Assembly: GCF_001861355.1 (NCBI RefSeq)
Contig: NZ_MASN01000017.1
Location: 62,001 to 126,000, forward strand
Origin: Natrialba sp. SSL1
Lineage (GTDB): Archaea; Halobacteriota; Halobacteria; Halobacteriales; Natrialbaceae
Direction of reading: 5' to 3'
DNA length: 64,000 nucleotides
The notes under the pieces are model-generated. The model ran no database searches. It saw only the letters and a program-made list of their open reading frames with translations, and was not told the origin of the DNA. Both the position numbers and the translations under genes were made by a program. Shown in pieces: positions 1-64,000 of the stretch (the stretch's first letter is position 1; each line of letters begins with the position of its first letter).

Positions 1-404
1 TCCTCGGCGACAAGCGCGTCGTCCTCGAGTGGGAACGCCGCCTCGATTCGCGATTCTGGATTCTCCCAGTCGGCCATCGCGGCGTGTGGCACCTCGACGT
101 ACCAGATCAGCTCCGGGTCGTCGCCAGCGTCGAGAAACAGCGTCGCCGTGGCCGCGCCCTCGAGCCCGAGCAGCGGTCGCGGGTCGTCAGGGTCGACACA
201 GCGATCGGCGACTGCCTCGCGAACGGACTCGAGGCGGTCCTCGTCGATGGATCGACGGACGAGAAATGCGCTCGCGTGTCGCTCAGTGATGTTCTGGGAT
301 TCGTGCGCTGTCGACGCAACCCGCTGGCGATACCGCGCGTAGCTGACGGTGGCGGCGAGTACTCCGAGAACGATGCTCCGGCGTATCCACGGTCGAAGGT
401 CCAT
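1..404 (-). CDS. Hypothetical haloarchaeal protein, C-terminus beyond window edge
   Basis: The reading frame starts at the ATG complementary to 402-404 (MDLRPWIRRS) and runs off the left edge, so about 134 residues are visible. A short hydrophobic stretch near residues 8-20 (IVLGVLAATVSYA) looks like a single membrane anchor or uncleaved signal, followed by an acidic soluble part. The late motif LIWYVEVP and the length class resemble small uncharacterised DUF6176-like proteins, but that assignment is a guess. It diverges from nothing recognisable on its left; on its right lies the tRNA gene in the same orientation. No function is proposed. Confidence 0.6.
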   Translation of the reverse strand, partial: MDLRPWIRRSIVLGVLAATVSYARYRQRVASTAHESQNITERHASAFLVRRSIDEDRLESVREAVADRCVDPDDPRPLLGLEGAATATLFLDAGDDPELIWYVEVPHAAMADWENPESRIEAAFPLEDDALVAE

Positions 405-566
405 ACTAGATGGTCGACGCGAGCGGCGTTCGCACTGTTCCCGAAACCTATCGCCTCTTTAAGTACTCTGTGAGAGAGTCGTTGCCTGCTCATGGGTGTC
501 GAATCCGTTCTCGTCACAGCCCGTACCTCGCGGTGTCGACCCCTGATCACAACGGAGAAATTGGAG

Positions 567-638
567 TGGACTCGCCGGGATTTGAACCCGGGGCCTCTCC
601 CATGCCAAGGGAGTGATCTACCTCTGATCTACGAGCCC
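567..638 (-). tRNA. tRNA-Ala (anticodon GGC)
   Basis: On the minus strand a 72-nt cloverleaf is readable. The acceptor arms GGGCTCG and CGAGTCC pair over 7 bp with one G-U, followed by an A discriminator. The anticodon arm CTCCC-TTGGCAT-GGGAG carries GGC, decoding GCC/GCU alanine codons. The T arm contains GGTTCAAATCC. No CCA tail is encoded, as is normal when CCA is added after transcription. No intron is present in the anticodon loop. Confidence 0.95.
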
Positions 639-667
639 GCTTCGCAATACGCACTTTCCCACGGGAA

Positions 668-675
668 TAGATAAA
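668..675 (-). promoter_or_regulatory. TATA box of tRNA-Ala
   Basis: On the minus strand TTTATCTA lies 30-37 nt before the first tRNA nucleotide and is preceded by a G/C stretch. This is the spacing expected of a haloarchaeal TATA box driving a tRNA whose 5' end lies close to the transcription start. Confidence 0.5.
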
Positions 676-1001
676 CCCCTCGAAATCGTCGGGTCGGCCC
701 TGTCGTTGTCACACAGGGGTACTCGAGTACACCACCGTTTCCCACATCCCAACCACGCCCACGACGGTGGCCGGTTCACGACGTGCACCGACTGTGACCG
801 CTGTCTAGAAACCCTTTAGTCCGTGCCGCGGGAAGCGACGGTGGGAAGCGCACGGCCGCAAATCTGACAGTGCCACTCGCTTGGGTGGCTTGGGATTGCG
901 GAAGTGCATCTTGCACGGAGCCGGATTGCGGTCGACTGGGTCATGCGATCCAGTGCGAGCGCTATCCATCCGAGCGGTCAGTGCGGTTCCTATCCTCACC
1001 A
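676..1001 (+). other. Intergenic region with probable long S15 leader
   Basis: No convincing gene is seen between the tRNA promoter and S15. An A/T-rich box (ctttag, 814-819) in a GC-rich setting is the best TATA candidate for S15. If used, it would leave an mRNA leader of about 160 nt, which is long for a haloarchaeon. Short stems such as GCCAC/GTGGC (about 871-888) and GTGCA/TGCAC (about 903-917) are visible in it. Whether this is a structured leader or an unrecognised small RNA cannot be decided here. Confidence 0.35.
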
Positions 1002-1472
1002 ATGGCACGAATGCATACCCGCCGTCGTGGCTCGTCCGGTTCGGACAAGCCATCGGCAGACGAACCACCGGAGTGGAGCGACGTCGACCCAGCAGATGTC
1101 GAAGAACGGGTCGTCGAACTGGCAGCACAGGGGCACGACCCGAGTCAGATCGGCATCAAGCTGCGTGACGAAGGCGTCACCGGCACCCCCGTCCCTGACG
1201 TGAAGCTGGTAACCGACAAGAAGATCACCGAGATTCTCGAGGAGAACGACGCCAAGGCGGACGTTCCCGAGGACCTTCGGAACCTGATGGAGCGTGCGGT
1301 CCGACTGCGCGAGCACGTCCAGGAGAACCCACAGGACTACCAGAACAAGCGCGCGCTGCAGAACACGGAGTCGAAAGTTCGTCGCCTCGTCGACTACTAC
1401 CGAGGCAACGAGCTCGAGCCGGACTTCACGTACTCCTACGAGGTTGCGGTCGACCTCCTCGAGGAGCACTGA
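1002..1472 (+). CDS. rps15: 30S ribosomal protein S15 (uS15)
   Basis: A 156-residue protein beginning MARMHTRRRGSSGSDKP, the standard start of archaeal S15, with the conserved core containing IGIKLRDEGVTG and the C-terminal uS15 fold (residues about 85-150: LRNLMERAV, KRALQNTESKVRRLVDYYR). uS15 binds the central domain of 16S rRNA early in small-subunit assembly. The ATG at 1002 was chosen over upstream in-frame starts because it gives the family N-terminus. It heads a same-strand group with a DHH protein, a Pcc1-type protein and S3Ae, an arrangement found widely in archaea. Confidence 0.97.
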   Translation: MARMHTRRRGSSGSDKPSADEPPEWSDVDPADVEERVVELAAQGHDPSQIGIKLRDEGVTGTPVPDVKLVTDKKITEILEENDAKADVPEDLRNLMERAVRLREHVQENPQDYQNKRALQNTESKVRRLVDYYRGNELEPDFTYSYEVAVDLLEEH

Positions 1473-1579
1473 GTTCTGAGCTGGGAACGAAGACAGACGG
1501 GAGGAGCTGGAACCTAGAACCCGGACGCTGCGTCCGTAGCGTCCGCAGGTGACCCGCGACCGCGAACACGACACCCACA

Positions 1580-2986
1580 ATGTCCACGAACGGCCACCCG
1601 GATCAGGAATCGGACACCGAGTTCGGTTCCGACGCCGACATCGCTGTGACAGCCGCCACCGCCATCGAGAGCGCCGGCTTCGTCCGCGTCATCACGCGGG
1701 CCGACGGCGACGCCCTCGCGGCCAGCGGCCTGCTTACGGCAGCACTCTCGGTGACTAACACGCCGTTCCAGGTGACCGTCGGTCGGACGATCGCCGACCG
1801 AACCGAGCGCGCAACGCGCCGGACCAACACCGACGCCGACGCCGACGCTGACACTGGCGACGACAGTGACGAACTGACCGTCGTCTTCGGCACGGTCGAC
1901 GAACCGGCGCGCAAGCACGCCATCCGCCTCGATTCCGACGAGCGGCCGGCCACGCTCGCAGCAGCCGATACGGTTCGCGAACTCGGTTCGACGGGATCGG
2001 ACGACTCGAGCGACTCGAGTAGCCCGGCCGGGACACCGACCGACGACCCAACCGGACCCGAGCCCACGCTCGATCCGGTGCTCGCACTCGCAGGCCTCGT
2101 CGCCGCCGGCGTCGATCCCGGTGCCGGCGAGAGCGAGTGGGTACTCGAGTCCGCACGCGAGCGCGGGCTCGTCGAACGCCGGCCGGGCGTCGCGGTGCCG
2201 ACCGCGGATCCGGTCGACGGGCTGGCACACTCGACCCGACTGCGCGCGCCGTGGTCGGGCGACCTCGAGGCAACACGGGAGGCACTCTCGCCGACCGGAC
2301 TCGCCCTCGACCAGCCCGAGACGTTCGACGGGGACGATCACCGGACGCTCGGTTCGCTCGTCGCGCTCGATGTCGTCGGCGCGGACGACGCGACGGAGAC
2401 GGCGGCGACGTCGATCCAGCGCGTGCTCCGGCCGTACGCGATCACGAGCGACGAGTACGCGTTCGCAACTGTTGGCGGCTACGCCGCCGTCCTCGAGGCG
2501 ACCGCCCGCGCGGAGCCCGGTACGGGAGCCGCGCTGGCGATGGGCCTCGACGCTCGAGAGCCAGCGCTCGCCGCGTGGCGGGCATACGGCTCGCGCGCAC
2601 ACGCCGCACTCGAGTCGGCCTCGATGGGACGCTACGATGGGCTGTTCGTCGTCGGCATCGACGACGGGCCGGTCGAAGCGGTCGCACAGATCGCACTCGC
2701 GTACCGCTCGCCGGAGCCGACGGTGCTCGCCGTGGGTTCGGGCGAAGCGGCGCTTGCGACTCGCGAGACCGGGCCGGGTTCGGGCTCGATCGCAGCCACC
2801 GTGGAAGCGATTGTGCGTGACCTCGCCGACGATGGCGTCCAGGCGACGTACGATGTGGGTCACCGACGCGGCTATCTGCGCTTCGGTGCAGCCGAGTCGG
2901 CGTCGGATGCCGATCCGGACTCGCAGGACGCAGTGACAGTGGCGGACGACTCGACGATCATCGCGGCAGTGAGAGGACACTACTGA
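1580..2986 (+). CDS. DHH-family (RecJ/Cdc45-like) protein with degenerate catalytic motifs
   Basis: A 468-residue protein occupying the slot between S15 and the Pcc1 gene that normally holds an archaeal RecJ-like exonuclease. Motif I of DHH phosphoesterases (HxDxDG) is represented at residues 38-50 only by ITRADGDALAASG, and no DHH triad is found where motif III should be (the region reads VVFGTVDEPA). A C-terminal DHHA1-like portion (VVGIDDGPVEAVAQIALAYR, then VGHRRGYLRF) remains. The fold is therefore probably kept while metal ligands are lost, as in Cdc45-type relatives. A role as a non-catalytic partner of a replisome or of an active RecJ paralogue is inference. Residues 78-95 and 135-160 are D/T/S-rich low complexity. 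The Pcc1 gene follows after 2 nt. Confidence 0.8.
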   Translation: MSTNGHPDQESDTEFGSDADIAVTAATAIESAGFVRVITRADGDALAASGLLTAALSVTNTPFQVTVGRTIADRTERATRRTNTDADADADTGDDSDELTVVFGTVDEPARKHAIRLDSDERPATLAAADTVRELGSTGSDDSSDSSSPAGTPTDDPTGPEPTLDPVLALAGLVAAGVDPGAGESEWVLESARERGLVERRPGVAVPTADPVDGLAHSTRLRAPWSGDLEATREALSPTGLALDQPETFDGDDHRTLGSLVALDVVGADDATETAATSIQRVLRPYAITSDEYAFATVGGYAAVLEATARAEPGTGAALAMGLDAREPALAAWRAYGSRAHAALESASMGRYDGLFVVGIDDGPVEAVAQIALAYRSPEPTVLAVGSGEAALATRETGPGSGSIAATVEAIVRDLADDGVQATYDVGHRRGYLRFGAAESASDADPDSQDAVTVADDSTIIAAVRGHY

Positions 2987-2988
2987 CC

Positions 2989-3429
2989 ATGCCGGCACAC
3001 ACGACCACGAACACGGACGACTCGCTCGAACGCGCGACGGCGACGATCCGCACGTCCCACGACGATCCCGATCTCGTTGCACGGGCGCTACGCCCGGACA
3101 ACACCGACGAGATGGAGACCGTCACGGACGGCGACAGCGTCGTCACGCGGATCGAGCGCGAGTCGACGAGCGGACTGCACTCGACGGTCGACGACTACGT
3201 CGTCAATCTCGAGGTTGCAGTCGACGTTGCTCGCACGGCACGCGAGGCCGGCGTGGCTACTGACGCGACTGCGCAGTCTCCAGCACCACCTGCTTCATCC
3301 AGTTCATCTGCTCCATCTACTCCATCCACTTCGAACGCAGACGCAGCCGACGAACAGCGCGACAACCCGACGGACACGGGTACTGTGTCCGACACAGACA
3401 CCGACAACACACACGATACCAATGAGTGA
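2989..3429 (+). CDS. KEOPS Pcc1-type subunit (possible Pcc2 paralogue)
   Basis: A 146-residue protein whose first ~90 residues match the small Pcc1 fold: a hydrophobic/acidic beta strand, then LVARALRPDNTDEM, the strand SVVTRIERESTSGLHSTVDDY, and a C-terminal helix NLEVAVDVARTAREAG. Pcc1-type proteins dimerise and organise the Kae1-Bud32-Cgi121 complex that makes t6A37 on tRNA. The remaining ~50 residues are a Pro/Ser/Thr/Asp-rich tail. It lies 2 nt after the DHH gene and overlaps S3Ae by 8 nt, implying translational coupling. A second Pcc1-type gene sits at 48112-48387, so one of the two is expected to be the Pcc2 paralogue; which is which cannot be settled without alignment. Confidence 0.8.
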   Translation: MPAHTTTNTDDSLERATATIRTSHDDPDLVARALRPDNTDEMETVTDGDSVVTRIERESTSGLHSTVDDYVVNLEVAVDVARTAREAGVATDATAQSPAPPASSSSSAPSTPSTSNADAADEQRDNPTDTGTVSDTDTDNTHDTNE

Positions 3430-4063
3430 ACGTTCAGTCTCACGTGCGAAACAGGAAAAGCGGTGGTACACCGTGCTCGCTCCGGAGCAGTTCGACCGGA
3501 CGGAGCTCGGCGAGACCCCCGCTGACGAACCGGAAAAGGTCTACGACCGAACCATCGAAACGACGCTTGGCGAACTCAACAACAACGCCAGCGAGAACAA
3601 CACGAAGCTGACCTTCAAGATCACCGACGTGGGCAGCGACGCCGCATACACGGAGTTCATGGAACACTCCCTGACCCGTGACTACCTGCGCTCGCTCGTC
3701 CGCCGCGGTGCCTCGAAGATCGAGGCCTACGTCACCGTCCTCACGACGGACGACTACCGCGTCCAGATCCAGCCCGTCGCCTTCACGACGAAGAAGGCTG
3801 ACGCGAGCCAGGAAAAGGCCATCCGCAACCAGATGGTGCAGATGATCGAAGAGGCAGCCGAAGAGCGCACCTTCGAGGAACTGATCGACAGCGTCGTCGA
3901 AGGCCGCCTCTCCTCGGCAATTTACGGCGAAGCCAAGACGATCTACCCGCTTCGCCGCGTCGAAATTCAGAAGGCAACGCTCGAGGCTCGCCCCGAGGAA
4001 GTCGCCGAAGAGGAAGCGACCTCCGTCGACGTCGACGACGAAGACGTCGCAGCCGACGACTAA
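3422..4063 (+). CDS. rps3ae: 30S ribosomal protein S3Ae (eS1)
   Basis: A 213-residue protein starting MSERSVSRAKQEKRWYTVLA, with the family core motifs VYDRTIETTLGELNNN, KITDVGSDAAYTEFMEHSLT and YLRSLVRRGASKIEAYV. eS1 lies on the platform of the archaeal small subunit near the mRNA exit. Its ATG lies inside the end of the upstream Pcc1 gene (overlap 3422-3429), which fixes the start. The C-terminus is highly acidic (EEATSVDVDDEDVAADD), typical of salt-in halophiles. A T-tract follows the stop by about 30 nt. Confidence 0.97.
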   Translation: MSERSVSRAKQEKRWYTVLAPEQFDRTELGETPADEPEKVYDRTIETTLGELNNNASENNTKLTFKITDVGSDAAYTEFMEHSLTRDYLRSLVRRGASKIEAYVTVLTTDDYRVQIQPVAFTTKKADASQEKAIRNQMVQMIEEAAEERTFEELIDSVVEGRLSSAIYGEAKTIYPLRRVEIQKATLEARPEEVAEEEATSVDVDDEDVAADD

Positions 4064-4090
4064 CTACTCGAGTCCCGTTTCGAGACAATT

Positions 4091-4100
4091 TCGTTTTTTC
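4091..4100 (+). terminator. U-tract terminator after S3Ae
   Basis: A run of six T (4094-4099) within tcgttttttc lies 31-36 nt beyond the S3Ae stop, in a region otherwise poor in T-runs. Archaeal RNA polymerase terminates at such U-tracts without needing a hairpin. Confidence 0.55.
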
Positions 4101-4166
4101 GGGCACTCGCGGGAAGGAGCAGCGGCTGGACTGCGTGTCCGTCGAACAATCCGACCGTAGCGGCCC

Positions 4167-5603
4167 CTACCCGAGGTGGATCGGGTCGACCTTCATGAAC
4201 TCCCGAAGAACGACAGTCGCGTACGACCCCTTCGGTAGCGCGAACGAGAGAGTGAGCGAATCTGCTGCAGCCTCGGACCGCTCATCGCCGGCCGTCTCGA
4301 CACCGAGTTCAGTCTGCACGAGGACCGCCCGCCGCGTGCCAGTCGAGTGGAACTCACCGGGCAGGTCGAAGTCCTCGGGGGCAAGCTCGAGGTCGTCGAG
4401 CACGGCGCGCTCGATCTCACCCTGTTCGCCGTCGGCGAGTTCTGTTTCGGTGCCGACCAGCGGCGCGGTGACGAACGCTCGGCCGCGCTCGCAGTGACGC
4501 GTCACGGACCGGACACGGCGCTCGTCGACGCGCTGGAGGCGGTCCGTATCCGGAAGCACGAGTTCCGCTGGCACGTCGTCGCCGGTATCGGCGAAACACA
4601 CGACATCGCCCGCTACCGGGCGGTCGAACGGCAGCCCGCGCTCGAGTCGCTCCGAGAGCATCAGGTTGAACGCGTACGACTGCGCGGCGTGGACGAACAG
4701 CCGCTGGAGGTTCGAGGGCAGGCGCTCGAGTGCAGCACGGAAATCGGCGGGGTCGGGCTCGTCGGTACCGTCGCTGCTGGCGGTGCACTCCGCGAGTTCG
4801 TGGAGCATCGAGCGTTCGTAGCGCAGTCGGTTCGGGAACCGATCGAGGGCTTCCTGCCAGTCTCGCGTCTCCTCGATAAATCGGCGGGCCTCCTGGGTGC
4901 TCTCGGGTTCGGCGTCGCTCGGCGCGCCGAGGTAGGCCATCACTGCACCCTCCCAGTCGCCGCGGACGATTTCGAGGCCGACCTCGTGGGTGACCGGCCG
5001 GCGGCTGCCGAAGCGCTGCTGGCCGAAGAAGTTGGGGACGCCGACGGGCGTTGTTTCCGTTGCTGATTCACTATTGCCGGCCATAGAGGTGTCGAGGCCA
5101 CCAAACTCGGACAGCTCGTCCGCGATCTGCGAGGCCGTTTCCGGCTGGTCGGCGTCGCTCACCACGATCTCGAACTGGTTCCCTGCGAGGTCGCCGAACT
5201 CGAGTGCCCGGCCGGCGCGCCCGAGGACCTCGAGGTCGGCGCCGTCGATGTCGGGGAGCTCGGTGGCGTCGGCGCCGCTGGTGGTATCGTAGACGGAGAA
5301 GAGCTGGGTCGTGACGGCGTACTTGTCCTTGGTGCCGGCCCAGTTGACGCGCTCGCGAGAGATGCCGAGTGCGTCCGAGAGACGGGTTGCGAAGTCGTTG
5401 GTGTCCCAGCCGCGCAGGGTTGCGCGAAAGACGAGGTGTGGGTAGGCGTCGGTCGGGGCGTCGATTGGTTCGGTCGTGAAGCGCTCGCGTTCGCGAACGC
5501 GAAAGTGGTCGTCGGCTGCGCGGAGGCGGCCGCCGACGCCGTCGGTGTCGGTGACGTAGGCCTGCATTCCGACGGCCTGTTCTGTGGGGTGTGCCGGGCG
5601 CAT
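4167..5603 (-). CDS. truD: tRNA pseudouridine(13) synthase TruD
   Basis: A 478-residue protein of the TruD family, which isomerises U13 (and related sites) in tRNA. The catalytic motif is at residues 87-100 ([14 protein letters not shown]) with the nucleophilic Asp in TKDK. The family motifs GNQFEIVV and [18 protein letters not shown] follow, and the TRUD insertion domain spans roughly residues 200-380. The acidic loops are longer than in bacterial TruD, as usual in haloarchaea. It is convergent with S3Ae and separated by 103 nt. An alternative start at [10 protein letters not shown] (residue 13) would also be compatible with the fold. Confidence 0.96.
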
Positions 5604-5793
5604 GCTGATAGCGGGGCTTCGGGTGCCGGCGGTAAATCGGTTCGTTCTCGGCGGTCGTGCGACCGGTTCGCCCCGTCTCCCGCTACGGGGATAGAATCGC
5701 CGACACGGTTATTGCTGGTGGTACCCTCACAGCGACAGGCGATCGACTACCGACGACCGGTACGGACTGCCGATCTGTCTTGGAAACCCCATC

Positions 5794-6012
5794 ATGGATA
5801 CAAACCACTCTCCGGAAGACCAGGCTGACGCAACTGATGCGTTCGAGTCCGAACTAAAGACGCTCGTCACGACTGGGTTCGCGCGCGGAGCGACGATCGA
5901 GGCGACGTGGGTGATCACAACGCCGATCGAGGACGCACCCGACTGGGTCGTCACGATCGAACGCGAGGATTTAACCGCTGATTCACCGCACGACAGCTTT
6001 TCCGTCGAGTAA
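5794..6012 (+). CDS. Small hypothetical acidic protein
   Basis: A 72-residue acidic protein (MDTNHSPEDQADATD start) with a central beta-strand pattern TIEATWVITTPIEDAPDWVV. Codon choice fits the genome and a clean ATG is present. The opposite strand has a longer frame of unlikely composition, which I reject. No domain is recognised. It precedes a winged-helix gene in the same direction by 160 nt containing an AT-rich promoter-like segment (ataaaggttatat, about 6066-6078), so the two genes are probably transcribed separately. Confidence 0.6.
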   Translation: MDTNHSPEDQADATDAFESELKTLVTTGFARGATIEATWVITTPIEDAPDWVVTIEREDLTADSPHDSFSVE

Positions 6013-6171
6013 TGAGCGAACTCTTCACTCGCCGTGACTATTTCTTTCTGTTGTAGATAGGGACAATAAAGGTTATATCGCTCCTCGTCTATGGGCACAT
6101 GTACTCTGCTGAAGTCGGACGGAGAGAGTTGTCGGCGACCGGGAGCAGTGTAGGTGAAGTACGGAGCGAGT

Positions 6172-6591
6172 ATGAAGACCCAGACACGCAATCCTACTGA
6201 TGACGCAACAGAGACGCGATTGATCGACACGACCGACCTGTTCGATGCATTTGCCGCTCGCCGGCGACAGTACGCGCTCGCATATCTCACACAACACCGG
6301 GTCCCGGTTTCGATTACAGACCTCGCCGCGTATATCACCCGACAAGAGCGGGAGACCCCAACCCGACCGTACTCGACGGAGGACCAGTACGAGCGGGTGC
6401 TGGTCGACCTCTGTCACGTTCACCTCCCGAAACTGGCCGATATCGGCCTGCTCCAGTACGATACGGACACCGAACTCGTCGAGTTGCTCGTCGATTCGCA
6501 CGTCCTCGTCCCGTATCTCGAACTCGCTGATATCGACCACCTCACTCTCGATGCCGGCGCCGACGACGATGCTGCCACCGGCACCGACTGA
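6172..6591 (+). CDS. DUF7344-type winged-helix protein
   Basis: A 139-residue protein with a helix-turn-helix of the haloarchaeal DUF7344 type: LFDAFAARRRQYALAYLTQH, then SITDLAAYI as the second helix and a long H..LPKLADIGLLQYD recognition/wing region near residues 75-95. The C-terminal part (VPYLELADIDHLT) is probably a dimerisation helix. These proteins are presumed transcription factors; targets are unknown. ATG 6172 is preferred to the GTG at 6154 because it gives the usual short polar leader before the domain. Confidence 0.8.
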   Translation: MKTQTRNPTDDATETRLIDTTDLFDAFAARRRQYALAYLTQHRVPVSITDLAAYITRQERETPTRPYSTEDQYERVLVDLCHVHLPKLADIGLLQYDTDTELVELLVDSHVLVPYLELADIDHLTLDAGADDDAATGTD

Positions 6592-6724
6592 GATCAATAC
6601 CGGTACTCCTATCGACGCAGGTACTCACCCGTATCAGTGCTGACGCTGACTCCACTACCGGTGCCAGAACCGACACACTCCTCATCCTACCGCACACAGC
6701 CTCTCAACCGTCCCGACGCGACCG

Positions 6725-7063
6725 CTAGAACAGCGAGAGTTCGCCCGTGATGCTATCGACCCGATCGTCACCCGCCGGTCCGACTGCGAGCGCCGTCACC
6801 GTCCCGGGCTCGAGTTGGGTGTGCCCAGCGTCGCGGACGACCGCCTTCGGCACGCCGTCGCGCTCGGCGATCTCGGCGAGTTCGTGCAACTGCCGCTCGC
6901 TCTCACCCTTGAGTACGACCTTCTTCTGCCCGTTTCGCTTCCACTGGTCGCGCAGTTGTGAATCCGCCTTCTCGTAGGCCGACAGCGACGCGTGTGCGAC
7001 CTGCGCGGCGAGCTTTCCCTGTCCCATGCCGATATCCGTGCGGGCGACGATGGCCTGCTTCAT
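6725..7063 (-). CDS. pth2: Peptidyl-tRNA hydrolase Pth2
   Basis: A 112-residue protein of the archaeal/eukaryotic Pth2 family, which releases tRNA from dropped-off peptidyl-tRNA. The N-terminus [20 protein letters not shown] with [14 protein letters not shown] is the family signature, as are [24 protein letters not shown] and the ending [11 protein letters not shown] followed by TGELSLF. The start at 7063 gives the canonical M(K)QAIVAR terminus; upstream sequence in frame does not resemble the family. Confidence 0.97.
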
Positions 7064-7213
7064 GTCTCCGTACTCGAGTGCGACAGATAAAGCAGCGACG
7101 ATCGGTCGATAGCCAGTGCAACCGATACCGACGCCAGTGGTAGTTGCCGCGCCAGTACTGCTACCGTCGTGCGAGACGATACACATTTGGGGGCAGCATC
7201 GCTAGTCGCGAGC

Positions 7214-7834
7214 ATGAATCAGACGCGCCGTGCCTTCCTCGGGACGACGACCGCCGTCGGTCTCGGGGTCGTTGCCGGCTGTCTCGGCAGCGAGGATCCG
7301 CCCGAGCCACCGGTCGCCGGCAATCCGGACGCAGACGTCACCGTAACGGTGTACGAAGACTTCTCCTGTCCGTTCTGCCGGGACTTCAAACTCGGTGTCT
7401 TTCCCGACCTCGAGGAGCAGTACCTCGAACCGGGCGACGTTCGATACGAGCATCGGGACTTCCCCGTCATCGACAGTCCGTGGTCCTGGGAGATTCCGAG
7501 CGCGGCCCGGGAGGTCTTCGAGAGTACGGGCAACGACGCGTTCTGGGAGTTCACGACCGAGATCTACGCCTACCAGGGATCGTACAACTACGGTGCCATC
7601 GAGGGCGTCGCCGACGAGGTCGGAGCCGACGGCGCGGCGATCCGCGACGCTGCCGAAGACGAGAGCCACCGATCGACGATCGAGGACGACAAGTCCTACG
7701 GCGAATCCAACGGCGTCGGCGGAACCCCCACCATTCTCGTCAACGGCGACGCCGTCGAACTCTACGAATCCGAGGACTTCGAAGCGATGGCACTCGAGGA
7801 GACGTCCGCGGCGATCGACGCGGCACTCGAGTAA
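7214..7834 (+). CDS. DsbA-family thioredoxin-fold lipoprotein
   Basis: A 206-residue secreted protein. The N-terminus MNQTRRAFLG has a Tat twin-Arg motif and a lipobox VVAGC (Cys23), so it should be anchored to the outer face of the membrane. The active site is C52-P-F-C55 in VYEDFSCPFCRDF. The cis-proline loop GGTPTILVNG comes late in the sequence (about residue 168). The family includes thiol oxidases and isomerases acting on exported proteins. The start at 7214 is fixed by the signal peptide. It lies alone, with 150 nt to Pth2 (divergent) and 208 nt to dcd. Confidence 0.93.
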   Translation: MNQTRRAFLGTTTAVGLGVVAGCLGSEDPPEPPVAGNPDADVTVTVYEDFSCPFCRDFKLGVFPDLEEQYLEPGDVRYEHRDFPVIDSPWSWEIPSAAREVFESTGNDAFWEFTTEIYAYQGSYNYGAIEGVADEVGADGAAIRDAAEDESHRSTIEDDKSYGESNGVGGTPTILVNGDAVELYESEDFEAMALEETSAAIDAALE

Positions 7835-8042
7835 CTATCTGCGCTCGTCTGTTGCTTGCAGCCACACTCTGTGACTGGAGTCCTTACTGCAAGCTGTTCC
7901 TCGTCAGTCGCACCCAGCCAGCCGTACGCTGCCACTGGCACCTGCTCTCGCCTCGAAGCAGCTACTCGAGTGCCGCCAACTCCCATCCCTATCCAAACGC
8001 TGGATCGAACAGTTTACACGCCCACCGTTCGACACCTCGGAT

Positions 8043-8645
8043 ATGATCCTCTCCGATGCGGACATCCTTCGACGACTGGAGGAGGGCGACCTCGTCGTCG
8101 ACCCGCTCGACGACCCCGAACTGCAGATTCAACCGGCAAGTGTCGACCTCCGACTGGGACGGGAGTTCCTCGAGTTCCAGCGGACGAACATTCCGTGTAT
8201 CCACCCGACCTCGGAGCGAGAGGTCGACGAGTACGTCACCGAGACGGTCGTCGAGGACGGCGACGACTTCATTCTCCACCCGGGTGACTTCGTGCTCGGA
8301 ACGACCTACGAGCGCGTCGAGATTCCGGCGGACCTGATCGCACACGTCGAGGGCCGATCCTCGCTCGGCCGCCTTGCAGTCGTCGTCCACGCCACTGCAG
8401 GGCTCTGTGACCCCGGCTACCGCGGACAGATCACGCTCGAACTCTCGAACCTCGGCAGTGCGCCGGTCGCGCTCACGCCGGGAATGCGGATCTCACAGCT
8501 CACGTTTACGGAACTCAAGACGGAGGCAGAGCGACCCTACGGCAGCGAGCGCGGCTCGAAGTATCAGGATCAGGACGGACCGCAGGCCTCCCGAATCCAG
8601 AGCGATCACGAATTCGGCGGCGACCAACTGGATCGCGACGACTGA
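8043..8645 (+). CDS. dcd: dCTP deaminase (possibly bifunctional with dUTPase)
   Basis: A 200-residue trimeric-type dCTP deaminase/dUTPase fold protein. It opens [21 protein letters not shown] and carries the conserved block [21 protein letters not shown] followed by [14 protein letters not shown]. The enzyme deaminates dCTP to dUTP, and some archaeal members also hydrolyse dUTP to dUMP. The Gly after HATA, where E. coli Dcd has His, is shared with the M. jannaschii bifunctional type, so bifunctionality is possible but not proven. The polar tail after residue 165 covers the active site in relatives. Confidence 0.93.
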
Positions 8646-8803
8646 GACGATCGTTGGACTGTTTTACCGGTGATCGACGCCTCCGTCAGACCGATCACTA
8701 GTAACGAACTCTACCGGGCCGATACGTTCGAACACCGGAGTAAAACGAAACGCAACTGGATTCCGACCGAACGTACCCGATATCGGTGAGACACGACTAC
8801 GAC

Positions 8804-9175
8804 TTACAGTTGCGATGAGACCAACGTCGCAAGGATGATGCCAATCCCGATGCCGATCAGGGCGGCGGCGGTCAGTTCGAGGTTCAGCAGTTCGGCGCCG
8901 GCGACGACACCGATCAGGAAGCCGATACTAAAACCGGCGTAGCTACCAGCACCGCGGCGTTGGCTTTGTGAGACTTCGCCCGTAAGTCCGGCGACGACAC
9001 CGGCGACCGCAATCGCACCCGCGAGCGTTCCGATCGGCAGCGCGAGCAACATCGAGAACTGAATCATGTGCGTGATGAGCCCCTCGACGGCAGCGCTAAC
9101 GACGATGAACGTTGCGAAGCCGGACGCGATCGCGAGTGCGGGCGCGGGGACAGGCGCCGAAGTAGTGTTGGTCAT
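8804..9175 (-). CDS. Small integral membrane protein, unknown function
   Basis: A 123-residue protein with four hydrophobic segments (about residues 12-30, 38-62, 78-94 and 98-119) separated by short loops, one containing GEVSQSQRRGAG. There is no signal peptidase site. The start MTNTTSAPVP at 9175 gives a short cytoplasmic N-terminus and lies below a purine-rich aaaacgg stretch. It has no recognised domain and is divergent from the ThiR gene. Likely a haloarchaea-specific membrane protein. Confidence 0.65.
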   Translation of the reverse strand: MTNTTSAPVPAPALAIASGFATFIVVSAAVEGLITHMIQFSMLLALPIGTLAGAIAVAGVVAGLTGEVSQSQRRGAGSYAGFSIGFLIGVVAGAELLNLELTAAALIGIGIGIILATLVSSQL

Positions 9176-9381
9176 CCGTTTTTCGTAGATTCCGGCGACG
9201 GCCGTATAAATGATCCGTCGTGTCGCTGCGGGTCGACAATCGCCTACTCGCCTGTAAGTGCCCGAAAGATCGCCAGTACGCACACGAGGTCGACGAGACG
9301 CATCCCGAGACCGACGAGACCGACGTGCACACAACGAGACCCACAAGTTATTCCCCACGCGCTCGTACGCACAGCCAACAG

Positions 9382-10281
9382 ATGCAATTCGTCGAAGAGA
9401 TCGTCGTCGACGAGTTCCTGCCGACGATCCGGTCACTGTTGGCAGGCGAACTCCGCGAGCGCGGCCTCACCCAGAGCGACGTCGCAGATGTCCTCGGAAT
9501 CAGCCAAAGCGCCGTCTCGAAGTACGCCCACGGCGATGTCACGATCAACGAACGCATCGCCGACGACGAGCGCGTCAGCGCCACCATCGAAGAACTCGCT
9601 GATGGCCTCTCGACCGGCGATGTGACGCCTGTCCAGGCGCTCATCGAACTCGAGGTCCTCGTGCGCGAACTCGAGACGGGCGGCGATCTGCTCGCCCAAC
9701 TCCACGAGGAGGCGGTGCCCGAACTCGCGGACCACGGCGCGAGTTTCCGGGTGCACGACCCCGAGAGCGACCTGCGGACCAGCGAACGCGTCGTCTCGTC
9801 GCTGCGCCGCGGGTTGCGCATCCTCGAGAACGCGAGCGGTTTCGCGAACCTCATTCCAGCGGTCGGATCGAACCTCGTCGCCTGCACGCCGGATGCGGAA
9901 GGTATCGACGACGTGGCCGGCGTCCCCGGCCGCATCTTCGACGTCAAGGGTCGAACGACGGTCCCCGCTGCTCCCGAGTTCGGTGTCTCCGAACACGTCG
10001 CGACCGTGTTGCTCGCCGCACGTCGCCACGGCGCGGACGCCTCGGCGGCGATCAACATCGCCTACGATGACGACCTGCTCGCCGATCTCACCGAGCGCGG
10101 CCACGTTGCCGCCGAGTTCGACGAAGTCGACGACATCGCCTCGAGCGTTGGCGCGGCGATCGACGACGAACCCGAAGCAACCGTGCTGTACCAGACCGGC
10201 GGCACCGGTATCGAACCGCTGATTTACGTCCTCGGTGCCGATGCAGAATCCGTCGCAGACGACGTGCGGTCGTTGCTCTAG
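9382..10281 (+). CDS. thiR: ThiR thiamine regulator (HTH + ThiN-like domain)
   Basis: A 299-residue fusion. Residues about 20-50 form a Cro/XRE helix-turn-helix (GLTQSDVADVLGISQSAVSKYAHG). Residues about 125-299 form a ThiN-like domain (SFANLIPAVGSNLV-like block, VPGRIFDVKGRTTVPA, then FGVSEHVATVLLAARRHG and TGGTGIEPLIYVLG). In archaea such HTH-ThiN proteins are thiamine-biosynthesis repressors that sense thiamine phosphate through an inactive ThiN domain. The thi4 gene lies about 4 kb downstream, consistent with a local thiamine theme. No operator could be identified by eye. Confidence 0.9.
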   Translation: MQFVEEIVVDEFLPTIRSLLAGELRERGLTQSDVADVLGISQSAVSKYAHGDVTINERIADDERVSATIEELADGLSTGDVTPVQALIELEVLVRELETGGDLLAQLHEEAVPELADHGASFRVHDPESDLRTSERVVSSLRRGLRILENASGFANLIPAVGSNLVACTPDAEGIDDVAGVPGRIFDVKGRTTVPAAPEFGVSEHVATVLLAARRHGADASAAINIAYDDDLLADLTERGHVAAEFDEVDDIASSVGAAIDDEPEATVLYQTGGTGIEPLIYVLGADAESVADDVRSLL

Positions 10282-10364
10282 CGTTCGCGGTTTCGCAGAG
10301 CCACGGTAGCAGACGACGATTTATCTGTCCGGTCGTGGAACCCCGTGAGCAGAGCACCGATAGC

Positions 10365-11261
10365 ATGTCGATGGGTTCTGATTCCGATTCTAATACTGGT
10401 TCTGACTCCGACCCCGGCTCCGACGCCACCTCGGACTCCGACTCCGCATCCACATCCCAGTCCAGACCCGGACTCGAGTCCGAGTCCGCACAGGAGTTCT
10501 ACGGCCGCTGGGCGCGACTGTACGACCTGATCGCCCGCGGAACACCTGGCATCGCACGCCTCAGACGACGAGCAGCCGCCGCCTGCCGACTCGAGCGCGG
10601 CGATACCGTCGTCGAAATGGGCTGTGGAACCGGGGCGAACCTGCCGTACCTCCGAGAGCAGGTCGGCCCCGAGGGAACCGTCATCGGGGTCGACTTCACG
10701 CGGCCGGTACTCGAGCGGGCGCGTGCGATGGTCGCCGACCGCGGGTACGAAAACGTTCACGTCGTCCGTGGCGATGCGACAGAGCCGCCGTTCGCGGCCG
10801 CCGCTGATGTTGAGGTGGGTTCCAGTATTAGTGCCGGTTCCGGTACCGATACCAATACTGATACCGGCCCCAGTGGCGACGAAAACGGCGATGGGACCGA
10901 CATCGACGCGCTCCTCGCGACCTTCGTCGTTGGGATGCTCGACGATCCTGTCGGCGCGGTCGACGACTGGTGTGACCTCGTCGGTCCCGGCGGCCACGTC
11001 GTTCTCGCGAACGCCGCTCGCTGCGACGACGATCGCTGGTACTCGCTCCCGGTCAACGCCGTCTTCCGTGCGATCGTCGTCCTCTCGACGCCACCGACGA
11101 CCAAGCTGCGCTACGAAAGTGAACCGCACCTGCGACTCGACGACCGAATCGACGCGGCACACACCCGACTCAGAGAGAACTCGCAGGCCGTTGCCGACGA
11201 GACGCACGTCTTCGGCGTGGTCCGACTGACTGGCGGTGAACTTCCAACCGACACAAAATAG
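10365..11261 (+). CDS. Class I SAM-dependent methyltransferase with low-complexity insert
   Basis: About 298 residues. The glycine-rich SAM loop is VVEMGCGTGANLPYL, followed by the acidic strand VIGVDFTRP. A putative TATA (gatttatc, 10318-10325) lies too close to the GTG at 10335 for that start to be used, so the ATG at 10365 is preferred. The first ~40 residues are an almost pure Asp/Ser repeat. A second Ser/Thr/Asp/Gly-rich stretch interrupts the domain between the strand GDATEPPF and the strand LLATFVVGML, where other family members have a short loop. The substrate is unknown. It is probably functional, since all core Rossmann motifs remain. Confidence 0.85.
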   Translation: MSMGSDSDSNTGSDSDPGSDATSDSDSASTSQSRPGLESESAQEFYGRWARLYDLIARGTPGIARLRRRAAAACRLERGDTVVEMGCGTGANLPYLREQVGPEGTVIGVDFTRPVLERARAMVADRGYENVHVVRGDATEPPFAAAADVEVGSSISAGSGTDTNTDTGPSGDENGDGTDIDALLATFVVGMLDDPVGAVDDWCDLVGPGGHVVLANAARCDDDRWYSLPVNAVFRAIVVLSTPPTTKLRYESEPHLRLDDRIDAAHTRLRENSQAVADETHVFGVVRLTGGELPTDTK

Positions 11262-11320
11262 CTGCGTTCACGAGTTCGGCGGCGACTATCGTGGCTCTCG
11301 CCTCGTGCTCGTTCCTCTCG

Positions 11321-11731
11321 CTACGCCGGCACGCCGAGCCCCTCGAACTCCCGTACCTGCTCGCGAATCGCGTCCGGAATCGGCGCTGGGCGACCGGTCT
11401 CCGGATCGATCTGGACCATCGTCGTCTCCGCCGTCGTCGCCACCTCCTCACCCGTCCGGATTTCGTACGCCATCGTACAACTGCTTTCACCGAGATCGGT
11501 CACCTCGAGTGCGACGACTGGCTCGTCGTCGATCGTGATCGGCCGCTTGTAGGTGAGTTCGAGATTTGCGATAACGAAGGAGACCTCGTCCTGGGGAATG
11601 TCGAGCACCGTCTCCAGGTATTCCGTTCGCGCCGTCTCGATGTAGGTCGCGTGCACCGCATTGTTCACGTGATCGAGCGGGTCGAGATCGCGAAATCGCA
11701 CGGGTACCTCGGTCGTAAACTTCTCACTCAT
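11321..11731 (-). CDS. Acyl-CoA thioesterase, hot-dog fold (4HBT/YbgC type)
   Basis: A 136-residue single hot-dog domain. The family signature VRFRDLDPLDHVNNAVHATYIETAR contains the catalytic Asp of the D..DH.NNA pattern near residue 19. YKRPITIDDEPVVALEVTDLG and the strand CTMAYEIRTG follow. Such enzymes hydrolyse acyl-CoA thioesters; the natural substrate is unknown. The start at 11731 gives MSEKFTTEVPVRF, the expected short N-terminus. It converges with the methyltransferase gene. Confidence 0.92.
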   Translation of the reverse strand: MSEKFTTEVPVRFRDLDPLDHVNNAVHATYIETARTEYLETVLDIPQDEVSFVIANLELTYKRPITIDDEPVVALEVTDLGESSCTMAYEIRTGEEVATTAETTMVQIDPETGRPAPIPDAIREQVREFEGLGVPA

Positions 11732-11819
11732 TGTGTGTTTGAAGGAGTGCCCGACAAAAGTACACGTCGATTCCGGCGATGACTGTCGCCCGTTCGCATG
11801 TCCCGTCAGTGCCAGACGG

Positions 11820-12605
11820 TCAGTGAGACGCTGCCGCGTCGTACAATGGTGCGTGTTGTTCACAAAACGCCGGTTCCCTGAGCTGGGCCTCAACCAGATC
11901 CTCGTGATAGTGAGCGTTGAAGAGCCGACACCCCTCCCGATCGCAGAAGGCGTCCCCGGTCTGCAAGTAGTGCACCGCCTGCAACACGTACCCCTTCAGC
12001 GCGTCCGTCGTCCGTGGATCGTCCTCGATCAGAAAGTCGCCCTCAACCTGGTTCTCGAGTACCTCCCGCGGCGGCGAGTCTCCCGACAGGAGCGCATGCC
12101 GTTGCTTCTCCTTGTAGTACGCCTCCGGCTTCGCCGGCGCTTCGTAGAGCCCCGGCACCGACACGAGCGCGGGCTGGCCGAGAACGTTCACGCGCTTGTG
12201 CCACCGGCCGTCGTGCTCACCCCAGGTCCCGAGAACGCGGTCGAGCACCGGCACGTGAAGCGTCTCGAGGTCGCGTTCGGCCGGCGGAAGCGCACCATTC
12301 AGCGCCCGCTGGACGCCCACCCCGTCGTAGAGCACCCCGCCCGCGCGCTCGGGGGACTCGAGTGCCCGCTCCTCGTAGCGAATCGTACCGAGCATCGTAT
12401 TGCCCGTGTCTCGGTCGTAGGGTGATTTCACGCGCGCCGCGGCGAACTGTTCGGCGAGGTCATTGTCGTCGCCGCTGTGGTGTACATCGAGGAATCGGTC
12501 CCGGACTGTGACCGCTGCGTCGACGCGAGGAGCGAGCCAGTCGCCGATGGCGTCGACGTCGGCGACGGTCGTCGGCGCGCGGTAGAGAACGATCTGATCG
12601 ACCAT
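11820..12605 (-). CDS. Haloarchaeal conserved protein, possible DUF6775 putative metallopeptidase
   Basis: A 261-residue protein opening MVDQIVLYRAP. The C-terminal third holds a metal-site-like array FCDREGCRLFNAHYHEDLV, then AQLREPAFCEQH, with three Cys and several His. A haloarchaeal family annotated as putative metallopeptidase (DUF6775) shares this kind of ending, but I recall that from memory only. The middle contains MLGTIRYEERAL and VLGTWGEHDGRWHKRVNVLG. There is no signal peptide, so it is probably cytoplasmic. A function other than metal binding is not proposed. Confidence 0.65.
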   Translation of the reverse strand: MVDQIVLYRAPTTVADVDAIGDWLAPRVDAAVTVRDRFLDVHHSGDDNDLAEQFAAARVKSPYDRDTGNTMLGTIRYEERALESPERAGGVLYDGVGVQRALNGALPPAERDLETLHVPVLDRVLGTWGEHDGRWHKRVNVLGQPALVSVPGLYEAPAKPEAYYKEKQRHALLSGDSPPREVLENQVEGDFLIEDDPRTTDALKGYVLQAVHYLQTGDAFCDREGCRLFNAHYHEDLVEAQLREPAFCEQHAPLYDAAASH

Positions 12606-12702
12606 ATATTCACTAGTTGTACCACACCGTGAATCAGTTACGGTCGCCGCGCTGACCGAGATCCGTACGTTTATTCTGCCTCGCAGTCACAGTTCAGATG
12701 AC

Positions 12703-13014
12703 ATGTTCCCACCGCCCGTCTCGCGCGAGTCGGTGGTTCCCGACGGCGCGAACCCTCTCACCCGCGCGTATCAGGACGTTATCGTCTACGAGAGCGCCGA
12801 TCCGGACGACGTGCTCTACGAGGGCCCGATCGTCGTCCACGCGAACGGCTGGCTCGAACTCGAGGGCGACCGACTGCTCTCACCGAGTGCGGTCCACCAC
12901 ATCGATATCTACGACGACGAGCCCGATCCCGCGGCTCGCACGGACGAGCGGACTGACCGAGAGGACGGCGGCACTGGCAACGGTGCCGATGGAACCGACG
13001 AGTACGGCTTCTAA
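12703..13014 (+). CDS. Small conserved haloarchaeal protein
   Basis: A 103-residue protein with a compact first part (residues 1-72) ending in GWLELEGDRLLSPSAVHHID, then an Asp/Gly/Arg-rich tail. The aromatic/hydrophobic spacing (VIVYESADP, VLYEGPIVV) predicts a small beta-sheet domain. A T-rich promoter-like element (acgtttattctg, about 12666-12677) lies about 30 nt before the ATG, suggesting a leaderless transcript. No homology-based function is recognised. Confidence 0.7.
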   Translation: MFPPPVSRESVVPDGANPLTRAYQDVIVYESADPDDVLYEGPIVVHANGWLELEGDRLLSPSAVHHIDIYDDEPDPAARTDERTDREDGGTGNGADGTDEYGF

Positions 13015-13040
13015 CGCGTCCCCCACTCACCGTCCACCCG

Positions 13041-13931
13041 CTACCCGTCGACGAACGACGGCCCATCCGCCGGTTCGTCTTCAGCATCTCGCCAGGAGTG
13101 AGCAGGCTCCCACCCCAACTCTGCTCGCGCCTTCGCCGTCGAGAACGCAGACTCGTCGCCCTCGAGTGCACACTCTTCAGGCAGGTCGCCGAAGACAGCC
13201 TCGATCGTCTCAGCAGTGGGCCGATCCAGAAAGTTCTCCGCGGCGACGGCGAGGTACGTTTCGTGGCCAGCGTGTGCGTTCTCGAGCGCTGCGTCCACGA
13301 TCGAGACCACGTCGCGCACGTCGACGTAGGTCCAGAAGTTGCCGTTCGGCTCGGCGGTTTCGGGGTCAAACTGATCGCGCGCGGCCGCCATTTGCTGCTC
13401 TCCCGGGAAGGTAACCCAGGACGGCCGGATCGATGTCACCGAGACGCCGTGCTTGCGCGCGGTCATGGCTGCGATATCCTCGCCGACGAGCTTCGAGGTC
13501 GCGTAGGGGTCCTCGGGCCGACGCGGATGGGACTCGTCGATCGGGAAGTACTCGGGTAGCCACGGTTCCGCCGCGAATACGGACCCGTAGATGCTCTCAC
13601 TCGACGCCCAGACTACGTTCGCACCCGCCTGGCCGGCCGCCTCGAGGACGTGGTACGTGCTCGTGACGTTCGTCAGGAACGTCTTCGCGTCGGGTTCGAT
13701 GCCCACGCGCGGAATCGCCGCGAAGTGGACCACGGCGTCCGGGTCGAACGACAGCATTGCATCCCACGCCTGTCCCTGATCGGTGAGGTCAGCAGCCAGG
13801 AACGTGACGTTCTCGCGCTCTCTGGGTGGTCGGTCGAGATCGAGGCCGAGTACCTCGTGGCCTGCAGCCGCGAAATGGTCCACGAGCCAGCTTCCGACAC
13901 CGCCGGTCGCACCGGTGACGACAATCTTCAT
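13041..13931 (-). CDS. NAD-dependent epimerase/dehydratase (extended SDR)
   Basis: A 296-residue extended short-chain dehydrogenase. The NAD-binding motif is VTGATGGVGSWLVDHF (residues 5-20), with the acidic residue LDLDR that favours NAD. The active site is Ser in SSESIYG and YATSK (Y-x-x-x-K, about residue 143). VHFAAIPRVG is the conserved strand-4 motif. Such proteins act on nucleotide sugars or related carbonyls; the exact substrate cannot be read. It converges with the small protein gene at 12703, 26 nt apart. Confidence 0.9.
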   Translation of the reverse strand: MKIVVTGATGGVGSWLVDHFAAAGHEVLGLDLDRPPRERENVTFLAADLTDQGQAWDAMLSFDPDAVVHFAAIPRVGIEPDAKTFLTNVTSTYHVLEAAGQAGANVVWASSESIYGSVFAAEPWLPEYFPIDESHPRRPEDPYATSKLVGEDIAAMTARKHGVSVTSIRPSWVTFPGEQQMAAARDQFDPETAEPNGNFWTYVDVRDVVSIVDAALENAHAGHETYLAVAAENFLDRPTAETIEAVFGDLPEECALEGDESAFSTAKARAELGWEPAHSWRDAEDEPADGPSFVDG

Positions 13932-14135
13932 ATCGCCACCCTGTGGCCCACTGTCGAAAACAGTGTGGATTCGTCGCCCCTGTCGCTGTTTTTCGGTGTG
14001 GCTGCCTCGTGAAGATAGCTGTGGCTATGTTGATCGAGGGGATCTGTACTGTACGTGGTTGTACTCGAGTCTACCCGAACTCACATCGCGGTGCGTTGCT
14101 CGTCGAGCGAACAGCGCAACTGCTCCGGGGATTCG
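13932..14135. other. Intergenic region without recognisable gene
   Basis: Between the epimerase start and the thi4 terminator no frame has convincing coding character. GC is locally lower than in the genes. The start-proximal end should hold the epimerase promoter on the minus strand, but no clear TATA box was singled out. Confidence 0.4.
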
Positions 14136-14158
14136 AAAACCGGTGGGCGAACCCACCG
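14136..14158 (-). terminator. Hairpin plus T-run after thi4
   Basis: On the minus strand CGGTGGG-TTCG-CCCACCG (14158 to 14141) forms a perfect 7-bp stem with a TTCG loop and is directly followed by GTTTT (14140-14136), about 40 nt after the thi4 stop. It looks like a bacterial intrinsic terminator and probably ends or protects the thi4 transcript. Confidence 0.6.
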
Positions 14159-14197
14159 AAAACATGACTGAGAGTGACTGTGGGGAGTCGCTAGTGA

Positions 14198-15127
14198 TTA
14201 GTCGTCTGCTGGCGCAGCGCGGGAGGTGAGCTCGACAGGCTCGGCGTCGACCTCGAGTTCGTCGAGTGCGACCTGGGCGGCGCGCTTGCCGGAGACGAGC
14301 ATAGCACCGAACGTCGGGCCCATGCGCGGGAGGCCGTAGGTCGTCGCGGTCGCCATACCGGTCGCGATCAGGCCCTCGTGGACGAGGCCGGTGTGCTCGA
14401 CGATGGCATCTTCGGACTTACCGACCCACATCGAGTCGTGGCCGGGCGAGTCGTGGCCGGGAGCGCCGTACGTGTCGTCGTCGGTCTGGTCCATGACCGT
14501 TCCGCGCTCTCTGGCGTCCTGAACGCCAGGTGCGTCGAGGACGCCGCGCTCGTCGAGTTTGGTGATCGCCATCGCGTCGTGACCCGTCGCGTCGATGACG
14601 AGGTCCGCTTCGACCGCGATCGGGTCGACACAGGTGATCTCACGCGGGAGCGCGTGGACCGGCGTCCAGTTCATGACGATCCCGGAGACCTTGTGGTCTT
14701 CGCGGATGACGATGTCCGTGAACTCGGTCATGTTCTGCATCTTCGCGCCGGCGTCGCAGGCGGCCTTGATGAGCCCGGAACACGCCTCGGGTCCGTTCGC
14801 GACGTAGAGTCCCTCGCTGTCCTGGGACTGCTTGTAGGAGACCTCGAGTTCGTCGAGAACCTGCTGTGCAGGGTCCCGGACGGTGATCTTGTTCATCAGG
14901 AAGCCACCGAGCCAGAAGCCGCCGCCGAGGTAGTTGTTCTTCTCGACGACCATCGTCTTGACGCCGCGCTCGGAGAGTTCCTTCGCGGCGGTCAGTCCCG
15001 AGGGACCGCCCCCGACGATGATGACATCTGAATCCGAGAAGTCCATGAACTCCTCGGTCCACTCCTGCCCGATTGCGCGTGTTACGTCCGCTTCGCCGAC
15101 GTCGCTGAACTGTTCGAACTCGCTCAT
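14198..15127 (-). CDS. thi4: Thiamine thiazole synthase Thi4 (Cys, sulfide-donor type)
   Basis: A 309-residue enzyme of the Thi4 family, making the thiazole moiety of thiamine from NAD and glycine. The dinucleotide-binding motif [17 protein letters not shown] is at residues about 35-51, with [12 protein letters not shown] and ATGHDAMA. The residue homologous to the sacrificial cysteine of yeast and Haloferax Thi4 is present in [14 protein letters not shown], so a Cys-dependent type is expected rather than the His-containing sulfide-dependent type of methanogens. The start at 15127 gives [10 protein letters not shown]. Regulation by the ThiR encoded at 9382 is likely but not visible as a site. 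Confidence 0.95.
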
Positions 15128-15251
15128 ACAACTAGGTGGTATCATCCGGTAGTGAAAAGTCTGTCGCGATGATTTGCAAGCAGTCACCCACCGCGAGCGA
15201 AACGGACGGGCGCTGGAGGCAACCCTAACGGAGAAAATAAAATGGTTCCCA

Positions 15252-15333
15252 ATAGTAACAACTGAAACTGTTCACACACCAATCGCGCAGCCTCCGTTCG
15301 ATTGGGTGTGCACTGACTTTCAGTGGCTACTAT
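15252..15333 (+). repeat. Palindromic MITE-like repeat, copy 1
   Basis: An ~82 bp imperfect inverted repeat. The left arm starts ATAGTAACAACTGAAACTG and ends CACACACCAATCG. The reverse complement of the right arm starts ATAGTAGCCACTGAAAGTC and ends CACACCCAATCG, with about 13 nt between arms. Its right arm shares a 26-bp exact match (15305-15330) with copy 2 near 48.1 kb, and a reverse-oriented relative lies at 18222-18292. The right end creates a TATA-like ACTATAG 66 nt before the citrate-synthase/winged-helix gene. No transposase is encoded, so it is MITE-like. Confidence 0.8.
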
Positions 15334-15400
15334 AGTTGCTGTACCGCGAGAACGTCCCCCGTAACACTGTTGATAGCATGCGTACAATAGTCGAGACACT

Positions 15401-16846
15401 GTGACCCCTTCCGTCTTCGATCCTGGCCTCTCTTTCACCGCAGTCGCTGAAACTGGCCTCAGCGAAATCGATGGCGACACCGGCGAATTTCGAATTCAGG
15501 GGTTCGAAATCGAAGACCTCGCCGAGAACGCGGCGTACGAAGAGGTTGTGTGGCTGTTGTTTAACGGGCGACTCCCAACCGATAACGAGTTAGCCACGTT
15601 CACGAACGAGCTCTCGTCCGCTCGAAGCCTCACAGATACCATCTACAGTCTGATTCAGGAGGGTGCAGAAGAAGGTGTACCGGCAATAGACACACTCCGT
15701 ATGGGGTTGGGAGCGGGAAGCCTCTCTTTCGACAGCGAGGATACCCTCATGGCTACCCGACGCGTCGTCGCAATCTGTCCACCGATCATCGCAGCTTACT
15801 GGCGATATCGCCAAGGGAGAGAGCCCATCCAGCCACGTGACGACCTAACTCACACGGAGAATTTCTTGTACATGCTCTCTGGGGTAGAGCCGGCCGCATC
15901 CACTGTGAAGGGGTTAGAGACGTATCTAATTACGATCATTGAGCACGGTCTCAATGCGTCAACGTTTGCCGCTCGAATTATTGGCTCAACTGGGTCTGAT
16001 CCCTTTTCGGCGGCCACCGGTGCCGTCGGGGCACTCAAGGGACCACGGCACGGTGGCGCACTCAAACGAGTTAGTGAGATGCTCACTGGCCTTGACAACG
16101 GGACGGACCCAGCAACGTTTGTTCAAGAGCGACTGGAAGGCGACGGGTCGTTTCCCGGATTTGGTCATATCGTCTATAACACCCGAGACCCGCGAGCGGA
16201 AATCGTCGAACAAGCTGCAGAACGCGTGGGCGGGAAACAAGATTCGACACCGTTTCTTCGGAACGCACGCCAGCTCGAGGCTGTGGCTGCGGAGTATTTC
16301 ACCGAACAGTATCCCAAGCGACAACTGCACGTGACTGTCGATTACTACGCAGCAGTCCTCCTTTCCGAACTCGACATTCCACCAGAACTGTTCACCGCGA
16401 TCTTTGCGATCGGACGTTCCGCCGGTTGGATGGCCCACTACCTTGAACAGCTCGAAAGCGAGACACTCCTTCGTCCTCGAACACGATATGTCGGTCCAGA
16501 CGAACGGTCGTGGATTTCGCGCTCGGACAGATTCGTCGCTGGCGATTCGAGCCCTCCTTCATCCACCGACCTGAAGGGAATCTCCTCAATCCTTGGCACG
16601 CTTTCAGAACCCGCTCGGTTGGAAATCTCATTGATTCTGTATGAGTCGGCGGAACCACTTTCGTACTCGTCGATTCGAGCACAGAGTTCGATTGAGGATA
16701 AGGGGCGGTTCAACTATCATCTCCGGAAACTTCGTCGCATCTACATCACGAATACAGCGGCTGGCTATTCGTTGACTGACACGGGTCGGAAAGTCGTCGA
16801 GATGCTCGTCGATGACGAGCAATTGCTCGCACAAACAATCGAATAG
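15401..16846 (+). CDS. Citrate synthase fused to C-terminal winged-helix DNA-binding domain
   Basis: A 481-residue protein with a GTG start. Residues 1 to about 375 are a small-type citrate synthase: EHGLNAST, GPRHGGA (His equivalent to pig H274), PGFGHIVYNTRDPRAE (H320 equivalent), TVDYYAAVLL (D375 equivalent), and RSAGWMAHYLEQ with LLRPRTRY for citrate-binding Arg. Residues about 395-480 are a winged helix of the kind common in haloarchaeal regulators: ISSILGTLSEPARLEISLIL, then KGRFNYHLRKLRRIYI and GYSLTDTGRKVVEMLV. The catalytic set looks complete, but conserved neighbours differ (GGA-L instead of GGA-N; GH-I-VY instead of GH-R-VY; T before VD instead of N). I infer a metabolite-sensing regulator or bifunctional enzyme-regulator. 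Lower GC than neighbours and flanking repeats suggest acquisition. Confidence 0.88.
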   Translation: MTPSVFDPGLSFTAVAETGLSEIDGDTGEFRIQGFEIEDLAENAAYEEVVWLLFNGRLPTDNELATFTNELSSARSLTDTIYSLIQEGAEEGVPAIDTLRMGLGAGSLSFDSEDTLMATRRVVAICPPIIAAYWRYRQGREPIQPRDDLTHTENFLYMLSGVEPAASTVKGLETYLITIIEHGLNASTFAARIIGSTGSDPFSAATGAVGALKGPRHGGALKRVSEMLTGLDNGTDPATFVQERLEGDGSFPGFGHIVYNTRDPRAEIVEQAAERVGGKQDSTPFLRNARQLEAVAAEYFTEQYPKRQLHVTVDYYAAVLLSELDIPPELFTAIFAIGRSAGWMAHYLEQLESETLLRPRTRYVGPDERSWISRSDRFVAGDSSPPSSTDLKGISSILGTLSEPARLEISLILYESAEPLSYSSIRAQSSIEDKGRFNYHLRKLRRIYITNTAAGYSLTDTGRKVVEMLVDDEQLLAQTIE

Positions 16847-16856
16847 ACGGATCACG

Positions 16857-17023
16857 ATAGGGAAGCAGATTTACCCCGTCGTATTGTGTCTCTTTCATAG
16901 ATCGAGCACTCCTTGAAAACCTCTAATGGAGTGTACCCACTCGTTTCTGAACGAATAGCCACACACGAGAACAATCCATTCACTGCCTGATCTGTTCCTG
17001 TGGTCGATGATGAGTTGTGGTCG
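16857..17023. other. Spacer between the two citrate synthase genes
   Basis: The whole gap (16847-17085) is about 240 nt and AT-richer than the genome. Frames here are short or of improbable composition, so no gene is called. The gap is too long for simple translational coupling; a separate promoter for the second gene is likely. A dyad at 17024-17043 is listed separately. Confidence 0.4.
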
Positions 17024-17043
17024 TGGAGAAATGGTCTTCTCCA
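17024..17043. promoter_or_regulatory. Perfect dyad TGGAGAA-N6-TTCTCCA, candidate operator
   Basis: A perfect 7-bp inverted repeat with 6-nt spacer, 43 nt before the ATG of the second citrate synthase. Size and symmetry suit a dimeric winged-helix regulator, and the adjacent gene encodes one. The assignment as its operator is inference. On RNA it could alternatively form a short hairpin. Confidence 0.4.
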
Positions 17044-17085
17044 AAGCCCTATCCCCAATTCTTCCGTCTCTCTATATGAACTAAC

Positions 17086-18219
17086 ATGGGCAACCAAGAG
17101 CTCCACCGAGGGTTAGAAGGTATCGCCGTCGCGGAAACACGGCTCAGCACGATCGATGGCGAGGCTGGTGAACTCAGTATCGGGGGATACCCTGTTGCAG
17201 AACTCGCCAAGAATGCAATCTACGAGGAAAGTGTATTCCTGTTGTTCAACAACCGACTTCCGACGAAATCGGAACTCGAGTCGTTCTGCACAGAACTCGC
17301 TGGCTATCGGAACATTTCCACGGAGGTCAAACAGGTGCTTCGACGAGCGGCACGAGAGAACGCGGACCCGATGGATGCGCTTCGAATGGGAGTGGCCGCA
17401 GCCAATCTCGGCTGCGACGTAACAGAATCGACGGAGCTCGCCAAGCGGCTGGTGAGCGTAATTCCAACTATCGTCACGACGTATTGGCGATATCGCTCGG
17501 GCAAAGAGCCGGTAGATCCACGCGAAGACCTCGGCCATACCGCGAACTACCTCTACATGCTGTCCGGCGAAGAGCCCGACCCCGAAGCCGTGAGAGGGCT
17601 CGAAACCTACCTCAATACGGTTGTTGACCACGGACTGAACGCATCCACCTTCGTCGCTCGGTCTATCGCGTCGTCCGATTCAGATCTCGTTTCAGCAGTA
17701 ACGGGTGCAGTAGGATCACTCAAGGGATCGCTTCACGGTGGAGCGCCTGGGCCGGTTTTGGAGATGCTCCTCACAGCAGACGACTCTGGCGACCCGGAGG
17801 GGTATGTACAGGAGAAACTCGATTCCGGTGAGCGGCTTATGGGCTTTGGACACCGAGTGTATCAGACGCGCGATCCACGTGCCGAGGTCCTCTCCCACGC
17901 CGCTGAGCGATTCTATTCTGGATCGGACGACAGAGCGTTCTTCGGATTTGTCGAAGAATTCGAAGAGACCGTGGTTAGTCGACTGGCTGATCACAGGCCT
18001 GACCGAAACCTCGACACAAACGTGGAGTTCTACACGGCTGTGCTCCTGCATGGAGTTGACATTCCACGGGAATTGTTTACGACCACCTTCGCTATGTCAC
18101 GAGTCGGTGGTTGGACAGCCCACTGCCTCGAGCAGTTAGCAGATAACAAAATAATTCGCCCCCTGTCCATCTATACTGGTGACCGTGGCCGATCGTGGAC
18201 TCCAGTCGACAGCCGCTAG
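17086..18219 (+). CDS. Citrate synthase paralogue with Asp-to-Glu change at the general base
   Basis: A 377-residue protein starting MGNQELHRGLEGIAVAETRL, the full length of an archaeal citrate/methylcitrate synthase. Motifs present: DHGLNAST, SLHGGA (catalytic His), MGFGHRVYQTRDPRAE (catalytic His), MSRVGGWTAHCLEQ and IIRPLSIYTG. The residue matching pig Asp375 is Glu (TNVEFYTA, codon GAG), and the Asn after HGGA is Pro. Asp-to-Glu at this position strongly impairs known citrate synthases, so this copy may be weak or non-catalytic. It resembles the upstream fusion closely through the synthase domain but lacks the winged helix. Heterodimerisation is plausible because the fold is an obligate dimer. 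Confidence 0.88.
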   Translation: MGNQELHRGLEGIAVAETRLSTIDGEAGELSIGGYPVAELAKNAIYEESVFLLFNNRLPTKSELESFCTELAGYRNISTEVKQVLRRAARENADPMDALRMGVAAANLGCDVTESTELAKRLVSVIPTIVTTYWRYRSGKEPVDPREDLGHTANYLYMLSGEEPDPEAVRGLETYLNTVVDHGLNASTFVARSIASSDSDLVSAVTGAVGSLKGSLHGGAPGPVLEMLLTADDSGDPEGYVQEKLDSGERLMGFGHRVYQTRDPRAEVLSHAAERFYSGSDDRAFFGFVEEFEETVVSRLADHRPDRNLDTNVEFYTAVLLHGVDIPRELFTTTFAMSRVGGWTAHCLEQLADNKIIRPLSIYTGDRGRSWTPVDSR

Positions 18220-18221
18220 CG

Positions 18222-18292
18222 ATAGTAGCCACCGCAAATCACTGCACAGCAGATCGAACGACGCCTGTGCGATCAGTGTACAATTAGCTCTA
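18222..18292 (-). repeat. Palindromic MITE-like repeat, copy 2 in inverted orientation
   Basis: Read on the minus strand, this copy ends CGGTGGCTACTAT like copy 1 (CAGTGGCTACTAT). It shares the interior pattern ACTGATCGC ... CGTTCGAT ... TGTGCA-TGA-TT, and begins TAGAGCTAA where the 48-kb copy has TAGTGCTAA. It is ~71 bp, with an 8-9 nt deletion in the outer left arm. It starts 2 nt after the stop of the second citrate synthase, so copies 1 and 2 bracket the two genes in opposite orientation. Confidence 0.7.
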
Positions 18293-18586
18293 CCCAGTTC
18301 TACAATTCCATCTCGATCGATAGGAAACGACGCGCTTCCGAAGATAGGCGATTGCTCTCGTCTCTTATGCTGCTGAAACTCAGAACCAGTGTATACTTCG
18401 AAATTCTGATCTGACGATCCCAGATTTTGTATATCAATATATAGTTCATCACATCGGCGCGACGAACCGGTGACAGAGCGGAGTGGCTTCAGACGGCAAC
18501 AGACAGACACCACCTGATGCGAAAACAACAGGGCAAAACTAGCAGACCGTCACACGAAAACTCGAGAAACCGATTGAATCCGAAGT
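18293..18586. other. AT-rich intergenic region without recognisable gene
   Basis: About 290 nt between the repeat and the halocyanin gene. It contains a strikingly AT-rich patch (about 18425-18450, tttgtatatcaatatatag) untypical of the genome. Reading frames on the minus strand have poor halophile composition (Cys/Leu/Arg-rich, not acidic) and are rejected. It may be remnant sequence of the acquired segment. Confidence 0.45.
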
Positions 18587-19024
18587 CTACTCGCGGACGA
18601 CAACTGTCCCGATCATGTTGCCATCGACGTGTGGCTCGCAAATGTAGGTGTACTCACCGGGAACCTCGAACGTGTGCTCGTACGTCTCCCGCGTGCCGAG
18701 CCGCCCACCGCGGTACTCGTGCCAGGCGTCACGAGCAGTTCGCTCGTCTTCGTAGTCGCCGGTGGCGAAGTACGCTGCGTCCTCTGGAATGCTGTTCTCG
18801 AGGGCCGTCACGGTGTGGTCTGCACCGCTCGTGTTCTTCCAGACGACCGTCTCGCCGACGGTTGTCTCGTACTCGACCGGAACGAACGCGTTGCGAGTCA
18901 TCCCGATATCGCACTCGTCGCCGCTGCACGGGGGGTCATCGAAGACGCCCATGACCGAGGTGCAACCGGCAAGGCTGGCCGAAAGGGAGGTGCCGACGGC
19001 GGCAAGGTAGACGCGCCGGTTCAT
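18587..19024 (-). CDS. Halocyanin-like blue copper lipoprotein
   Basis: A 145-residue exported cupredoxin. The N-terminus MNRRVYLAAVG leads to a lipobox LAGC (Cys21). Type-1 copper ligands are visible as His70 (GADHTVTA), Cys129 and His132 (YICEPH) and Met137 (GNM). Two extra cysteines, CSGDEC (33-38), may form a disulfide. Halocyanins carry electrons at the outer membrane face in haloarchaeal respiration. The gene stands alone, divergent from the phosphatidyltransferase gene. Confidence 0.93.
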   Translation of the reverse strand: MNRRVYLAAVGTSLSASLAGCTSVMGVFDDPPCSGDECDIGMTRNAFVPVEYETTVGETVVWKNTSGADHTVTALENSIPEDAAYFATGDYEDERTARDAWHEYRGGRLGTRETYEHTFEVPGEYTYICEPHVDGNMIGTVVVRE

Positions 19025-19213
19025 ATCCCACCTTGGGAGAGTCGCGGTATAACCGCCCCGGTTCGGCGGTCCGGTTCGACGCCCGAACCACCGAAAACGG
19101 GCACCAGAAGGCCGAACATCATCGCCCCTGAAATTCGGCCAGTCACCATCGGAAAAAACGAGGGCCGCCGAGAAACGAAAACACGTAAGGTACGCGCCCG
19201 CCGACTCGGCGAT

Positions 19214-19945
19214 ATGCTTCCCCGGTTCGTCGGGCGACTCGGCATCGCCGACGCGGTGACGATCGCCAATGCCGCCCTGGGGTTCGTCGCCGTCGTCGTC
19301 GCCTTCGTCGACATCGACCTCGCCGCCCGACTCATCTTGCTCGCCGCCGTCGCGGACGGACTCGACGGACTCCTGGCCCGACGGTACGGCGGCACCGACG
19401 CTGGCCCCTATCTCGACTCGCTCGCAGACGTCGCTTCCTTCGCCGTCGCCCCCGCAGCCCTCGCGTTCGTCGTCGTCACCGACGGCCTCGGCATCTCACT
19501 CGAGTCCGTCTCCGCTGAACTGCTCCTCGTGTCGACGATCTGTGCGCTGTTCGTCGCGATGGCCGTCGCTCGTCTCGGCATGTACACGGCCTACGACACC
19601 GCGGATAACTACACGGAGGGCGTTCAGACGACGCTCGCCGCGACCGTCCTCGGTGCAGCCATCCTCGCAGGGGTCGCCGATCCCGTGCTCGTCCTCGCGA
19701 TTACGGGCGCGTTCTGTTACCTGATGGTCTCGCGCATTCCCTACCCGGACCTCCTCGCACGCGACGCCGGCATTATGGGCGTCGTCCACGTCCTGGCGAT
19801 CCTGATCCCGAACTTCGCCGGCCGCACGTTCCCGTACGCGCTCCTGACACTCGGCATTGCCTACATGACACTCAGCCCGTGGCTCTACTGGCGCGACCGC
19901 GAGGACGCGGCCTCCCAGACGACGACCACGCATGGAAACGCTTAG
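19214..19945 (+). CDS. pssA: CDP-alcohol phosphatidyltransferase, archaetidylserine synthase type
   Basis: A 243-residue polytopic membrane enzyme. The CDP-alcohol phosphotransferase motif D-x2-D-G-x2-A-R-x8-G-x3-D-x3-D is read at about residues 49-71 (DGLDGLLARRYGG, then GPYLDSLADVASF). About six transmembrane segments surround it. In haloarchaea this form is associated with archaeosortase/PGF-CTERM protein sorting as archaetidylserine synthase. ATG 19214 gives MLPRFVGRLGIADAVT, the usual family start; longer upstream frames are basic and not family-like. Confidence 0.9.
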   Translation: MLPRFVGRLGIADAVTIANAALGFVAVVVAFVDIDLAARLILLAAVADGLDGLLARRYGGTDAGPYLDSLADVASFAVAPAALAFVVVTDGLGISLESVSAELLLVSTICALFVAMAVARLGMYTAYDTADNYTEGVQTTLAATVLGAAILAGVADPVLVLAITGAFCYLMVSRIPYPDLLARDAGIMGVVHVLAILIPNFAGRTFPYALLTLGIAYMTLSPWLYWRDREDAASQTTTTHGNA

Positions 19946-20020
19946 GACGATCCTGACACGACCGTAGCGTATGAACAGTGGTACGTCTCGGCGTCGTCCC
20001 GCCACAGGGACGGTGGGAGT

Positions 20021-21403
20021 ATGAGCGACGACGAACCGCAGGACGAAGAAGCCGAACAGGAGCCAGAGCAAACAGCCGACTTAGACGCCATCGAATCCGA
20101 TCTCGAGACATTCGCAACAGACATCGAGGCACTCGAGAACGACCTCGAGGAAGCGGAGACCGAAGACGACCTTGACGTCGTCGAAGCCGACCTCGACGAA
20201 TTCCGGACCGAACTCGAGTCCGTCGAGATTCCGGACCCGCCTGAGACGGAGGACGAGGACGAAGACGACGAGGATGACGAACCCGCGCGCGAGGAAGAGC
20301 TCCAGGACACCTACGACGACATCGAGAGCGATCTCTCGGATCTCGAGTCCGACCTGGAAGACCAGCGCGGTCCCTACGGCGAGGACGTCGTCAGCGAGAT
20401 CGACGGCGTCAGCGGGACGATTACGGGAACCCGCTGGACGTTCGAGGGCGACGAAGAGCTGATCGAGGCAACCGGCGCCTTCCTCGCGGACGTGAACGAC
20501 CTGCTCGGTACCAGTCTCGAACTCCCCGCCGGCCTCGAACCCGCAAGCGGTGCCGAACTGGGCGAGAAGGGCGAGGAAGAGGGCAACGTCCCCGAAAAGC
20601 TGGACGAAGCCCTCGACGAGGCGACTGCAGCCGTCGAGGACGCTGACCTCGATGCTGACGACGACGCGGAGACGATCGCCGGCCTCCTCGAGGCGACCGA
20701 CGACTTCGAGAGCGAGGTCGACGACGCCACCGAGTGGACCGATCTCGAGGTCCGCGAACAGCTCCGCCGCGAGGGCTTTTACGACGTGCTCGAGCACATC
20801 AAGGACTTCCCGCCGGAGTGGCACGCCCTCAAGGTCCACGAGAAGCGGGGCAACGTCGAGCAGATCCTGCTCGCCTACGACAGCCTCGACTCCGACTTCA
20901 TGGAGAAACACTGCCTCGAGGCGCTCGAACGCATGGGTCCCGAGGAGGCAATCGACACGATGGTCCAGAAGGCCGGTCGACGTGACGAACACGCCATCAG
21001 CATCCTCGGCAAGATCGGCGTCGCGAGCGACGAGGTCGTCGACGCGCTGGTCGACTACGTCGATTCCAATCCGGCACTTCAGAAGCCATCCTTCCGCGCC
21101 CTCGGCGAACTCGGTGCCGAGGACGCAGTCGAGCCCCTTGCCCAACAGCTCGCCGCCGACGATGCAGATGTCCGAAGCTGGGCGGCCCGCGCGCTCGGGA
21201 TGATCGGCGACACGCGCACAATCGACCCGCTCGCAGACGTGCTCGCAGATGACGAGGAAGACCGCGTTCGTGCGAGCGCCGCCTGGGCGCTCAACCAGAT
21301 CGGCACGGCGGATGCACTCGAGATCGTCGCCGAGTACGACGACGACCGGGCGTATCTCGTGCAGGCCGAAGCCGAGAACGCGAACCTCGAGCCCGTCGCC
21401 TGA
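20021..21403 (+). CDS. HEAT-repeat protein with acidic coiled-coil N-terminus
   Basis: A 460-residue cytoplasmic protein. Residues 1-125 are extremely acidic and heptad-like (DLDAIESDLETFATDIEALE and similar), predicting a coiled coil. The middle (about 126-260) contains a conserved segment ITGTRWTFEGDEELIEATGA. Residues about 255-440 are HEAT/PBS-lyase repeats (ALKVHEKRGNVEQILLAYDS, FRALGELGAEDAVEPLAQQL, WAARALGMIGDTRTIDPLAD, AWALNQIGTADALEIVAEYD). HEAT arrays scaffold protein complexes or modify phycobilin-like substrates; no pigment pathway is present, so scaffolding is more likely. Partner unknown. Confidence 0.82.
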   Translation: MSDDEPQDEEAEQEPEQTADLDAIESDLETFATDIEALENDLEEAETEDDLDVVEADLDEFRTELESVEIPDPPETEDEDEDDEDDEPAREEELQDTYDDIESDLSDLESDLEDQRGPYGEDVVSEIDGVSGTITGTRWTFEGDEELIEATGAFLADVNDLLGTSLELPAGLEPASGAELGEKGEEEGNVPEKLDEALDEATAAVEDADLDADDDAETIAGLLEATDDFESEVDDATEWTDLEVREQLRREGFYDVLEHIKDFPPEWHALKVHEKRGNVEQILLAYDSLDSDFMEKHCLEALERMGPEEAIDTMVQKAGRRDEHAISILGKIGVASDEVVDALVDYVDSNPALQKPSFRALGELGAEDAVEPLAQQLAADDADVRSWAARALGMIGDTRTIDPLADVLADDEEDRVRASAAWALNQIGTADALEIVAEYDDDRAYLVQAEAENANLEPVA

Positions 21404-21578
21404 GCCGGCTGCGTTCTCCCGACCACACCACCCCCACTTCGTTGCGCCGCTGCGTCTGAGCGTCTGATTTCTCGATTACGATTGGGTTTGCGTTTCGCAC
21501 CTACTTCGCTCGACACTCGCCACTGCCCGCTTCCCTTCGTCCCGTAGTTTAAGTACGAATACGCATCCAGACTCCCTG

Positions 21579-23396
21579 ATGTCCGGCAGTTCGGGACGGG
21601 CGGTCGCGCTCTGTGCACTCCTCGCGTGTAGCCTCCTCAGTGGACTCACTGTGGGATTCTGGGGTGTTGCTGCCGCAACACCGCCATCTGTGAGTTCGGC
21701 TGGCCCGTCCGGCTCTCCACCCATGTCCACGCCGGCTGACAGCGTTACCTGCCCCGTTGACCGCCTTTCGCCGACCACGCAGGACGCGGCACAACCCCGA
21801 CTCGTCGAAGTCGCACCCAACCCGACCACCGACCAGAACGTCGGCGACTTCGTCGTCCTCGAGACGCCGCCCAAAACCCGGGTCGACAACTGGACGCTCA
21901 CCGACGGCCACACGACTGCAACGCTGCCCAACGAGACCGTTTCGGGGCGTACCGCACTGAGTACCGCCCCGAACGCGACCGATCAACTGACCGACGACCC
22001 CGTCCTCGAACTCGAGGGGTCGATTCGGTTCGCTGCTGACGGCGACGTACTCGAGTTACGGAACGGCTCGACCACGGTCGACACGGTCGAGTACGACCGC
22101 GCGCCGCTCGCACAACGGTGGTATCGGGGGTCGGCGGCGGATAGCAACCCCGAAATCACCGCCGACGGCCAGTGGTGGCCCCACGACGCAACCTGCGTCC
22201 CACCAACACAGAGCGACGTCTCGACCGCCACCGCGTTCGTCCTCCCCGACGAGCCCGCCGTCCCACTCGAGACGATCCGATCCGCCGAGGACCGACTCCT
22301 GCTCGCCGGCTACACGATCACGTCCAGTGAAATCGCAGACGAACTCGTCGCCGCAGCCGACCGCGGTGTCGAGGTGACCGTCCTGCTCGAAGCCAGCCCC
22401 GTCGGCGGCACGCCGGCCGCGAGCGAGCCGGTACTCGAGTCCCTCGTCGAAAGCGATGTCGACGTTGGCGCGACGGGTGGCGAGGGTGCGCGCTACCGGT
22501 TCCACCACCCGAAGTACGCCGTTGCGGACGATACAGTGCTCGTGACGACCGAGAACTGGGGGCCGTCGGGCGTCGGTGGCGAATCGAGTCGCGGCTGGGG
22601 TGTCCGACTCGAGGACCGCACGCTCGCAGCCGAACTGACGGACATTTTCGAGGCGGATTTCGACGGTTGGGACACCGTCTCAGGCGAGGCGTATCTGGCC
22701 GACACCTCGTTCGTCGAAGACGACGACAGCATCGCTGCGGATGTCTCGCCATCGTATCCGACAGAACACGATGCGGAAGATGTCTCGACGACGAGTGCTG
22801 AGTTACTGGTCGCGCCGGACAACGCCGAGCCCCGACTCCGGACGCTCATCGCCGACGCCGACGACGAGATTCTGGTCAAACAGGCCAGCATCGATCCAAG
22901 CCTGTCCCTACTCGAGGAGACGGTCGACGCGGCCCGCCGCGGTGTCGACGTTCGGATCCTGCTCGACTCGACGTGGTATCACGAGGATGACAACGAGGCA
23001 CTGGCAGCGGATCTCGAGCAACTGGCAGAGACGGAGGAGTTAGCGATCGACGTGCAACTGGTCGACGACACTGACCGATTCGAGAAAATTCACGCCAAGG
23101 GCGTCGTCATCGACCGCGAGGTTGCCGTGGTCGGCAGCGCCAACTGGAACGAGAACGCCTTCGAGAACAATCGCGAGGTCATGCTCGCACTGCACGGCTC
23201 GGAGGCAGCAGCGTACTACGCGGCTGTCTTCGAGGACGACTGGGAGGGAGACTCCTGGTCGCTCTCGCTGGGAACGGTCGTCATCGTACTGCTCGCGCTC
23301 GCGTTCGCAGCGCTCGTCGGTCGGCGATACATTCGGTTCGGTGACGAAAGAGAAATTGTGAAACCGGCGGAGAACTCACGGGAGCGACAGCAGTAA
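21579..23396 (+). CDS. Secreted phospholipase-D-superfamily protein with lamin-tail-like domain and C-terminal anchor
   Basis: A 605-residue exported protein. A Sec-type signal occupies residues 1-33 (GRAVALCALLACSLLSGL). A lamin-tail-like beta domain lies at about 68-180 (VEVAPNPTTDQNVGDFVVLE, WTLTDG, DTVEYDRAP). Two PLD half-sites follow: the first degenerate HxK (FHHPKYAVADDTVLVTTENW, about 303), the second canonical (KIHAKGVVIDREVAVVGSANW, about 503) with the following N..E. A C-terminal transmembrane helix (TVVIVLLALAFAALVG) precedes a short basic tail. It may be a membrane-anchored nuclease or phosphodiesterase acting outside the cell; substrate unknown. Confidence 0.88.
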   Translation: MSGSSGRAVALCALLACSLLSGLTVGFWGVAAATPPSVSSAGPSGSPPMSTPADSVTCPVDRLSPTTQDAAQPRLVEVAPNPTTDQNVGDFVVLETPPKTRVDNWTLTDGHTTATLPNETVSGRTALSTAPNATDQLTDDPVLELEGSIRFAADGDVLELRNGSTTVDTVEYDRAPLAQRWYRGSAADSNPEITADGQWWPHDATCVPPTQSDVSTATAFVLPDEPAVPLETIRSAEDRLLLAGYTITSSEIADELVAAADRGVEVTVLLEASPVGGTPAASEPVLESLVESDVDVGATGGEGARYRFHHPKYAVADDTVLVTTENWGPSGVGGESSRGWGVRLEDRTLAAELTDIFEADFDGWDTVSGEAYLADTSFVEDDDSIAADVSPSYPTEHDAEDVSTTSAELLVAPDNAEPRLRTLIADADDEILVKQASIDPSLSLLEETVDAARRGVDVRILLDSTWYHEDDNEALAADLEQLAETEELAIDVQLVDDTDRFEKIHAKGVVIDREVAVVGSANWNENAFENNREVMLALHGSEAAAYYAAVFEDDWEGDSWSLSLGTVVIVLLALAFAALVGRRYIRFGDEREIVKPAENSRERQQ

Positions 23397-23472
23397 GGCA
23401 CGGCGACCGACGACGATGGTGATTGCCATGGAGATGGTGATCTGGCTCTGAGAAACAGCAGTGTCTCGACCC

Positions 23473-23916
23473 TCAGTCACACTGCGTCCCGGTTCCGGCA
23501 CCCGGACTCTCGAGTCGCTCGCAGTGATCCAGTTCGGGATCGAAACAGTCCGGACACTCGCCCGGCCGGTCGATGATCGTATCGAGACGGTCGGCGACCG
23601 TATCGTCGATGACGCTCTCTAGGGCGCGTGCCTCGTCGCGGAACTCCTCGACCTCGAGGACGTTGGTAAGAAACCGTTCGATGATGCAGTAGGTCTGGAG
23701 CGCGTCGTGGGCGCGCTCGAGTCCCTCGTCGGTGAGCGTCGCGCCCTTGTACTTCTCGTGTTCGACGAGGCCCTGATCCTCGAGTTTGCCGATCATTTCG
23801 TTGACGCTCGCCGGACTGACCTCAAGCAGGTCCGCGAGTGTGCCGGTCGAGGCGGGGCCCTCTTCGATTCGCTGTGCGAGATAGATCGCCTTGAGATATT
23901 GGTCTGCCGTGTTCAT
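23473..23916 (-). CDS. DtxR/MntR-family metal-dependent regulator
   Basis: A 147-residue protein with an N-terminal winged helix (MNTADQYLKAIYLAQRIEEG, then TGTLADLLEVSPASVNEMI and GLVEHEKYKGATLTDEG) and a metal-binding dimerisation domain (LQTYCIIERFLTNVLEV, then ECPDCFDPELDHCERLE). The Cys/Asp/His residues fit Fe/Mn sensing. It lies downstream of a ferritin-like gene and the suf operon, consistent with iron homeostasis. The C-terminus ends soon after the metal domain, with no SH3-like extension. Confidence 0.9.
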   Translation of the reverse strand: MNTADQYLKAIYLAQRIEEGPASTGTLADLLEVSPASVNEMIGKLEDQGLVEHEKYKGATLTDEGLERAHDALQTYCIIERFLTNVLEVEEFRDEARALESVIDDTVADRLDTIIDRPGECPDCFDPELDHCERLESPGAGTGTQCD

Positions 23917-23986
23917 TGCGTCCCTCCGTCACCGCTGGTGTCGGTCTGCTCACCGGTACTGCCGGCTGCGGCCGTCCGTACCCCGC

Positions 23987-24481
23987 TCATGCTCTGCGCT
24001 CCATGATTTCGGTTACCTCCTCGGCACCTTCCTTTTCCTCCTCGCGAAGTGTTCTGAGCGTCTCGAGGAGCCGTTCGCGATCGACGGCGAACTCGCTGTC
24101 CGAGGCCTCGATCGCCTCGATCAGATCGTCGTAGAACTTGTAGGCCGTCTCCTCGTTTGCGAGCTGGTCGTAGAGCACGCCATCCGTGTCCTCCGGCGGT
24201 CCGTACTGGGCGTCGACCAGCGCGTTGATCTCCTCGTAGGGGACCGTCTCCGCATCGAGGTCTGCGATCAGGTCCTCGAGGCGGTCACGGTGGTCGGCTG
24301 ACTCCTCGGCGGCATCGACGAGTAACGCACGTACCTCCTCGTCGACGGCATCCCGCTCTTCCGGCGGGAGCGTCTCGAGGTGGTGGGCGGCACGCGACTC
24401 GACGACCTCCTCTAGCACGACCCCGATCTGGAGGAGTCGCGTGAGCTGACGGTCAGTCGAGACACGCTGTCCCAGGCTCAT
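23987..24481 (-). CDS. Ferritin-like / rubrerythrin-like protein
   Basis: A 164-residue four-helix-bundle protein. Conserved carboxylate/His patterns are VLEEVVESRAAHHLE in helix A, EESADHRDRLEDLI in helix B, and QLANEETAYKFYDDLI in helix C, as expected of a di-iron ferritin-like site. There is no rubredoxin domain. Placement between the Fe-S assembly genes and a DtxR regulator suggests iron storage or peroxide detoxification. The start MSLGQRVSTDRQ is at 24481. Confidence 0.85.
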   Translation of the reverse strand: MSLGQRVSTDRQLTRLLQIGVVLEEVVESRAAHHLETLPPEERDAVDEEVRALLVDAAEESADHRDRLEDLIADLDAETVPYEEINALVDAQYGPPEDTDGVLYDQLANEETAYKFYDDLIEAIEASDSEFAVDRERLLETLRTLREEEKEGAEEVTEIMERRA

Positions 24482-24656
24482 GCTACGGCGTCAGAGCCGC
24501 GGCTACTTAATCGTCCCTACTCCTCTCTACCTTCTCCTTTCTTCCCCGAACAACCCGCTACTGCCACCGCTGGCACTGGTTGCTGGTGACACGAGAGACA
24601 GCCCGTACAAATACAGAGACAGTACGAGCGAAAAACCGAACCGTCGCCCGCAGTCG

Positions 24657-25883
24657 TTAGTCGCGCTTGCGGAGCCGCGCTGCGATCAGCTCTTCTAAGT
24701 CGTCGCGCAGTTCGTCGACGGCGATCTCCTCGAGTACCGGCACGAAGAAGCCTTCGACGAGCATGTTGCGCGCGTCACGCGGCTGGACGCCGCGCGAGGT
24801 CATGTACAGGAGGTCTTCCTGGTCGATCTGACCCACCGTGGCGCTGTGAGAGGCCTCGGTGTCGTGGTTGTTGATGATCAGCTTCGGCGAGGCGTCGGCC
24901 TCGGACTCGTCGGACAGCATGAGCGTGTTCTCACGCTGGTAGGAGCTGGTGTCCCACGCGCCGCGGCCGACGTCCTGGACGCCCTCGTAGACCGAGCGGG
25001 CGACGTCGTCGGTGACGCCGCGAGTGACGAGGTCTGCCGTCGTGTGCTCGGCGCGGTGCCAGACTCGCGCATCGATGTCGAAGTGCTGGTCGTTGTGGCC
25101 GTAGAACGCGCCGACGATCTGGCTCTCGGAGCCGTCGCCGTTGAGTTCGGTCTCGACGCCGGACTTCGTCAACTGCGTACCGAGGTTGGCCTCGATCCAG
25201 TCGATCGTCGCGTACGTATCGGCGTCGCCACGCTTGAGCGTGAAGTTGTAGGCCTCCTCCGAGAGATTCTGGAGGCTGCCGTACTGGACGTTGCTGTTTT
25301 CGCCGGCGACGATCTCGACGATGCCGCTGTAGTACTGCTCGTCTTGCTCTTCGCCGGTCGACTGGCGTTCGAGGATCGTCACCGAACTCGATTCCTCGGT
25401 GACGACGAGCGTATAGTTGAACAGCGAGCGGGAGTTCTGCTCAGTTCGGATCGTCACGCCCTCGGCGTCGACGCCCTCTGGGACGTAGATGACCGTTCCG
25501 GTGCTAAACAGCGCCGTCGAGAGCGCCGTCAGGTAGTTCTCCTGGGGGTCGACGACGCTGCCGAAGTGCTCCTTCAAGAGCTCCTCGTGCTCGTCGACGG
25601 CCTCGCTCCAGGCGAGGACCTCGGCTTCGTCCGGGCCGACCTGGTCCTTGTTCTCCGCCGCGTTCAGCGGATCCACGAGCGACTCGTAGTCGAGTTCGTG
25701 GAGGTTCGTCCAGTCGCGACCCGGCGTCCGGATGACGTCCGGCATGTCGAGTTCGGAGAGCGCGTCGAGCGCGTCGAGACGGGTCTCGAGCAGCCACTCG
25801 GGCTCGTCCAGCTCGTCGGAGATCTGGCGTACCTGTTCGTTCGTCAGATTGGCGTGTACTTCTGTGTGCGTTGCTGCGCTCAT
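24657..25883 (-). CDS. sufD: Fe-S cluster assembly protein SufD
   Basis: A 408-residue SufB/SufD family beta-helix protein. Characteristic segments are VIYVPEGVDAEGVTIRTEQ, SVTILERQSTGEE, the repeat-like SNVQYGSLQNLSEEAYNFTL, and the C-terminal DEDLLYMTSRGVQPRDARNM-like block (read QEDLLYMTSRGVQPRDARNM). SufD forms the scaffold complex SufBC2D with SufB and SufC. Its start lies 1 nt after the SufB stop, so translation is coupled. The family residue pattern HDTEASHSATVG is kept. Confidence 0.96.
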   Translation of the reverse strand: MSAATHTEVHANLTNEQVRQISDELDEPEWLLETRLDALDALSELDMPDVIRTPGRDWTNLHELDYESLVDPLNAAENKDQVGPDEAEVLAWSEAVDEHEELLKEHFGSVVDPQENYLTALSTALFSTGTVIYVPEGVDAEGVTIRTEQNSRSLFNYTLVVTEESSSVTILERQSTGEEQDEQYYSGIVEIVAGENSNVQYGSLQNLSEEAYNFTLKRGDADTYATIDWIEANLGTQLTKSGVETELNGDGSESQIVGAFYGHNDQHFDIDARVWHRAEHTTADLVTRGVTDDVARSVYEGVQDVGRGAWDTSSYQRENTLMLSDESEADASPKLIINNHDTEASHSATVGQIDQEDLLYMTSRGVQPRDARNMLVEGFFVPVLEEIAVDELRDDLEELIAARLRKRD

Positions 25884-25884
25884 A

Positions 25885-27315
25885 TTATCCGAGGCTTCCC
25901 TCCATCTCGAGTTCGATGAGGCGGTTGAGTTCGACCGCGTACTCGATCGGCAGTTCTTCCGTGATCGGCTCGATGAAGCCGGCGACGATCATCTTCTTGG
26001 CGTCGTCGTCGTCCAGACCGCGGCTCTGGAGGTAGAAGATGTCCTCGTCGCCGATCTTGCCGACGGTCGCCTCGTGGGCAACGTCGACCTTCGACTCCTC
26101 GATTTCCATGTACGGCATGGTGTCCGAGGTGGACTCGTTGTCGAACATCAGCGCGTCACACTCGACGGCGGTGCTCGAATTCTCGGCACCGTCTGCGATG
26201 TGGACGAGGCCACGGTAGTTGGTGCGACCCCCGTCCTTGGAAATCGACTTGGACTCGATGGTAGAGGACGTCTCGGGCGCGTTGTGGTAGACCTTCGCGC
26301 CGGTGTCGATGTCCTGACCCTCGCCCGCGAAGGCGATGGTGATGTGGGTGTCCGTCGCGCCGCGACCCTTGAGGATCGAGCACGGGTAGAGCATGGTGGC
26401 CTTCGAGCCCATGCTGCCCGAAATCCACTCCATCGTCCCGTTCTCCTCGACGATGGCGCGCTTGGTGTTCAGGTTGAACGTGTTCTTCGACCAGTTCTGG
26501 ACGGTCGAGTACTGGACGTGAGCGTCTTCCTCGACGAAGACTTCCACGCCGCCGCTGTGGAGGTTGTGAGCGCCGTACTTCGGTGCGGAACAGCCCTCGA
26601 TGTAGTGGACTTCCGAGCCCTCCTCGGCGATGATGAGCGTGTGCTCGAACTGGCCCATCCCCTCGGAGTTCATGCGGAAGTACGCCTGCACCGGCATCTC
26701 GACGGTGACGCCCTCTGGGACGTAGACGAACGAGCCGCCGGACCAGACGGCACCGTGGAGTGCAGCGAACTTGTTGTCGCTCGCCGGGACGCAGGTCGTC
26801 ATGAAGTGCTCTTTGACGAGCTCAGGGTGTTCCTGGACCGCGCGGTCCATGTTCATGAAGATGACACCCTTCTCTTCCCACTGCTCCTGCATGTTCTGAT
26901 AGACGACCTCTGACTCGTACTGGGCACCGACGCCCGAGAGGGCGTTCTTCTCGGCCTCTGGAATACCCAGCTTGTCGAAGGTGTCCTTGATCTCGTCTGG
27001 CAGCTCCGTCCAGTCGTCGACGCCTTCGCGCTTGTCGACGTCCGGGCGGATGTAGGGGACGATTTCCTCGACGTCCAGCTCGGTCAGATCCGGCTGCCCG
27101 GGCCAGTCCGTCGGCATCGGCATGTTCTGGTACTGCTTGAGCGCGCGCAGACGCCGCTCGAGCATCCAGTCGGGCTCATCCTTGTCCTCGGAGATCATGC
27201 GGATGACCTCCTCGGTCAGGCCCTTGTCGGACTTGACGGCGGCGTTTTGCTCCTTCTTGAACTCGAAGCGCGCCTCGGTGTCGGTTTCTTTGAGGTGATC
27301 TTGTTCGGAACTCAT
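25885..27315 (-). CDS. sufB: Fe-S cluster assembly protein SufB
   Basis: A 476-residue scaffold subunit. Family motifs include VIRMISEDKDEPDWMLERRL, SGGSFVYVPEGVTVEMPVQA, EVHYIEGCSAPKYG (with a conserved Cys), HVQYSTVQNWSKNTFNLNTK, and CSILKGRGATDTHI. SufB carries the nascent cluster on the SufBCD complex; haloarchaea rely on SUF for general Fe-S biogenesis. Order on the minus strand is sufC, sufB, sufD with 61 nt and 1 nt gaps, a clear operon. Confidence 0.97.
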   Translation of the reverse strand: MSSEQDHLKETDTEARFEFKKEQNAAVKSDKGLTEEVIRMISEDKDEPDWMLERRLRALKQYQNMPMPTDWPGQPDLTELDVEEIVPYIRPDVDKREGVDDWTELPDEIKDTFDKLGIPEAEKNALSGVGAQYESEVVYQNMQEQWEEKGVIFMNMDRAVQEHPELVKEHFMTTCVPASDNKFAALHGAVWSGGSFVYVPEGVTVEMPVQAYFRMNSEGMGQFEHTLIIAEEGSEVHYIEGCSAPKYGAHNLHSGGVEVFVEEDAHVQYSTVQNWSKNTFNLNTKRAIVEENGTMEWISGSMGSKATMLYPCSILKGRGATDTHITIAFAGEGQDIDTGAKVYHNAPETSSTIESKSISKDGGRTNYRGLVHIADGAENSSTAVECDALMFDNESTSDTMPYMEIEESKVDVAHEATVGKIGDEDIFYLQSRGLDDDDAKKMIVAGFIEPITEELPIEYAVELNRLIELEMEGSLG

Positions 27316-27376
27316 GATTTGTATGTAGTCGTGTTTACGGCTCTGGCGTTATTACGGTTGTTCTAGCTGAATCCGG

Positions 27377-28285
27377 TTACGCGGTGCCGTAGACCTCTTC
27401 GCGAACCCAGTCGTACCCCTTGTCCTCGAGCTCCTCCGCGAGCGAGGCGTCGCCGCTCTTTGCGATCTGACCGTCGAGCATGACGTGGACGTGGTCCGGC
27501 TCGACGTAGTCGAGGATGCGCTGGTAGTGGGTGATCTGGAGAATACCGGTTCCCTGCTCGTCGCGAAGCGAGTTGATCCCGTTCGAGACGTCCTGGAGAC
27601 GGTCGATGTCGAGCCCGGAGTCGATCTCGTCGAGGACGGCGATCGATGGCTCGAGAATTGCGGCCTGAAGGACCTCGTTCTGCTTCTTCTCACCGCCGGA
27701 GAAACCGGCGTTGAGGTAGCGCTGTGCGAAGCGCTCGTCCATGTCGAGTTCCTCCATCTTCTCCTGGAGGATCTGCTGGAACTCGGCGACGCCGACTTCG
27801 CCCTCGTCCGCTGGGCCTTCCATCGGCGAGGTCTCGAAGCCTTCGTCCTCCTCGTCGTCCTCCTCGGCGTCCTCGTCCTCGAAGAGCTCTTCGCGCTCGT
27901 CGATCTTGGCGTTGAGTGCCGTGCGGAGGAAGTTCGTCATCGTGACGCCCTCGATCTCGGCTGGGTACTGGAAGCCGAGGAAAATGCCGAGCGCAGCGCG
28001 CTCGTTCGGTTCGAGATCGAGGATGTTCCAGCTGCGCTGGTCGTCGTCGATCTCGATCTCGTCACCGAACTCACCCTCCTCTACGTGGAGCAGGACCTCA
28101 CCCTCGGTAACCTCGTAGGCCGGGTGGCCGGCGATGACCTTCGCGGTCGTCGACTTCCCGGAGCCGTTCGGTCCCATCAGGGCGTGAATTTCGCCCGACT
28201 TAACCTCGAGGTTGACGCCCTCGAGGATCTTCTCGTCGCCATCTGCTACTTCTGCGTGCAGGTTGGATAGTTCGAGGCGTGCCAT
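27377..28285 (-). CDS. sufC: Fe-S cluster assembly ATPase SufC
   Basis: A 302-residue ABC-type ATPase. Walker A is GPNGSGKST (residues 38-46), the signature FSGGEKKQNEVLQ, and Walker B ILEPSIAVLDEIDSGLD. Compared with bacterial SufC (about 250 residues) it has an acidic insertion near residues 120-150 (EDEDAEEDDEEDEGFE and on), a halophile feature seen in its relatives. The start at 28285 gives MARLELSNLHAEVADGDEK. It supplies ATP-driven rearrangement of SufBCD. Confidence 0.97.
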   Translation of the reverse strand: MARLELSNLHAEVADGDEKILEGVNLEVKSGEIHALMGPNGSGKSTTAKVIAGHPAYEVTEGEVLLHVEEGEFGDEIEIDDDQRSWNILDLEPNERAALGIFLGFQYPAEIEGVTMTNFLRTALNAKIDEREELFEDEDAEEDDEEDEGFETSPMEGPADEGEVGVAEFQQILQEKMEELDMDERFAQRYLNAGFSGGEKKQNEVLQAAILEPSIAVLDEIDSGLDIDRLQDVSNGINSLRDEQGTGILQITHYQRILDYVEPDHVHVMLDGQIAKSGDASLAEELEDKGYDWVREEVYGTA

Positions 28286-28530
28286 AGTATTCTGTCGTCT
28301 GAATCGTGGGTCGTCTGACTGATAACGGTTTCGTATTCTGGCCCTATTCGGTTTCAAACACGAAAGATAATTTTTCGGAATCGGAACTCTGCGTTCAGGG
28401 CGATTCTGCCCGTGACCACACACAAGTCCCGTTCTCACGGCCTCCAAAACACAGGTAGAACGTGTGTTGACTCTGTCTCTAGAACGGGGACCGAGGCAGA
28501 AAGGGATGGTGGCTGGTAGCAGAAGGCTGT

Positions 28531-31254
28531 TCACATGAAATTGCTTAGCCCGGTCTGCTCCTGCCCGCTTTTGACCTCTTCCCAGGAAACGCCAAGTGCC
28601 TCGAGAATCCGCTCGATCGGTCCCTTCAACGTCTTCTCTAACATCGTGTCGTAGTCGACCTCGAACTCCTCGGGGATCTGATCGTCATACTCGAAACAGA
28701 TCACGTCCGGGTCGCGCTTGAACGCGCCGTAGATCGGATCCGTGCGGGCGTCGAGTCCCTCCTCCGCCTCGAGTCGCTCGAAGAACGAGGGGCCGACGCG
28801 GTCGAGGTAAAGCCGCTTTGGCTTGCTGCCACGCTGGAAGTTGGTGCCGAGCAGCCGGTTCGCGTACTTCGCGCCACGTACTTGTGCCGTATCGGTGTCG
28901 TAGTTGTCGAGTCGCTTGCCGATGCCGCCCGGAATGGCGATCTCCTCGAGTGAAATGTCGCCCTCCTGGACGTCCTCGATGACGCCGTTGACGTACTCCT
29001 TTGCGCCCTCGACGTCACCCTCTTTGACGATCATCTCGATGACCTTGTGCTGGACCTCCTTGGTGATCGGCGCGATGTCCGAGCGCTGGTACTCGAAGCC
29101 GACGATGTCGATGGTGTCGACGTCCTTGCCCTCCTTCCAGGTGATGTGGCCGGCGTAGCGTTTCTTCTTGCCTGCCTGGAAGAAGCGCCGGTAGAGTTTC
29201 TCGAACTCGATCTGGAACCGGTGTTCCTCGGCGTTCAGGTCCTCGCGCGCGAAGTCGTCGTACCGGTCGTTGATGTACTCCTCAATTTCGAAGGACTGCT
29301 CGAGTGCGTCCTCCTTCGGCACGTCGGGGCCGAGTTCGAGCATGACGGAGTCCGTGTCGCCGTAGGCCACTGTGTAGTCCAGTTCGTTCGCAGCGGTCTC
29401 GGTGAACTCGATCACTTCACGGCCAGTGGCGGTGATTGCGGATGCTGCCTCCTTGTCGTAGAGGCGGAACTGTTCCCAGCCCGAGACGCCGTACAGGGAG
29501 TTCATGATCACCTTCACTGCACCCTGCTGGCGGTCGTACTGCTCGTACTCGGGCGTGCCGGGTTCGTGCTCGTTTCGCAGTGCCTTCTTCTCCTCGCGCT
29601 CGGCGAGGAGTTCGGTAATCATCGTCCGGTTGACGCCGTCGGGTTCCTTCCGGAAGTGCGTCCCCGTGGGTGCCTCGTAGGTCTCCCCGTCGTAGGAGTC
29701 GGGGTCGACCCTCGTCTCCGGCGACGCGTTGATCGTCGTCATACACATCGGGTACAGCGACTTCAGGTCGAGCACGGTGACGTTCTCCTTGACGCCCGTA
29801 ATCGGCTCGAAGACGGCCCCGCCCTCGTACTCCTCGCCGGCCTCCTGCTGGCCCTTCGAGGGGAGCGCGAACTCGCCGTAGGCCTGGTGGAGAACGTACA
29901 TGTCCACTGCGTCCCCGGGCGTGGGAGCGTCCTCTAGCTTGCAGCCGACGAACGAGCGCACCTCGTCCCAGAACGGGATGATCGACTGCTGGCGATCGAG
30001 TTCCACACAGAGTTCCACGTCCCGGAGGTTGTACGCCAGTAGCTGGTAGGGGTCGTCCTCCCAGAGGTCGCCGATGTCGCCGGCGTAGCGCTCCTTGCCG
30101 ACACCGAGTTCGGACTCGCCGACGGCGTCCAACCGATAGGAGTCGAGTTCCGAGAAGACCATCCGCTGGTAGCCATAGAGCAGGTCAAAGACGACCCGTC
30201 CCTTGATATCCGGACCGCCCCAGCCGCTGCGCCAGACTTCGTCGACCCGGGAGAGCTGGTCGATCTCGAGGTCATAGTCGTGGTGTGGGCCCTGAAGCTC
30301 CTCGAGTCGGTCGAGGAAATACGGCGCGTCGAAATCCTCAAAATTCCACCCCGTCATGACGTCTGCGTCGGTTTCACGGACGTACTCGATGAACGCCTCG
30401 AGCATCGCTTCCTCCGCGTCGAAGGCGCGAATCTCGTGGTCGATCTCGCCCTCGATCGGTTCGTAATCGGTTATTTCGTCGGGAATCTCGCCGTCGCCCT
30501 CGTCGGCCGCACAGACCCACATGATGTACTCGTCGCGGTAGGAGTCGTGGCTCGTCAGACAGACGATCGGCTCCTCGCCGTCCTCCGGGAAGCCGTGGCG
30601 GTCCTCGACCTCGATGTCGAACGTCAGGACGCGCGGGTCGGCGTCGACATCGACGGCCTCCACTTCGGTGTGGGGGACGACGAGCGAGCCGTCCTCGGCG
30701 CGGCGCTGGGGGACGCGAATACCGCTCTGAACGTCTTTGTCGATGAGAAACCGATTCGGGAACAGGATGTCGGCCTCGTAGTGTTCGAAATCGTCACGGA
30801 TCTGGCCTACGTCCCGCGGCGTCTGCCCGAAGATTTTCGTCAACTTCTCGCCGCGAATACTCTCGTAGGGCTCGCCGTTCTCGTCTTCCGTCTCGCTGCC
30901 AGTGAGCCGGTCGTACTGCTCTTCGGGCGGGCGCTCGAGTGTCTCCGTCGGTGCGTAGAAGTACGGTCGAAAACCGACGACCTGCACGTGCTCGAGTTCG
31001 TTCTCCGGCGTACGCCCAAAGACGTGCATGATCGGTCGTTCCTCGTCGCCGTAGCCAGCGACGGTGTAGTCGACTTGCATCACAGCGATGTCGACCGCCT
31101 CACCCTCGGGTTCCGGCAGCGTTTCCTCGACGACGTCGATCACCTCGGCCGTGGTTGTCCCGCCGTTGCCCGCGACGGCGACAGCCTCTTCGTCCGGCCG
31201 CTGTGCGGACTCGTCTGAAAACTCCGTGAGTCCGGTTTGGCCCGCCTCAGTCAT
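28531..31254 (-). CDS. polB: Family B DNA polymerase PolB, intein-free
   Basis: A 907-residue replicative-type polymerase. Exonuclease motifs: FDIEVEDRHGFPEDGEEP (ExoI), GWNFEDFDAPYF (ExoII) and YNLRDVELCVELD (ExoIII). Polymerase motifs: DLKSLYPMCMTTINASPET (A), KVIMNSLYGVSGWEQF (B) and YGDTDSVML (C). Many haloarchaeal polB genes carry inteins in motifs A, B or C; all three are uninterrupted here. The start at 31254 is supported by a TATA box 24-31 nt upstream, implying a leaderless mRNA, and gives MTEAGQTGLTEFSDE. Confidence 0.97.
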   Translation of the reverse strand: MTEAGQTGLTEFSDESAQRPDEEAVAVAGNGGTTTAEVIDVVEETLPEPEGEAVDIAVMQVDYTVAGYGDEERPIMHVFGRTPENELEHVQVVGFRPYFYAPTETLERPPEEQYDRLTGSETEDENGEPYESIRGEKLTKIFGQTPRDVGQIRDDFEHYEADILFPNRFLIDKDVQSGIRVPQRRAEDGSLVVPHTEVEAVDVDADPRVLTFDIEVEDRHGFPEDGEEPIVCLTSHDSYRDEYIMWVCAADEGDGEIPDEITDYEPIEGEIDHEIRAFDAEEAMLEAFIEYVRETDADVMTGWNFEDFDAPYFLDRLEELQGPHHDYDLEIDQLSRVDEVWRSGWGGPDIKGRVVFDLLYGYQRMVFSELDSYRLDAVGESELGVGKERYAGDIGDLWEDDPYQLLAYNLRDVELCVELDRQQSIIPFWDEVRSFVGCKLEDAPTPGDAVDMYVLHQAYGEFALPSKGQQEAGEEYEGGAVFEPITGVKENVTVLDLKSLYPMCMTTINASPETRVDPDSYDGETYEAPTGTHFRKEPDGVNRTMITELLAEREEKKALRNEHEPGTPEYEQYDRQQGAVKVIMNSLYGVSGWEQFRLYDKEAASAITATGREVIEFTETAANELDYTVAYGDTDSVMLELGPDVPKEDALEQSFEIEEYINDRYDDFAREDLNAEEHRFQIEFEKLYRRFFQAGKKKRYAGHITWKEGKDVDTIDIVGFEYQRSDIAPITKEVQHKVIEMIVKEGDVEGAKEYVNGVIEDVQEGDISLEEIAIPGGIGKRLDNYDTDTAQVRGAKYANRLLGTNFQRGSKPKRLYLDRVGPSFFERLEAEEGLDARTDPIYGAFKRDPDVICFEYDDQIPEEFEVDYDTMLEKTLKGPIERILEALGVSWEEVKSGQEQTGLSNFM

Positions 31255-31277
31255 GGTATCGGGCTTTGTAGCCGGTG

Positions 31278-31285
31278 AATAAAAA
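31278..31285 (-). promoter_or_regulatory. TATA box of polB
   Basis: On the minus strand TTTTTATT lies 24-31 nt before the polB ATG, preceded by a GGGG run. Spacing places the transcription start at or next to the ATG, as in leaderless haloarchaeal mRNAs. It also argues against the longer in-frame extension of the coding region. Confidence 0.6.
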
Positions 31286-31422
31286 CCCCTGCAATCCGCT
31301 CCGGGAATCGGAGACGCCATCGCTGTGAGCCGGGCTCTCTCGATTCCGTCTCCCGATCTGATATTGCAGGAGCAAAAAGACATTTAATGTGGTAACACAT
31401 AACATATGAACAGGTGAACGAT

Positions 31423-31584
31423 ATGTCCACCACTCCTGACGACGCGACGGATCGTAGTGAGTCTGTAGATGCCCCCACGATCGAGTCCTACGAGACGGAC
31501 GACGGCGTCGTCTTCTATGACGCCCAGAACCCGCTCGCGTGGGTCGAAACCACTCAGACACTGGTCCTCAAAGACGTTGTCTGA
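31423..31584 (+). CDS. 53-residue haloarchaeal protein (DUF7331-like)
   Basis: A short frame with genome-typical codons, MSTTPDDATDRSESVDAPT then GVVFYDAQNPLAWVETTQ and LVLKDVV at the end. The aromatic FYDAQNPLAWV pattern matches the small haloarchaeal family known as DUF7331 as I remember it. A TATA-like tttaat (31384-31389) lies about 35 nt upstream, divergent from polB. Function unknown. The initiator ATG follows GGTGAACGAT, a partial Shine-Dalgarno match. Confidence 0.75.
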   Translation: MSTTPDDATDRSESVDAPTIESYETDDGVVFYDAQNPLAWVETTQTLVLKDVV

Positions 31585-31682
31585 GCGACGACCGGCGTAC
31601 TCTCGCGACACCACTGTGCACTCTTTGTCCGGACTACACTGCTACCTTTCACTCTCTCGGCACGTTGTCCTGCAGCGTTCGC

Positions 31683-31747
31683 GCCCGAAACCCACACCCA
31701 AAACCTGCACCTGAAACCTGTACCCGAAACCCGCACCCGAAACGCGA
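31683..31747. repeat. Five 13-bp tandem repeats (consensus ACCCGAAACCYGC)
   Basis: Five head-to-tail 13-bp units with few mismatches: GCCCGAAACCCAC, ACCCAAAACCTGC, ACCTGAAACCTGT, ACCCGAAACCCGC and ACCCGAAACGCGA. They lie between the 53-residue gene and the membrane protein gene, ending about 33 nt before its chosen start. The complementary strand is G-rich with GGGTTTCGGG motifs. Could be an unstable minisatellite or a binding array. Confidence 0.8.
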
Positions 31748-31780
31748 ATCCTTTTGCGTCTGGTTGCGCTCTGCTCACCT

Positions 31781-32581
31781 GTGACGACTGATCGGACCGG
31801 TACCGACGACGCGGACGGCGACCGCGAATCCGTCGGTGCGTCGGCCACTGATACTGACCAGGGCCCCGGGCACGGGTCCGTCTCTCCGTCCGATTCAGAT
31901 TCAAAGACGCAGTCCGAGTCTACTTCTACTACCACTGACGACGAGACAGCACCCGGCGAGTGGGACCCCGAAGAATCGTACCGGGACTCGAGTACCGACT
32001 CGTTGACGATCCCGCGAGTGGAGACTGAGGATGCGGGGTCGACGTTCATGGAGGATGTCAGATCCGAACACGAGTCTGAGAGTGGCGCTGGCTCGGTGTC
32101 CGTCCCGGAGGTCTCCACGGCAGAGTCGGACGTGCCGACCGAACTCCTGAAGGCGTTTTGGGGGATCGTGATCGTTCTCAACGCCGCCATACTCGCCGTC
32201 GCACTCGGGCTCATGTTCATGTTCTTCGAGGGCGTCTCACAGACGGCTAGTGCGCTGGTCGTCGGTGGCATCGTTCTGTTTGGATTTGCGTACTACCGAT
32301 ACTGGTCGTTTCAGAACCGAACTGACGAATTTTCCGTTGAAGACGTAGACGAGGCGGACGGTTCGGATGACGGAGCAGAAGATGATGTGATGGCGGATGA
32401 CCGAGCGGAAGATGACGGAACGAAGGATGACCGAGCGGGTGCCGACGAAGACGAGCGCATCGATACCGCCAATACCGCCGAACGCGACGACGACGTTTCG
32501 GCCCGAACCGACGGAGAGTCCAGTACCGAGGCCGAACACAGCGGATCAGACGACGACACCGACACCGACCGGCAATACTGA
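31781..32581 (+). CDS. Haloarchaeal membrane protein with acidic flanks (DUF7322-like)
   Basis: About 266 residues from the GTG at 31781 (a TTG at 31754 is less likely). Residues 1-115 are a Ser/Thr/Asp-rich disordered region. Then VPTELLKAFWGIVIVLNAAI begins two transmembrane helices (about 125-147 and 157-176), ending AYYRYWSFQNR. The remaining ~85 residues are a highly acidic tail in the cytoplasm or outside. The DPEESYRDSS and VPEVSTAESDVPTELL spacing recalls haloarchaeal DUF7322 proteins, from memory. No function can be given. Confidence 0.65.
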   Translation: MTTDRTGTDDADGDRESVGASATDTDQGPGHGSVSPSDSDSKTQSESTSTTTDDETAPGEWDPEESYRDSSTDSLTIPRVETEDAGSTFMEDVRSEHESESGAGSVSVPEVSTAESDVPTELLKAFWGIVIVLNAAILAVALGLMFMFFEGVSQTASALVVGGIVLFGFAYYRYWSFQNRTDEFSVEDVDEADGSDDGAEDDVMADDRAEDDGTKDDRAGADEDERIDTANTAERDDDVSARTDGESSTEAEHSGSDDDTDTDRQY

Positions 32582-32644
32582 CGCCGGCAAAAGTACTTCA
32601 GGGGCTGACGCCGAAGGACCGATACCGGACGACTCTGACCGACT

Positions 32645-33235
32645 ATGACAACCGTCCAAGACGACACTGGGAAACGATACCTGCTTCTCAAGCGCTCCGA
32701 GCACGCGAGCCTCGTTCGTGACCCACAGACCGGCGACGAATGCTACGTCCAGAACGACCGACTCAACGCCGTCGACGCCGCCGACGAACTCGATCCGGTC
32801 GCACAGGCGGTCAGCAGTCCCGTTCGGACACTGCTTACGACCGTCCACGACGAAGCCACCCTCAGTCTGCTTATCAGCCTCGCAGACGAGGGTCCACTCG
32901 ACATCCGCACAATCCTCGACAGAACGACGCTCTGTGAGAGCGACCTCCACGGCCGACTGACCATCCTCACCGGTGCCGATCTGCTCACCGAAACCGACAT
33001 CGGCGGCGAGCGCGGCTACCGACTCACCGACACCTGCGACGCCGCACTCGAGACGATCCGGTTCGATCTGGACGAGTCGGCTGCGGCTTCTGATCCTGAT
33101 ACAGATACTAATACTGACACAAATACAAATACGGACGAGCGCCCGGACTCGAGTTCCTCATCCTCTGCGGGTTCTACCTCCGCTTCGGCCACTACGTCAG
33201 CCTCCGGACCGACGGGGACACTCGAGTCGAACTGA
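32645..33235 (+). CDS. Winged-helix-like haloarchaeal protein (DUF7346-like)
   Basis: A 196-residue protein. The first ~30 residues form a small beta domain (RYLLLKRSEHASLVRDPQTG), then VRTLLTTVHDEATLSLLISL begins a winged-helix domain with LDIRTILDRTTLCESDLHGR and a wing GGERGYRLTD (residues about 60-135). The last ~50 residues are Thr/Asp then Ser-rich low complexity. It converges with rad50. A DNA-related role is plausible but unproven; DUF7346 membership is recalled, not checked. Confidence 0.7.
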   Translation: MTTVQDDTGKRYLLLKRSEHASLVRDPQTGDECYVQNDRLNAVDAADELDPVAQAVSSPVRTLLTTVHDEATLSLLISLADEGPLDIRTILDRTTLCESDLHGRLTILTGADLLTETDIGGERGYRLTDTCDAALETIRFDLDESAAASDPDTDTNTDTNTNTDERPDSSSSSSAGSTSASATTSASGPTGTLESN

Positions 33236-33335
33236 TTGTGATCGCTGGGGTGGCAAAATACCAGCACCGTCACCCCCGAACAGAAACCCGACGACGGGCG
33301 AATCGGCGAGCTGTTTTGAAGACCGTCCGCGGCTC

Positions 33336-36068
33336 CTACTCGGACGCCAGCAGCGCCGCCTCCGGCGGCTCACCGCGCTCGAGCCGAGAGCGGTTCGAGG
33401 TCGCGTCCTTTTCGACACGAACCAGCGAGTCCGCCGCGCCGACGAGTTCCTGATCGTGGCTGACGACGACGATCTGCTCGACACCCAGATCGCGCATCGA
33501 CTCGACCAGCGAGACGAGTTGGGTGACGTGGCCGGAGTCGAGAAACACCGTCGGCTCGTCGAGGATCAGCGGCGGCATCGGCGCGGCACCGTCGACGCCC
33601 TCCGCGAGCAGCCGGTAGATCGCACACCGCAGACTGAGATTGAACAGGGCTCGCTCACCACCGGATAGCTGCTCGGGATCGAGGCTCTCGCCGTCCTTCT
33701 GGTACACCGTCAGCTGGTAGTCGCCGTCCAGATCGATCGCCGCGTAGGAGTCGTTCTGGTAGACCAGTTCGAACGTCTCGTTCAACAGTCGCTCCAGGGT
33801 CTCGACGTTCTGCTGGCGCAGGTCCGAGCGCAACTCACCGTAGGTCGTCTGCAGCGTCTCGGCCTCGTCGTACAGCGACTCGAGTGTCTCGCACTTCTCC
33901 TCGACTGCGTCGAGCCGCTCGCGCAGGCGCTCGAGTTCGTCGAGTTTCTCCTCGACGCCGCCGATTTTCCCCTGCACGTCGTCGCGCTGTTCCTCGAGTT
34001 CGTCGAGTTTCTCCTCGACCTGCTCGATGTAGGTGTCAGCGTTCTGGCGGTCCTCGCGGGCAGCCTCGACGCGGGAGTCGTCGAATTCCTCCTCGAGTTC
34101 GCGTTTACGATCGCGCTTTGCCGACAGCGTCTCGCGGCGCTCCTCGTTCATCTCCTGCCAGTCGGTGCGGCGCTCGCGGCGGGTCTCGATCTGCCGGTCA
34201 AGTTCAGCACGCTCGTCGGCGATTTCGCGGACTCGTCGAAGCGCCTGCAACGTCTCCTTGATCGCGCTGCGCTCGCCGTTGATCTGGCCGAGTTCGACGC
34301 GTACCTCCTCAACTTCGGACTCGAGTTCCGTCGCCTTCTCCCGTTTCGATTCGGCTTCGGACTCGAGTTCGTCGGCTTCCTCGCGCAGGTCGCCACACTG
34401 TTCGCGCCGGTCGGCGATCGTCTCGCGCTTCTGACTGAGGAGTTGCTCGACGTTGTCACGGTTGTCCGCGAGCCGTTCGACGCGGCGTTCGGCCTCCCGC
34501 AGGTCCTCGACTTGCTCGATTCGGTCGTCGATCGTCTCGATCTCGGCTGCGAGTGTCTCTCGCTCGGCCTCGAGTTCCTCGGCTTCCTCGCGTTTTTCGG
34601 CGAGGACGTCGACATGTGGTGAGTCCTCGACAGACTGGCCACATTCGGGGCACTTGCCTTCCTCGAGCAACGCTTCGCCTTCCTCGATGGTGTTTTCGAC
34701 GGTTCTGAGATCGGCGGTGAGATCGTTGCGCTCGGCGACGACGTCCTCGCGGTCGGACTCGAGTGCCGCGAGCCGTGTTTCGGCCTCGCCGAACGCGACG
34801 GTCAGGTCGTCCGCTGTGTCTTCGTCTTGGTCTTTGTCTCCGTCAGCGAACCGCCCTCGAAGCTCGTCGATCTCGTCTTCGAGCTCCGAGAGCTTCTCCT
34901 CGCGGTCGCCGATTTCTGACTCGGTCGTCTCGAGTTCGGCCTCGATTTCGTCGGCGTCCGTGCGCGCCTCGTCGGCCCGTGTTTCGAGGTCGTCGGCCTC
35001 CTCTCGGAGCCGGTCGGTGGTCTCCGTTTTCGTCTGGATCGAAACGCGAACGTCTGCGAGGTCGTCCTGGAGTTCCTCGTCTCGTTCTTCGAGGTCGTCG
35101 ATGTGATACTCGACGCTCGTCTCGGCTCCGTCCTCCGCGGCGGGGTCGACCTCGCGCTCGATATCTGCGAGCAGTTCGTCGCGTTCGTCGGCGAGTTCCT
35201 CGCGCTTTGCTTTCCGCTCGCGAATCTCGTCTTTGGCATCCTCGCGGTCGCGCTCGGTCTCGGAGATCTTCGACTGGAGGTCGTCAATTTCCTCGTCGAG
35301 CGTCTCGATCTCCTCGCGGGTCTCCTCGTGGCGCTCGAGTACCTCCTGGGCCGTTTCGAGCGTCTCTACGGCCTGGTCTCGTTGGGCCTCGTAGTGGTCG
35401 ATCTGTTCGGTGAGCTCGTCGCGGTCGGACTCGAGTGCGTTCAGCGTCTCGTGGAGATCCTGCTCCTCTTTCTGTTCGACCTGCGAGCGGACGTCATCGA
35501 GGACCTCCCGCTGGCCGTCGAGGACGGACTTGACCCCGAGTCGTGCATGGCTCGCGCGCTCGCGGTACTCCTCGAGTGCACCCAGCTGGAGCAGGTCGTC
35601 GATCATGTCCTGGCGCTCGCCCGGCGAGGCGTGGATGAGCTTGTTGACCTCGCCTTGGCGGACGTAGGCGCAGTTGACGAACGCCTCGGCGTCCATCCGC
35701 AGGAGTTCGGTAACCGTCTTGCGCACGTCGCGTGCGCCTTCGATGGCGTCCTCTGGTGTTTCGAGGACGCACTTGGTCGTCGTTGCGCGGTCGCCGCGCA
35801 GTTTGAGGTGGCGTTCGATGTGGTAGTCGCGATTGTCGTGGGTGAACCAGAGTTCGACCTCCGATTCGTCCTCGCCGGTCGTGATCACGTCGTCGAGCGT
35901 GCGGTCGTCGAGCGCCTTCGAGCCGTAGAGGGCGAAGAAGACGGCCTCGAGCAGCGTCGATTTCCCGCTGCCGTTGACGCCGTGGACGACGGTGACGCCG
36001 CGCTCTAAGGTGAGGTCGGCGTCGCCGTAGCACTTGAAGTTCAGCATGCGGACGCGGTCGACTCTCAT
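33336..36068 (-). CDS. rad50: DNA double-strand break repair ATPase Rad50
   Basis: A 910-residue SMC-like ATPase. Walker [10 protein letters not shown] is at residues 30-38, the Q-loop region [11 protein letters not shown] follows, a long coiled coil runs about 160-770, and a zinc hook KCPECGQ lies near 472. The ABC signature [15 protein letters not shown] is at about 803, with Walker [14 protein letters not shown]. With Mre11 it tethers and processes broken DNA ends. Its ATG overlaps the Mre11 stop in an ATGA (36065-36068), so the two are co-translated in order mre11-rad50. Confidence 0.97.
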
Positions 36069-37486
36069 GCGAAATCACCCAGTGAGGCGTGGTCGGCGTC
36101 CCGGCCCGGTTCCGTCTCGGACTCCGCCTCTCCCGTTGTGTCACGCTCGGCTGTGTTACCCTCGGCTGTGTCACCCTGCGAATCTGTCGGGGGCTCATTG
36201 TCGGCTGTGGCAGCTGCTGACGTTTCGGTGTCTTCGGTGTCTTCGGTACCCGAGCCAGCGGCCGCCGAGAGCTGATCCGCAACCGTCGTCACATCCTCGT
36301 CCGCCGGCGCGCGCTCCGGTGCCGGCTCGAACGCAGACCGGTCGTCCTCGAGGAGGTCCCGGACGCGGCGCTCGACCGACTCCCGGACGTTCGAATCCGG
36401 CAGCTCGTCGTTACGGACCGTCTCGTCGATACTGCGCGCGGCGTCGCTGAGTCCGAGGTCGCGGATTCGGTCCCGGACCGCCGCGTCCGGGTCGGCGAAG
36501 CTTACCGAGACTTCTTCGGCCTCGTCGGGGATGTCGCGCCGGTCGTTCATCCGGGCGACGAGGGCACCGCGGTCGAGTGCGAGTTCCTCGACGGCGGCGG
36601 GGGTGACCGGACGGCCCTCGCCCTCGACGGTGACGATGACGACGGCGTCCTCGACGTCGTGCTGGCGGACGCGCTCCTGAACGCGGTCGATTCCCTCCCC
36701 TTCCTCGAGTTCGACGTCGACGAAGACGAAGTCGCGGGTGTCGGTGAGCGAGCGGCGGGTGATGGCGACCCCATCACCGCTGGCTTCCTCGCTCGCGGCC
36801 TCACTATCGTCGGCCGCGGACTCGAACGCAACCAGATTGTAGCCTCGCGCCTCGCGTTCGCTCGCGCTCGCGCGCTCGGTCGACCCACAGTACGTTACCC
36901 AGGTGTCGCACACCTCGGCGGTATCCGGCTTGTGGTTGTCTCCGAGGAGGACGGCGTCGAACTCGACCGTGGCCTCCTCGAGCATGCGTTCCGTATCCCA
37001 GTCGGCGTGGGCGAACGGCTCGAACAGGCCGTGGCTCACCAGCGCCGCGTGACTCGCGGCGTCGGGGACTTGTTCGAACTCGTACTCGAGTCCCTCGCGT
37101 CGCGAGCGGGGGACGAAGTCCTGTCCGTAGAAGGCGACGTCACCGACGACCTCGGGATCGGGACCGAGTCGCGTTGCGAGGCCGATGTCGGCGAAGAGGT
37201 CGAGCCACTGGGCGTCGCGTTTGCCCTCGTGGTTGCCGACGACGGCGAGGAAGGGGATGTTAGCGTCTGCGAGCGTTCGGAGGACGTCGATGGTTCCCTG
37301 GAGGTCGACCAGTCCGGGCCGGCGATCGTGAAAGAGGTCGCCGGCGTGGATGACGGCGTCGACGTCCGCTGAAACCGCGTCCTCGGCGACGTTGCGAAAC
37401 GCCTCGAGGAAGTCTCGTCGGCGGGCGGGCGAGTTGTACTGCTGGTACCCGAGGTGGGTGTCGCCCGTGTGTATCACCCGTGTCAT
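36065..37486 (-). CDS. mre11: DNA repair nuclease Mre11
   Basis: A 473-residue phosphoesterase. Metal-binding motifs: HTGDTHLGY (residues 6-14), [27 protein letters not shown] and LLGDNHKPD. The capping domain follows ([20 protein letters not shown]). After about residue 400 comes a halophile-specific Glu/Thr/Ala-rich tail. It provides the Mn-dependent nuclease of the Mre11-Rad50 complex. The start at 37486 gives [20 protein letters not shown], the family N-terminus. Confidence 0.97.
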
Positions 37487-37681
37487 TGTCCCGTCGTTAG
37501 ACAGGCGGCCCTAAAGTGGTTCCGCGACCGGAGTGAAAGTAGTCTCCGTTGAGAGATCCGCAGTGACCGTCCGCAGATGTAACTCCTCTATAACGTCATC
37601 GCAGCGAGAGAGTCGACGCCCCAATTCCCGTGCCCGATTTTCCGCACGATCGCTGTCGAGTGTGAAGCCGAACCCGCGAAC

Positions 37682-37954
37682 CTAGGCGTCGATATCGAGA
37701 CTGTAGAGGCGCTTACGAGCGTCCGAGAACGAAAACCGCGAGTCGACGACGTTCTCCTCGTCGAGGCGGTTCAGCGCGTACCGAACCGTCCGCGCCGGCA
37801 GCAACGTCTCGTCTGCAATCTGTTGCTGCGTCATCGTATCGTTGTACTCGAGTACCTTCGCGACTAGCTTCGCGCTTGGTGGGAGCTCTCGGACGTCATC
37901 CCAACTACCTCGTTCCTGTTCGGACTCCTGTCGAAACGTTTCTGACGCGCTCAT
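37682..37954 (-). CDS. Small winged-helix regulator (MarR/TrmB-like)
   Basis: A 90-residue single winged helix: LPPSAKLVAKVLEYNDTMTQ, then QQIADETLLPARTVRYALNR as helix-turn-helix and ENVVDSRFSFSDARKRLYSL as wing. The N-terminal ~25 residues are acidic. Haloarchaea carry similar small regulators beside the PAN gene. A pair of direct repeats immediately upstream of its start (37955-37970 and 37998-38013) suggests autoregulation. It is divergent from pan. Confidence 0.88.
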   Translation of the reverse strand: MSASETFRQESEQERGSWDDVRELPPSAKLVAKVLEYNDTMTQQQIADETLLPARTVRYALNRLDEENVVDSRFSFSDARKRLYSLDIDA

Positions 37955-38013
37955 CGTATACCCCTTAGTAAATACGAGGTGATAATATTTTCTGTTTCGT
38001 ATAATGCTTAGTA
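37955..38013. promoter_or_regulatory. AT-rich control region with CGTATA-N4-TTAGTA direct repeats
   Basis: Two 16-bp direct repeats, CGTATACCCCTTAGTA (37955-37970) and CGTATAATGCTTAGTA (37998-38013), match at 13 of 16 positions and are 43 bp apart start-to-start. They sit directly before the start codon of the small winged-helix gene, in the most AT-rich stretch of this neighbourhood. This is a plausible operator/promoter for that regulator and possibly for pan on the other side. Confidence 0.5.
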
Positions 38014-38204
38014 GTTATATCACAGTACGTTACGGGTTTCGTGACAGTCTGTCAGAACGGACTATCGAGTATCGAGCGGCTGATTTAGACGTCAGTCGAA
38101 TCGCGTCGAGTCGGGTGTAGACGGGTGAATCTGTCGGTTCCGGCGGTTGCAGGCTGGGTGGTTGACCCGAAGCCTCTTATGAGCCAACACCCAAAGGTCG
38201 GGTG

Positions 38205-39422
38205 ATGACTGACACTGTGGACGACGTCGACCTCCCATATGACGAGGACGAGGCGTCCCAACAGGAGAAAATTCAGGCGCTCGAGGACAAGCTGGAGATC
38301 CTCGAGTCGCAAAACGAGGAGATGCGAGACAAGCTCCTCGATGCGAACGCCGAGAACAACAAGTACCAGCAGAAGCTCGAGCGGCTCACGCACGAGAACA
38401 AGAAGCTAAAGCAGTCCCCGCTGTTCGTCGCCACCGTCCAGGAGATGACCGACGAGGGCGTCATCATCAAACAGCACGGGAACAACCAGGAAGCGCTGAC
38501 CGAAGTCACCGACGAGATGCGCGAGGAGATCGAACCTGACGCCCGGGTTGCCGTCAACAACTCCCTCTCTATCGTCAAGACGCTCTCTAGCGAGACGGAC
38601 GTCCGGGCCCGCGTGATGGAAGTCACCGAGAGTCCCGAGGTCAGCTACGAGGATATCGGCGGCCTCGAAGAGCAGATGCAGGAAGTTCGCGAGACCGTCG
38701 AGATGCCACTCGAGAAGCCGGAGATGTTCGACGATGTCGGCATCGACCCGCCGAGTGGGGTTCTGCTGTACGGTCCGCCGGGCACGGGGAAGACGATGCT
38801 CGCGAAGGCCGTCGCCAACCAGACCAACGCCACCTTCATCAAGATGGCCGGCTCCGAACTGGTCCACAAGTTCATCGGCGAGGGTGCGAAACTGGTCCGT
38901 GACTTGTTCAAGGTCGCCCGCGAGCACGAACCAGCCGTCATCTTCATCGACGAAATCGACGCTATCGCGGCCAAGCGGACGGAGTCGAAGACCTCCGGCG
39001 ACGCCGAGGTCCAGCGGACGATGATGCAACTCCTGAGCGAGATGGACGGCTTCGAAGACCGCGGCGAGATCCGCATTATCGCCGCCACCAACCGCTTCGA
39101 CATGCTCGACCGCGCCATCCTCCGCCCGGGCCGGTTCGACCGTCTCATCGAGGTTCCAAAGCCGAACCAGGAGGGTCGCGAGATCATCTTCGAGATCCAC
39201 ACCCGCGGCATGAACGTTGCCGACGATGTCGACTTCGCCGAACTGGCCGCCGAGGCCGAGGAGGCCTCCGGTGCTGACGTCAAGGCGATCTGTACCGAAG
39301 CCGGGATGTTCGCCATCCGCGACGAGCGCACCGAGATCCAGATGGAAGACTTCCTCGGCGCGTGGGAGAAAGTGCAGGCCGAATCCGACGAGACCGACGA
39401 GGTCTCGAAGACGTTCGCCTGA
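38205..39422 (+). CDS. pan: Proteasome-activating nucleotidase PAN
   Basis: A 405-residue AAA ATPase that unfolds substrates for the 20S proteasome. A coiled coil occupies about 17-72, the OB domain 73-140, and the AAA module has Walker A GPPGTGKT (190-197), Walker B VIFIDEIDA (245-253), and arginine-finger region LRPGRFDR. The C-terminus is KTFA, so the gate-opening HbYX motif is replaced by T-F-A. ATG 38205 is chosen over the overlapping GTG at 38202. Confidence 0.96.
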   Translation: MTDTVDDVDLPYDEDEASQQEKIQALEDKLEILESQNEEMRDKLLDANAENNKYQQKLERLTHENKKLKQSPLFVATVQEMTDEGVIIKQHGNNQEALTEVTDEMREEIEPDARVAVNNSLSIVKTLSSETDVRARVMEVTESPEVSYEDIGGLEEQMQEVRETVEMPLEKPEMFDDVGIDPPSGVLLYGPPGTGKTMLAKAVANQTNATFIKMAGSELVHKFIGEGAKLVRDLFKVAREHEPAVIFIDEIDAIAAKRTESKTSGDAEVQRTMMQLLSEMDGFEDRGEIRIIAATNRFDMLDRAILRPGRFDRLIEVPKPNQEGREIIFEIHTRGMNVADDVDFAELAAEAEEASGADVKAICTEAGMFAIRDERTEIQMEDFLGAWEKVQAESDETDEVSKTFA

Positions 39423-39510
39423 TCGGCGTCTCTCGTTCGGTCGGTCGTCCCAGTCATTCGGTTCGATGCGATCGACGTTCGGCTATTTTCAGCATAATTC
39501 GAGGTGGAGC

Positions 39511-39553
39511 CTCCGACCTCAAGGAGCGAGTGTAGCGAGCGAGTAGGTCGGAG
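39511..39553 (+). repeat. IS200/IS605-type terminal hairpin upstream of tnpB
   Basis: CTCCGACCT (39511-39519) pairs perfectly with AGGTCGGAG (39545-39553). The inside reads CAAGGAGCGA ... GCGAGCGAGT, the same inner sequence as the 3' hairpin of the decayed tnpB at 51331-51382 (CAAGGAGCGA ... GAGCGAGT), but the outer stem has a different, compensated sequence. It is either the left-end hairpin of the tnpB unit that follows or the leftover right-end hairpin of a lost sister element. Confidence 0.65.
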
Positions 39554-39640
39554 AGGAAACCGACTAAGGACGACGCAACCGCACGACGGTAGCTACCCGA
39601 CTCCCGAGATTATAAGAACCGTTAAGTAGTAATCTGAAAT

Positions 39641-40885
39641 ATGGAGGTGCGTCGAACTGCGCCGGTCAAACTTGTCGTTCCCGATGAGCGGCGCGACGAC
39701 CTCCACGAATCCGCGCGACAGTTCCTTCACTGCGCGAACCGTGCTGCCGAGTTCTGTTGGGACGACCGCTCCTACGCGAACTGCGTTACGGCGAACACGA
39801 CCGCACGGGACGCACTCTACGCGGAGCTGCGGGAGGAAACTGACCTCACCGCGAACCTCGTTCAAGAGGCCATCCGACGTGCCGTCCAAGCGACGAAAGG
39901 GTGCGTCGAACGGTGGAAACAGGGCAAGCGCGTGACCCAACCGGAGTTCACTTCGTGGAGCATGGTCTACGACAAGCGAAGCGCAACGTTCTACCGCGAC
40001 CGCGTATCCCTCTCGACCGTCAACGGGCGCATTGAGTGCGAGTTTGAACTCCCCGCGGACAGCCCGACGCCATACGAGCAGTACGTTCTCTCGGAGGACT
40101 ACGAGTTCCGAGCAAGCACACTCCAATACGACAAGGCGACCGACGAGTTCTACTTCCACATCACGACGCGGAAGTACGATTCGGACGATGACGAGGTTTC
40201 GGAAGATACTGAGCACCAAACAGTCCTCGGTATCGACCTCGGCGTCAACAGCCTCGCAGTAGCTTCAACCGGCACGTTCTGGCAGGGGAACGATTACGAT
40301 CATTGGTGCCGCGAGTTCGAGAAGCGGCGTGGTGAGATGCAACAGCGCGGCACGCAAGCCGCGCACAACGCCCTGCTTCGCCTTGGCAAGCGCGAAGAAG
40401 CATGGCGGAAACAGTACATCCACACGATCGCCAACGAGATCGTTTCGGAAGCCGTCGAGAACAGATGCGACGTGATCGTGTTCGAGGACCTAACGGACAT
40501 CCGCAAGCGGCTTCCGCAGGCGAAGTGGCACCACATCTGGGCGTTTCGACGCCTTGCCGAGTACGTCGGGTACAAAGCTCCCGAACAGGGCGTCTCCGTG
40601 GAGCAAGTCGCGCCGAACCACACGTCCCAACGCTGTTCTCGGACGGACTGTGGGTTCACGCATGAGGACAACCGCCACGGAGAACACTTCGAGTGCCAGA
40701 AGTGTGGCTACGAGGTGAACGCAGACTACAATGCAGCGAAGAATATCGGGCTACGCTACGCCCGGAAGCGGAAACACAGACTCCGTTCCTCGCCCACGTC
40801 GGGGAGCGGAGACGCACCAGTAGACGTGCGTGTGAATGGTGGGATGTTGAACGGCGAGAGTTACCAGCCTATTGCTGGTGACTGA
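39641..40885 (+). CDS. tnpB: TnpB-family RNA-guided nuclease (IS200/IS605 OrfB)
   Basis: A 414-residue TnpB with all RuvC-like residues: Asp199 (LGIDLGVNSLAVAS), Glu282 (VIVFEDLTDIR) and Asp362 (NADYNAAKNIG). The zinc ribbon uses Cys332, Cys337, Cys352 and Cys355. Length is normal and no stop or shift interrupts it, so it should be active. No tnpA (Y1 transposase) is adjacent, making it an IS1341-type lone tnpB. TnpB proteins cut DNA guided by an RNA from the element's 3' end, aiding element retention. The start MEVRRTAPVK follows TATA-like ttataaga (39609-39616). Confidence 0.95.
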   Translation: MEVRRTAPVKLVVPDERRDDLHESARQFLHCANRAAEFCWDDRSYANCVTANTTARDALYAELREETDLTANLVQEAIRRAVQATKGCVERWKQGKRVTQPEFTSWSMVYDKRSATFYRDRVSLSTVNGRIECEFELPADSPTPYEQYVLSEDYEFRASTLQYDKATDEFYFHITTRKYDSDDDEVSEDTEHQTVLGIDLGVNSLAVASTGTFWQGNDYDHWCREFEKRRGEMQQRGTQAAHNALLRLGKREEAWRKQYIHTIANEIVSEAVENRCDVIVFEDLTDIRKRLPQAKWHHIWAFRRLAEYVGYKAPEQGVSVEQVAPNHTSQRCSRTDCGFTHEDNRHGEHFECQKCGYEVNADYNAAKNIGLRYARKRKHRLRSSPTSGSGDAPVDVRVNGGMLNGESYQPIAGD

Positions 40886-41020
40886 TTGCCGGGAGTCCAC
40901 ATCAAAGCCCCATCTGCGCACGGGCGCTACGCGCCCGTTCGCATGGTCCGTGGGACCTTCGGTCCCACGCTACCCTCAAGGACTGAGGCGCGTATGCGCC
41001 GAAGGAGTAGGGTGGGGTAG
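40886..41020 (+). ncRNA. Candidate omega/reRNA and right end of the tnpB element
   Basis: Immediately after the tnpB stop come three strong hairpins: CGGGCGC-TAC-GCGCCCG (40921-40937), CGTGGGACC-TTC-GGTCCCACG (40949-40969), and an outer CTACCCT...AGGGT stem enclosing GGCGC-GTAT-GCGCC (40987-41000). The block ends GGGTAGTTTAC, as the decayed element ends GGGTAGTTCAC. Position, structure and shared ending fit the guide-RNA scaffold of TnpB, with the guide expected in the flanking DNA after about 41020-41026. Confidence 0.65.
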
Positions 41021-41163
41021 TTTACACTGCGTGGCGTTACTCGAGTAATCCGACTCGAGCCCATCGCTCTCGCGACAGGAGTCTGTGCGTGAGAGAACGC
41101 TGTAGCGTTGCGAAAACGGATGCCGACTCGAAAGAACTGAAGCGGGAGAACGTAGTGTGGCGA

Positions 41164-41301
41164 TTACAGTGCGGCGAAGATGAGCCACGGCACGATGAAC
41201 AAGGCTACGGTCAACACCGCGAGGATCAGCAGATAGCCGATGCCGGTACCGACCGCAGTGAGCCAGGACGGATGATTGAACTCGGAGAGATCGACTGCCA
41301 T
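41164..41301 (-). CDS. 45-residue single-pass membrane protein
   Basis: A small frame, MAVDLSEFNHPSWLTAVGTG then IGYLLILAVLTVALFIVPWL and IFAAL, dominated by one long transmembrane helix (residues about 20-43). Genome-typical codons and a clean start and stop. Such tiny proteins with a polar VDLSEF leader recur in haloarchaea in my memory, function unknown. It lies 140 nt from the right end of the tnpB unit. Confidence 0.65.
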   Translation of the reverse strand: MAVDLSEFNHPSWLTAVGTGIGYLLILAVLTVALFIVPWLIFAAL

Positions 41302-41500
41302 ATTCCTACCGTTCGGTGATGAGAGTATAAACGTACCGGAGACGAGTGTCGGGCGAGACTGGAGTTCTGTACCGTGCGATACTGGAGACGCGCGTCGGGC
41401 GAGAGCAGCGACGGATGGCGGGCAACGGGGTGAACGACGAGCGGCCCACCCAGAATCGCTTCCGGTCAGTTTTTACCGGTTCGTTGGCTAGACACCGTCA

Positions 41501-42055
41501 ATGACGAAAATCGTCGTGGTGGACAACCACGGACAGTTCACGCACTTAGAACACCGGGCGCTTCGCGACCTCGGCGTGGAGGCCGAGTTGATCGACAACG
41601 ACACGCCGCCCGAGGAAATCAACGCAGACGGCGTCGTCCTCTCAGGTGGCCCCGACATGGACCGGATCGGGCAGTCCCCAGCGTACCTCAAGGCTGACGT
41701 TCCCGTTCTCGGGATCTGTCTCGGCATGCAACTCATCGCCGAGGAACTCGGCGGCCGCGTCGAGGGCGGCGAGTACGGTGGCTACGCGGACGTGACGGTC
41801 GAACTGACCGACGAAGACGACCCCCTCACCGGTAGTCTCCACCCCGAAACGCGCGTTTGGGCAAGCCACGCCGACGAAGTCGTCGAGCTCCCCGACGGCT
41901 TCGAGCGAACCGCGACGAGTGAGGTCTGCGGGATCGAAGCCATGAGCGACACCGACCGCGACCTCTACGGCGTCCAGTGGCACCCCGAGGTCGCCCACAC
42001 CGAGGAGGGCGATGTCGTCTTCGAGAACTTTCGGGATATCTGCGAAGCAAACTGA
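41501..42055 (+). CDS. guaAa: GMP synthase, glutamine amidotransferase subunit
   Basis: A 184-residue class I glutaminase. The nucleophile is Cys73 in PVLGICLGMQLIAEE; the His-Glu pair is in YGVQWHPEVAHTEEG (about 162-176). SGGPDMDRIG is the oxyanion-region motif. In archaea GMP synthase is split into this glutaminase subunit and a separate ATP-pyrophosphatase subunit, which is not in the window. It transfers ammonia for XMP to GMP conversion. The ATG lies close to a T-rich promoter (tcagtttttaccgg, about 41465-41478). Confidence 0.95.
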   Translation: MTKIVVVDNHGQFTHLEHRALRDLGVEAELIDNDTPPEEINADGVVLSGGPDMDRIGQSPAYLKADVPVLGICLGMQLIAEELGGRVEGGEYGGYADVTVELTDEDDPLTGSLHPETRVWASHADEVVELPDGFERTATSEVCGIEAMSDTDRDLYGVQWHPEVAHTEEGDVVFENFRDICEAN

Positions 42056-42375
42056 ACCGGACTGCACTGCGTTGGCGTTCTCTGTCACCGCACTCTGCCA
42101 CCACACCCTGTCATCATACTCTGCCGCCGCATTCTGCGGCCGCACTCTGGCGCTGCACTCGAGTCGGCACTGTCTCACCCGCGCCCGTCTCGAGTGATTC
42201 CACTCTGTGGCCCCATCGACGCTGATTCTCGGCTCTATACACTCTGCAATTGGTCCCCCATTGTGCCGTTCGACACATCGTACGACCGGTGAAGTTGTTG
42301 AACCCGATCCAACGTTCGTCCCTTCGATTGGCACGACCGCCACGCTATTGGGCGCGCGCCCGAATGTGAGTGCTA
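42056..42375. other. Intergenic region without gene
   Basis: About 320 nt with low-complexity CACTCTG/CATTCTG/CCACAC iterations at 42080-42160 (for example ctctgccaccacaccctgtc). Frames are interrupted or of non-halophile composition. The promoter of the lactate-utilisation genes should lie in the last 60 nt, but no clear TATA was found. Confidence 0.45.
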
Positions 42376-42894
42376 ATGTCAACCGACACCGACACAGACG
42401 CTGTCGGCCAGTTGGAACACGCACTCGAGGAACTCGAGGTCAGTCTGGAGCGTGTGTCCGCGGCCGACGCGAGCGAGCGACTCGCGGCGCTGCTCACGGA
42501 GCCGGCTATCGGGGTCGACCTCCCGTTCGAGAGCGTCTCCCTTCCGGAATCCGTCACGACCGAGCCAACGGCCGCCGCTCTTGCCGACGCACAGACCGGG
42601 ATCACGCCGGCGACGTTCGCGATTGCGGAGTACGGCACCGTTGCACTCGAGTCCCGAGCGGCTGGCGACGAGCCGATCAGCGTCTATCCGGAACACCACA
42701 TCGCCGTCGTCGCGGCGAGCGACGTCGTCCCCGACCTCGCGGGCGGGTTCGACCGCCTCGCGGATCAGTTCGACGCAGGCGGCGACAGCATCGTCTTCGC
42801 CACGGGTCGGAGCGCGACTGCCGACATGGGCGACCTCGTTCACGGCGTCCACGGCCCCGGCGAAGTGACCGTCGTCGTGCTGGAGGACCGGTAA
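42376..42894 (+). CDS. lutC: LUD-domain protein LutC
   Basis: A 172-residue LUD (lactate utilisation) domain protein with the motif TGITPATFAIAEYGTVALES and the ending MGDLVHGVHGPGEVTVVVLE. LutC is part of the LutABC L-lactate oxidation system, a cytoplasmic Fe-S enzyme complex converting lactate to pyruvate. ATG 42376 was chosen over GTG 42370. The stop is 1 nt before the next gene, whose Shine-Dalgarno GGAGG (42882-42886) lies within this gene. Confidence 0.88.
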   Translation: MSTDTDTDAVGQLEHALEELEVSLERVSAADASERLAALLTEPAIGVDLPFESVSLPESVTTEPTAAALADAQTGITPATFAIAEYGTVALESRAAGDEPISVYPEHHIAVVAASDVVPDLAGGFDRLADQFDAGGDSIVFATGRSATADMGDLVHGVHGPGEVTVVVLEDR

Positions 42895-42895
42895 G

Positions 42896-45343
42896 ATGGC
42901 CGAACGAAGCCACGCACCCGGTCAGACGGAAAGCGGAGGGGGTGGGAGTACCGCCAGCCATACACCATCCAACTCGCGCGCCGAGACCGCCGCCCATCTT
43001 CGACAGCTACTCGAGACGGAGGGCGACGCGATCCACGCCCACACGAGCGTCTCCAACCTCCAGCGTCACGAGGTGTTCGACGAAACCGAGAATCTCGACG
43101 CGCTTCGATCGGAGGCGCGCGCGATCAAGGAGGACGCCATCGACCGCCTTCCGGAGCTCATCGAGACCGTTCGCGAGGCGGTCGAGGCCAACGGCGGAAC
43201 GGTCTACGTCGCGGAGAACGCGGCCGACGCGAACGCCTACGTGGCCGACATCGTCGACGATCGGGCCGCGACCAGCACCGCAGCCGAGAGCGCCAGCGGC
43301 CGCCCATCCGTCGTCAAGTCCAAGTCTATGACCACCGAGGAACTCGACCTCAACGACGCACTCGAGTCCGAGGGGATCGAGGTCACTGAAACGGACCTCG
43401 GTGAGTGGGTCCTCCAGGTTGCAGACGACACGCCCTCGCACATCGTCGGCCCGGCGATGCACCTGACGCGTGAGGAGATTGCCGAACTCTTCACGGAACA
43501 GTTCGACCCCGACGAGGAGTTCGAGACCGCAGAAGAACTCACTCGGTTCGCTCGCGACCACCTCGGTGAGCGCATCCGCGAAGCCGACGTGGGAATCACT
43601 GGTGCGAACTTCGTCGTCGCCGAGAGCGGGACGATCACGCTCGTCACGAACGAGGGCAACGCCCGCAAGTGCGCCGTCACGCCAGACACGCACGTTGCCA
43701 TCGCCGGCGTCGAGAAGCTCATCCCATCGATTCGGGACCTCGAGCCGTTCGTCGACCTGATCGCGAAGAGCGCGACGGGACAGGAAATTTCCCAGTACGT
43801 GACGATGCTCTCGCCGCCGACGGAGTCGCCGACGCTCACCTTCGACGAGCCGGACGAACCGATCGGTGCGAACACGGACGCCGAGACAAACGGCTCCACT
43901 GACCGCGAGTTCCACCTCGTGTTGCTCGACAACGGCCGCACCGAGATGCGCGCGGACGACCAGCTTCGGGAGACGCTGTACTGTATCCGCTGTGGCGCGT
44001 GTTCGAACTCGTGTGCGAACTTTCAGGCCGTCGGCGGCCACGGCTTCGGCGGCGAGACCTACTCCGGCGGCATCGCGACGGGTTGGGAGGCCGGCGTCCA
44101 CGGCCAGGACTCGGCCGCCGAGTTCAACGACCTCTGTACCGGCTGTACGCGCTGCGTCGACGCCTGCCCGGTGAAGATCGACATTCCGTGGATCAACACC
44201 GTCGTCAGGGACCGCGTCAACCGCGATGCGGAGCCCGAGGCCTACGACTTCCTCGTCGACGGACTCACACCCGACGAGGAATCCGGCGGACTCGATCTCG
44301 GCAAACGCTTTTTCGGTAACATCGCCACTGCCGCAAAGCTCGGTAGCGCGACGGCACCGGTCTCGAACTGGCTCGGCGAGACGGCACCGGTACGCGCACT
44401 GCTCGAGCGGACGCTCGGCATCGACCAGCGCCGAGCGTTGCCCTCGTTCGAACGGCAGTCGCTGGTCGACTGGTTCGACGCCCGCGGTGGTGAAGGCGAG
44501 TCGAAACGACGGGCAGCGGCCGGTCGTAAAGAGACGCACGACGAACCCACAGACGCGCTCGACCGCGAGGTCGTCCTCTACCCCGACGTCTACACCAATT
44601 ACGTCGACACCGACCGCGGGAAGGCGGCCGTGCGGACGCTCGAAGCCCTCGGCGTTCCCGTCTCGGTTCCCGACCTGCCTGAGAGCGGCCGCGCACCGCT
44701 CTCGCAGGGGATGGTCGCCACGGCAGATGCGCAGGCGAGCAAGGTTTACGCCGCCCTCGCCGAGGACCTGGACGCCGGCCGCGATGTCGTCGTCATCGAA
44801 CCCTCCGACCTCGCGGCGTTCCAGCGCGAATACGAGCGGTTCCTCCCCGAGCGGTCGTTCGAACGACTGCGGGACAACAGCTACGAGATTTGCGAGTTCA
44901 TCTTCGGGCTATTCGAAAACGGTGCGGACCCGGCGGCACTGTCGACGGCTGGTGGTGACGGAGAGAGAATCGGGGTCGGGAACGGGAACGAGAGGGGGAA
45001 CGAGAACGGGAACAGGGACAACGGCCATCCGATCGCCTACCACTCTCACTGCCAGCAACGCACGCTCAATCTCGAGGCACCGACGGTCGCGGTCCTCGAA
45101 CGCTGTGGCTACGCACCGCGGACCTCGACGGTCGAGTGCTGTGGCATGGCTGGCTCCTTCGGCTACAAGCGCGAGTACTACGAGGTCAGCATGGACGTCG
45201 GCGACCGACTGGCGTCAGAAATCGAGCAAGCCAGCACTGACCTGGTCGTCGCGTCGGGGACATCGTGTGGCGACCAACTCGAGACGCTGCTGGATCGAAC
45301 GGTGCCGCACCCGGTGGAAGTGATCGCGCCGGACCACGGCTAG
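42896..45343 (+). CDS. LutB-LutA fusion: LUD, two 4Fe-4S clusters and CCG domain
   Basis: An 815-residue protein. Residues about 40-310 are a LUD domain (KSMTTEELDLNDALE, ITGANFVVAESGTITLVTN). Two 4Fe-4S ligand sets follow: C363/366/369/373 (YCIRCGACSNSC) and C414/417/420/424 (CTGCTRCVDACP). The C-terminus is a cysteine-rich CCG region with HSHCQQRTL (C719) and CCGMAGSF (C748-749); the first CCG copy is degenerate (LYPDVYTNYV). In bacteria LutA and LutB are separate, so this is a fused haloarchaeal form. A Gly/Asn/Glu/Arg stretch at 690-710 looks like a repeat expansion. No dehydrogenase or permease partner is adjacent. Confidence 0.9.
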   Translation: MAERSHAPGQTESGGGGSTASHTPSNSRAETAAHLRQLLETEGDAIHAHTSVSNLQRHEVFDETENLDALRSEARAIKEDAIDRLPELIETVREAVEANGGTVYVAENAADANAYVADIVDDRAATSTAAESASGRPSVVKSKSMTTEELDLNDALESEGIEVTETDLGEWVLQVADDTPSHIVGPAMHLTREEIAELFTEQFDPDEEFETAEELTRFARDHLGERIREADVGITGANFVVAESGTITLVTNEGNARKCAVTPDTHVAIAGVEKLIPSIRDLEPFVDLIAKSATGQEISQYVTMLSPPTESPTLTFDEPDEPIGANTDAETNGSTDREFHLVLLDNGRTEMRADDQLRETLYCIRCGACSNSCANFQAVGGHGFGGETYSGGIATGWEAGVHGQDSAAEFNDLCTGCTRCVDACPVKIDIPWINTVVRDRVNRDAEPEAYDFLVDGLTPDEESGGLDLGKRFFGNIATAAKLGSATAPVSNWLGETAPVRALLERTLGIDQRRALPSFERQSLVDWFDARGGEGESKRRAAAGRKETHDEPTDALDREVVLYPDVYTNYVDTDRGKAAVRTLEALGVPVSVPDLPESGRAPLSQGMVATADAQASKVYAALAEDLDAGRDVVVIEPSDLAAFQREYERFLPERSFERLRDNSYEICEFIFGLFENGADPAALSTAGGDGERIGVGNGNERGNENGNRDNGHPIAYHSHCQQRTLNLEAPTVAVLERCGYAPRTSTVECCGMAGSFGYKREYYEVSMDVGDRLASEIEQASTDLVVASGTSCGDQLETLLDRTVPHPVEVIAPDHG

Positions 45344-45471
45344 TAGATTCGGTTGGACTGGGACCCCACCCCTCGCTACTCTTCGGCTGGCGGTGTCACT
45401 GCTCACTCACTACTGGCTACTGTCGGCACTGATGGGAGAGCGTGTGGGTGCGGAGAAAACGAGCGCTGGAG

Positions 45472-45750
45472 TTACTCGCCGAACAGGTCGTCGACCGCCT
45501 CGCGAGCCGTTCGCGCGGCTTCGTCGGCGACCTCGTCCGGGTCCGTGCCGTCGTCCTGCTCCGGTGCGTTGAGATAAACGTCGACCTCGAGGACGCCGTC
45601 CTCGAACGACACCATGACGTCCATATCACGCACGACGGACTGCTTGTATCGCGAGAAGATCAGTCCCTCGGCGGCCTCGGCGGCCGTCTGGACGACCTCC
45701 TCGTCAGTTGGCTCATCCGCCCGCTCGTCGGTCGAGTCGCTGGTCGACAT
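45472..45750 (-). CDS. DUF3194 family protein
   Basis: A 92-residue protein with the DUF3194 core: EEVVQTAAEAAEGLIFSRYK, then VRDMDVMVSFEDGVLEVDVY and DEVADEAARTAREAVDDLFG. The fold resembles Pcc1 (strand-strand-helix). It is conserved next to prefoldin beta in many archaea, as here (6 nt gap), suggesting a role in folding or translation, but its activity is unknown. Confidence 0.9.
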   Translation of the reverse strand: MSTSDSTDERADEPTDEEVVQTAAEAAEGLIFSRYKQSVVRDMDVMVSFEDGVLEVDVYLNAPEQDDGTDPDEVADEAARTAREAVDDLFGE

Positions 45751-45756
45751 CGCCGA

Positions 45757-46158
45757 TTACGCGCCGCCGGCACCTGGGCCGCCTGGGCCGGCCGGACCGC
45801 CCATGCCGCCACCTGCGCCACCGAGCAGTTCCTCGAGTTCCTCCTGCAGTCCCTCGAACTGGTCCTGGACGCGCTCTTCTTGCTTCTCGAGGGTCTCGAG
45901 GCGGATTTCGAGCGAGTCGACCTGCTCGTCGAGGTCGTCCTCGGCCGTGTCGTAGTCGGTCTCGACAAGAAGGTCGCCGACCTGTCGGTACATGGTCGTC
46001 TCCTCGTCGATGTCCTCGAGTTCCTTCTGGGCCGTCTGGGCCTCGGTGAGGCTCGACTCGGTCTCCTGTTTCTGGACGGCGACCTGCTGTGCGGTCTCCT
46101 GAAGGTCCTGAAGCTGTTCGATTTTCTCCTGTGCTTCCGGCGGCAGATTTCCTTGCAT
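45757..46158 (-). CDS. pfdB: Prefoldin subunit beta
   Basis: A 133-residue beta-type prefoldin: two heptad helices, [20 protein letters not shown] at the start and the second helix [20 protein letters not shown], joined by the beta hairpin [15 protein letters not shown]. It ends in a Gly/Met/Pro-rich tail ([15 protein letters not shown]). With prefoldin alpha it forms the hexameric chaperone that delivers proteins to the thermosome. The start at 46158 is fixed by [12 protein letters not shown]. Confidence 0.96.
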
Positions 46159-46270
46159 GTCTCGACCGTCGCCCTCCGCACTGATAAAGCCAAGCTTTGC
46201 GTTCGGCCGCGGTGTGTGGGTTGCTGGTGCAGCCTGCAGAACTACCGGGTTCCGCGGTGAGAACCCGCCA

Positions 46271-47422
46271 ATGCGACGGCGTGACGCGCTCGCCGCGGGT
46301 GGAACGATCGTCGGGACGCTCTCGGTACTCCCGACCGTGCTCACCGGCGGCTGTCTCGATTTCGAGACGCTCCGCCGCGAGGATGCCTGGCGCGAACTGG
46401 TCGTCGACCCGCCGGCGGGCATCTACGTCCCACCGAAAATCGACGCCATGCTCGAGTACGGCTCCAAAACCGAGTCGGGACTCGACATCACACTCTCGGC
46501 GATGCGCCCGCACTCGTTCTGGACCGTCGCGGGTACGGAGCGTGCCCGAGCGGACCTTCGGTCACACCATACGCTACACCTGATGGCAGCGGTGCGAGAC
46601 GCCGAGTCGGGGGTGGCAGTGCCGACGGCGGTGACGACGCGAATCGAGCACGCCGACAGCGGCGACGGCACGGACAGTTCCGACGCCACAGACACCGCCA
46701 ACACCGCCGCTGACACGGTCGACCAGCGAACCCTCTGGCCGATGCTCTCCCAGCGGATGGGCGTTCACTACGGCGACAACGTCTCACTCCCCGGCGAGGG
46801 CACGTACGAAGCCACAGTCCGCGTCGACCCGCCGACAGCATACCTCGCGGACGAGTTCGCGGACCGACTCGACCAGCCGGTGACGACCACGATCGAGTTC
46901 GAGTACGACCCTACGGCCATCGACGCACTCGAGCGCACCCTCCTCGACGACGGCGAGGGCCGCGGCGAACGCGGGGCACTCGAGTCCATGGGGCACGCAC
47001 CGGAGCCCGTGTCACCGACTTCGTCTGCAGTCGCCCACTCAGCAACTGGCGACGACATCGTCGTGACGCTCGGTCGTGTCGACGGCTCAGATGGGGCGCA
47101 GGGTGATTCGGCGGCAGCCGCGGACACGCAACTCACGATCGGCGTGCGAACACGATACAACCGGTACCCCGTCCCGTTCGCCGGCCTCAGCGTCGAGTCG
47201 GTTTCTGACGGCGACGGACAGCACACTGCGGAGGCGTACGAAGCAATCGATCCCGACCGCGGACACCACTACAGGGCAGAGTTTGAGGCGGGGGTACTCG
47301 AGTCCGCAGACGAACTCGCGGTCACCCTCGACGTGCCGCCGCAGGTGGCACTTCACGAGGGGTACGAGACGGCGTTTGGGGCGGAGCGCGTGGTGCTGCC
47401 GGCGTCGCTCCCGGAGTTGTGA
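46271..47422 (+). CDS. Tat lipoprotein, Tp34/P19-like (DUF7350-like)
   Basis: A 383-residue exported protein. [11 protein letters not shown] is a Tat motif and GGC (about Cys28) a lipobox. The central part, [38 protein letters not shown] and [20 protein letters not shown], matches the Tp34/P19 family of periplasmic iron/copper-binding proteins; His residues in PHSFW, SHHTLHL and HYGDN are candidate ligands. The second half is another beta domain with D/S inserts. Metal uptake is a reasonable inference. It interrupts the usual pcc1-pfdB linkage together with the next gene. Confidence 0.75.
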
Positions 47423-47463
47423 GAACGGTTGCGAACACAATCAGTGACTGGTTGTGAACACAG

Positions 47464-47946
47464 TCAGTGCCCGGACGGAGCGCGGTACCCGCCCGCGCTC
47501 CGGAGGATGAGCAGCCCGACAGCGAGCAGGACGACGCTGACGACGAGCCAGGGGAGGTTCCACGCTTCGGTGCCGTGGACGACGTTGTGCAGATCGAGCA
47601 CGTAGTGGCTGAAAACACCGTCGAGGACGTTGAAAACGCCCATGCCGACGATGATCGATCCGAGGAAGCACCTGGCCGAGAACCGCTGGTCGACGCCGTT
47701 GACGGTTCGCCAGAAGAAGGCGAACCCGAGCGCCATCACACCGAGCATCGCGGCCAGGAACAGCCCGTCGAACATGACGTTCGTCCGCAGGCCGTCGTAG
47801 CTGTAGGGGTCGTAGAAGCCGGAAAACAGGTGATGCGTCTGAAACACGAGGTGAAAGATTACGACGTCGACGACAGCTCCAAACCCGAACCCGATCGTGG
47901 CACCCGAAAGCAGTACCTGCTGGCCGCGATCGGTGTCGGTGCTCAT
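47464..47946 (-). CDS. DUF2243 membrane protein
   Basis: A 160-residue protein with four transmembrane helices: LSGATIGFGFGAVVDVVIFH, VMFDGLFLAAMLGVMALGFA, FLGSIIVGMGVFNVLDGVFS and WLVVSVVLLAVGLLILRSAG. The conserved motifs VVIFHLVFQTHH and DGVFSHYVLDLH, with several His, fit DUF2243. Function unknown; it is often near cytochrome oxidase or metal-related genes. It converges with the Tp34-like gene (41 nt). Confidence 0.9.
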   Translation of the reverse strand: MSTDTDRGQQVLLSGATIGFGFGAVVDVVIFHLVFQTHHLFSGFYDPYSYDGLRTNVMFDGLFLAAMLGVMALGFAFFWRTVNGVDQRFSARCFLGSIIVGMGVFNVLDGVFSHYVLDLHNVVHGTEAWNLPWLVVSVVLLAVGLLILRSAGGYRAPSGH

Positions 47947-48044
47947 ACTGCTACTGATCGACGACCGCCGGTAAAACACTGGACCCTGAACAACGAATGG
48001 CGAACGTCGACCCACCGGACATCGCCAAGCGGATCGGCCGTTAT

Positions 48045-48125
48045 ATAGTGCTAACTGCAACTATTACACACTGATCGCCGTTCAGTCTGGCGAGCAGGTG
48101 TGCACTGACTTTCAGTGGCTACGAT
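48045..48125 (+). repeat. Palindromic MITE-like repeat, copy 3
   Basis: An ~81 bp relative of the copy at 15252, same orientation. The left arm ATAGTGCTAACTGCAACTA ... ACACACTGATCG and right arm GGTGTGCACTGACTTTCAG ... TGGCTACGAT share the layout of copy 1, with 26 bp identical (48097-48122). Its right arm overlaps the 3' end of pcc1 (48112-48125), supplying that gene's stop and final codons. It lies where the conserved archaeal gene cluster is broken. Confidence 0.8.
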
Positions 48126-48387
48126 AGCCCTCGACAGCGGCCGCACCGATCGCCGCCGTCTGCTCTGCAACTCCGAGTAGCGAGAGCCAGGTGTTCACCG
48201 CCGCGCGAAGCGCGATCACGTCGGCCGCCTCGATCCGAACTATGACGACCGCTCCCTCATGCTCGATCGTCGTCTGCGAGCGTTCGTCGTCGATTTCACC
48301 GATCTCGCGGGCAACGCTTTCGGCAACGATCCGCGCTCGCGACGGCTGGTCGTACTCGAACTCGAGTGTGGTTTCGTGGGTGTCCAT
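48112..48387 (-). CDS. pcc1: KEOPS complex subunit Pcc1
   Basis: A 91-residue protein with the canonical Pcc1 layout: TTLEFEYDQPSRARIVAESV, then EHEGAVVIVRIEAADVIALR and AAVNTWLSLLGVAEQT. Pcc1 dimers join Kae1 modules in the t6A-synthesising KEOPS complex. It follows RpoP and L37Ae on the same strand, the standard archaeal neighbourhood. The C-terminus (GYRSH and stop) is encoded by the inserted palindromic repeat, so the native end has probably been replaced. A paralogue is at 2989. Confidence 0.92.
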   Translation of the reverse strand: MDTHETTLEFEYDQPSRARIVAESVAREIGEIDDERSQTTIEHEGAVVIVRIEAADVIALRAAVNTWLSLLGVAEQTAAIGAAAVEGYRSH

Positions 48388-48594
48388 ACAGCTGTCTGTG
48401 TTTGCGGTAGTGGTGGAACAGTCGCGCCACGGTCTCGAACGGCGAGACGCTGGCGGCGAGACGCTGGCACAGAAGTGAAACAGGCTGGTCTCGTCCTCAC
48501 GTCTCGTCGGTTCAGTGTTGACCGCGAGTGTCGAGAGCGGCGCTCGTGGGTCGGGTGGGCAGCGGTTGCCAGTCGACGATCGACCGTCGAGCCG

Positions 48595-48729
48595 TCAGTT
48601 GACGTCGACTTCTTTCACGTCGCGGCTGCGTTCTTTCAGGAGTACGCGGTGACCGCAGTAGGGACAGCGGACGCCGCCGTACTCGTCGAGCTGCACGTCG
48701 CGTTTGCAGCGGGAGCACTTGTAGCTCAT
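48595..48729 (-). CDS. rpoP: DNA-directed RNA polymerase subunit P (Rpo12)
   Basis: A 44-residue zinc-ribbon subunit, [19 protein letters not shown] then [20 protein letters not shown] and EVDVN. Zinc ligands are Cys5, Cys8, Cys22 and Cys25. It corresponds to eukaryotic Rpb12 and stabilises the polymerase assembly platform. It is easily missed because of its length. Same strand as L37Ae (78 nt upstream) and Pcc1. Confidence 0.96.
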
Positions 48730-48806
48730 AGGTGAGTTGTGGGGTTAGTGGATGTCGTCGCAGTCGTCGTTCGTTCGATTCTCGGTGCCGTCCTGTGACA
48801 GCCGGC

Positions 48807-49070
48807 TTACTCGTCGTCTTCGGCGAGTGCAGCGCGGATCGAGCGCTGGACCGTGCGGCCAGCCGGGGTCTCTGGGCGGTAGGCACCGCCGGTGAAGACT
48901 TCGCCGGTTTCCTCGTTCTTCCAGATGCCGGTTCCGACGCGGGTGACGTCGTCGCCGTCGACCTGTGCGTTCTGCATATCGTCCTCGATCTCGCTGACGC
49001 GTCGTCGTGCAACGCGGCCGTAGCGTGCGCCAAAGCGGCCCGCGCTGCCGACTCGTCCTTTATCGGCCAT
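48807..49070 (-). CDS. rpl37ae: 50S ribosomal protein L37Ae (eL43), zinc-ligand-less form
   Basis: An 87-residue protein starting [19 protein letters not shown], with RVGTGIW and [20 protein letters not shown]. The two C-x2-C pairs that bind zinc in other archaeal eL43 proteins are absent: the region reads [25 protein letters not shown] with no cysteine. The protein is otherwise complete. This is the cysteine-free form I believe occurs in some Natrialbaceae; whether a zinc-containing copy exists elsewhere cannot be seen. Confidence 0.95.
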
Positions 49071-49191
49071 AGTACTGCTGTCTATCCGCAGTAGATTCTT
49101 AAACCTGTTGAGTTGGTGTTCTCACTGCGCGCCAGTTCATCCCAGCCGTCGCCTTCGGCTTCGTCCAAACAGAATCAGTTGCTATCGCGGC

Positions 49192-49407
49192 TCACTCGTC
49201 GGATTCGTCCGCTGCGTGGGTGGCGACAGGCCCGGTGAGAAGTTCCCGAAAGACGACCGCGAGCGCTGCGAACGGTCCCGCTGCTGTCAGCGGTGCCGAG
49301 AGAAGTCCCGTTCCCACGCCGGTCACGGCAAGGAGTGATCGAAGCGCGAGTCCACTCACCGCGAGCAGCGGAATCGCTGCCAGGATCGCGTCGGCGCGCT
49401 CGAACAT
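49192..49407 (-). CDS. Small two-pass membrane protein, unknown function
   Basis: A 71-residue hydrophobic protein: AILAAIPLLAVSGLALRSLL and a second helix LSAPLTAAGPFAALAVVFRE, ending in an acidic tail HAADESDE. The start MFERADAI follows an AT-rich stretch (tataattagc on the minus strand), so a promoter is likely. No family recognised. Confidence 0.65.
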   Translation of the reverse strand: MFERADAILAAIPLLAVSGLALRSLLAVTGVGTGLLSAPLTAAGPFAALAVVFRELLTGPVATHAADESDE

Positions 49408-49559
49408 GGCTAATTATATCTCATTACAGCCGGCCTGATAAAGAACGGACAAGCAGCAGCGCGTGTCACTTCCATCAGGTAGTGACAGTGCTTGACTCAA
49501 AACGGACATCCCGTTCGCGGCCGCCGCCGGAACCGACAAATCCGAACGCCACTGGACCG

Positions 49560-50345
49560 CTACTGAAACTCGCTTTCTGCAAGCACGTCGTTCAGATCCG
49601 CACGAATCCGTTCTCCCATCTCTCGGTCGCGGGCAGTCGTCACGACGCGGTTCTCCTGGACACTCGAGCCGTCCCGTAGAAGCATGCGAACGTTGCCGCC
49701 GTTGTCGGCGCGGGTGACTTTCGCGCGAAGCCCCGACTGTGAGCCCTTGCCGCCGGCGTCGATCGGACCGGGAATGACCTTCTTGACGTGTGGGTGCCCG
49801 GCGACGGTCTGGATCGCGCGCATTCCGGTGCGACCGCCGATGAGCGTCGAGTGGCTGCCGCCGATCTTCTCTGCGGGCGGCGTTTCGACCACGTCGAGTG
49901 CGCGCGTCCCGCGTCGCTTGCGGACGGCCTCGACTGGATCCTCGCCATCGACGCGGTAGAAGTCGTGATGGACGTCCTCGCGAATCGCGCGGATGACTGC
50001 TCGTGTCCCGCCGGCGTAGACCTCTTCGGGGCGCTTGCGCCGAATCTCGTCGCCAACGAGTCCGGCGAAGTTCCGCAGTTCGACGGGTTCGTTCTCGCCG
50101 TCTTCCGGCGTGGTCGTAATTGTCGTCTCGCCGAGCACCTGATCCTGCTCGCCGTTGGGGCCCGCGCTCGAATTCGAACGTGAACTCGAGTTATTGTGCG
50201 CTGGGTCGTCTTCCGAGCCGAGCATCGTGAGTGTCACCCGGTCGCGTGCCACATCGAGGACGATGGCCTCAGTGTTCTGTTCCCGGCAGATCAGACAGAA
50301 GTCGCCGGGTTTCTCGAGCGGCGAGGCACAGTGGCGACACTCCAT
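49560..50345 (-). CDS. DUF2103 zinc-ribbon protein
   Basis: A 261-residue protein. A zinc ribbon begins it: Cys3, Cys6, Cys17 and Cys20 (MECRHCASPLEKPGDFCLIC). The DUF2103 domain occupies about 85-261, with VYAGGTRAVIRAIREDVHHD, KIGGSHSTLIGGRTGMRAIQ and HPHVKKVIPGPIDAGGKGSQ. Residues 48-70 are Ser/Asn-rich filler. The conserved basic and His residues suggest RNA or nucleotide binding; the true activity is unknown. Confidence 0.88.
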   Translation of the reverse strand: MECRHCASPLEKPGDFCLICREQNTEAIVLDVARDRVTLTMLGSEDDPAHNNSSSRSNSSAGPNGEQDQVLGETTITTTPEDGENEPVELRNFAGLVGDEIRRKRPEEVYAGGTRAVIRAIREDVHHDFYRVDGEDPVEAVRKRRGTRALDVVETPPAEKIGGSHSTLIGGRTGMRAIQTVAGHPHVKKVIPGPIDAGGKGSQSGLRAKVTRADNGGNVRMLLRDGSSVQENRVVTTARDREMGERIRADLNDVLAESEFQ

Positions 50346-50463
50346 GCGATGGTGGGGGTTGGCACCGGACGTGTAAAATCCGTCCGCTTTCGAGCATGGT
50401 GTGGTTTTGACCTGGGATGACTCACGAGCGGGTGGCGGTTTTTTAGCTGAATTGAGGCGCTAA

Positions 50464-51372
50464 GCCGCCTTCCTCAGCGAGCGCCGACCGAATGGGAGGC
50501 GCAAGCAGGGAGGGGATACAGCGTTCACAAGAGCAAGCTCTTGTGCAGCCCATCAGAAATCTCCGATTTCTGAGGACGACGCGAAGTTCAAACAGGTCAC
50601 GGTCAAGAAGGAACCGACGGGCGAGTGGTTCGCCACCTTCGGCGTCGAAATGGATCGTGAGCCACCCGAACCGCCTGAGAATCCCGAGAAGTGCGTCGGT
50701 ATCGACGTGGGGATTCTCAAGTACGCCCACGACACCGACGGCACCACCGTCGGGTCGCTCGACCTCTCGGACGAACGCGAACGCTTGGAGCGCGAGCAAC
50801 GAAAACTCTCACGCAAACAGCACGGGTCGAACAACTACGAGAAGCAACGGCGGCGAGTCGCGGAGTGTCACGCCGACCTCCGTCGGAAGCGCCGTGATTT
50901 CCTGCACAAACTCTCGAACTATTACGCTCGGGAATATGATCTCGTGGCGGTCGAAGATCTGAACGTGAAGGGGATGATGGAGTCACCATCGAACAGCCGC
51001 AACACGGCGTCTGCCGCGTGGCGAACGTTCCTCTCGCTGCTCGAATACAAGTGCGAGCGCGAGGGGACGCACTTCGTCGCGGTCAACCCAAGAGGGACGA
51101 CCAAGGAGTGTGCGTCCTGCGGCGTTTCGACGGAGAAGCCGTTGTGGGTCCGTGAACATTCCTGTCCCGCCTGCGGGTTTGAGGCGGACAGGGACGCGAA
51201 CGCAGCGTGGAACATCCTTTCTCGCGGCCTCGAAGACGTAGGAGTGGGACACTCCGAAAGAACGCCTGTGGAGACTGCGCTCCCTGCGGATACACCTGTA
51301 TCTGCAAAGCGCGTCGTGGAAGCAGGAAGCCCTACCCTCAAGGAGCGAACGGCCTCAGCCGTGAGCGAGTAG
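50464..51372 (+). pseudogene. Decayed tnpB (IS200/IS605 OrfB), N-terminal half lost
   Basis: The open frame from about 50464 has no start codon of its own until an internal ATG at 50650. TnpB similarity begins at KFKQVTVKKEPTGEWF (from 50584) and continues through the RuvC residues CVGIDVGILKYAHD, AVEDLNVKGM and DRDANAAWNIL, plus the zinc ribbon ECASCG / SCPACG. About 170-200 N-terminal residues are missing; the junction contains two palindromes (50526-50573). The catalytic triad is retained, but the nuclease should not fold correctly. A right-end hairpin (51331-51382) overlaps the 3' end. Confidence 0.88.
50526..50573. repeat. Two perfect palindromes at the tnpB deletion junction
   Basis: CACAAGAGC-AA-GCTCTTGTG (50526-50545) and TCAGAAATC-TCC-GATTTCTGA (50553-50573) are both perfect 9-bp stems, 7 nt apart. 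They fall precisely where TnpB similarity begins. They could be the fused inner ends of a deletion or ends of a nested miniature element. Confidence 0.7.
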
Positions 51373-51382
51373 GGTAGGGTAG
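51331..51382 (+). repeat. Right-end hairpin of the decayed tnpB element
   Basis: CTACCCT (51332-51338) pairs with AGGGTAG (51371-51377 or the adjacent repeat). Inside, ACGGC-CTCA-GCCGT (51350-51363) forms a second stem between CAAGGAGCGA and GAGCGAGT. The ending GGGTAGTTCAC parallels GGGTAGTTTAC of the intact element. It overlaps the tnpB 3' end as omega/reRNA scaffolds do. Confidence 0.65.
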
Positions 51383-51453
51383 TTCACGAAGTGGTGTTGC
51401 ACAAGAGACACCTACCCGAACCCTGAAGACTCAGCCTCGTCTACACTCTGCAG

Positions 51454-51852
51454 ATGCATCGCCGGTCGGTCCTCGCGGCTGCGAGCGCGGTCGCCTCAGT
51501 CGGCATAGCCGGCTGTCTGGAGTTCTTCGAGGACAACGGCGAGGATATCACCGATCCCGGCGATATCGAAATCGTCTGGGACGACCTGGTTCGGGACGAT
51601 CCGGGCACCGAGGACGAACGCGTGTTCGTCTGGGCCGTCGTGCGGAACGTCGGCGATCGGACGCTGAACTACGTCGAGATTCGGGCGACGTTCCTCGACG
51701 CGGAGGGCGAGGAACTCGAGACGGTCATCGAACACGTCGACGAGGATGTCACCTCGGGCGAGGAGTGGTCGTTCGAAGTCGAGTTCCCGCACTTTGGCGA
51801 GCAGGCAGCTGCGGTGACCGACTACGAACTCGAGCCGGCGACGGGGCTGTGA
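51454..51852 (+). CDS. FxLYD-type lipoprotein
   Basis: A 132-residue exported protein: MHRRSVLAAASAVASVGIAGC (lipobox at Cys21). The domain WDDLVRDDPGTEDERVFVWA, VVRNVGDRTLNYVEIRATF and GEEWSFEVEFP matches FxLYD-like small beta sandwiches found in archaeal surface proteins. No catalytic residues visible. It is a single gene after the decayed tnpB. Confidence 0.82.
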   Translation: MHRRSVLAAASAVASVGIAGCLEFFEDNGEDITDPGDIEIVWDDLVRDDPGTEDERVFVWAVVRNVGDRTLNYVEIRATFLDAEGEELETVIEHVDEDVTSGEEWSFEVEFPHFGEQAAAVTDYELEPATGL

Positions 51853-52015
51853 GGTGTGAGTGATACGGAGCGTTGTCGTTCTGTACCGGTGATCGTCGCC
51901 CTGTCGGAGCGATCATCGGAAAAACGCGACAACGGGCCGTATGACACGCTGCCAGAGCGGTACCGCGGCGCGGTGGCGGCGGGCGTGCGCGCGATCCACG
52001 GCAACTCACGTGGCC

Positions 52016-53542
52016 ATGACTAACACCGACACCGAGCCGACACGCGACGAAGGCGTCTCGACGCTCGCGAAACAGGGCAGCATCACGTTCATCGGGAACG
52101 TCGTGAACGGCGCGTTCGGCTTCGCGATCGTCATGCTGATGACGCGGTACGTGACGCCATCCGTCTACGGACTGTTCGTCCTTGCGACCTCCGTCATCCT
52201 CTTTATGCAGGTCTTTGCGAACCTCGGACTGCCGCTCGCGATCGACTACTTCGTCCCGCAGTATCTGGACGAGGGCGAGCGCGGCAAGGCCAAGGGTGTC
52301 ATCGTGCAGGTGACCGCAACCGTCCTCGTCACCTCCGCGCTCGTCGCGTTCGCGCTCGCGGCCGGATCGGGGTACATCGGCGACGTCTTTCAGGAGCCGT
52401 CGATGCGAATCGCGCTGTTGCTCCTGTCAGTCACCATTCCGATGCTCGCGATCTACAACGTCTTGCTCACCTCCTACTACAGCATCAAGAAGCTCCAGTA
52501 CCGCGTCATCATGCGCGATCTGGTCCGGCCGATCGTTCGCTTCGGCATCACGGCCGCGCTGCTGCTCGCCGGCTTCGGACTGCTCGGACTCATCGCTGGC
52601 TACGTGATCGGCCTCTTCGTCGCGATCACCGTCGGCGCGGCGCTGTTCACCTACAAGGCCTGGGACCTGCTCACCGTCGACACCGAACTCGTCCCCTCGC
52701 GGCCGCTGCTCACCTACTCGCTCCCGCTCGCGATGACCAGCGTCGTCTTCGTCCTGATGGGCCACGTCGACTACTTCGTGCTCGGGTTCTTCCTCGACTC
52801 CGACGACGTCGGCATCTACCGCGTCGGCTACATGCTCGGCTCCGGGCTGATGATCATCTTCAACTCGCTGTCGCCCGTGTTCAAGCCCCTCATCGCCGAA
52901 ACACGCGAGGATACCGCCCTCGTCGAACAGCGCTTCCGCGTCGCCGCCCGCTGGATCGCCGGCATCACCCTGCCGATCGCGATCATCCTCTCGCTCGGCG
53001 CGAGCTCCTACCTCGCGGTGCTCTACACGCCACAGTACGCCGAAGCGAGCCTCGTCGTCGTCCTCCTCTGTGGCGCGTTCCTGTTCAACGTCACCGTCGG
53101 CGGCCCCGACGGCTCGCTGTTGCAGGGGATGGGCTACTCGCGGATCGTCTTCGCGAACACGCTCGTCCTCTTCGGCGCGAACTTCCTCGTCTCGATGGCG
53201 CTCGTCCCCATCTTCGGTATCGAGGGCGCCGCGATCGGCTCCGCGACCGCCCTCTTCCTCGTCGGCGGCCTCACGATCGCCGAAATCTACTACCTCGACG
53301 GGATCCACCTGTTCACCCGCGACTTCGCTAAGATCATCGGCGCCGGCGTCCCCGCGACGATTGCCGGCGTGCCGATCGTGGTGTTACTCGAGTCCGATCT
53401 GCTCATCGTGGCACTGTTGCCGGTCGTCGTGGTGAGCGTGTATTTAGCGACGCTGATCGTGACGGATGCGTTCACGGACGAAGATGCGCAGATGATCGGA
53501 GAGTTCAGTCCGACGATCGAGAAGTGGTTACCGGTGAGTTGA
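52016..53542 (+). CDS. Polysaccharide flippase (MATE/MurJ superfamily)
   Basis: A 508-residue polytopic protein with about 14 transmembrane helices, typical of oligosaccharide flippases (RfbX/AglR-like). The beginning, LAKQGSITFIGNVVNGAFGF, and RYVTPSVYGLFVLATSVILF are characteristic, as is FVLMGHVDYFVLGFFLDSDD. It presumably moves a lipid-linked sugar across the membrane for surface glycosylation. No glycosyltransferases are adjacent, so the substrate is open. ATG 52016 is chosen. Confidence 0.92.
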   Translation: MTNTDTEPTRDEGVSTLAKQGSITFIGNVVNGAFGFAIVMLMTRYVTPSVYGLFVLATSVILFMQVFANLGLPLAIDYFVPQYLDEGERGKAKGVIVQVTATVLVTSALVAFALAAGSGYIGDVFQEPSMRIALLLLSVTIPMLAIYNVLLTSYYSIKKLQYRVIMRDLVRPIVRFGITAALLLAGFGLLGLIAGYVIGLFVAITVGAALFTYKAWDLLTVDTELVPSRPLLTYSLPLAMTSVVFVLMGHVDYFVLGFFLDSDDVGIYRVGYMLGSGLMIIFNSLSPVFKPLIAETREDTALVEQRFRVAARWIAGITLPIAIILSLGASSYLAVLYTPQYAEASLVVVLLCGAFLFNVTVGGPDGSLLQGMGYSRIVFANTLVLFGANFLVSMALVPIFGIEGAAIGSATALFLVGGLTIAEIYYLDGIHLFTRDFAKIIGAGVPATIAGVPIVVLLESDLLIVALLPVVVVSVYLATLIVTDAFTDEDAQMIGEFSPTIEKWLPVS

Positions 53543-53595
53543 GTCCGGGATCGGTGTCGTCCGCTGTTTCCGCCGCTGGTCGCGGTGTTTGGTTT

Positions 53596-53637
53596 GCGGT
53601 TCGTGGTTCGCGGTTCGTGGTTCGCGGTTCGTAGTTT
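53596..53637. repeat. Heptamer tandem repeat GYGGTTC x6
   Basis: Six consecutive 7-bp units, alternating GCGGTTC and GTGGTTC, with the last GTAGTTT degenerate. The array also reads as three 14-bp units. It ends 3 nt before the stop of the MATE gene and lies in the space between two convergent genes, a place tolerant of slippage. Confidence 0.85.
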
Positions 53638-53640
53638 GGC

Positions 53641-55143
53641 TCAGTCATCGATGTACTCGTGGTCAGCGTCCGACTCAGCACGCGAATCGGCGTCGAACGC
53701 CGGATCAGACGCTGTTCCCCTGTCGATAACACCCCGCTTCCAGGTTCCCAGGCGAAACCAGCCGACGGCGACGACGAACGAGAGCACCATCCCGAACGAG
53801 TAGGCCCACCAGATCCCCTCGATTCCCCAGTCGAGGGCGGCGATGGTGATGCCGAGGCCGGGAATCGTGAGCGTCCAGGCGAACGCGAGCACGAGTGCGA
53901 CGGGAAGCCGGAAGATCCACCGCGAGAGGAACGAGAGGACCATCGCCTCGCGGGTGTTGCCGGCACCGCGGAACGCGCCCTGAATGACCATCACGCCGGC
54001 GAACAGCGCCCAGAAGGGTGCCATGATTCGCAGGAAGAGCACACCCTCTGCAATCACGGCTGGGTTGTCGACGAAGATACCCATCGCCTGTGCTGGGAAG
54101 ACGAACAGAACGCCTGCCACGGCGAAGATGAACGCCATCGTGCCCGCGGTTGCGACTCGCGTGACTGCCGCAGCCCGCTCCGGCGTCTGTGCGCCGAGAT
54201 TCTGCCCGACCCCGGTCGCCGTCGCGTTCCCGACTGCGCCCGCGACGGCCCAGGTGACGGACATGAGTCGGACCCCGATCCCGTAGGCGGCCGTCGGATT
54301 CGCGCCGAAGCGAGCGACGAAGCCAGCCATCGCGACGGAGGCGAAACTGCGCGCCCAGCCGTCGATGGTCGACGGATAGCCGATGTCGACGAGTTTGCGC
54401 TGGATACTGAGATTTGGACGGAGGTCACCGAGTCTGAGCCGAACACCGAATCGGCCGTCGAGCAGGATGAGAACGCCCACGGCGGCGGCGAACGCACGTG
54501 AGATGAACGTCGCGACGGCGGCACCGCGGGTCCCCATCTCGGGGAACGGCCCCCAGCCGAGGATGAAGAACGGGTCGATCACGACGTTGATGCCGGCCGA
54601 AACGAAGACGAGCCACATTGCCGTCTTCGTATCTCCTGCACCCTGTAGCGAGGACCGAAACGCGAAGAACAGGAAGGTAAGCGGCAGTGTAAGGAAGATG
54701 ATCTCGATGTACGCGAGCGCCGCGACAAAGACCTCGTCGCGTGCCCCAATGAGGATGAGCAGCGGTCGCCGGAAGTAGAGCCCGATCGCCGCGAGCACCG
54801 TCGACACAGTAAGTGTCAACAGGATGGTCTGGCCGACAACCCGGTCTGCCATCCGGTCGTCACCCGAGCCGACGTACTGGGAGACGAGCGCGATGGTCGC
54901 CGCCGTGATCCCCATCGCCGTCGAGACGAACATCCACGAGAGCGGGAACATGAGCGAGACTGCGGCGACCGAGACGCCACCGTCACCGATCTGGCCGACC
55001 CAGAACATATCCGCGAGGTTGTAGACCGTCTGCAGGAGATTCCCGAGGACGAGCGGCCACGCCAGGTGCAACAGCTTCGGCGGGATCGCTCCCGTCGTCA
55101 TGTCCACCCGCTTTCGCTCGTTCTCCGATTCCGTCGCTGACAC
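53641..55143 (-). CDS. MATE-family efflux transporter
   Basis: A 500-residue transporter with 12 transmembrane helices in two halves. Motifs include LLHLAWPLVLGNLLQTVYNL, ADMFWVGQIGDGGVSVAAVS, SSLQGAGDTKTAMW and GAFRGAGNTREAMVLS. It exports cationic or other toxic compounds with Na+ or H+. The C-terminal tail is acidic. Convergent with the flippase, which belongs to the same superfamily but is distant in sequence. Confidence 0.94.
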   Translation of the reverse strand: MSATESENERKRVDMTTGAIPPKLLHLAWPLVLGNLLQTVYNLADMFWVGQIGDGGVSVAAVSLMFPLSWMFVSTAMGITAATIALVSQYVGSGDDRMADRVVGQTILLTLTVSTVLAAIGLYFRRPLLILIGARDEVFVAALAYIEIIFLTLPLTFLFFAFRSSLQGAGDTKTAMWLVFVSAGINVVIDPFFILGWGPFPEMGTRGAAVATFISRAFAAAVGVLILLDGRFGVRLRLGDLRPNLSIQRKLVDIGYPSTIDGWARSFASVAMAGFVARFGANPTAAYGIGVRLMSVTWAVAGAVGNATATGVGQNLGAQTPERAAAVTRVATAGTMAFIFAVAGVLFVFPAQAMGIFVDNPAVIAEGVLFLRIMAPFWALFAGVMVIQGAFRGAGNTREAMVLSFLSRWIFRLPVALVLAFAWTLTIPGLGITIAALDWGIEGIWWAYSFGMVLSFVVAVGWFRLGTWKRGVIDRGTASDPAFDADSRAESDADHEYIDD

Positions 55144-55347
55144 GTATCGCTCTTATCCGTGTCTCAGCCGGGGCCGTGAAAAGGGCTCGCTTCCCGTGTG
55201 GGGTTGCCGGCTCGCGTGGGCGGATTCGACTCGCAGCGAGGACGGGACGAGCGGATCGAGATGAGCTCCAGTCGAGTCGAGTACTGATACCGGTGCGTCC
55301 TGTGGGGTACCTGAATATTGATAGCCACCGACTGGGAGGTGGCCACC

Positions 55348-56745
55348 ATGACCGCTGCCGACACACTGGATGCGGCGACCATCGACCGAATCGACTCGTT
55401 CCTCCGCGACCGCCTCCGAGAGGACGAACTCCCCGGGCTGAGTCTCGCCGTCACGGACGGCGACGAACTGCTGTACGCGCAGGGCTACGGCTCGCGCGAC
55501 CTCGCCGCCAACGATCCTGCCACCGCCGACACCGTCTACGGCATCGGCTCGGTCTCGAAGTCCTTCGCCGCACTCGCCGTTGCGCAACTCGTCGACGCGG
55601 GGGAACTCAAGTACGACGACGCCGCGACGAACTACCTCGACATCGACGTTCCCGACGACGTGACGCTCCACCACCTGCTGAGCCACACCTCCGGCTATCC
55701 GTCGCTCGCGGCCAGCGAGGCCCTGATCGCGCGCCAGATGGAGGTCGGCGAGTCGAACGTCCCGCTCGGCTCGATGGACGACGTCTACGCCCACATCGAA
55801 GGTGCACGAGACGAAATCGCGGGCGAGCCGGGAGAACACTGGCAGTACTGCAACTCGGGCTATACGCTCGCCGGCGAAGTCGTCGAAGCCGTCAGCGGTG
55901 AGTCGTTCACCGACTACGTCGACGCAGAGATTCTCGAACCGCTCCGAATGGACCGTTCGACCTACGACGAGGAGACGTTCACCAGCTTCGAGGATCGGAT
56001 GACACCGTACTTCCCAGGCGATGAGGACGAGGACGCCGACCTCGAACCCGCAGCGCTCCCGATCCGAGAACAGAGCGCGGCCGCCGGCGGCCTGCTCGCC
56101 CCCGTCACCGACCTCGCATCGTACCTCCGACTGCACCTGAACGGCGGCGTCGCCGACACGGGCGAGCGCCTGCTCGGCGAGGACACTCTCTCGCAGTGTT
56201 ACGGCGCGTACGCCGACACCCCGTCCGGTCCGTACGGCTACGGCTGGCGCACCCGCGAGGTCTGCGGCCACGACCTCATCGGCCACGGCGGCTCGATTGC
56301 CGTCTCCACGGCCGCCGTCGGCTTCGCACCCGAACAGGATCTCGGGGTCGCCCTGCTCGCCAACGCCTCGCCGGGCTACGGCCTCACCGAACTCAGTCAG
56401 GCCGTTTTCGCTGCACTGGTCGGCGAGGAGCCAGGCGAGGTTCCGTTCTTCGCTCGCCGCCGGGTACTCGAGTCCCTTGCAGGCGAGTACGAGACCTACC
56501 GCGGGATCAAGGAGGCCGAAGTCGTCGTCGAGAGTGGTGCGCTGCGCCTGCGCGTTGGCGGCCCGATTGAGGAGGGCTCGTGGACGCCGCTGGTGCCGAC
56601 GGATCTGGAGTCGGGTGAGTTCTACGTGCCGACGATGGCAGGCAAGCGCCAGCCGGTGCGGTTCGAAGGTGAGGGTGTGGGTGCTGCTGATGGAAGTGGT
56701 GACGTGAGTCTGTTTATCGACCGCTGGCATCTCCACCAGCAGTAA
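55348..56745 (+). CDS. Serine hydrolase (beta-lactamase class C / PBP-like)
   Basis: A 465-residue protein. Catalytic motifs are S68-V-S-K71 (GIGSVSKSFAAL), Y-C-N (about 166, QYCNSGYTLAGE) and H-G-G (IGHGGSIAVS, about 313). A C-terminal beta domain begins about 370. No signal peptide, so it is cytoplasmic, unlike bacterial penicillin-binding proteins; relatives hydrolyse esters, peptides or D-amino acids. ATG 55348 was chosen over 55318 for fit. Confidence 0.9.
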   Translation: MTAADTLDAATIDRIDSFLRDRLREDELPGLSLAVTDGDELLYAQGYGSRDLAANDPATADTVYGIGSVSKSFAALAVAQLVDAGELKYDDAATNYLDIDVPDDVTLHHLLSHTSGYPSLAASEALIARQMEVGESNVPLGSMDDVYAHIEGARDEIAGEPGEHWQYCNSGYTLAGEVVEAVSGESFTDYVDAEILEPLRMDRSTYDEETFTSFEDRMTPYFPGDEDEDADLEPAALPIREQSAAAGGLLAPVTDLASYLRLHLNGGVADTGERLLGEDTLSQCYGAYADTPSGPYGYGWRTREVCGHDLIGHGGSIAVSTAAVGFAPEQDLGVALLANASPGYGLTELSQAVFAALVGEEPGEVPFFARRRVLESLAGEYETYRGIKEAEVVVESGALRLRVGGPIEEGSWTPLVPTDLESGEFYVPTMAGKRQPVRFEGEGVGAADGSGDVSLFIDRWHLHQQ

Positions 56746-56795
56746 CGATAGCAGCAGTAGCAGCAGTAGCGGACTCGATTTTCAAACTTCCCGTC

Positions 56796-57015
56796 TCAGT
56801 CACGAAGGAACACGACCCAGTACAACGGCAGCGCCAGGACGTAGTACATGGCCCCGAAAAGCAGTACCAGCAGGAACTCGCCCATCGCCTCGGCCGATCA
56901 GCACGTCGGTCGTTGCTGCTCCCAGCAGAACCGCTCCGAAGACGATTAGCAGGGGAATAGCCACCCGTTCGATGAGAAACGCGATTGCCCCTTGCTGGCC
57001 GATCGACTCGTCCAT
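56796..57015 (-). pseudogene. Frameshifted two-helix membrane protein
   Basis: The first half reads MDESIGQQGAIAFLIERVAI then PLLIVFGAVLLGAATTDVLI in one frame. At about 56893-56900 the frame shifts by one base; the hydrophobic continuation EAMGEFLLVLLFGAMYYVLA then LPLYWVVFLRD with stop is in another frame. Without the shift the sequence becomes basic and Pro/Gly-rich, unlike a membrane protein. It is either a recent pseudogene or a base error. An intact protein would have ~73 residues with two membrane helices. Confidence 0.7.
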
Positions 57016-57185
57016 GTGTTCTCCGTTGGTGTTGCCAAACTAAACTGTTTCCAGTGATCACGAACTGGTCATCTGGGTTCCCCGCGGTTGCCCCTTCACA
57101 GTGAGCGCGTACTGTCGCCTCCCGACCGATGGGTTCCCGAATAATAATAATAATACATTTAACAATTTGTTTGTTACATCAGTGT

Positions 57186-57491
57186 ATGCTATGGGGGATT
57201 CTAGCACTCTTGGCGATCCTGTATACGATTCTCTTCGGGCCGCTCGCAACCCTCGTCTACTGGGACAGCAAGCGGTCGGGAATTCACGGACCCGCCAAGT
57301 GGGCCGGATTCGTGTTCCTTACCGGATTCCTCGGGCTCGTGCTGTACATCTCGGACAAAGACGACGAGTTCCACGACCCCGACGATGCAGACCCGTTCTC
57401 CCTTCCGGGCACTCCACCAGCCGGTGCGGCGGACAGTGATGACAGCACGGAGGCCGTCGGCAGGGACGCGGACACGAACCACTCGAGTTGA
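57186..57491 (+). CDS. Small two-pass membrane protein with acidic tail
   Basis: A 101-residue protein: MLWGILALLAILYTILFGPL and PAKWAGFVFLTGFLGLVLYI are the helices, joined by VYWDSKRSGIHG, with an acidic disordered tail of ~45 residues. ATG 57186 was chosen; the longer upstream frame is Ile-rich from an AT-rich run (aataataataat) that is more likely the promoter. Function unknown. Confidence 0.75.
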   Translation: MLWGILALLAILYTILFGPLATLVYWDSKRSGIHGPAKWAGFVFLTGFLGLVLYISDKDDEFHDPDDADPFSLPGTPPAGAADSDDSTEAVGRDADTNHSS

Positions 57492-57695
57492 TGGCGACGC
57501 TCGGTTGGGGAAATGCACGCTACGCAATGCACCCACGCGACCAACCTACGCGCACGCGAGCGCAGCGCCCGCGTATCGCACGCACACCCGCGCAGTCTGC
57601 CGATTTTGGCGAAAGCGTTATCAAATCCTCAGTCGTAGCCAGCGAGTATGACCGAGACTCGACCAGTTGGACTCGAGTACACCGCGCCTGATCGA

Positions 57696-57705
57696 GGGGG
57701 TGATC
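57696..57705 (+). promoter_or_regulatory. Shine-Dalgarno of topA
   Basis: GGGGGTGATC is nearly the full complement of the 16S rRNA 3' end (GATCACCTCC) and sits 4 nt before the GTG at 57710, which decides this start over other in-frame choices. Confidence 0.7.
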
Positions 57706-57709
57706 GGCG

Positions 57710-60190
57710 GTGGAGCTGATTATCACGGAGAAGGACAACGCCGCGCGGCGGATTGCGGATATCCTCTCTGGCGGAACGTACGATTCGAGCCGCGAGAACG
57801 GCGTCAACGTCTACGAGTGGGGCGGCAAGCGCTGCGTGGGCCTCTCGGGCCACGTCGTCGGCGTCGACTTCCCGTCCGAATATTCGGACTGGCGAGACGT
57901 CGAACCCGTCGAACTCATCGACGCGAGCATCGAGAAGACGGCGACGAAGGAGAACATCGTCGCCACGCTTCGCATCCTCTCGCGGAAGGCGACCCGTGTC
58001 ACCATCGCGACTGACTACGACCGCGAGGGCGAACTCATTGGAAAGGAGGCCTACGACATCGTCCGCGAGGTCGACGAGGAGGTGCCGATCCGGCGCGTTC
58101 GGTTCTCCTCGATTACGGAGAACGAGGTCCAGGACGCGTTCGACGAACCGGACGAACTCGACTTCGACCTGGCCGCGGCAGGCGAAGCGCGTCAGATCAT
58201 CGACCTGGTCTGGGGGGCCGCGCTCACCCGTTTCCTCTCGCTTTCTGCGGGCCAGCTCGGGAACGATTTCATCTCGGTCGGCCGTGTGCAGTCACCGACG
58301 CTCAAACTGATGGTTGACCGCGAGCGCGAGATTGAGGCGTTCGATCCGGAGGACTACTGGGAGCTTGTGGCTGACGTAGCCAAGGGTGAGGAAGCGTTCG
58401 AGGCCCAGTACTTCTACCGCGACGAGGACGGCAACGAGGCCGAGCGCGTCTGGGAGGAAGCCGTCGCCGAGGACGTCTTCGAGACGCTCTCTCAGCGCAA
58501 CACGGCGACCGTGGTCGACGTCAATCGGCGCACCCGTACCGACTCGCCGCCCGCGCCGTTCAACACGACCCAGTTCATCCGCGCGGCCAGTGCGCTCGGC
58601 TACTCCGCAAAGCGCGCCATGTCCATCGCAGAGGACCTCTACACTGCCGGCTACATCACGTACCCGCGAACGGACAACACCGTCTACCCGGACGATCTCG
58701 ACCCCGAGGAACTGCTCGACGACTTCGTCGGTCACCCGACGCTCGGCGAGTCTGCCGAATCGCTCCTCGAGGCCGACGAGATCGAACCCACCGAGGGCGA
58801 CGAGGAGACGACCGACCACCCGCCAATACATCCGACCGGCGAGATTCCCTCTCGCGGCGACGTGAGCGACGACGAGTGGGAAGTCTTCGAACTCGTCGTC
58901 CGCCGATTCTACGCGACGGTTGCCGAGGCCGCCATCTGGGAGCACCTCAAGGTCGTCGCCGAGGTCGCAGACCACCGGCTCAAGGCAAACGGCAAGCGCC
59001 TCGATAAAGCCGGCTACCACGACGTCTACCCGTACTTCAGCACCACCGAGAACTACGTTCCCGACGTCTCGGAGGGCGAGGAGATCACGATCACGGACGT
59101 CGAACTCGAGGACAAGCAGACCCAGCCACCCCGACGGTACGGCCAGTCGCGGCTCATCGAGACCATGGAGGACATGGGTATCGGGACGAAGTCGACCCGC
59201 CACGAGACGATTCAGAAGCTCTACGACCGGGGCTACATCGAGAGCGATCCGCCGCGGCCGACCAAGCTCGCGATGGCCGTCGTCGAGGCCGCCGAGAACT
59301 ACGCCGACCGCGTCGTCTCGGAGGATATGACGGCCCAACTCGAACAGGACATGGACGCCATCGCCTCGGGCGAGGCCGGACTCGAGGACGTGACCGACGA
59401 GTCCCGCGAGATGCTCGCAGAAATTTTCGCGAATCTCGCGGACTCGCGCGACGAGATCGGCGATCATCTCCGGAAATCCCTCAAGGACGACAAACGACTG
59501 GGGCCGTGTCCGGAGTGTGGCGAGGACCTCCTCGTTCGCCGAAGCCGCCACGGCTCGTACTTCATCGGCTGTGACGGCTATCCCGACTGTGAGAACACGC
59601 TGCCGCTGCCCTCGACGGGGAAGCCGCTCATCCTCGACGAGGAGTGTGCGGATCACGGCCTGAACGAGGTCAAGATGCTCGCCGGCCGGCAGACGTTCGT
59701 CCACGGCTGTCCGCTCTGCAAGGCCGAAGACGCCGGCGAGGGACCGGTTCTGGGCGACTGTCCGGAGTGCGGCGACGAGCACGGGGGAGAGCTTGCGGTC
59801 AAGACGCTCCAGAGTGGCTCCCGACTCGTCGGCTGTACGCGCTACCCCGACTGTGAGTACTCGCTGCCGCTCCCGCGACGCGGCGAGATCGAGGTTACCG
59901 AGGAGTACTGCGGCGAGCACGACCTTCCCGAACTCGTGATCCACAGCGGCGACGAGCCGTGGGAACTGGGCTGTCCGATCTGTAACTATCAGGAGTTCCA
60001 GGCGCGCGAGAGCGAGAGCGGTTCGGATCTCGAGTCACTCGACGGCGTCGGTGCGAAAACGGTTGAGAAGCTCGCCGCAGCGGGTATCGAGAGTCTCGAC
60101 GACCTAACCGAGGCCGATCCCGACTCGATCGCCGATGACGTCGACGGCATCAGCGCGGATCGGATCAGAAACTGGCAAGCGAGCGCGTAA
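57710..60190 (+). CDS. topA: DNA topoisomerase I (type IA)
   Basis: An 826-residue type IA topoisomerase. The Toprim domain starts ELIITEKDNAARRIADILSG and contains TDYDREGELIGKEAYD. The nucleophile is Tyr318 in GYITYPRTDNTVYP. Several C4 zinc fingers follow (CPECGEDLLVRRSRHGSYFI, CPECGDEHGGELAV and others), then a helix-hairpin-helix tail DGVGAKTVEKLAAAGIESLD. It relaxes negative supercoils. The Met is encoded by GTG with a strong Shine-Dalgarno. Confidence 0.96.
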   Translation: MELIITEKDNAARRIADILSGGTYDSSRENGVNVYEWGGKRCVGLSGHVVGVDFPSEYSDWRDVEPVELIDASIEKTATKENIVATLRILSRKATRVTIATDYDREGELIGKEAYDIVREVDEEVPIRRVRFSSITENEVQDAFDEPDELDFDLAAAGEARQIIDLVWGAALTRFLSLSAGQLGNDFISVGRVQSPTLKLMVDREREIEAFDPEDYWELVADVAKGEEAFEAQYFYRDEDGNEAERVWEEAVAEDVFETLSQRNTATVVDVNRRTRTDSPPAPFNTTQFIRAASALGYSAKRAMSIAEDLYTAGYITYPRTDNTVYPDDLDPEELLDDFVGHPTLGESAESLLEADEIEPTEGDEETTDHPPIHPTGEIPSRGDVSDDEWEVFELVVRRFYATVAEAAIWEHLKVVAEVADHRLKANGKRLDKAGYHDVYPYFSTTENYVPDVSEGEEITITDVELEDKQTQPPRRYGQSRLIETMEDMGIGTKSTRHETIQKLYDRGYIESDPPRPTKLAMAVVEAAENYADRVVSEDMTAQLEQDMDAIASGEAGLEDVTDESREMLAEIFANLADSRDEIGDHLRKSLKDDKRLGPCPECGEDLLVRRSRHGSYFIGCDGYPDCENTLPLPSTGKPLILDEECADHGLNEVKMLAGRQTFVHGCPLCKAEDAGEGPVLGDCPECGDEHGGELAVKTLQSGSRLVGCTRYPDCEYSLPLPRRGEIEVTEEYCGEHDLPELVIHSGDEPWELGCPICNYQEFQARESESGSDLESLDGVGAKTVEKLAAAGIESLDDLTEADPDSIADDVDGISADRIRNWQASA

Positions 60191-60213
60191 GCGACAGTTC
60201 GTCTGCGGCCGCG

Positions 60214-61023
60214 CTAGTCGTCGGTCTCGTCGTCTCCGTCTGTGGATCCGTCTTCATCACCTTCATCGCCCGACTCTGCTTCAGTCGGGTCCGAGTCTGA
60301 GTCTGATCCTGGATCCGTCGACTCCTCACCCTCTGAATCGGAATCGGAATCGGAATTAGAATCGGAACCCGGGTCCGAATCTGAATCCGAATTCGCATCT
60401 GACGACTCCGCTTCGGAATCGTCATCTGCATCATCCGACTCCTGTGTCCGCTCTCGGTACTCGTCGAGCACCGGTGCAGCACCGTAGTAGATCCGCCTCG
60501 CATCGAGAACACCGTTCTCGTGCCAGTGTTTCTCCCCGTTCTCGTCGACAACGATAATCACCGGATAGCCGACCACCCGGTAGGACACGCCGAGCGACCG
60601 CCCCGGATCGTGACCGAGATACCAGTTGCCGTCGTGCTCGTCCCACCACTCGCGTAGCTCGTCTTCCGATCGAGTCGAGGTAACCGAAACGACGGTAACG
60701 TCGTCACCGTACTCCTCGTTCAGCTGATCGCTCGCCTCCCGAAGGTGCGGCATCAGCGACTGACAGGTGCCACAGCTCGGCGCGAAGAACATCGCGACGG
60801 TGACGCCATCGTTTGGCACCTCGATCGTCCCCTCCTCGCTGCCCGTCGCGTCGATCGTCTCGAGTACGATCGGGCCGTCGCTGTCGTCGTCAGCGTCTTC
60901 GTCGCCGCTCGAATCCGCCGCCGGTGACTCGTTGCCGACGGGAAGGCCACGCCAGAGGACGCCGCCAGCACCGGCGAGGATGCCGAGGCTGCCGACGCCT
61001 GCGACGAGATCACGTCGGCGCAT
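60214..61023 (-). CDS. Exported thioredoxin-fold (TlpA-like) protein with acidic Ser/Asp tail
   Basis: A 269-residue protein. MRRRDLVAGVGSLGILAGAG is a Tat signal without a lipobox Cys, so it may be anchored or cleaved. The redox motif is C84-G-T-C87 in FFAPSCGTCQSLMPHL. A cis-Pro region YRVVGYPVIIVVDENG follows. The last ~80 residues are an Asp/Ser/Glu repeat tail. Likely a thiol-disulfide reductase or cytochrome-maturation helper outside the membrane. A paralogue with a changed motif is downstream at 61266. Confidence 0.88.
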   Translation of the reverse strand: MRRRDLVAGVGSLGILAGAGGVLWRGLPVGNESPAADSSGDEDADDDSDGPIVLETIDATGSEEGTIEVPNDGVTVAMFFAPSCGTCQSLMPHLREASDQLNEEYGDDVTVVSVTSTRSEDELREWWDEHDGNWYLGHDPGRSLGVSYRVVGYPVIIVVDENGEKHWHENGVLDARRIYYGAAPVLDEYRERTQESDDADDDSEAESSDANSDSDSDPGSDSNSDSDSDSEGEESTDPGSDSDSDPTEAESGDEGDEDGSTDGDDETDD

Positions 61024-61265
61024 TCGTTCTCACCTCCCGACGAAGTATGGTTGATTCCGGGTTCGAAAGTAATCGTACGCTCATCGGTGGGCAGACTTGA
61101 GAGGGACGAGTGAATCGATGCGGGAAGTGGGCGTATCCCAGCGCGGCGGGTCGCCGGGTCATCATGGGTGACAGTACGGGGTCCAGGAAAATGGGTGCAC
61201 TGGTTCGGACGGCGAATGCCGGGCCGTAACCGTCCGCGTGTCTCACGGGCGTCGTCCGCAAACAC
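61024..61265. other. Intergenic spacer
   Basis: About 240 nt between the two thioredoxin-fold genes with no gene recognised. It should hold the promoter for the gene at 61023; no clear TATA was distinguished. Confidence 0.35.
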
Positions 61266-61988
61266 TCACTCGTCCGACTCGAGTGCCGACCACGCTGCGC
61301 TCACGTAGCTCCCCGTCGCCGTCCCGCCGTTGTTCTCCCACTGGACCGCGCCCTCGCTGTCGACGATTCGGGTGGCCGGCGCACTGCGCACATCGTAGTA
61401 ATCAAAGAGTGCGCCTTCCTCGTCGATACCGACGGTCCAGTTGCCGTTGTGTTCAGCCCACCACTCGCCGAGTTCCTCCTCGGTCGGTGTTGCCCCCGAC
61501 ACGCCGCTGACGACCGAGATGACGGTGAGGTCCTCACCTCGACCGACGGTGTACTCGAGTTGGGGTTCGGTTTCGGTGTCGTTCTCGGTGCTGTCCTCGC
61601 TGTTGTTGTCGGCGTCCGTACCCGCGTCTGCGTCCGCATCGTCTGCCTCCGCGTTGTCGCTCTCGGCGAGCAGGCGTTCGCGGGCGTTGCCGATCGTCTC
61701 GAGGAGGCCCTCACTGGTCGGGCAGTGGAGTCGGGTGAAATTGATGAGGACGACGCCGTCGGTGGGTATCGTCAGGGTCCCGGCCTCGCTGCCGGGGCCG
61801 TCGGCGGTCGTGATCTCGAGTGGGAGTGACGGAGAATCAGCGCCAGCGGCGGTAGACTCATCACTGGAGTTGTCGTCGGTCGACCCGTCGGACCCCTGGC
61901 CGTCGAGACAGCCTGCGAGAGTCGCCAGTGTGAGTCCCGCAGTTCCTGCGGTAATCTCACGACGCGTCGGCGTTGGCTGTTCTGTCAT
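61266..61988 (-). CDS. Thioredoxin-fold lipoprotein with CPTS instead of CxxC
   Basis: A 240-residue lipoprotein (lipobox LAGC, Cys27). It resembles the neighbouring TlpA-like protein in layout: GTLTIPTDGVVLINFTRLHC, then GEWWAEHNGNWTVGIDEEGA and a cis-Pro-like SAPATRIVDSEG. The redox site reads C89-P-T-S92, so only one catalytic cysteine remains. A D/A/N-rich insert occurs at 107-140. It may act as a glutaredoxin-like monothiol or merely bind. Its start follows GGGTGG-rich leader. Confidence 0.85.
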   Translation of the reverse strand: MTEQPTPTRREITAGTAGLTLATLAGCLDGQGSDGSTDDNSSDESTAAGADSPSLPLEITTADGPGSEAGTLTIPTDGVVLINFTRLHCPTSEGLLETIGNARERLLAESDNAEADDADADAGTDADNNSEDSTENDTETEPQLEYTVGRGEDLTVISVVSGVSGATPTEEELGEWWAEHNGNWTVGIDEEGALFDYYDVRSAPATRIVDSEGAVQWENNGGTATGSYVSAAWSALESDE

Positions 61989-62167
61989 CGCTATGGCCCA
62001 CCCCTCGTTCGTGCGGGGTCGAACTGCCGTCCTGGCCAGTCGGCGTCGGCTCTATCGAGCCGCGGCCGTCGGTGCATAGCTGGCAATACGTCAGCGCCGG
62101 GCAAAGAGTGGTGGGTTCGAACTGCCGCGTGTACACTCTCGGTGCGGACTGTGAACCCAAGTGGTCG

Positions 62168-62731
62168 CTATCGGTCAGGCGCGTGGGCGACGCACACGTA
62201 GGTCTCCCGGCGGTCGGTCGCTCGCCCGATCGAGAAGCCCGCATCCTGTAGCTGCGAGACTGCATCACCGAGAGCGAATCGCTCTGTCAGCGGCGGGCCT
62301 GATTCCTGCTCGCCGGTTGCCGACCAGTCGATCGTGACGAGGCGGCCGTTCGGCTTGAGGACCCGCGCGAGTTCCGTCAGACTGTCGTCGCTCGCGAACT
62401 CGTGGTACGTATCGACGGAGAAGGCGGCGTCGAGGCTGTCGTCGGCCAGCGGGAGGTCGTCGATGTTCGCGTGGATTGTGTCGACGCTCTCGGGAACGCC
62501 CTTTTCGCGATAGAACTCGTGCATCTCGGTCTGCACGTCGATCGCGTAGAGCGTGTCGACGTACGGGGCAACGTCGTCGGCGAAGAACCCCGTTCCGCTG
62601 CCGAGGTCGGCAACGATGTCCTCCTGGCGTGGTTCGAGGAGGGAAAGGAGTTCCTCGCGTGAACACCACCGGTAGCGACTCGCGTCCTCGAGTGCGGGTG
62701 CGCGCTCGGGGTCGAAGGTGTGAAAACCCAT
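62168..62731 (-). CDS. SAM-dependent methyltransferase (UbiE-like)
   Basis: A 187-residue class I methyltransferase: IVADLGSGTGFFADDVAPYV (SAM loop), YAIDVQTEMHEFY, and FSVDTYHEFA in the motif that follows. It is near minimal size for the fold. The substrate is unknown. It opens MGFHTFDPERAPALEDASRY; the DPERAP start is common in haloarchaeal members. It precedes (in the minus direction) the thioredoxin-like genes and follows the aldehyde dehydrogenase. Confidence 0.9.
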   Translation of the reverse strand: MGFHTFDPERAPALEDASRYRWCSREELLSLLEPRQEDIVADLGSGTGFFADDVAPYVDTLYAIDVQTEMHEFYREKGVPESVDTIHANIDDLPLADDSLDAAFSVDTYHEFASDDSLTELARVLKPNGRLVTIDWSATGEQESGPPLTERFALGDAVSQLQDAGFSIGRATDRRETYVCVAHAPDR

Positions 62732-62862
62732 ACCTCACGTTGGCGGGTGGAGGGTATGATTGCTGTGGCGCGGCGCGACACGTCGTGGCACGGCTCGTTA
62801 TGCAGTGGTGCGGAGTGACACGGAATGGGTTCGTGTGCGCGGTTGACCGCCAAGGCCCGCGC

Positions 62863-64000
62863 TTACGTTCGCTCGTCGAGATTCACCGTAATCGTCTTCG
62901 TCTGCAGATACGAGTCGAGCGCCTCGAGTCCCTTCTCGCGGCCGATTCCGCTCTCTTTCATCCCGCCGAACGGCGTCTCGACCGAGCCGCCGAACCACTC
63001 GTTGACGTAGACGTTGCCGGCCTCGATCCGGCGCGCCATCGATAGCGCCTGCTTCACGTCGTTCGAGAAGACGCCGCCAGTCAGGCCGAAGTCGACATCG
63101 TTCGCGATCTCGATCGCCTCCTCGCGGTCGGCAAACGGAATCACCGTCAGCACAGGGCCGAAGATCTCCTCCTGCGCAAGTCGGGATTGTGGGTCGACGT
63201 CGGTGAAGATCGTCGGCTCGACGAAGTAGCCGTCGCCCTCGAGTGGCTCGCCACCCGCTGCGAGTGTCGCGTCTGACTCACGGCCAACGTCGATGTACTC
63301 GAGTACCGACTCGTAGTGGGCCTCGTGGTTGAGCGGGCCCATGTCGGGGTCGTCGACGCCGGGACCGGGTTCGGTGGATTCGGCGCGGGCGACGAGGCGG
63401 TCGACGACCTCGTCGTAGACGGATTTGTGGACGAGCGCGCGGTCGGTTGCCGAGCAGATCTGGCCGGCGTTGGTGAAGATGCCCGTCCCGATCCAGAAGG
63501 CGGCCTCGTCGAGGTCGGCGTCGGGCATCACGATGGCCGGGTTCTTCCCGCCGAGTTCGAGCGTGACGGGGGTGATGGTCTTTGCAGCGGACTCCATGAC
63601 GGCCTGGCCGGTGGCGACGCTGCCGGTGAACGTGAGAGCGTTGACATCATCGTGTGCGGAGAGGGCTGCGCCGGGTTCGCCGCCGCCGGGGATGACGTTG
63701 AACACGCCGTCCGGGAGACCGGCCTCGCGACACAGTTCGGCGAGGTGGAGGGCCGAAAGCGGCGTTGTGGGGGCGGGCTTTGCGACGACGGTGTTGCCCG
63801 CGACGAGGGCCGGTGCGACGCCGCGGGCGGTCAGGTTCAGCGGGAAGTTCCACGGGATGATCTGGCCGCTGACGCCGTAGGGCTCGCGCGAGGTGACGAT
63901 GAGCGAGTCCTCGTCAGTCGGGACCTGGCTGCCCTCGAGTTTGTCCGCCGCGCCGGCGTAGTACTCGAAGAACCGGGCCGCACCCTCGACGTCGCTACGG
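62863..64000 (-). CDS. NAD(P)-dependent aldehyde dehydrogenase, N-terminus beyond window
   Basis: About 379 residues are visible to the right edge. The conserved blocks are PWNFPLNLTARGVAPALVAG, LTFTGSVATGQ, the catalytic Glu in TPVTLELGGKNPAIV, and the catalytic Cys in NAGQICSATDRALVH. FGPVLTVIPF and ETPFGGMKESGIGRE follow. The enzyme oxidises an aldehyde to an acid; the precise substrate cannot be read. The N-terminal ~100 residues lie outside the window. Confidence 0.93.
   Translation of the reverse strand, partial: RSDVEGAARFFEYYAGAADKLEGSQVPTDEDSLIVTSREPYGVSGQIIPWNFPLNLTARGVAPALVAGNTVVAKPAPTTPLSALHLAELCREAGLPDGVFNVIPGGGEPGAALSAHDDVNALTFTGSVATGQAVMESAAKTITPVTLELGGKNPAIVMPDADLDEAAFWIGTGIFTNAGQICSATDRALVHKSVYDEVVDRLVARAESTEPGPGVDDPDMGPLNHEAHYESVLEYIDVGRESDATLAAGGEPLEGDGYFVEPTIFTDVDPQSRLAQEEIFGPVLTVIPFADREEAIEIANDVDFGLTGGVFSNDVKQALSMARRIEAGNVYVNEWFGGSVETPFGGMKESGIGREKGLEALDSYLQTKTITVNLDERT

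Follow-up and report, generated by a model that had tools for sequence, protein, structure and literature searches.

A citrate synthase fused to a winged helix in haloarchaea, a putative one-component regulator of a neighbouring citrate synthase gene

The use of enzyme folds as the sensors of transcription factors is already known for aminotransferases. In the MocR/GabR regulators, such as GabR of Bacillus subtilis, a winged helix is combined with a sensor of aminotransferase fold (PMC6917764). PutA and BirA, like the protein described here, carry a metabolic enzyme domain together with a DNA-binding domain and, unlike it, have a demonstrated catalytic activity. For citrate synthase (CS), a search of the literature, conducted mostly outside the subscription journals, found no description of its use as a transcription-factor sensor, nor any paper on fusions of a helix-turn-helix (HTH) domain with CS or on the domain family DUF7347. 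The window analysed here, a stretch of 64,000 nucleotides from Natrialba sp. SSL1, contains such a fusion (termed FUS), followed by a stand-alone CS gene (PAR). A preliminary description of FUS had proposed that a full-length CS with its catalytic His-His-Asp was continuous in frame with a C-terminal winged helix, that this combination was not among the known trigger enzymes, and that a TCA-cycle enzyme had been turned into a sensor that acts on DNA.

The reading frame of FUS is uninterrupted over 481 codons from a GTG start (Table 1), and within it Pfam places Citrate_synt (PF00285) on residues 9-360, over the full length of the CS-fold profile (1-357 of 357; E = 2e-104; 349.7 bits against a curated cut-off of 27), and DUF7347 (PF24038) on residues 398-468 (E = 5e-17; 62.3 bits, cut-off 27.6). 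The remaining fusions that were scanned score 66-77 bits for DUF7347, and a match of FUS to HTH_20 is sub-threshold. The model for the canonical haloarchaeal CitZ (NF041301, cut-off 550 bits) is reached by neither FUS (334.7) nor PAR (371.2). The architecture first described was therefore confirmed: His217, His256 and Asp314 are present, both domains lie in a single frame, and the same arrangement is found in other archaeal genomes, with a conserved C-terminal part and neither a stop nor a frameshift separating the domains. Given the match to an HTH profile and a C-terminal part that relatives share, neither of the two objections that had been anticipated, a break between the domains or a C-terminal part resembling no HTH family and no relative, applies.

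Table 1. Features of the FUS-PAR locus, in window coordinates
Feature	Position	Strand	Basis
Conserved CCGTAACACTGTTG, about 30-45 nt before FUS (probable FUS core promoter)	15359..15372	+	conserved in 7/8 close fusion relatives, one with one mismatch
FUS, citrate synthase + winged-helix fusion, 481 aa	15401..16846	+	open frame, Pfam, conserved in 15 loci
CS domain of FUS, residues 9-360	15425..16480	+	Pfam and residue alignment
Interdomain linker of FUS, residues 378-397	16532..16591	+	sequence comparison of fusions
DUF7347 winged helix of FUS, residues 398-468	16592..16804	+	Pfam, predicted fold, weak Foldseek matches
Probable recognition helix of FUS, DKGRFNYHLRKLR, residues 433-445	16697..16735	+	DKGR + FNYHL core the same in every aligned fusion
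Palindrome site 1, AGGGAAGCAGATTTACCC, just past FUS stop	16859..16876	.	motif match with two deviations
Palindrome site 2, GGAGAAATGGTCTTCTCC, 61 nt before PAR start	17025..17042	.	perfect motif match
TATA/BRE-like element AAAGCCCTATC, directly after site 2 (presumed PAR core promoter)	17043..17053	+	conserved position
PAR, stand-alone citrate synthase, 377 aa (presumed target gene)	17086..18219	+	open frame, Pfam, tree

Within the fusions, conservation is strongest in the probable DNA-reading helix, and the string DKGRFNYHLR does not vary among the 12 fusions of the first alignment or in the 3 that were added afterwards. Pairwise dN/dS among the fusions lies between 0.03 and 0.15 in the winged helix; in the CS domain most values are about 0.15-0.22, a single close pair reaching 0.65, and PAR gives 0.12-0.22. 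FUS is under purifying selection. AlphaFold2 models of 14 sequences have a confident CS body and a C-terminal part of low confidence, and the best Foldseek matches of the predicted FUS structures are citrate synthases. When the winged helix was modelled alone (5 sequences, mean pLDDT 68), it was predicted as helices, then a two-strand wing and then another helix, with weak Foldseek matches to MarR-type winged helices; a sequence search of solved structures found no relatives of this domain. A FUS homodimer with two winged helices would suit an operator of two-fold symmetry.

The active site of FUS is partly kept and partly remodelled. The window protein retains His182, His217, His256, Arg265, Asp314, Arg339 and Arg358, all of which except Asp314 we take, by homology to CS structures, to be oxaloacetate-binding positions. 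These ligand positions are kept across the 12 fusions in the phylogenetic tree, with the exception of His182, which is Arg in one (L060), and the catalytic His217, His256 and Asp314 are intact in the window protein and in nearly all of its clade. Directly before the catalytic His217, Leu216 has become Arg in 12 of 12 tree fusions, and Arg257 has been lost from the same 12, being replaced by Ile (as in the window), Val, Ala, Ser or Pro; Asn312 is changed to Thr in nine, and two clade-B fusions have HAGD instead of HGGA. Remodelling beside the catalytic histidines suggests a loss of catalysis in FUS and does not prove it, since Arg257 is not universal among citrate synthases. Judged from the sequences, the remodelled neighbours and the retained oxaloacetate ligands would fit a dedicated sensor at least as well as a trigger enzyme.

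Four relatives with the same architecture are 86, 76, 79 and 52% identical to FUS over the whole protein, and the architecture was found in Halovivax, Halogranum, a further member of the Halobacteriales, Actinarchaeum halophilum and on a plasmid of Halomontanus. The distribution is patchy, with the fusion in 9 of 391 Halobacteria genomes (host counted) and in additional genomes, and with other members of the host's genus lacking it. Removal of duplicates left 15 distinct loci (the window, L004, L006, L058-L065, L078, L095, L096 and L100), which amount to about three lineages, so that fewer than 15 independent events are represented. In the maximum-likelihood tree built from 61 CS domains, for which the bootstrap was not fully settled, the fusions form a single clade (98/94) nested in the clade of haloarchaeal PAR proteins (100/99). 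This nesting points to an origin in which, most likely, the second haloarchaeal CS was duplicated and one copy acquired a DUF7347 winged helix. Stand-alone DUF7347 proteins are present in the host genome, where five more (L021-L025) score over the cut-off, mostly with Cys in their C-terminal parts. A second clade of fusions (L063-L065, L095 and L096) has CS domains that are 54-57% identical to PAR and 48-50% to the window fusion; in the three examined (L063-L065), Glu replaces the catalytic Asp, and two of them have HAGD for HGGA. The FUS-PAR pair lies near a site-specific integrase on the Halomontanus plasmid (L078) and on a second chromosome in Halovivax (L004), a placement that fits a mobile two-gene module.

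PAR has no winged helix and is 48% identical to the CS domain of FUS; a third CS of the host genome, of the canonical type, is encoded on another contig. PAR lies downstream of FUS in the same orientation in all 15 distinct loci. Clustering of the neighbouring genes across the fusion loci found no gene common to all except FUS and PAR, and an operon with a metabolic pathway was rejected on these grounds. PAR-type CS also occurs without the fusion, in about 60 of the 391 Halobacteria genomes. The usual motifs are retained nearly everywhere in PAR and in these PAR-only proteins, in which Glu takes the place of the catalytic Asp (NVEFYT), as it does in B. subtilis 2c6x. By eye, the PAR-only genes of L066, L068, L069 and L070 share a neighbourhood of DsbA-like, glutathione-transferase-like, AzlC-like transporter and MFS genes. 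In Haloferax mediterranei, CRISPRi knock-down of citZ and gltA (HFX_6170) led to a higher yield of PHBV (PMC8387396). This gltA is probably the PAR-type gene of plasmid pHME505, with which it is equated because that gene is the sole CS match on the plasmid, and PAR-type CS thus probably matters in metabolism.

Between FUS and PAR, two copies of an 18-bp palindrome, GGRGAA-N6-TTCYCC, are present in 15 of 15 fusion loci. The motif was defined on 12 loci, and both copies were found in each of the three loci fetched afterwards, which served as an out-of-sample test; dinucleotide shuffles gave the pair in none or almost none of 1000 per region. Site 1 starts from 11 nt before to 35 nt after the end of FUS (L058 excepted, where it is with PAR) and is one or two bases off the motif in the window and its nearest relatives. 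Site 2 starts 52-62 nt before PAR in 14 of the 15 loci, and 86 nt before it in L064, where the start of PAR is uncertain; across the fusion loci a TATA-like element follows directly on its 3' side. The two sites are 107-188 bp apart, without a fixed helical phase. In L058, a close relative from the same genus, an insertion separates PAR from the fusion by about 3.6 kb, and both palindromes stay with PAR, so that site 1 is about 3.4 kb away from the fusion; the inserted segment (9677-13096 of that locus, about 3.4 kb) has open reading frames of 453 and 359 aa. For 15 PAR genes of genomes without the fusion, no palindrome within one mismatch was found in the 250 nt upstream, and the operator-like site thus tracks the fusion (15/15 fusion loci against 0/15 PAR-only). 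The exact motif occurs once in the 4.58 Mb host genome, at PAR (site 2), and since about one exact match per genome is the estimated chance expectation, the weight is carried by the location and not by the count. With one mismatch allowed, the motif is found at 18 places genome-wide, against 7 for a reversed-pattern control.

An RNA hairpin or known RNA family was rejected as an explanation of the palindromes, as no pair in their arms had changes on both sides, covariation was equal to that of shuffles, and positions 14000-19000 gave no Rfam match. Autoregulation of FUS through the same palindrome was likewise rejected: no good copy lies upstream of FUS, and a shorter imperfect palindrome found there was judged too weak. 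The conserved CCGTAACACTGTTG, beyond which the sequence further upstream is unrelated among close relatives, is probably a core promoter of FUS that is not shared with the palindromes.

It is likely, in our judgement, that FUS is a dedicated one-component regulator that uses the CS fold as its sensor, binds the palindromes and controls PAR. The duplicated CS would retain its dimeric fold and oxaloacetate pocket and act as a metabolite sensor, the two 18-bp palindromes would be bound by the winged helices (DUF7347) at the C termini of the dimer, and this binding would set the expression of PAR, the normal-looking CS next door. A ligand would close the CS domains of FUS, as in ordinary citrate synthases, and so move or free the winged helices; the position of site 2, abutting the BRE/TATA from upstream, would fit either activation by recruitment or repression by blocking of TFB. 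Oxaloacetate is favoured as the ligand, tentatively, because its pocket is kept and citrate synthase closes on oxaloacetate, with an acyl-CoA, citrate or a related acid as the alternatives. The proposal that a CS had become a sensor acting on DNA is thus supported independently by a palindrome pair that is specific to the fusion and lies at a neighbouring CS gene; a dedicated sensor would fit the remodelled active site at least as well as a trigger enzyme, and the choice of ligand stays conjectural.

The same data allow other readings. FUS might still catalyse the synthesis of citrate or 2-methylcitrate and at the same time bind DNA and regulate the locus, and the purifying selection on its CS domain, the retained oxaloacetate ligands and the catalytic trio speak for this, the trio being intact in the window's clade, so that activity is conceivable. 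Such a trigger enzyme is nonetheless rather unlikely, given the changes at residues 216 and 257 in every tree fusion and at 312 in nine, the loss of His182 in L060 and of HGGA in two clade-B members, the normal CS gene that always adjoins FUS, and the fact that both candidate operators belong to PAR and not to FUS. The constant company of the two genes would also be expected if FUS formed heterodimers with PAR as a regulatory subunit, its winged helix being mainly a protein-protein or targeting module or bringing PAR to DNA. Each CS active site is completed by an Arg of the other subunit, and this residue (358) is kept in FUS; about 60 of the 391 genomes nevertheless have PAR-type CS and no FUS, the operator-like palindromes track FUS, and the most conserved part is the probable DNA-reading helix, all of which makes a regulatory subunit an unlikely alternative.

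The palindromes themselves might be RNA hairpins, acting in termination or mRNA processing, or the sites of an unrelated regulator, with FUS not acting there. GGAGAA-N6-TTCTCC could indeed fold into a 6-bp hairpin, and site 1 comes after the FUS stop codon. This is improbable in view of the missing two-sided changes and shuffle-like covariation, the L058 sites that remain upstream of PAR with FUS about 3.4 kb away, and the absence of the palindromes at PAR genes without FUS. The co-occurrence of palindromes and fusion is strict; as about three lineages account for the 15 loci, another co-occurring factor could bind the sites. That the fusion is an artefact of assembly or annotation, with two genes wrongly joined, is refuted by the continuous frame repeated in many independent assemblies and is scarcely credible. 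A dedicated regulator of PAR is thus the reading that we prefer.

The view that HTH and CS had not been seen in combination did not stand, and the combination is not unique, because fusions of the two exist in proteobacteria. There, an HTH_17/MerR-type HTH lies N-terminal to a divergent CS in Niveispirillum (L013/L019), on pAt of Agrobacterium fabrum C58 (L080) and on a plasmid of Burkholderia cepacia (L086). These proteins are machine-annotated merely as citrate synthase or citrate synthase family. A query of this kind matched over at least 80% of its length in 83 plasmid records, not all of which need carry the HTH, and one protein (L084) is grouped with the bacterial fusions by the tree and has no HTH match. 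The bacterial proteins form a separate clade (100/100), and common descent with the haloarchaeal fusions was rejected (AU p = 0.0012), a rejection that is good but not final because long branches are in play. They resemble FUS in the combination of an HTH with a divergent CS, in having a normal CS gene as neighbour (L013 and L080; L084 has the same gene pair), in Leu216Arg (4/8) and in replacement of Arg257 (5/8), and differ from it in their N-terminal HTH of another family and their separate clade. No comparable palindrome pair was found at the three bacterial junctions examined, where one inverted repeat is present, in L013 only. An independent bacterial lineage suggests repeated evolution, and we regard as evenly balanced the broader proposal of at least two conversions of CS, one among haloarchaea and one among proteobacteria, each giving a dedicated transcription-factor sensor that would respond to the oxaloacetate/acyl-CoA state and regulate the sensor's own enzymatic paralogue.

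The FUS locus forms a complete unit of a putative regulator, two candidate operators and a presumed target gene. It is relevant to the sensing of TCA-cycle input by haloarchaea, CS being the entry enzyme of that cycle, and to the conversion of an enzyme into a regulator after duplication; should the ligand be confirmed, the locus could also provide a genetically encoded sensor of oxaloacetate or acyl-CoA. Among known proteins, the second haloarchaeal CS (the PAR type, e.g., that of H. mediterranei pHME505) is the parent family of the FUS CS domain, keeps the NVEFYT and PLHGGA motifs in nearly all members and, unlike the FUS loci, has neither a winged helix nor upstream palindromes. The stand-alone DUF7347 regulators of the host share the winged-helix family of FUS and have an F-x-YHL core related to its own; they differ from FUS in lacking a CS domain. 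Like MocR/GabR, FUS joins a DNA-binding domain to a complete metabolic-enzyme fold and is proposed to follow the same logic of a sensor controlling metabolic genes. FUS shows just CS and DUF7347/HTH domains, without an aminotransferase fold, and so lies outside that family; it is archaeal, with a CS fold in place of a PLP aminotransferase and a C-terminal winged helix of the DUF7347 type, and the gene that it presumably controls encodes a paralogue of the sensor. We rate FUS as a putative enzyme-fold one-component regulator that is new in fold, domain order and target.
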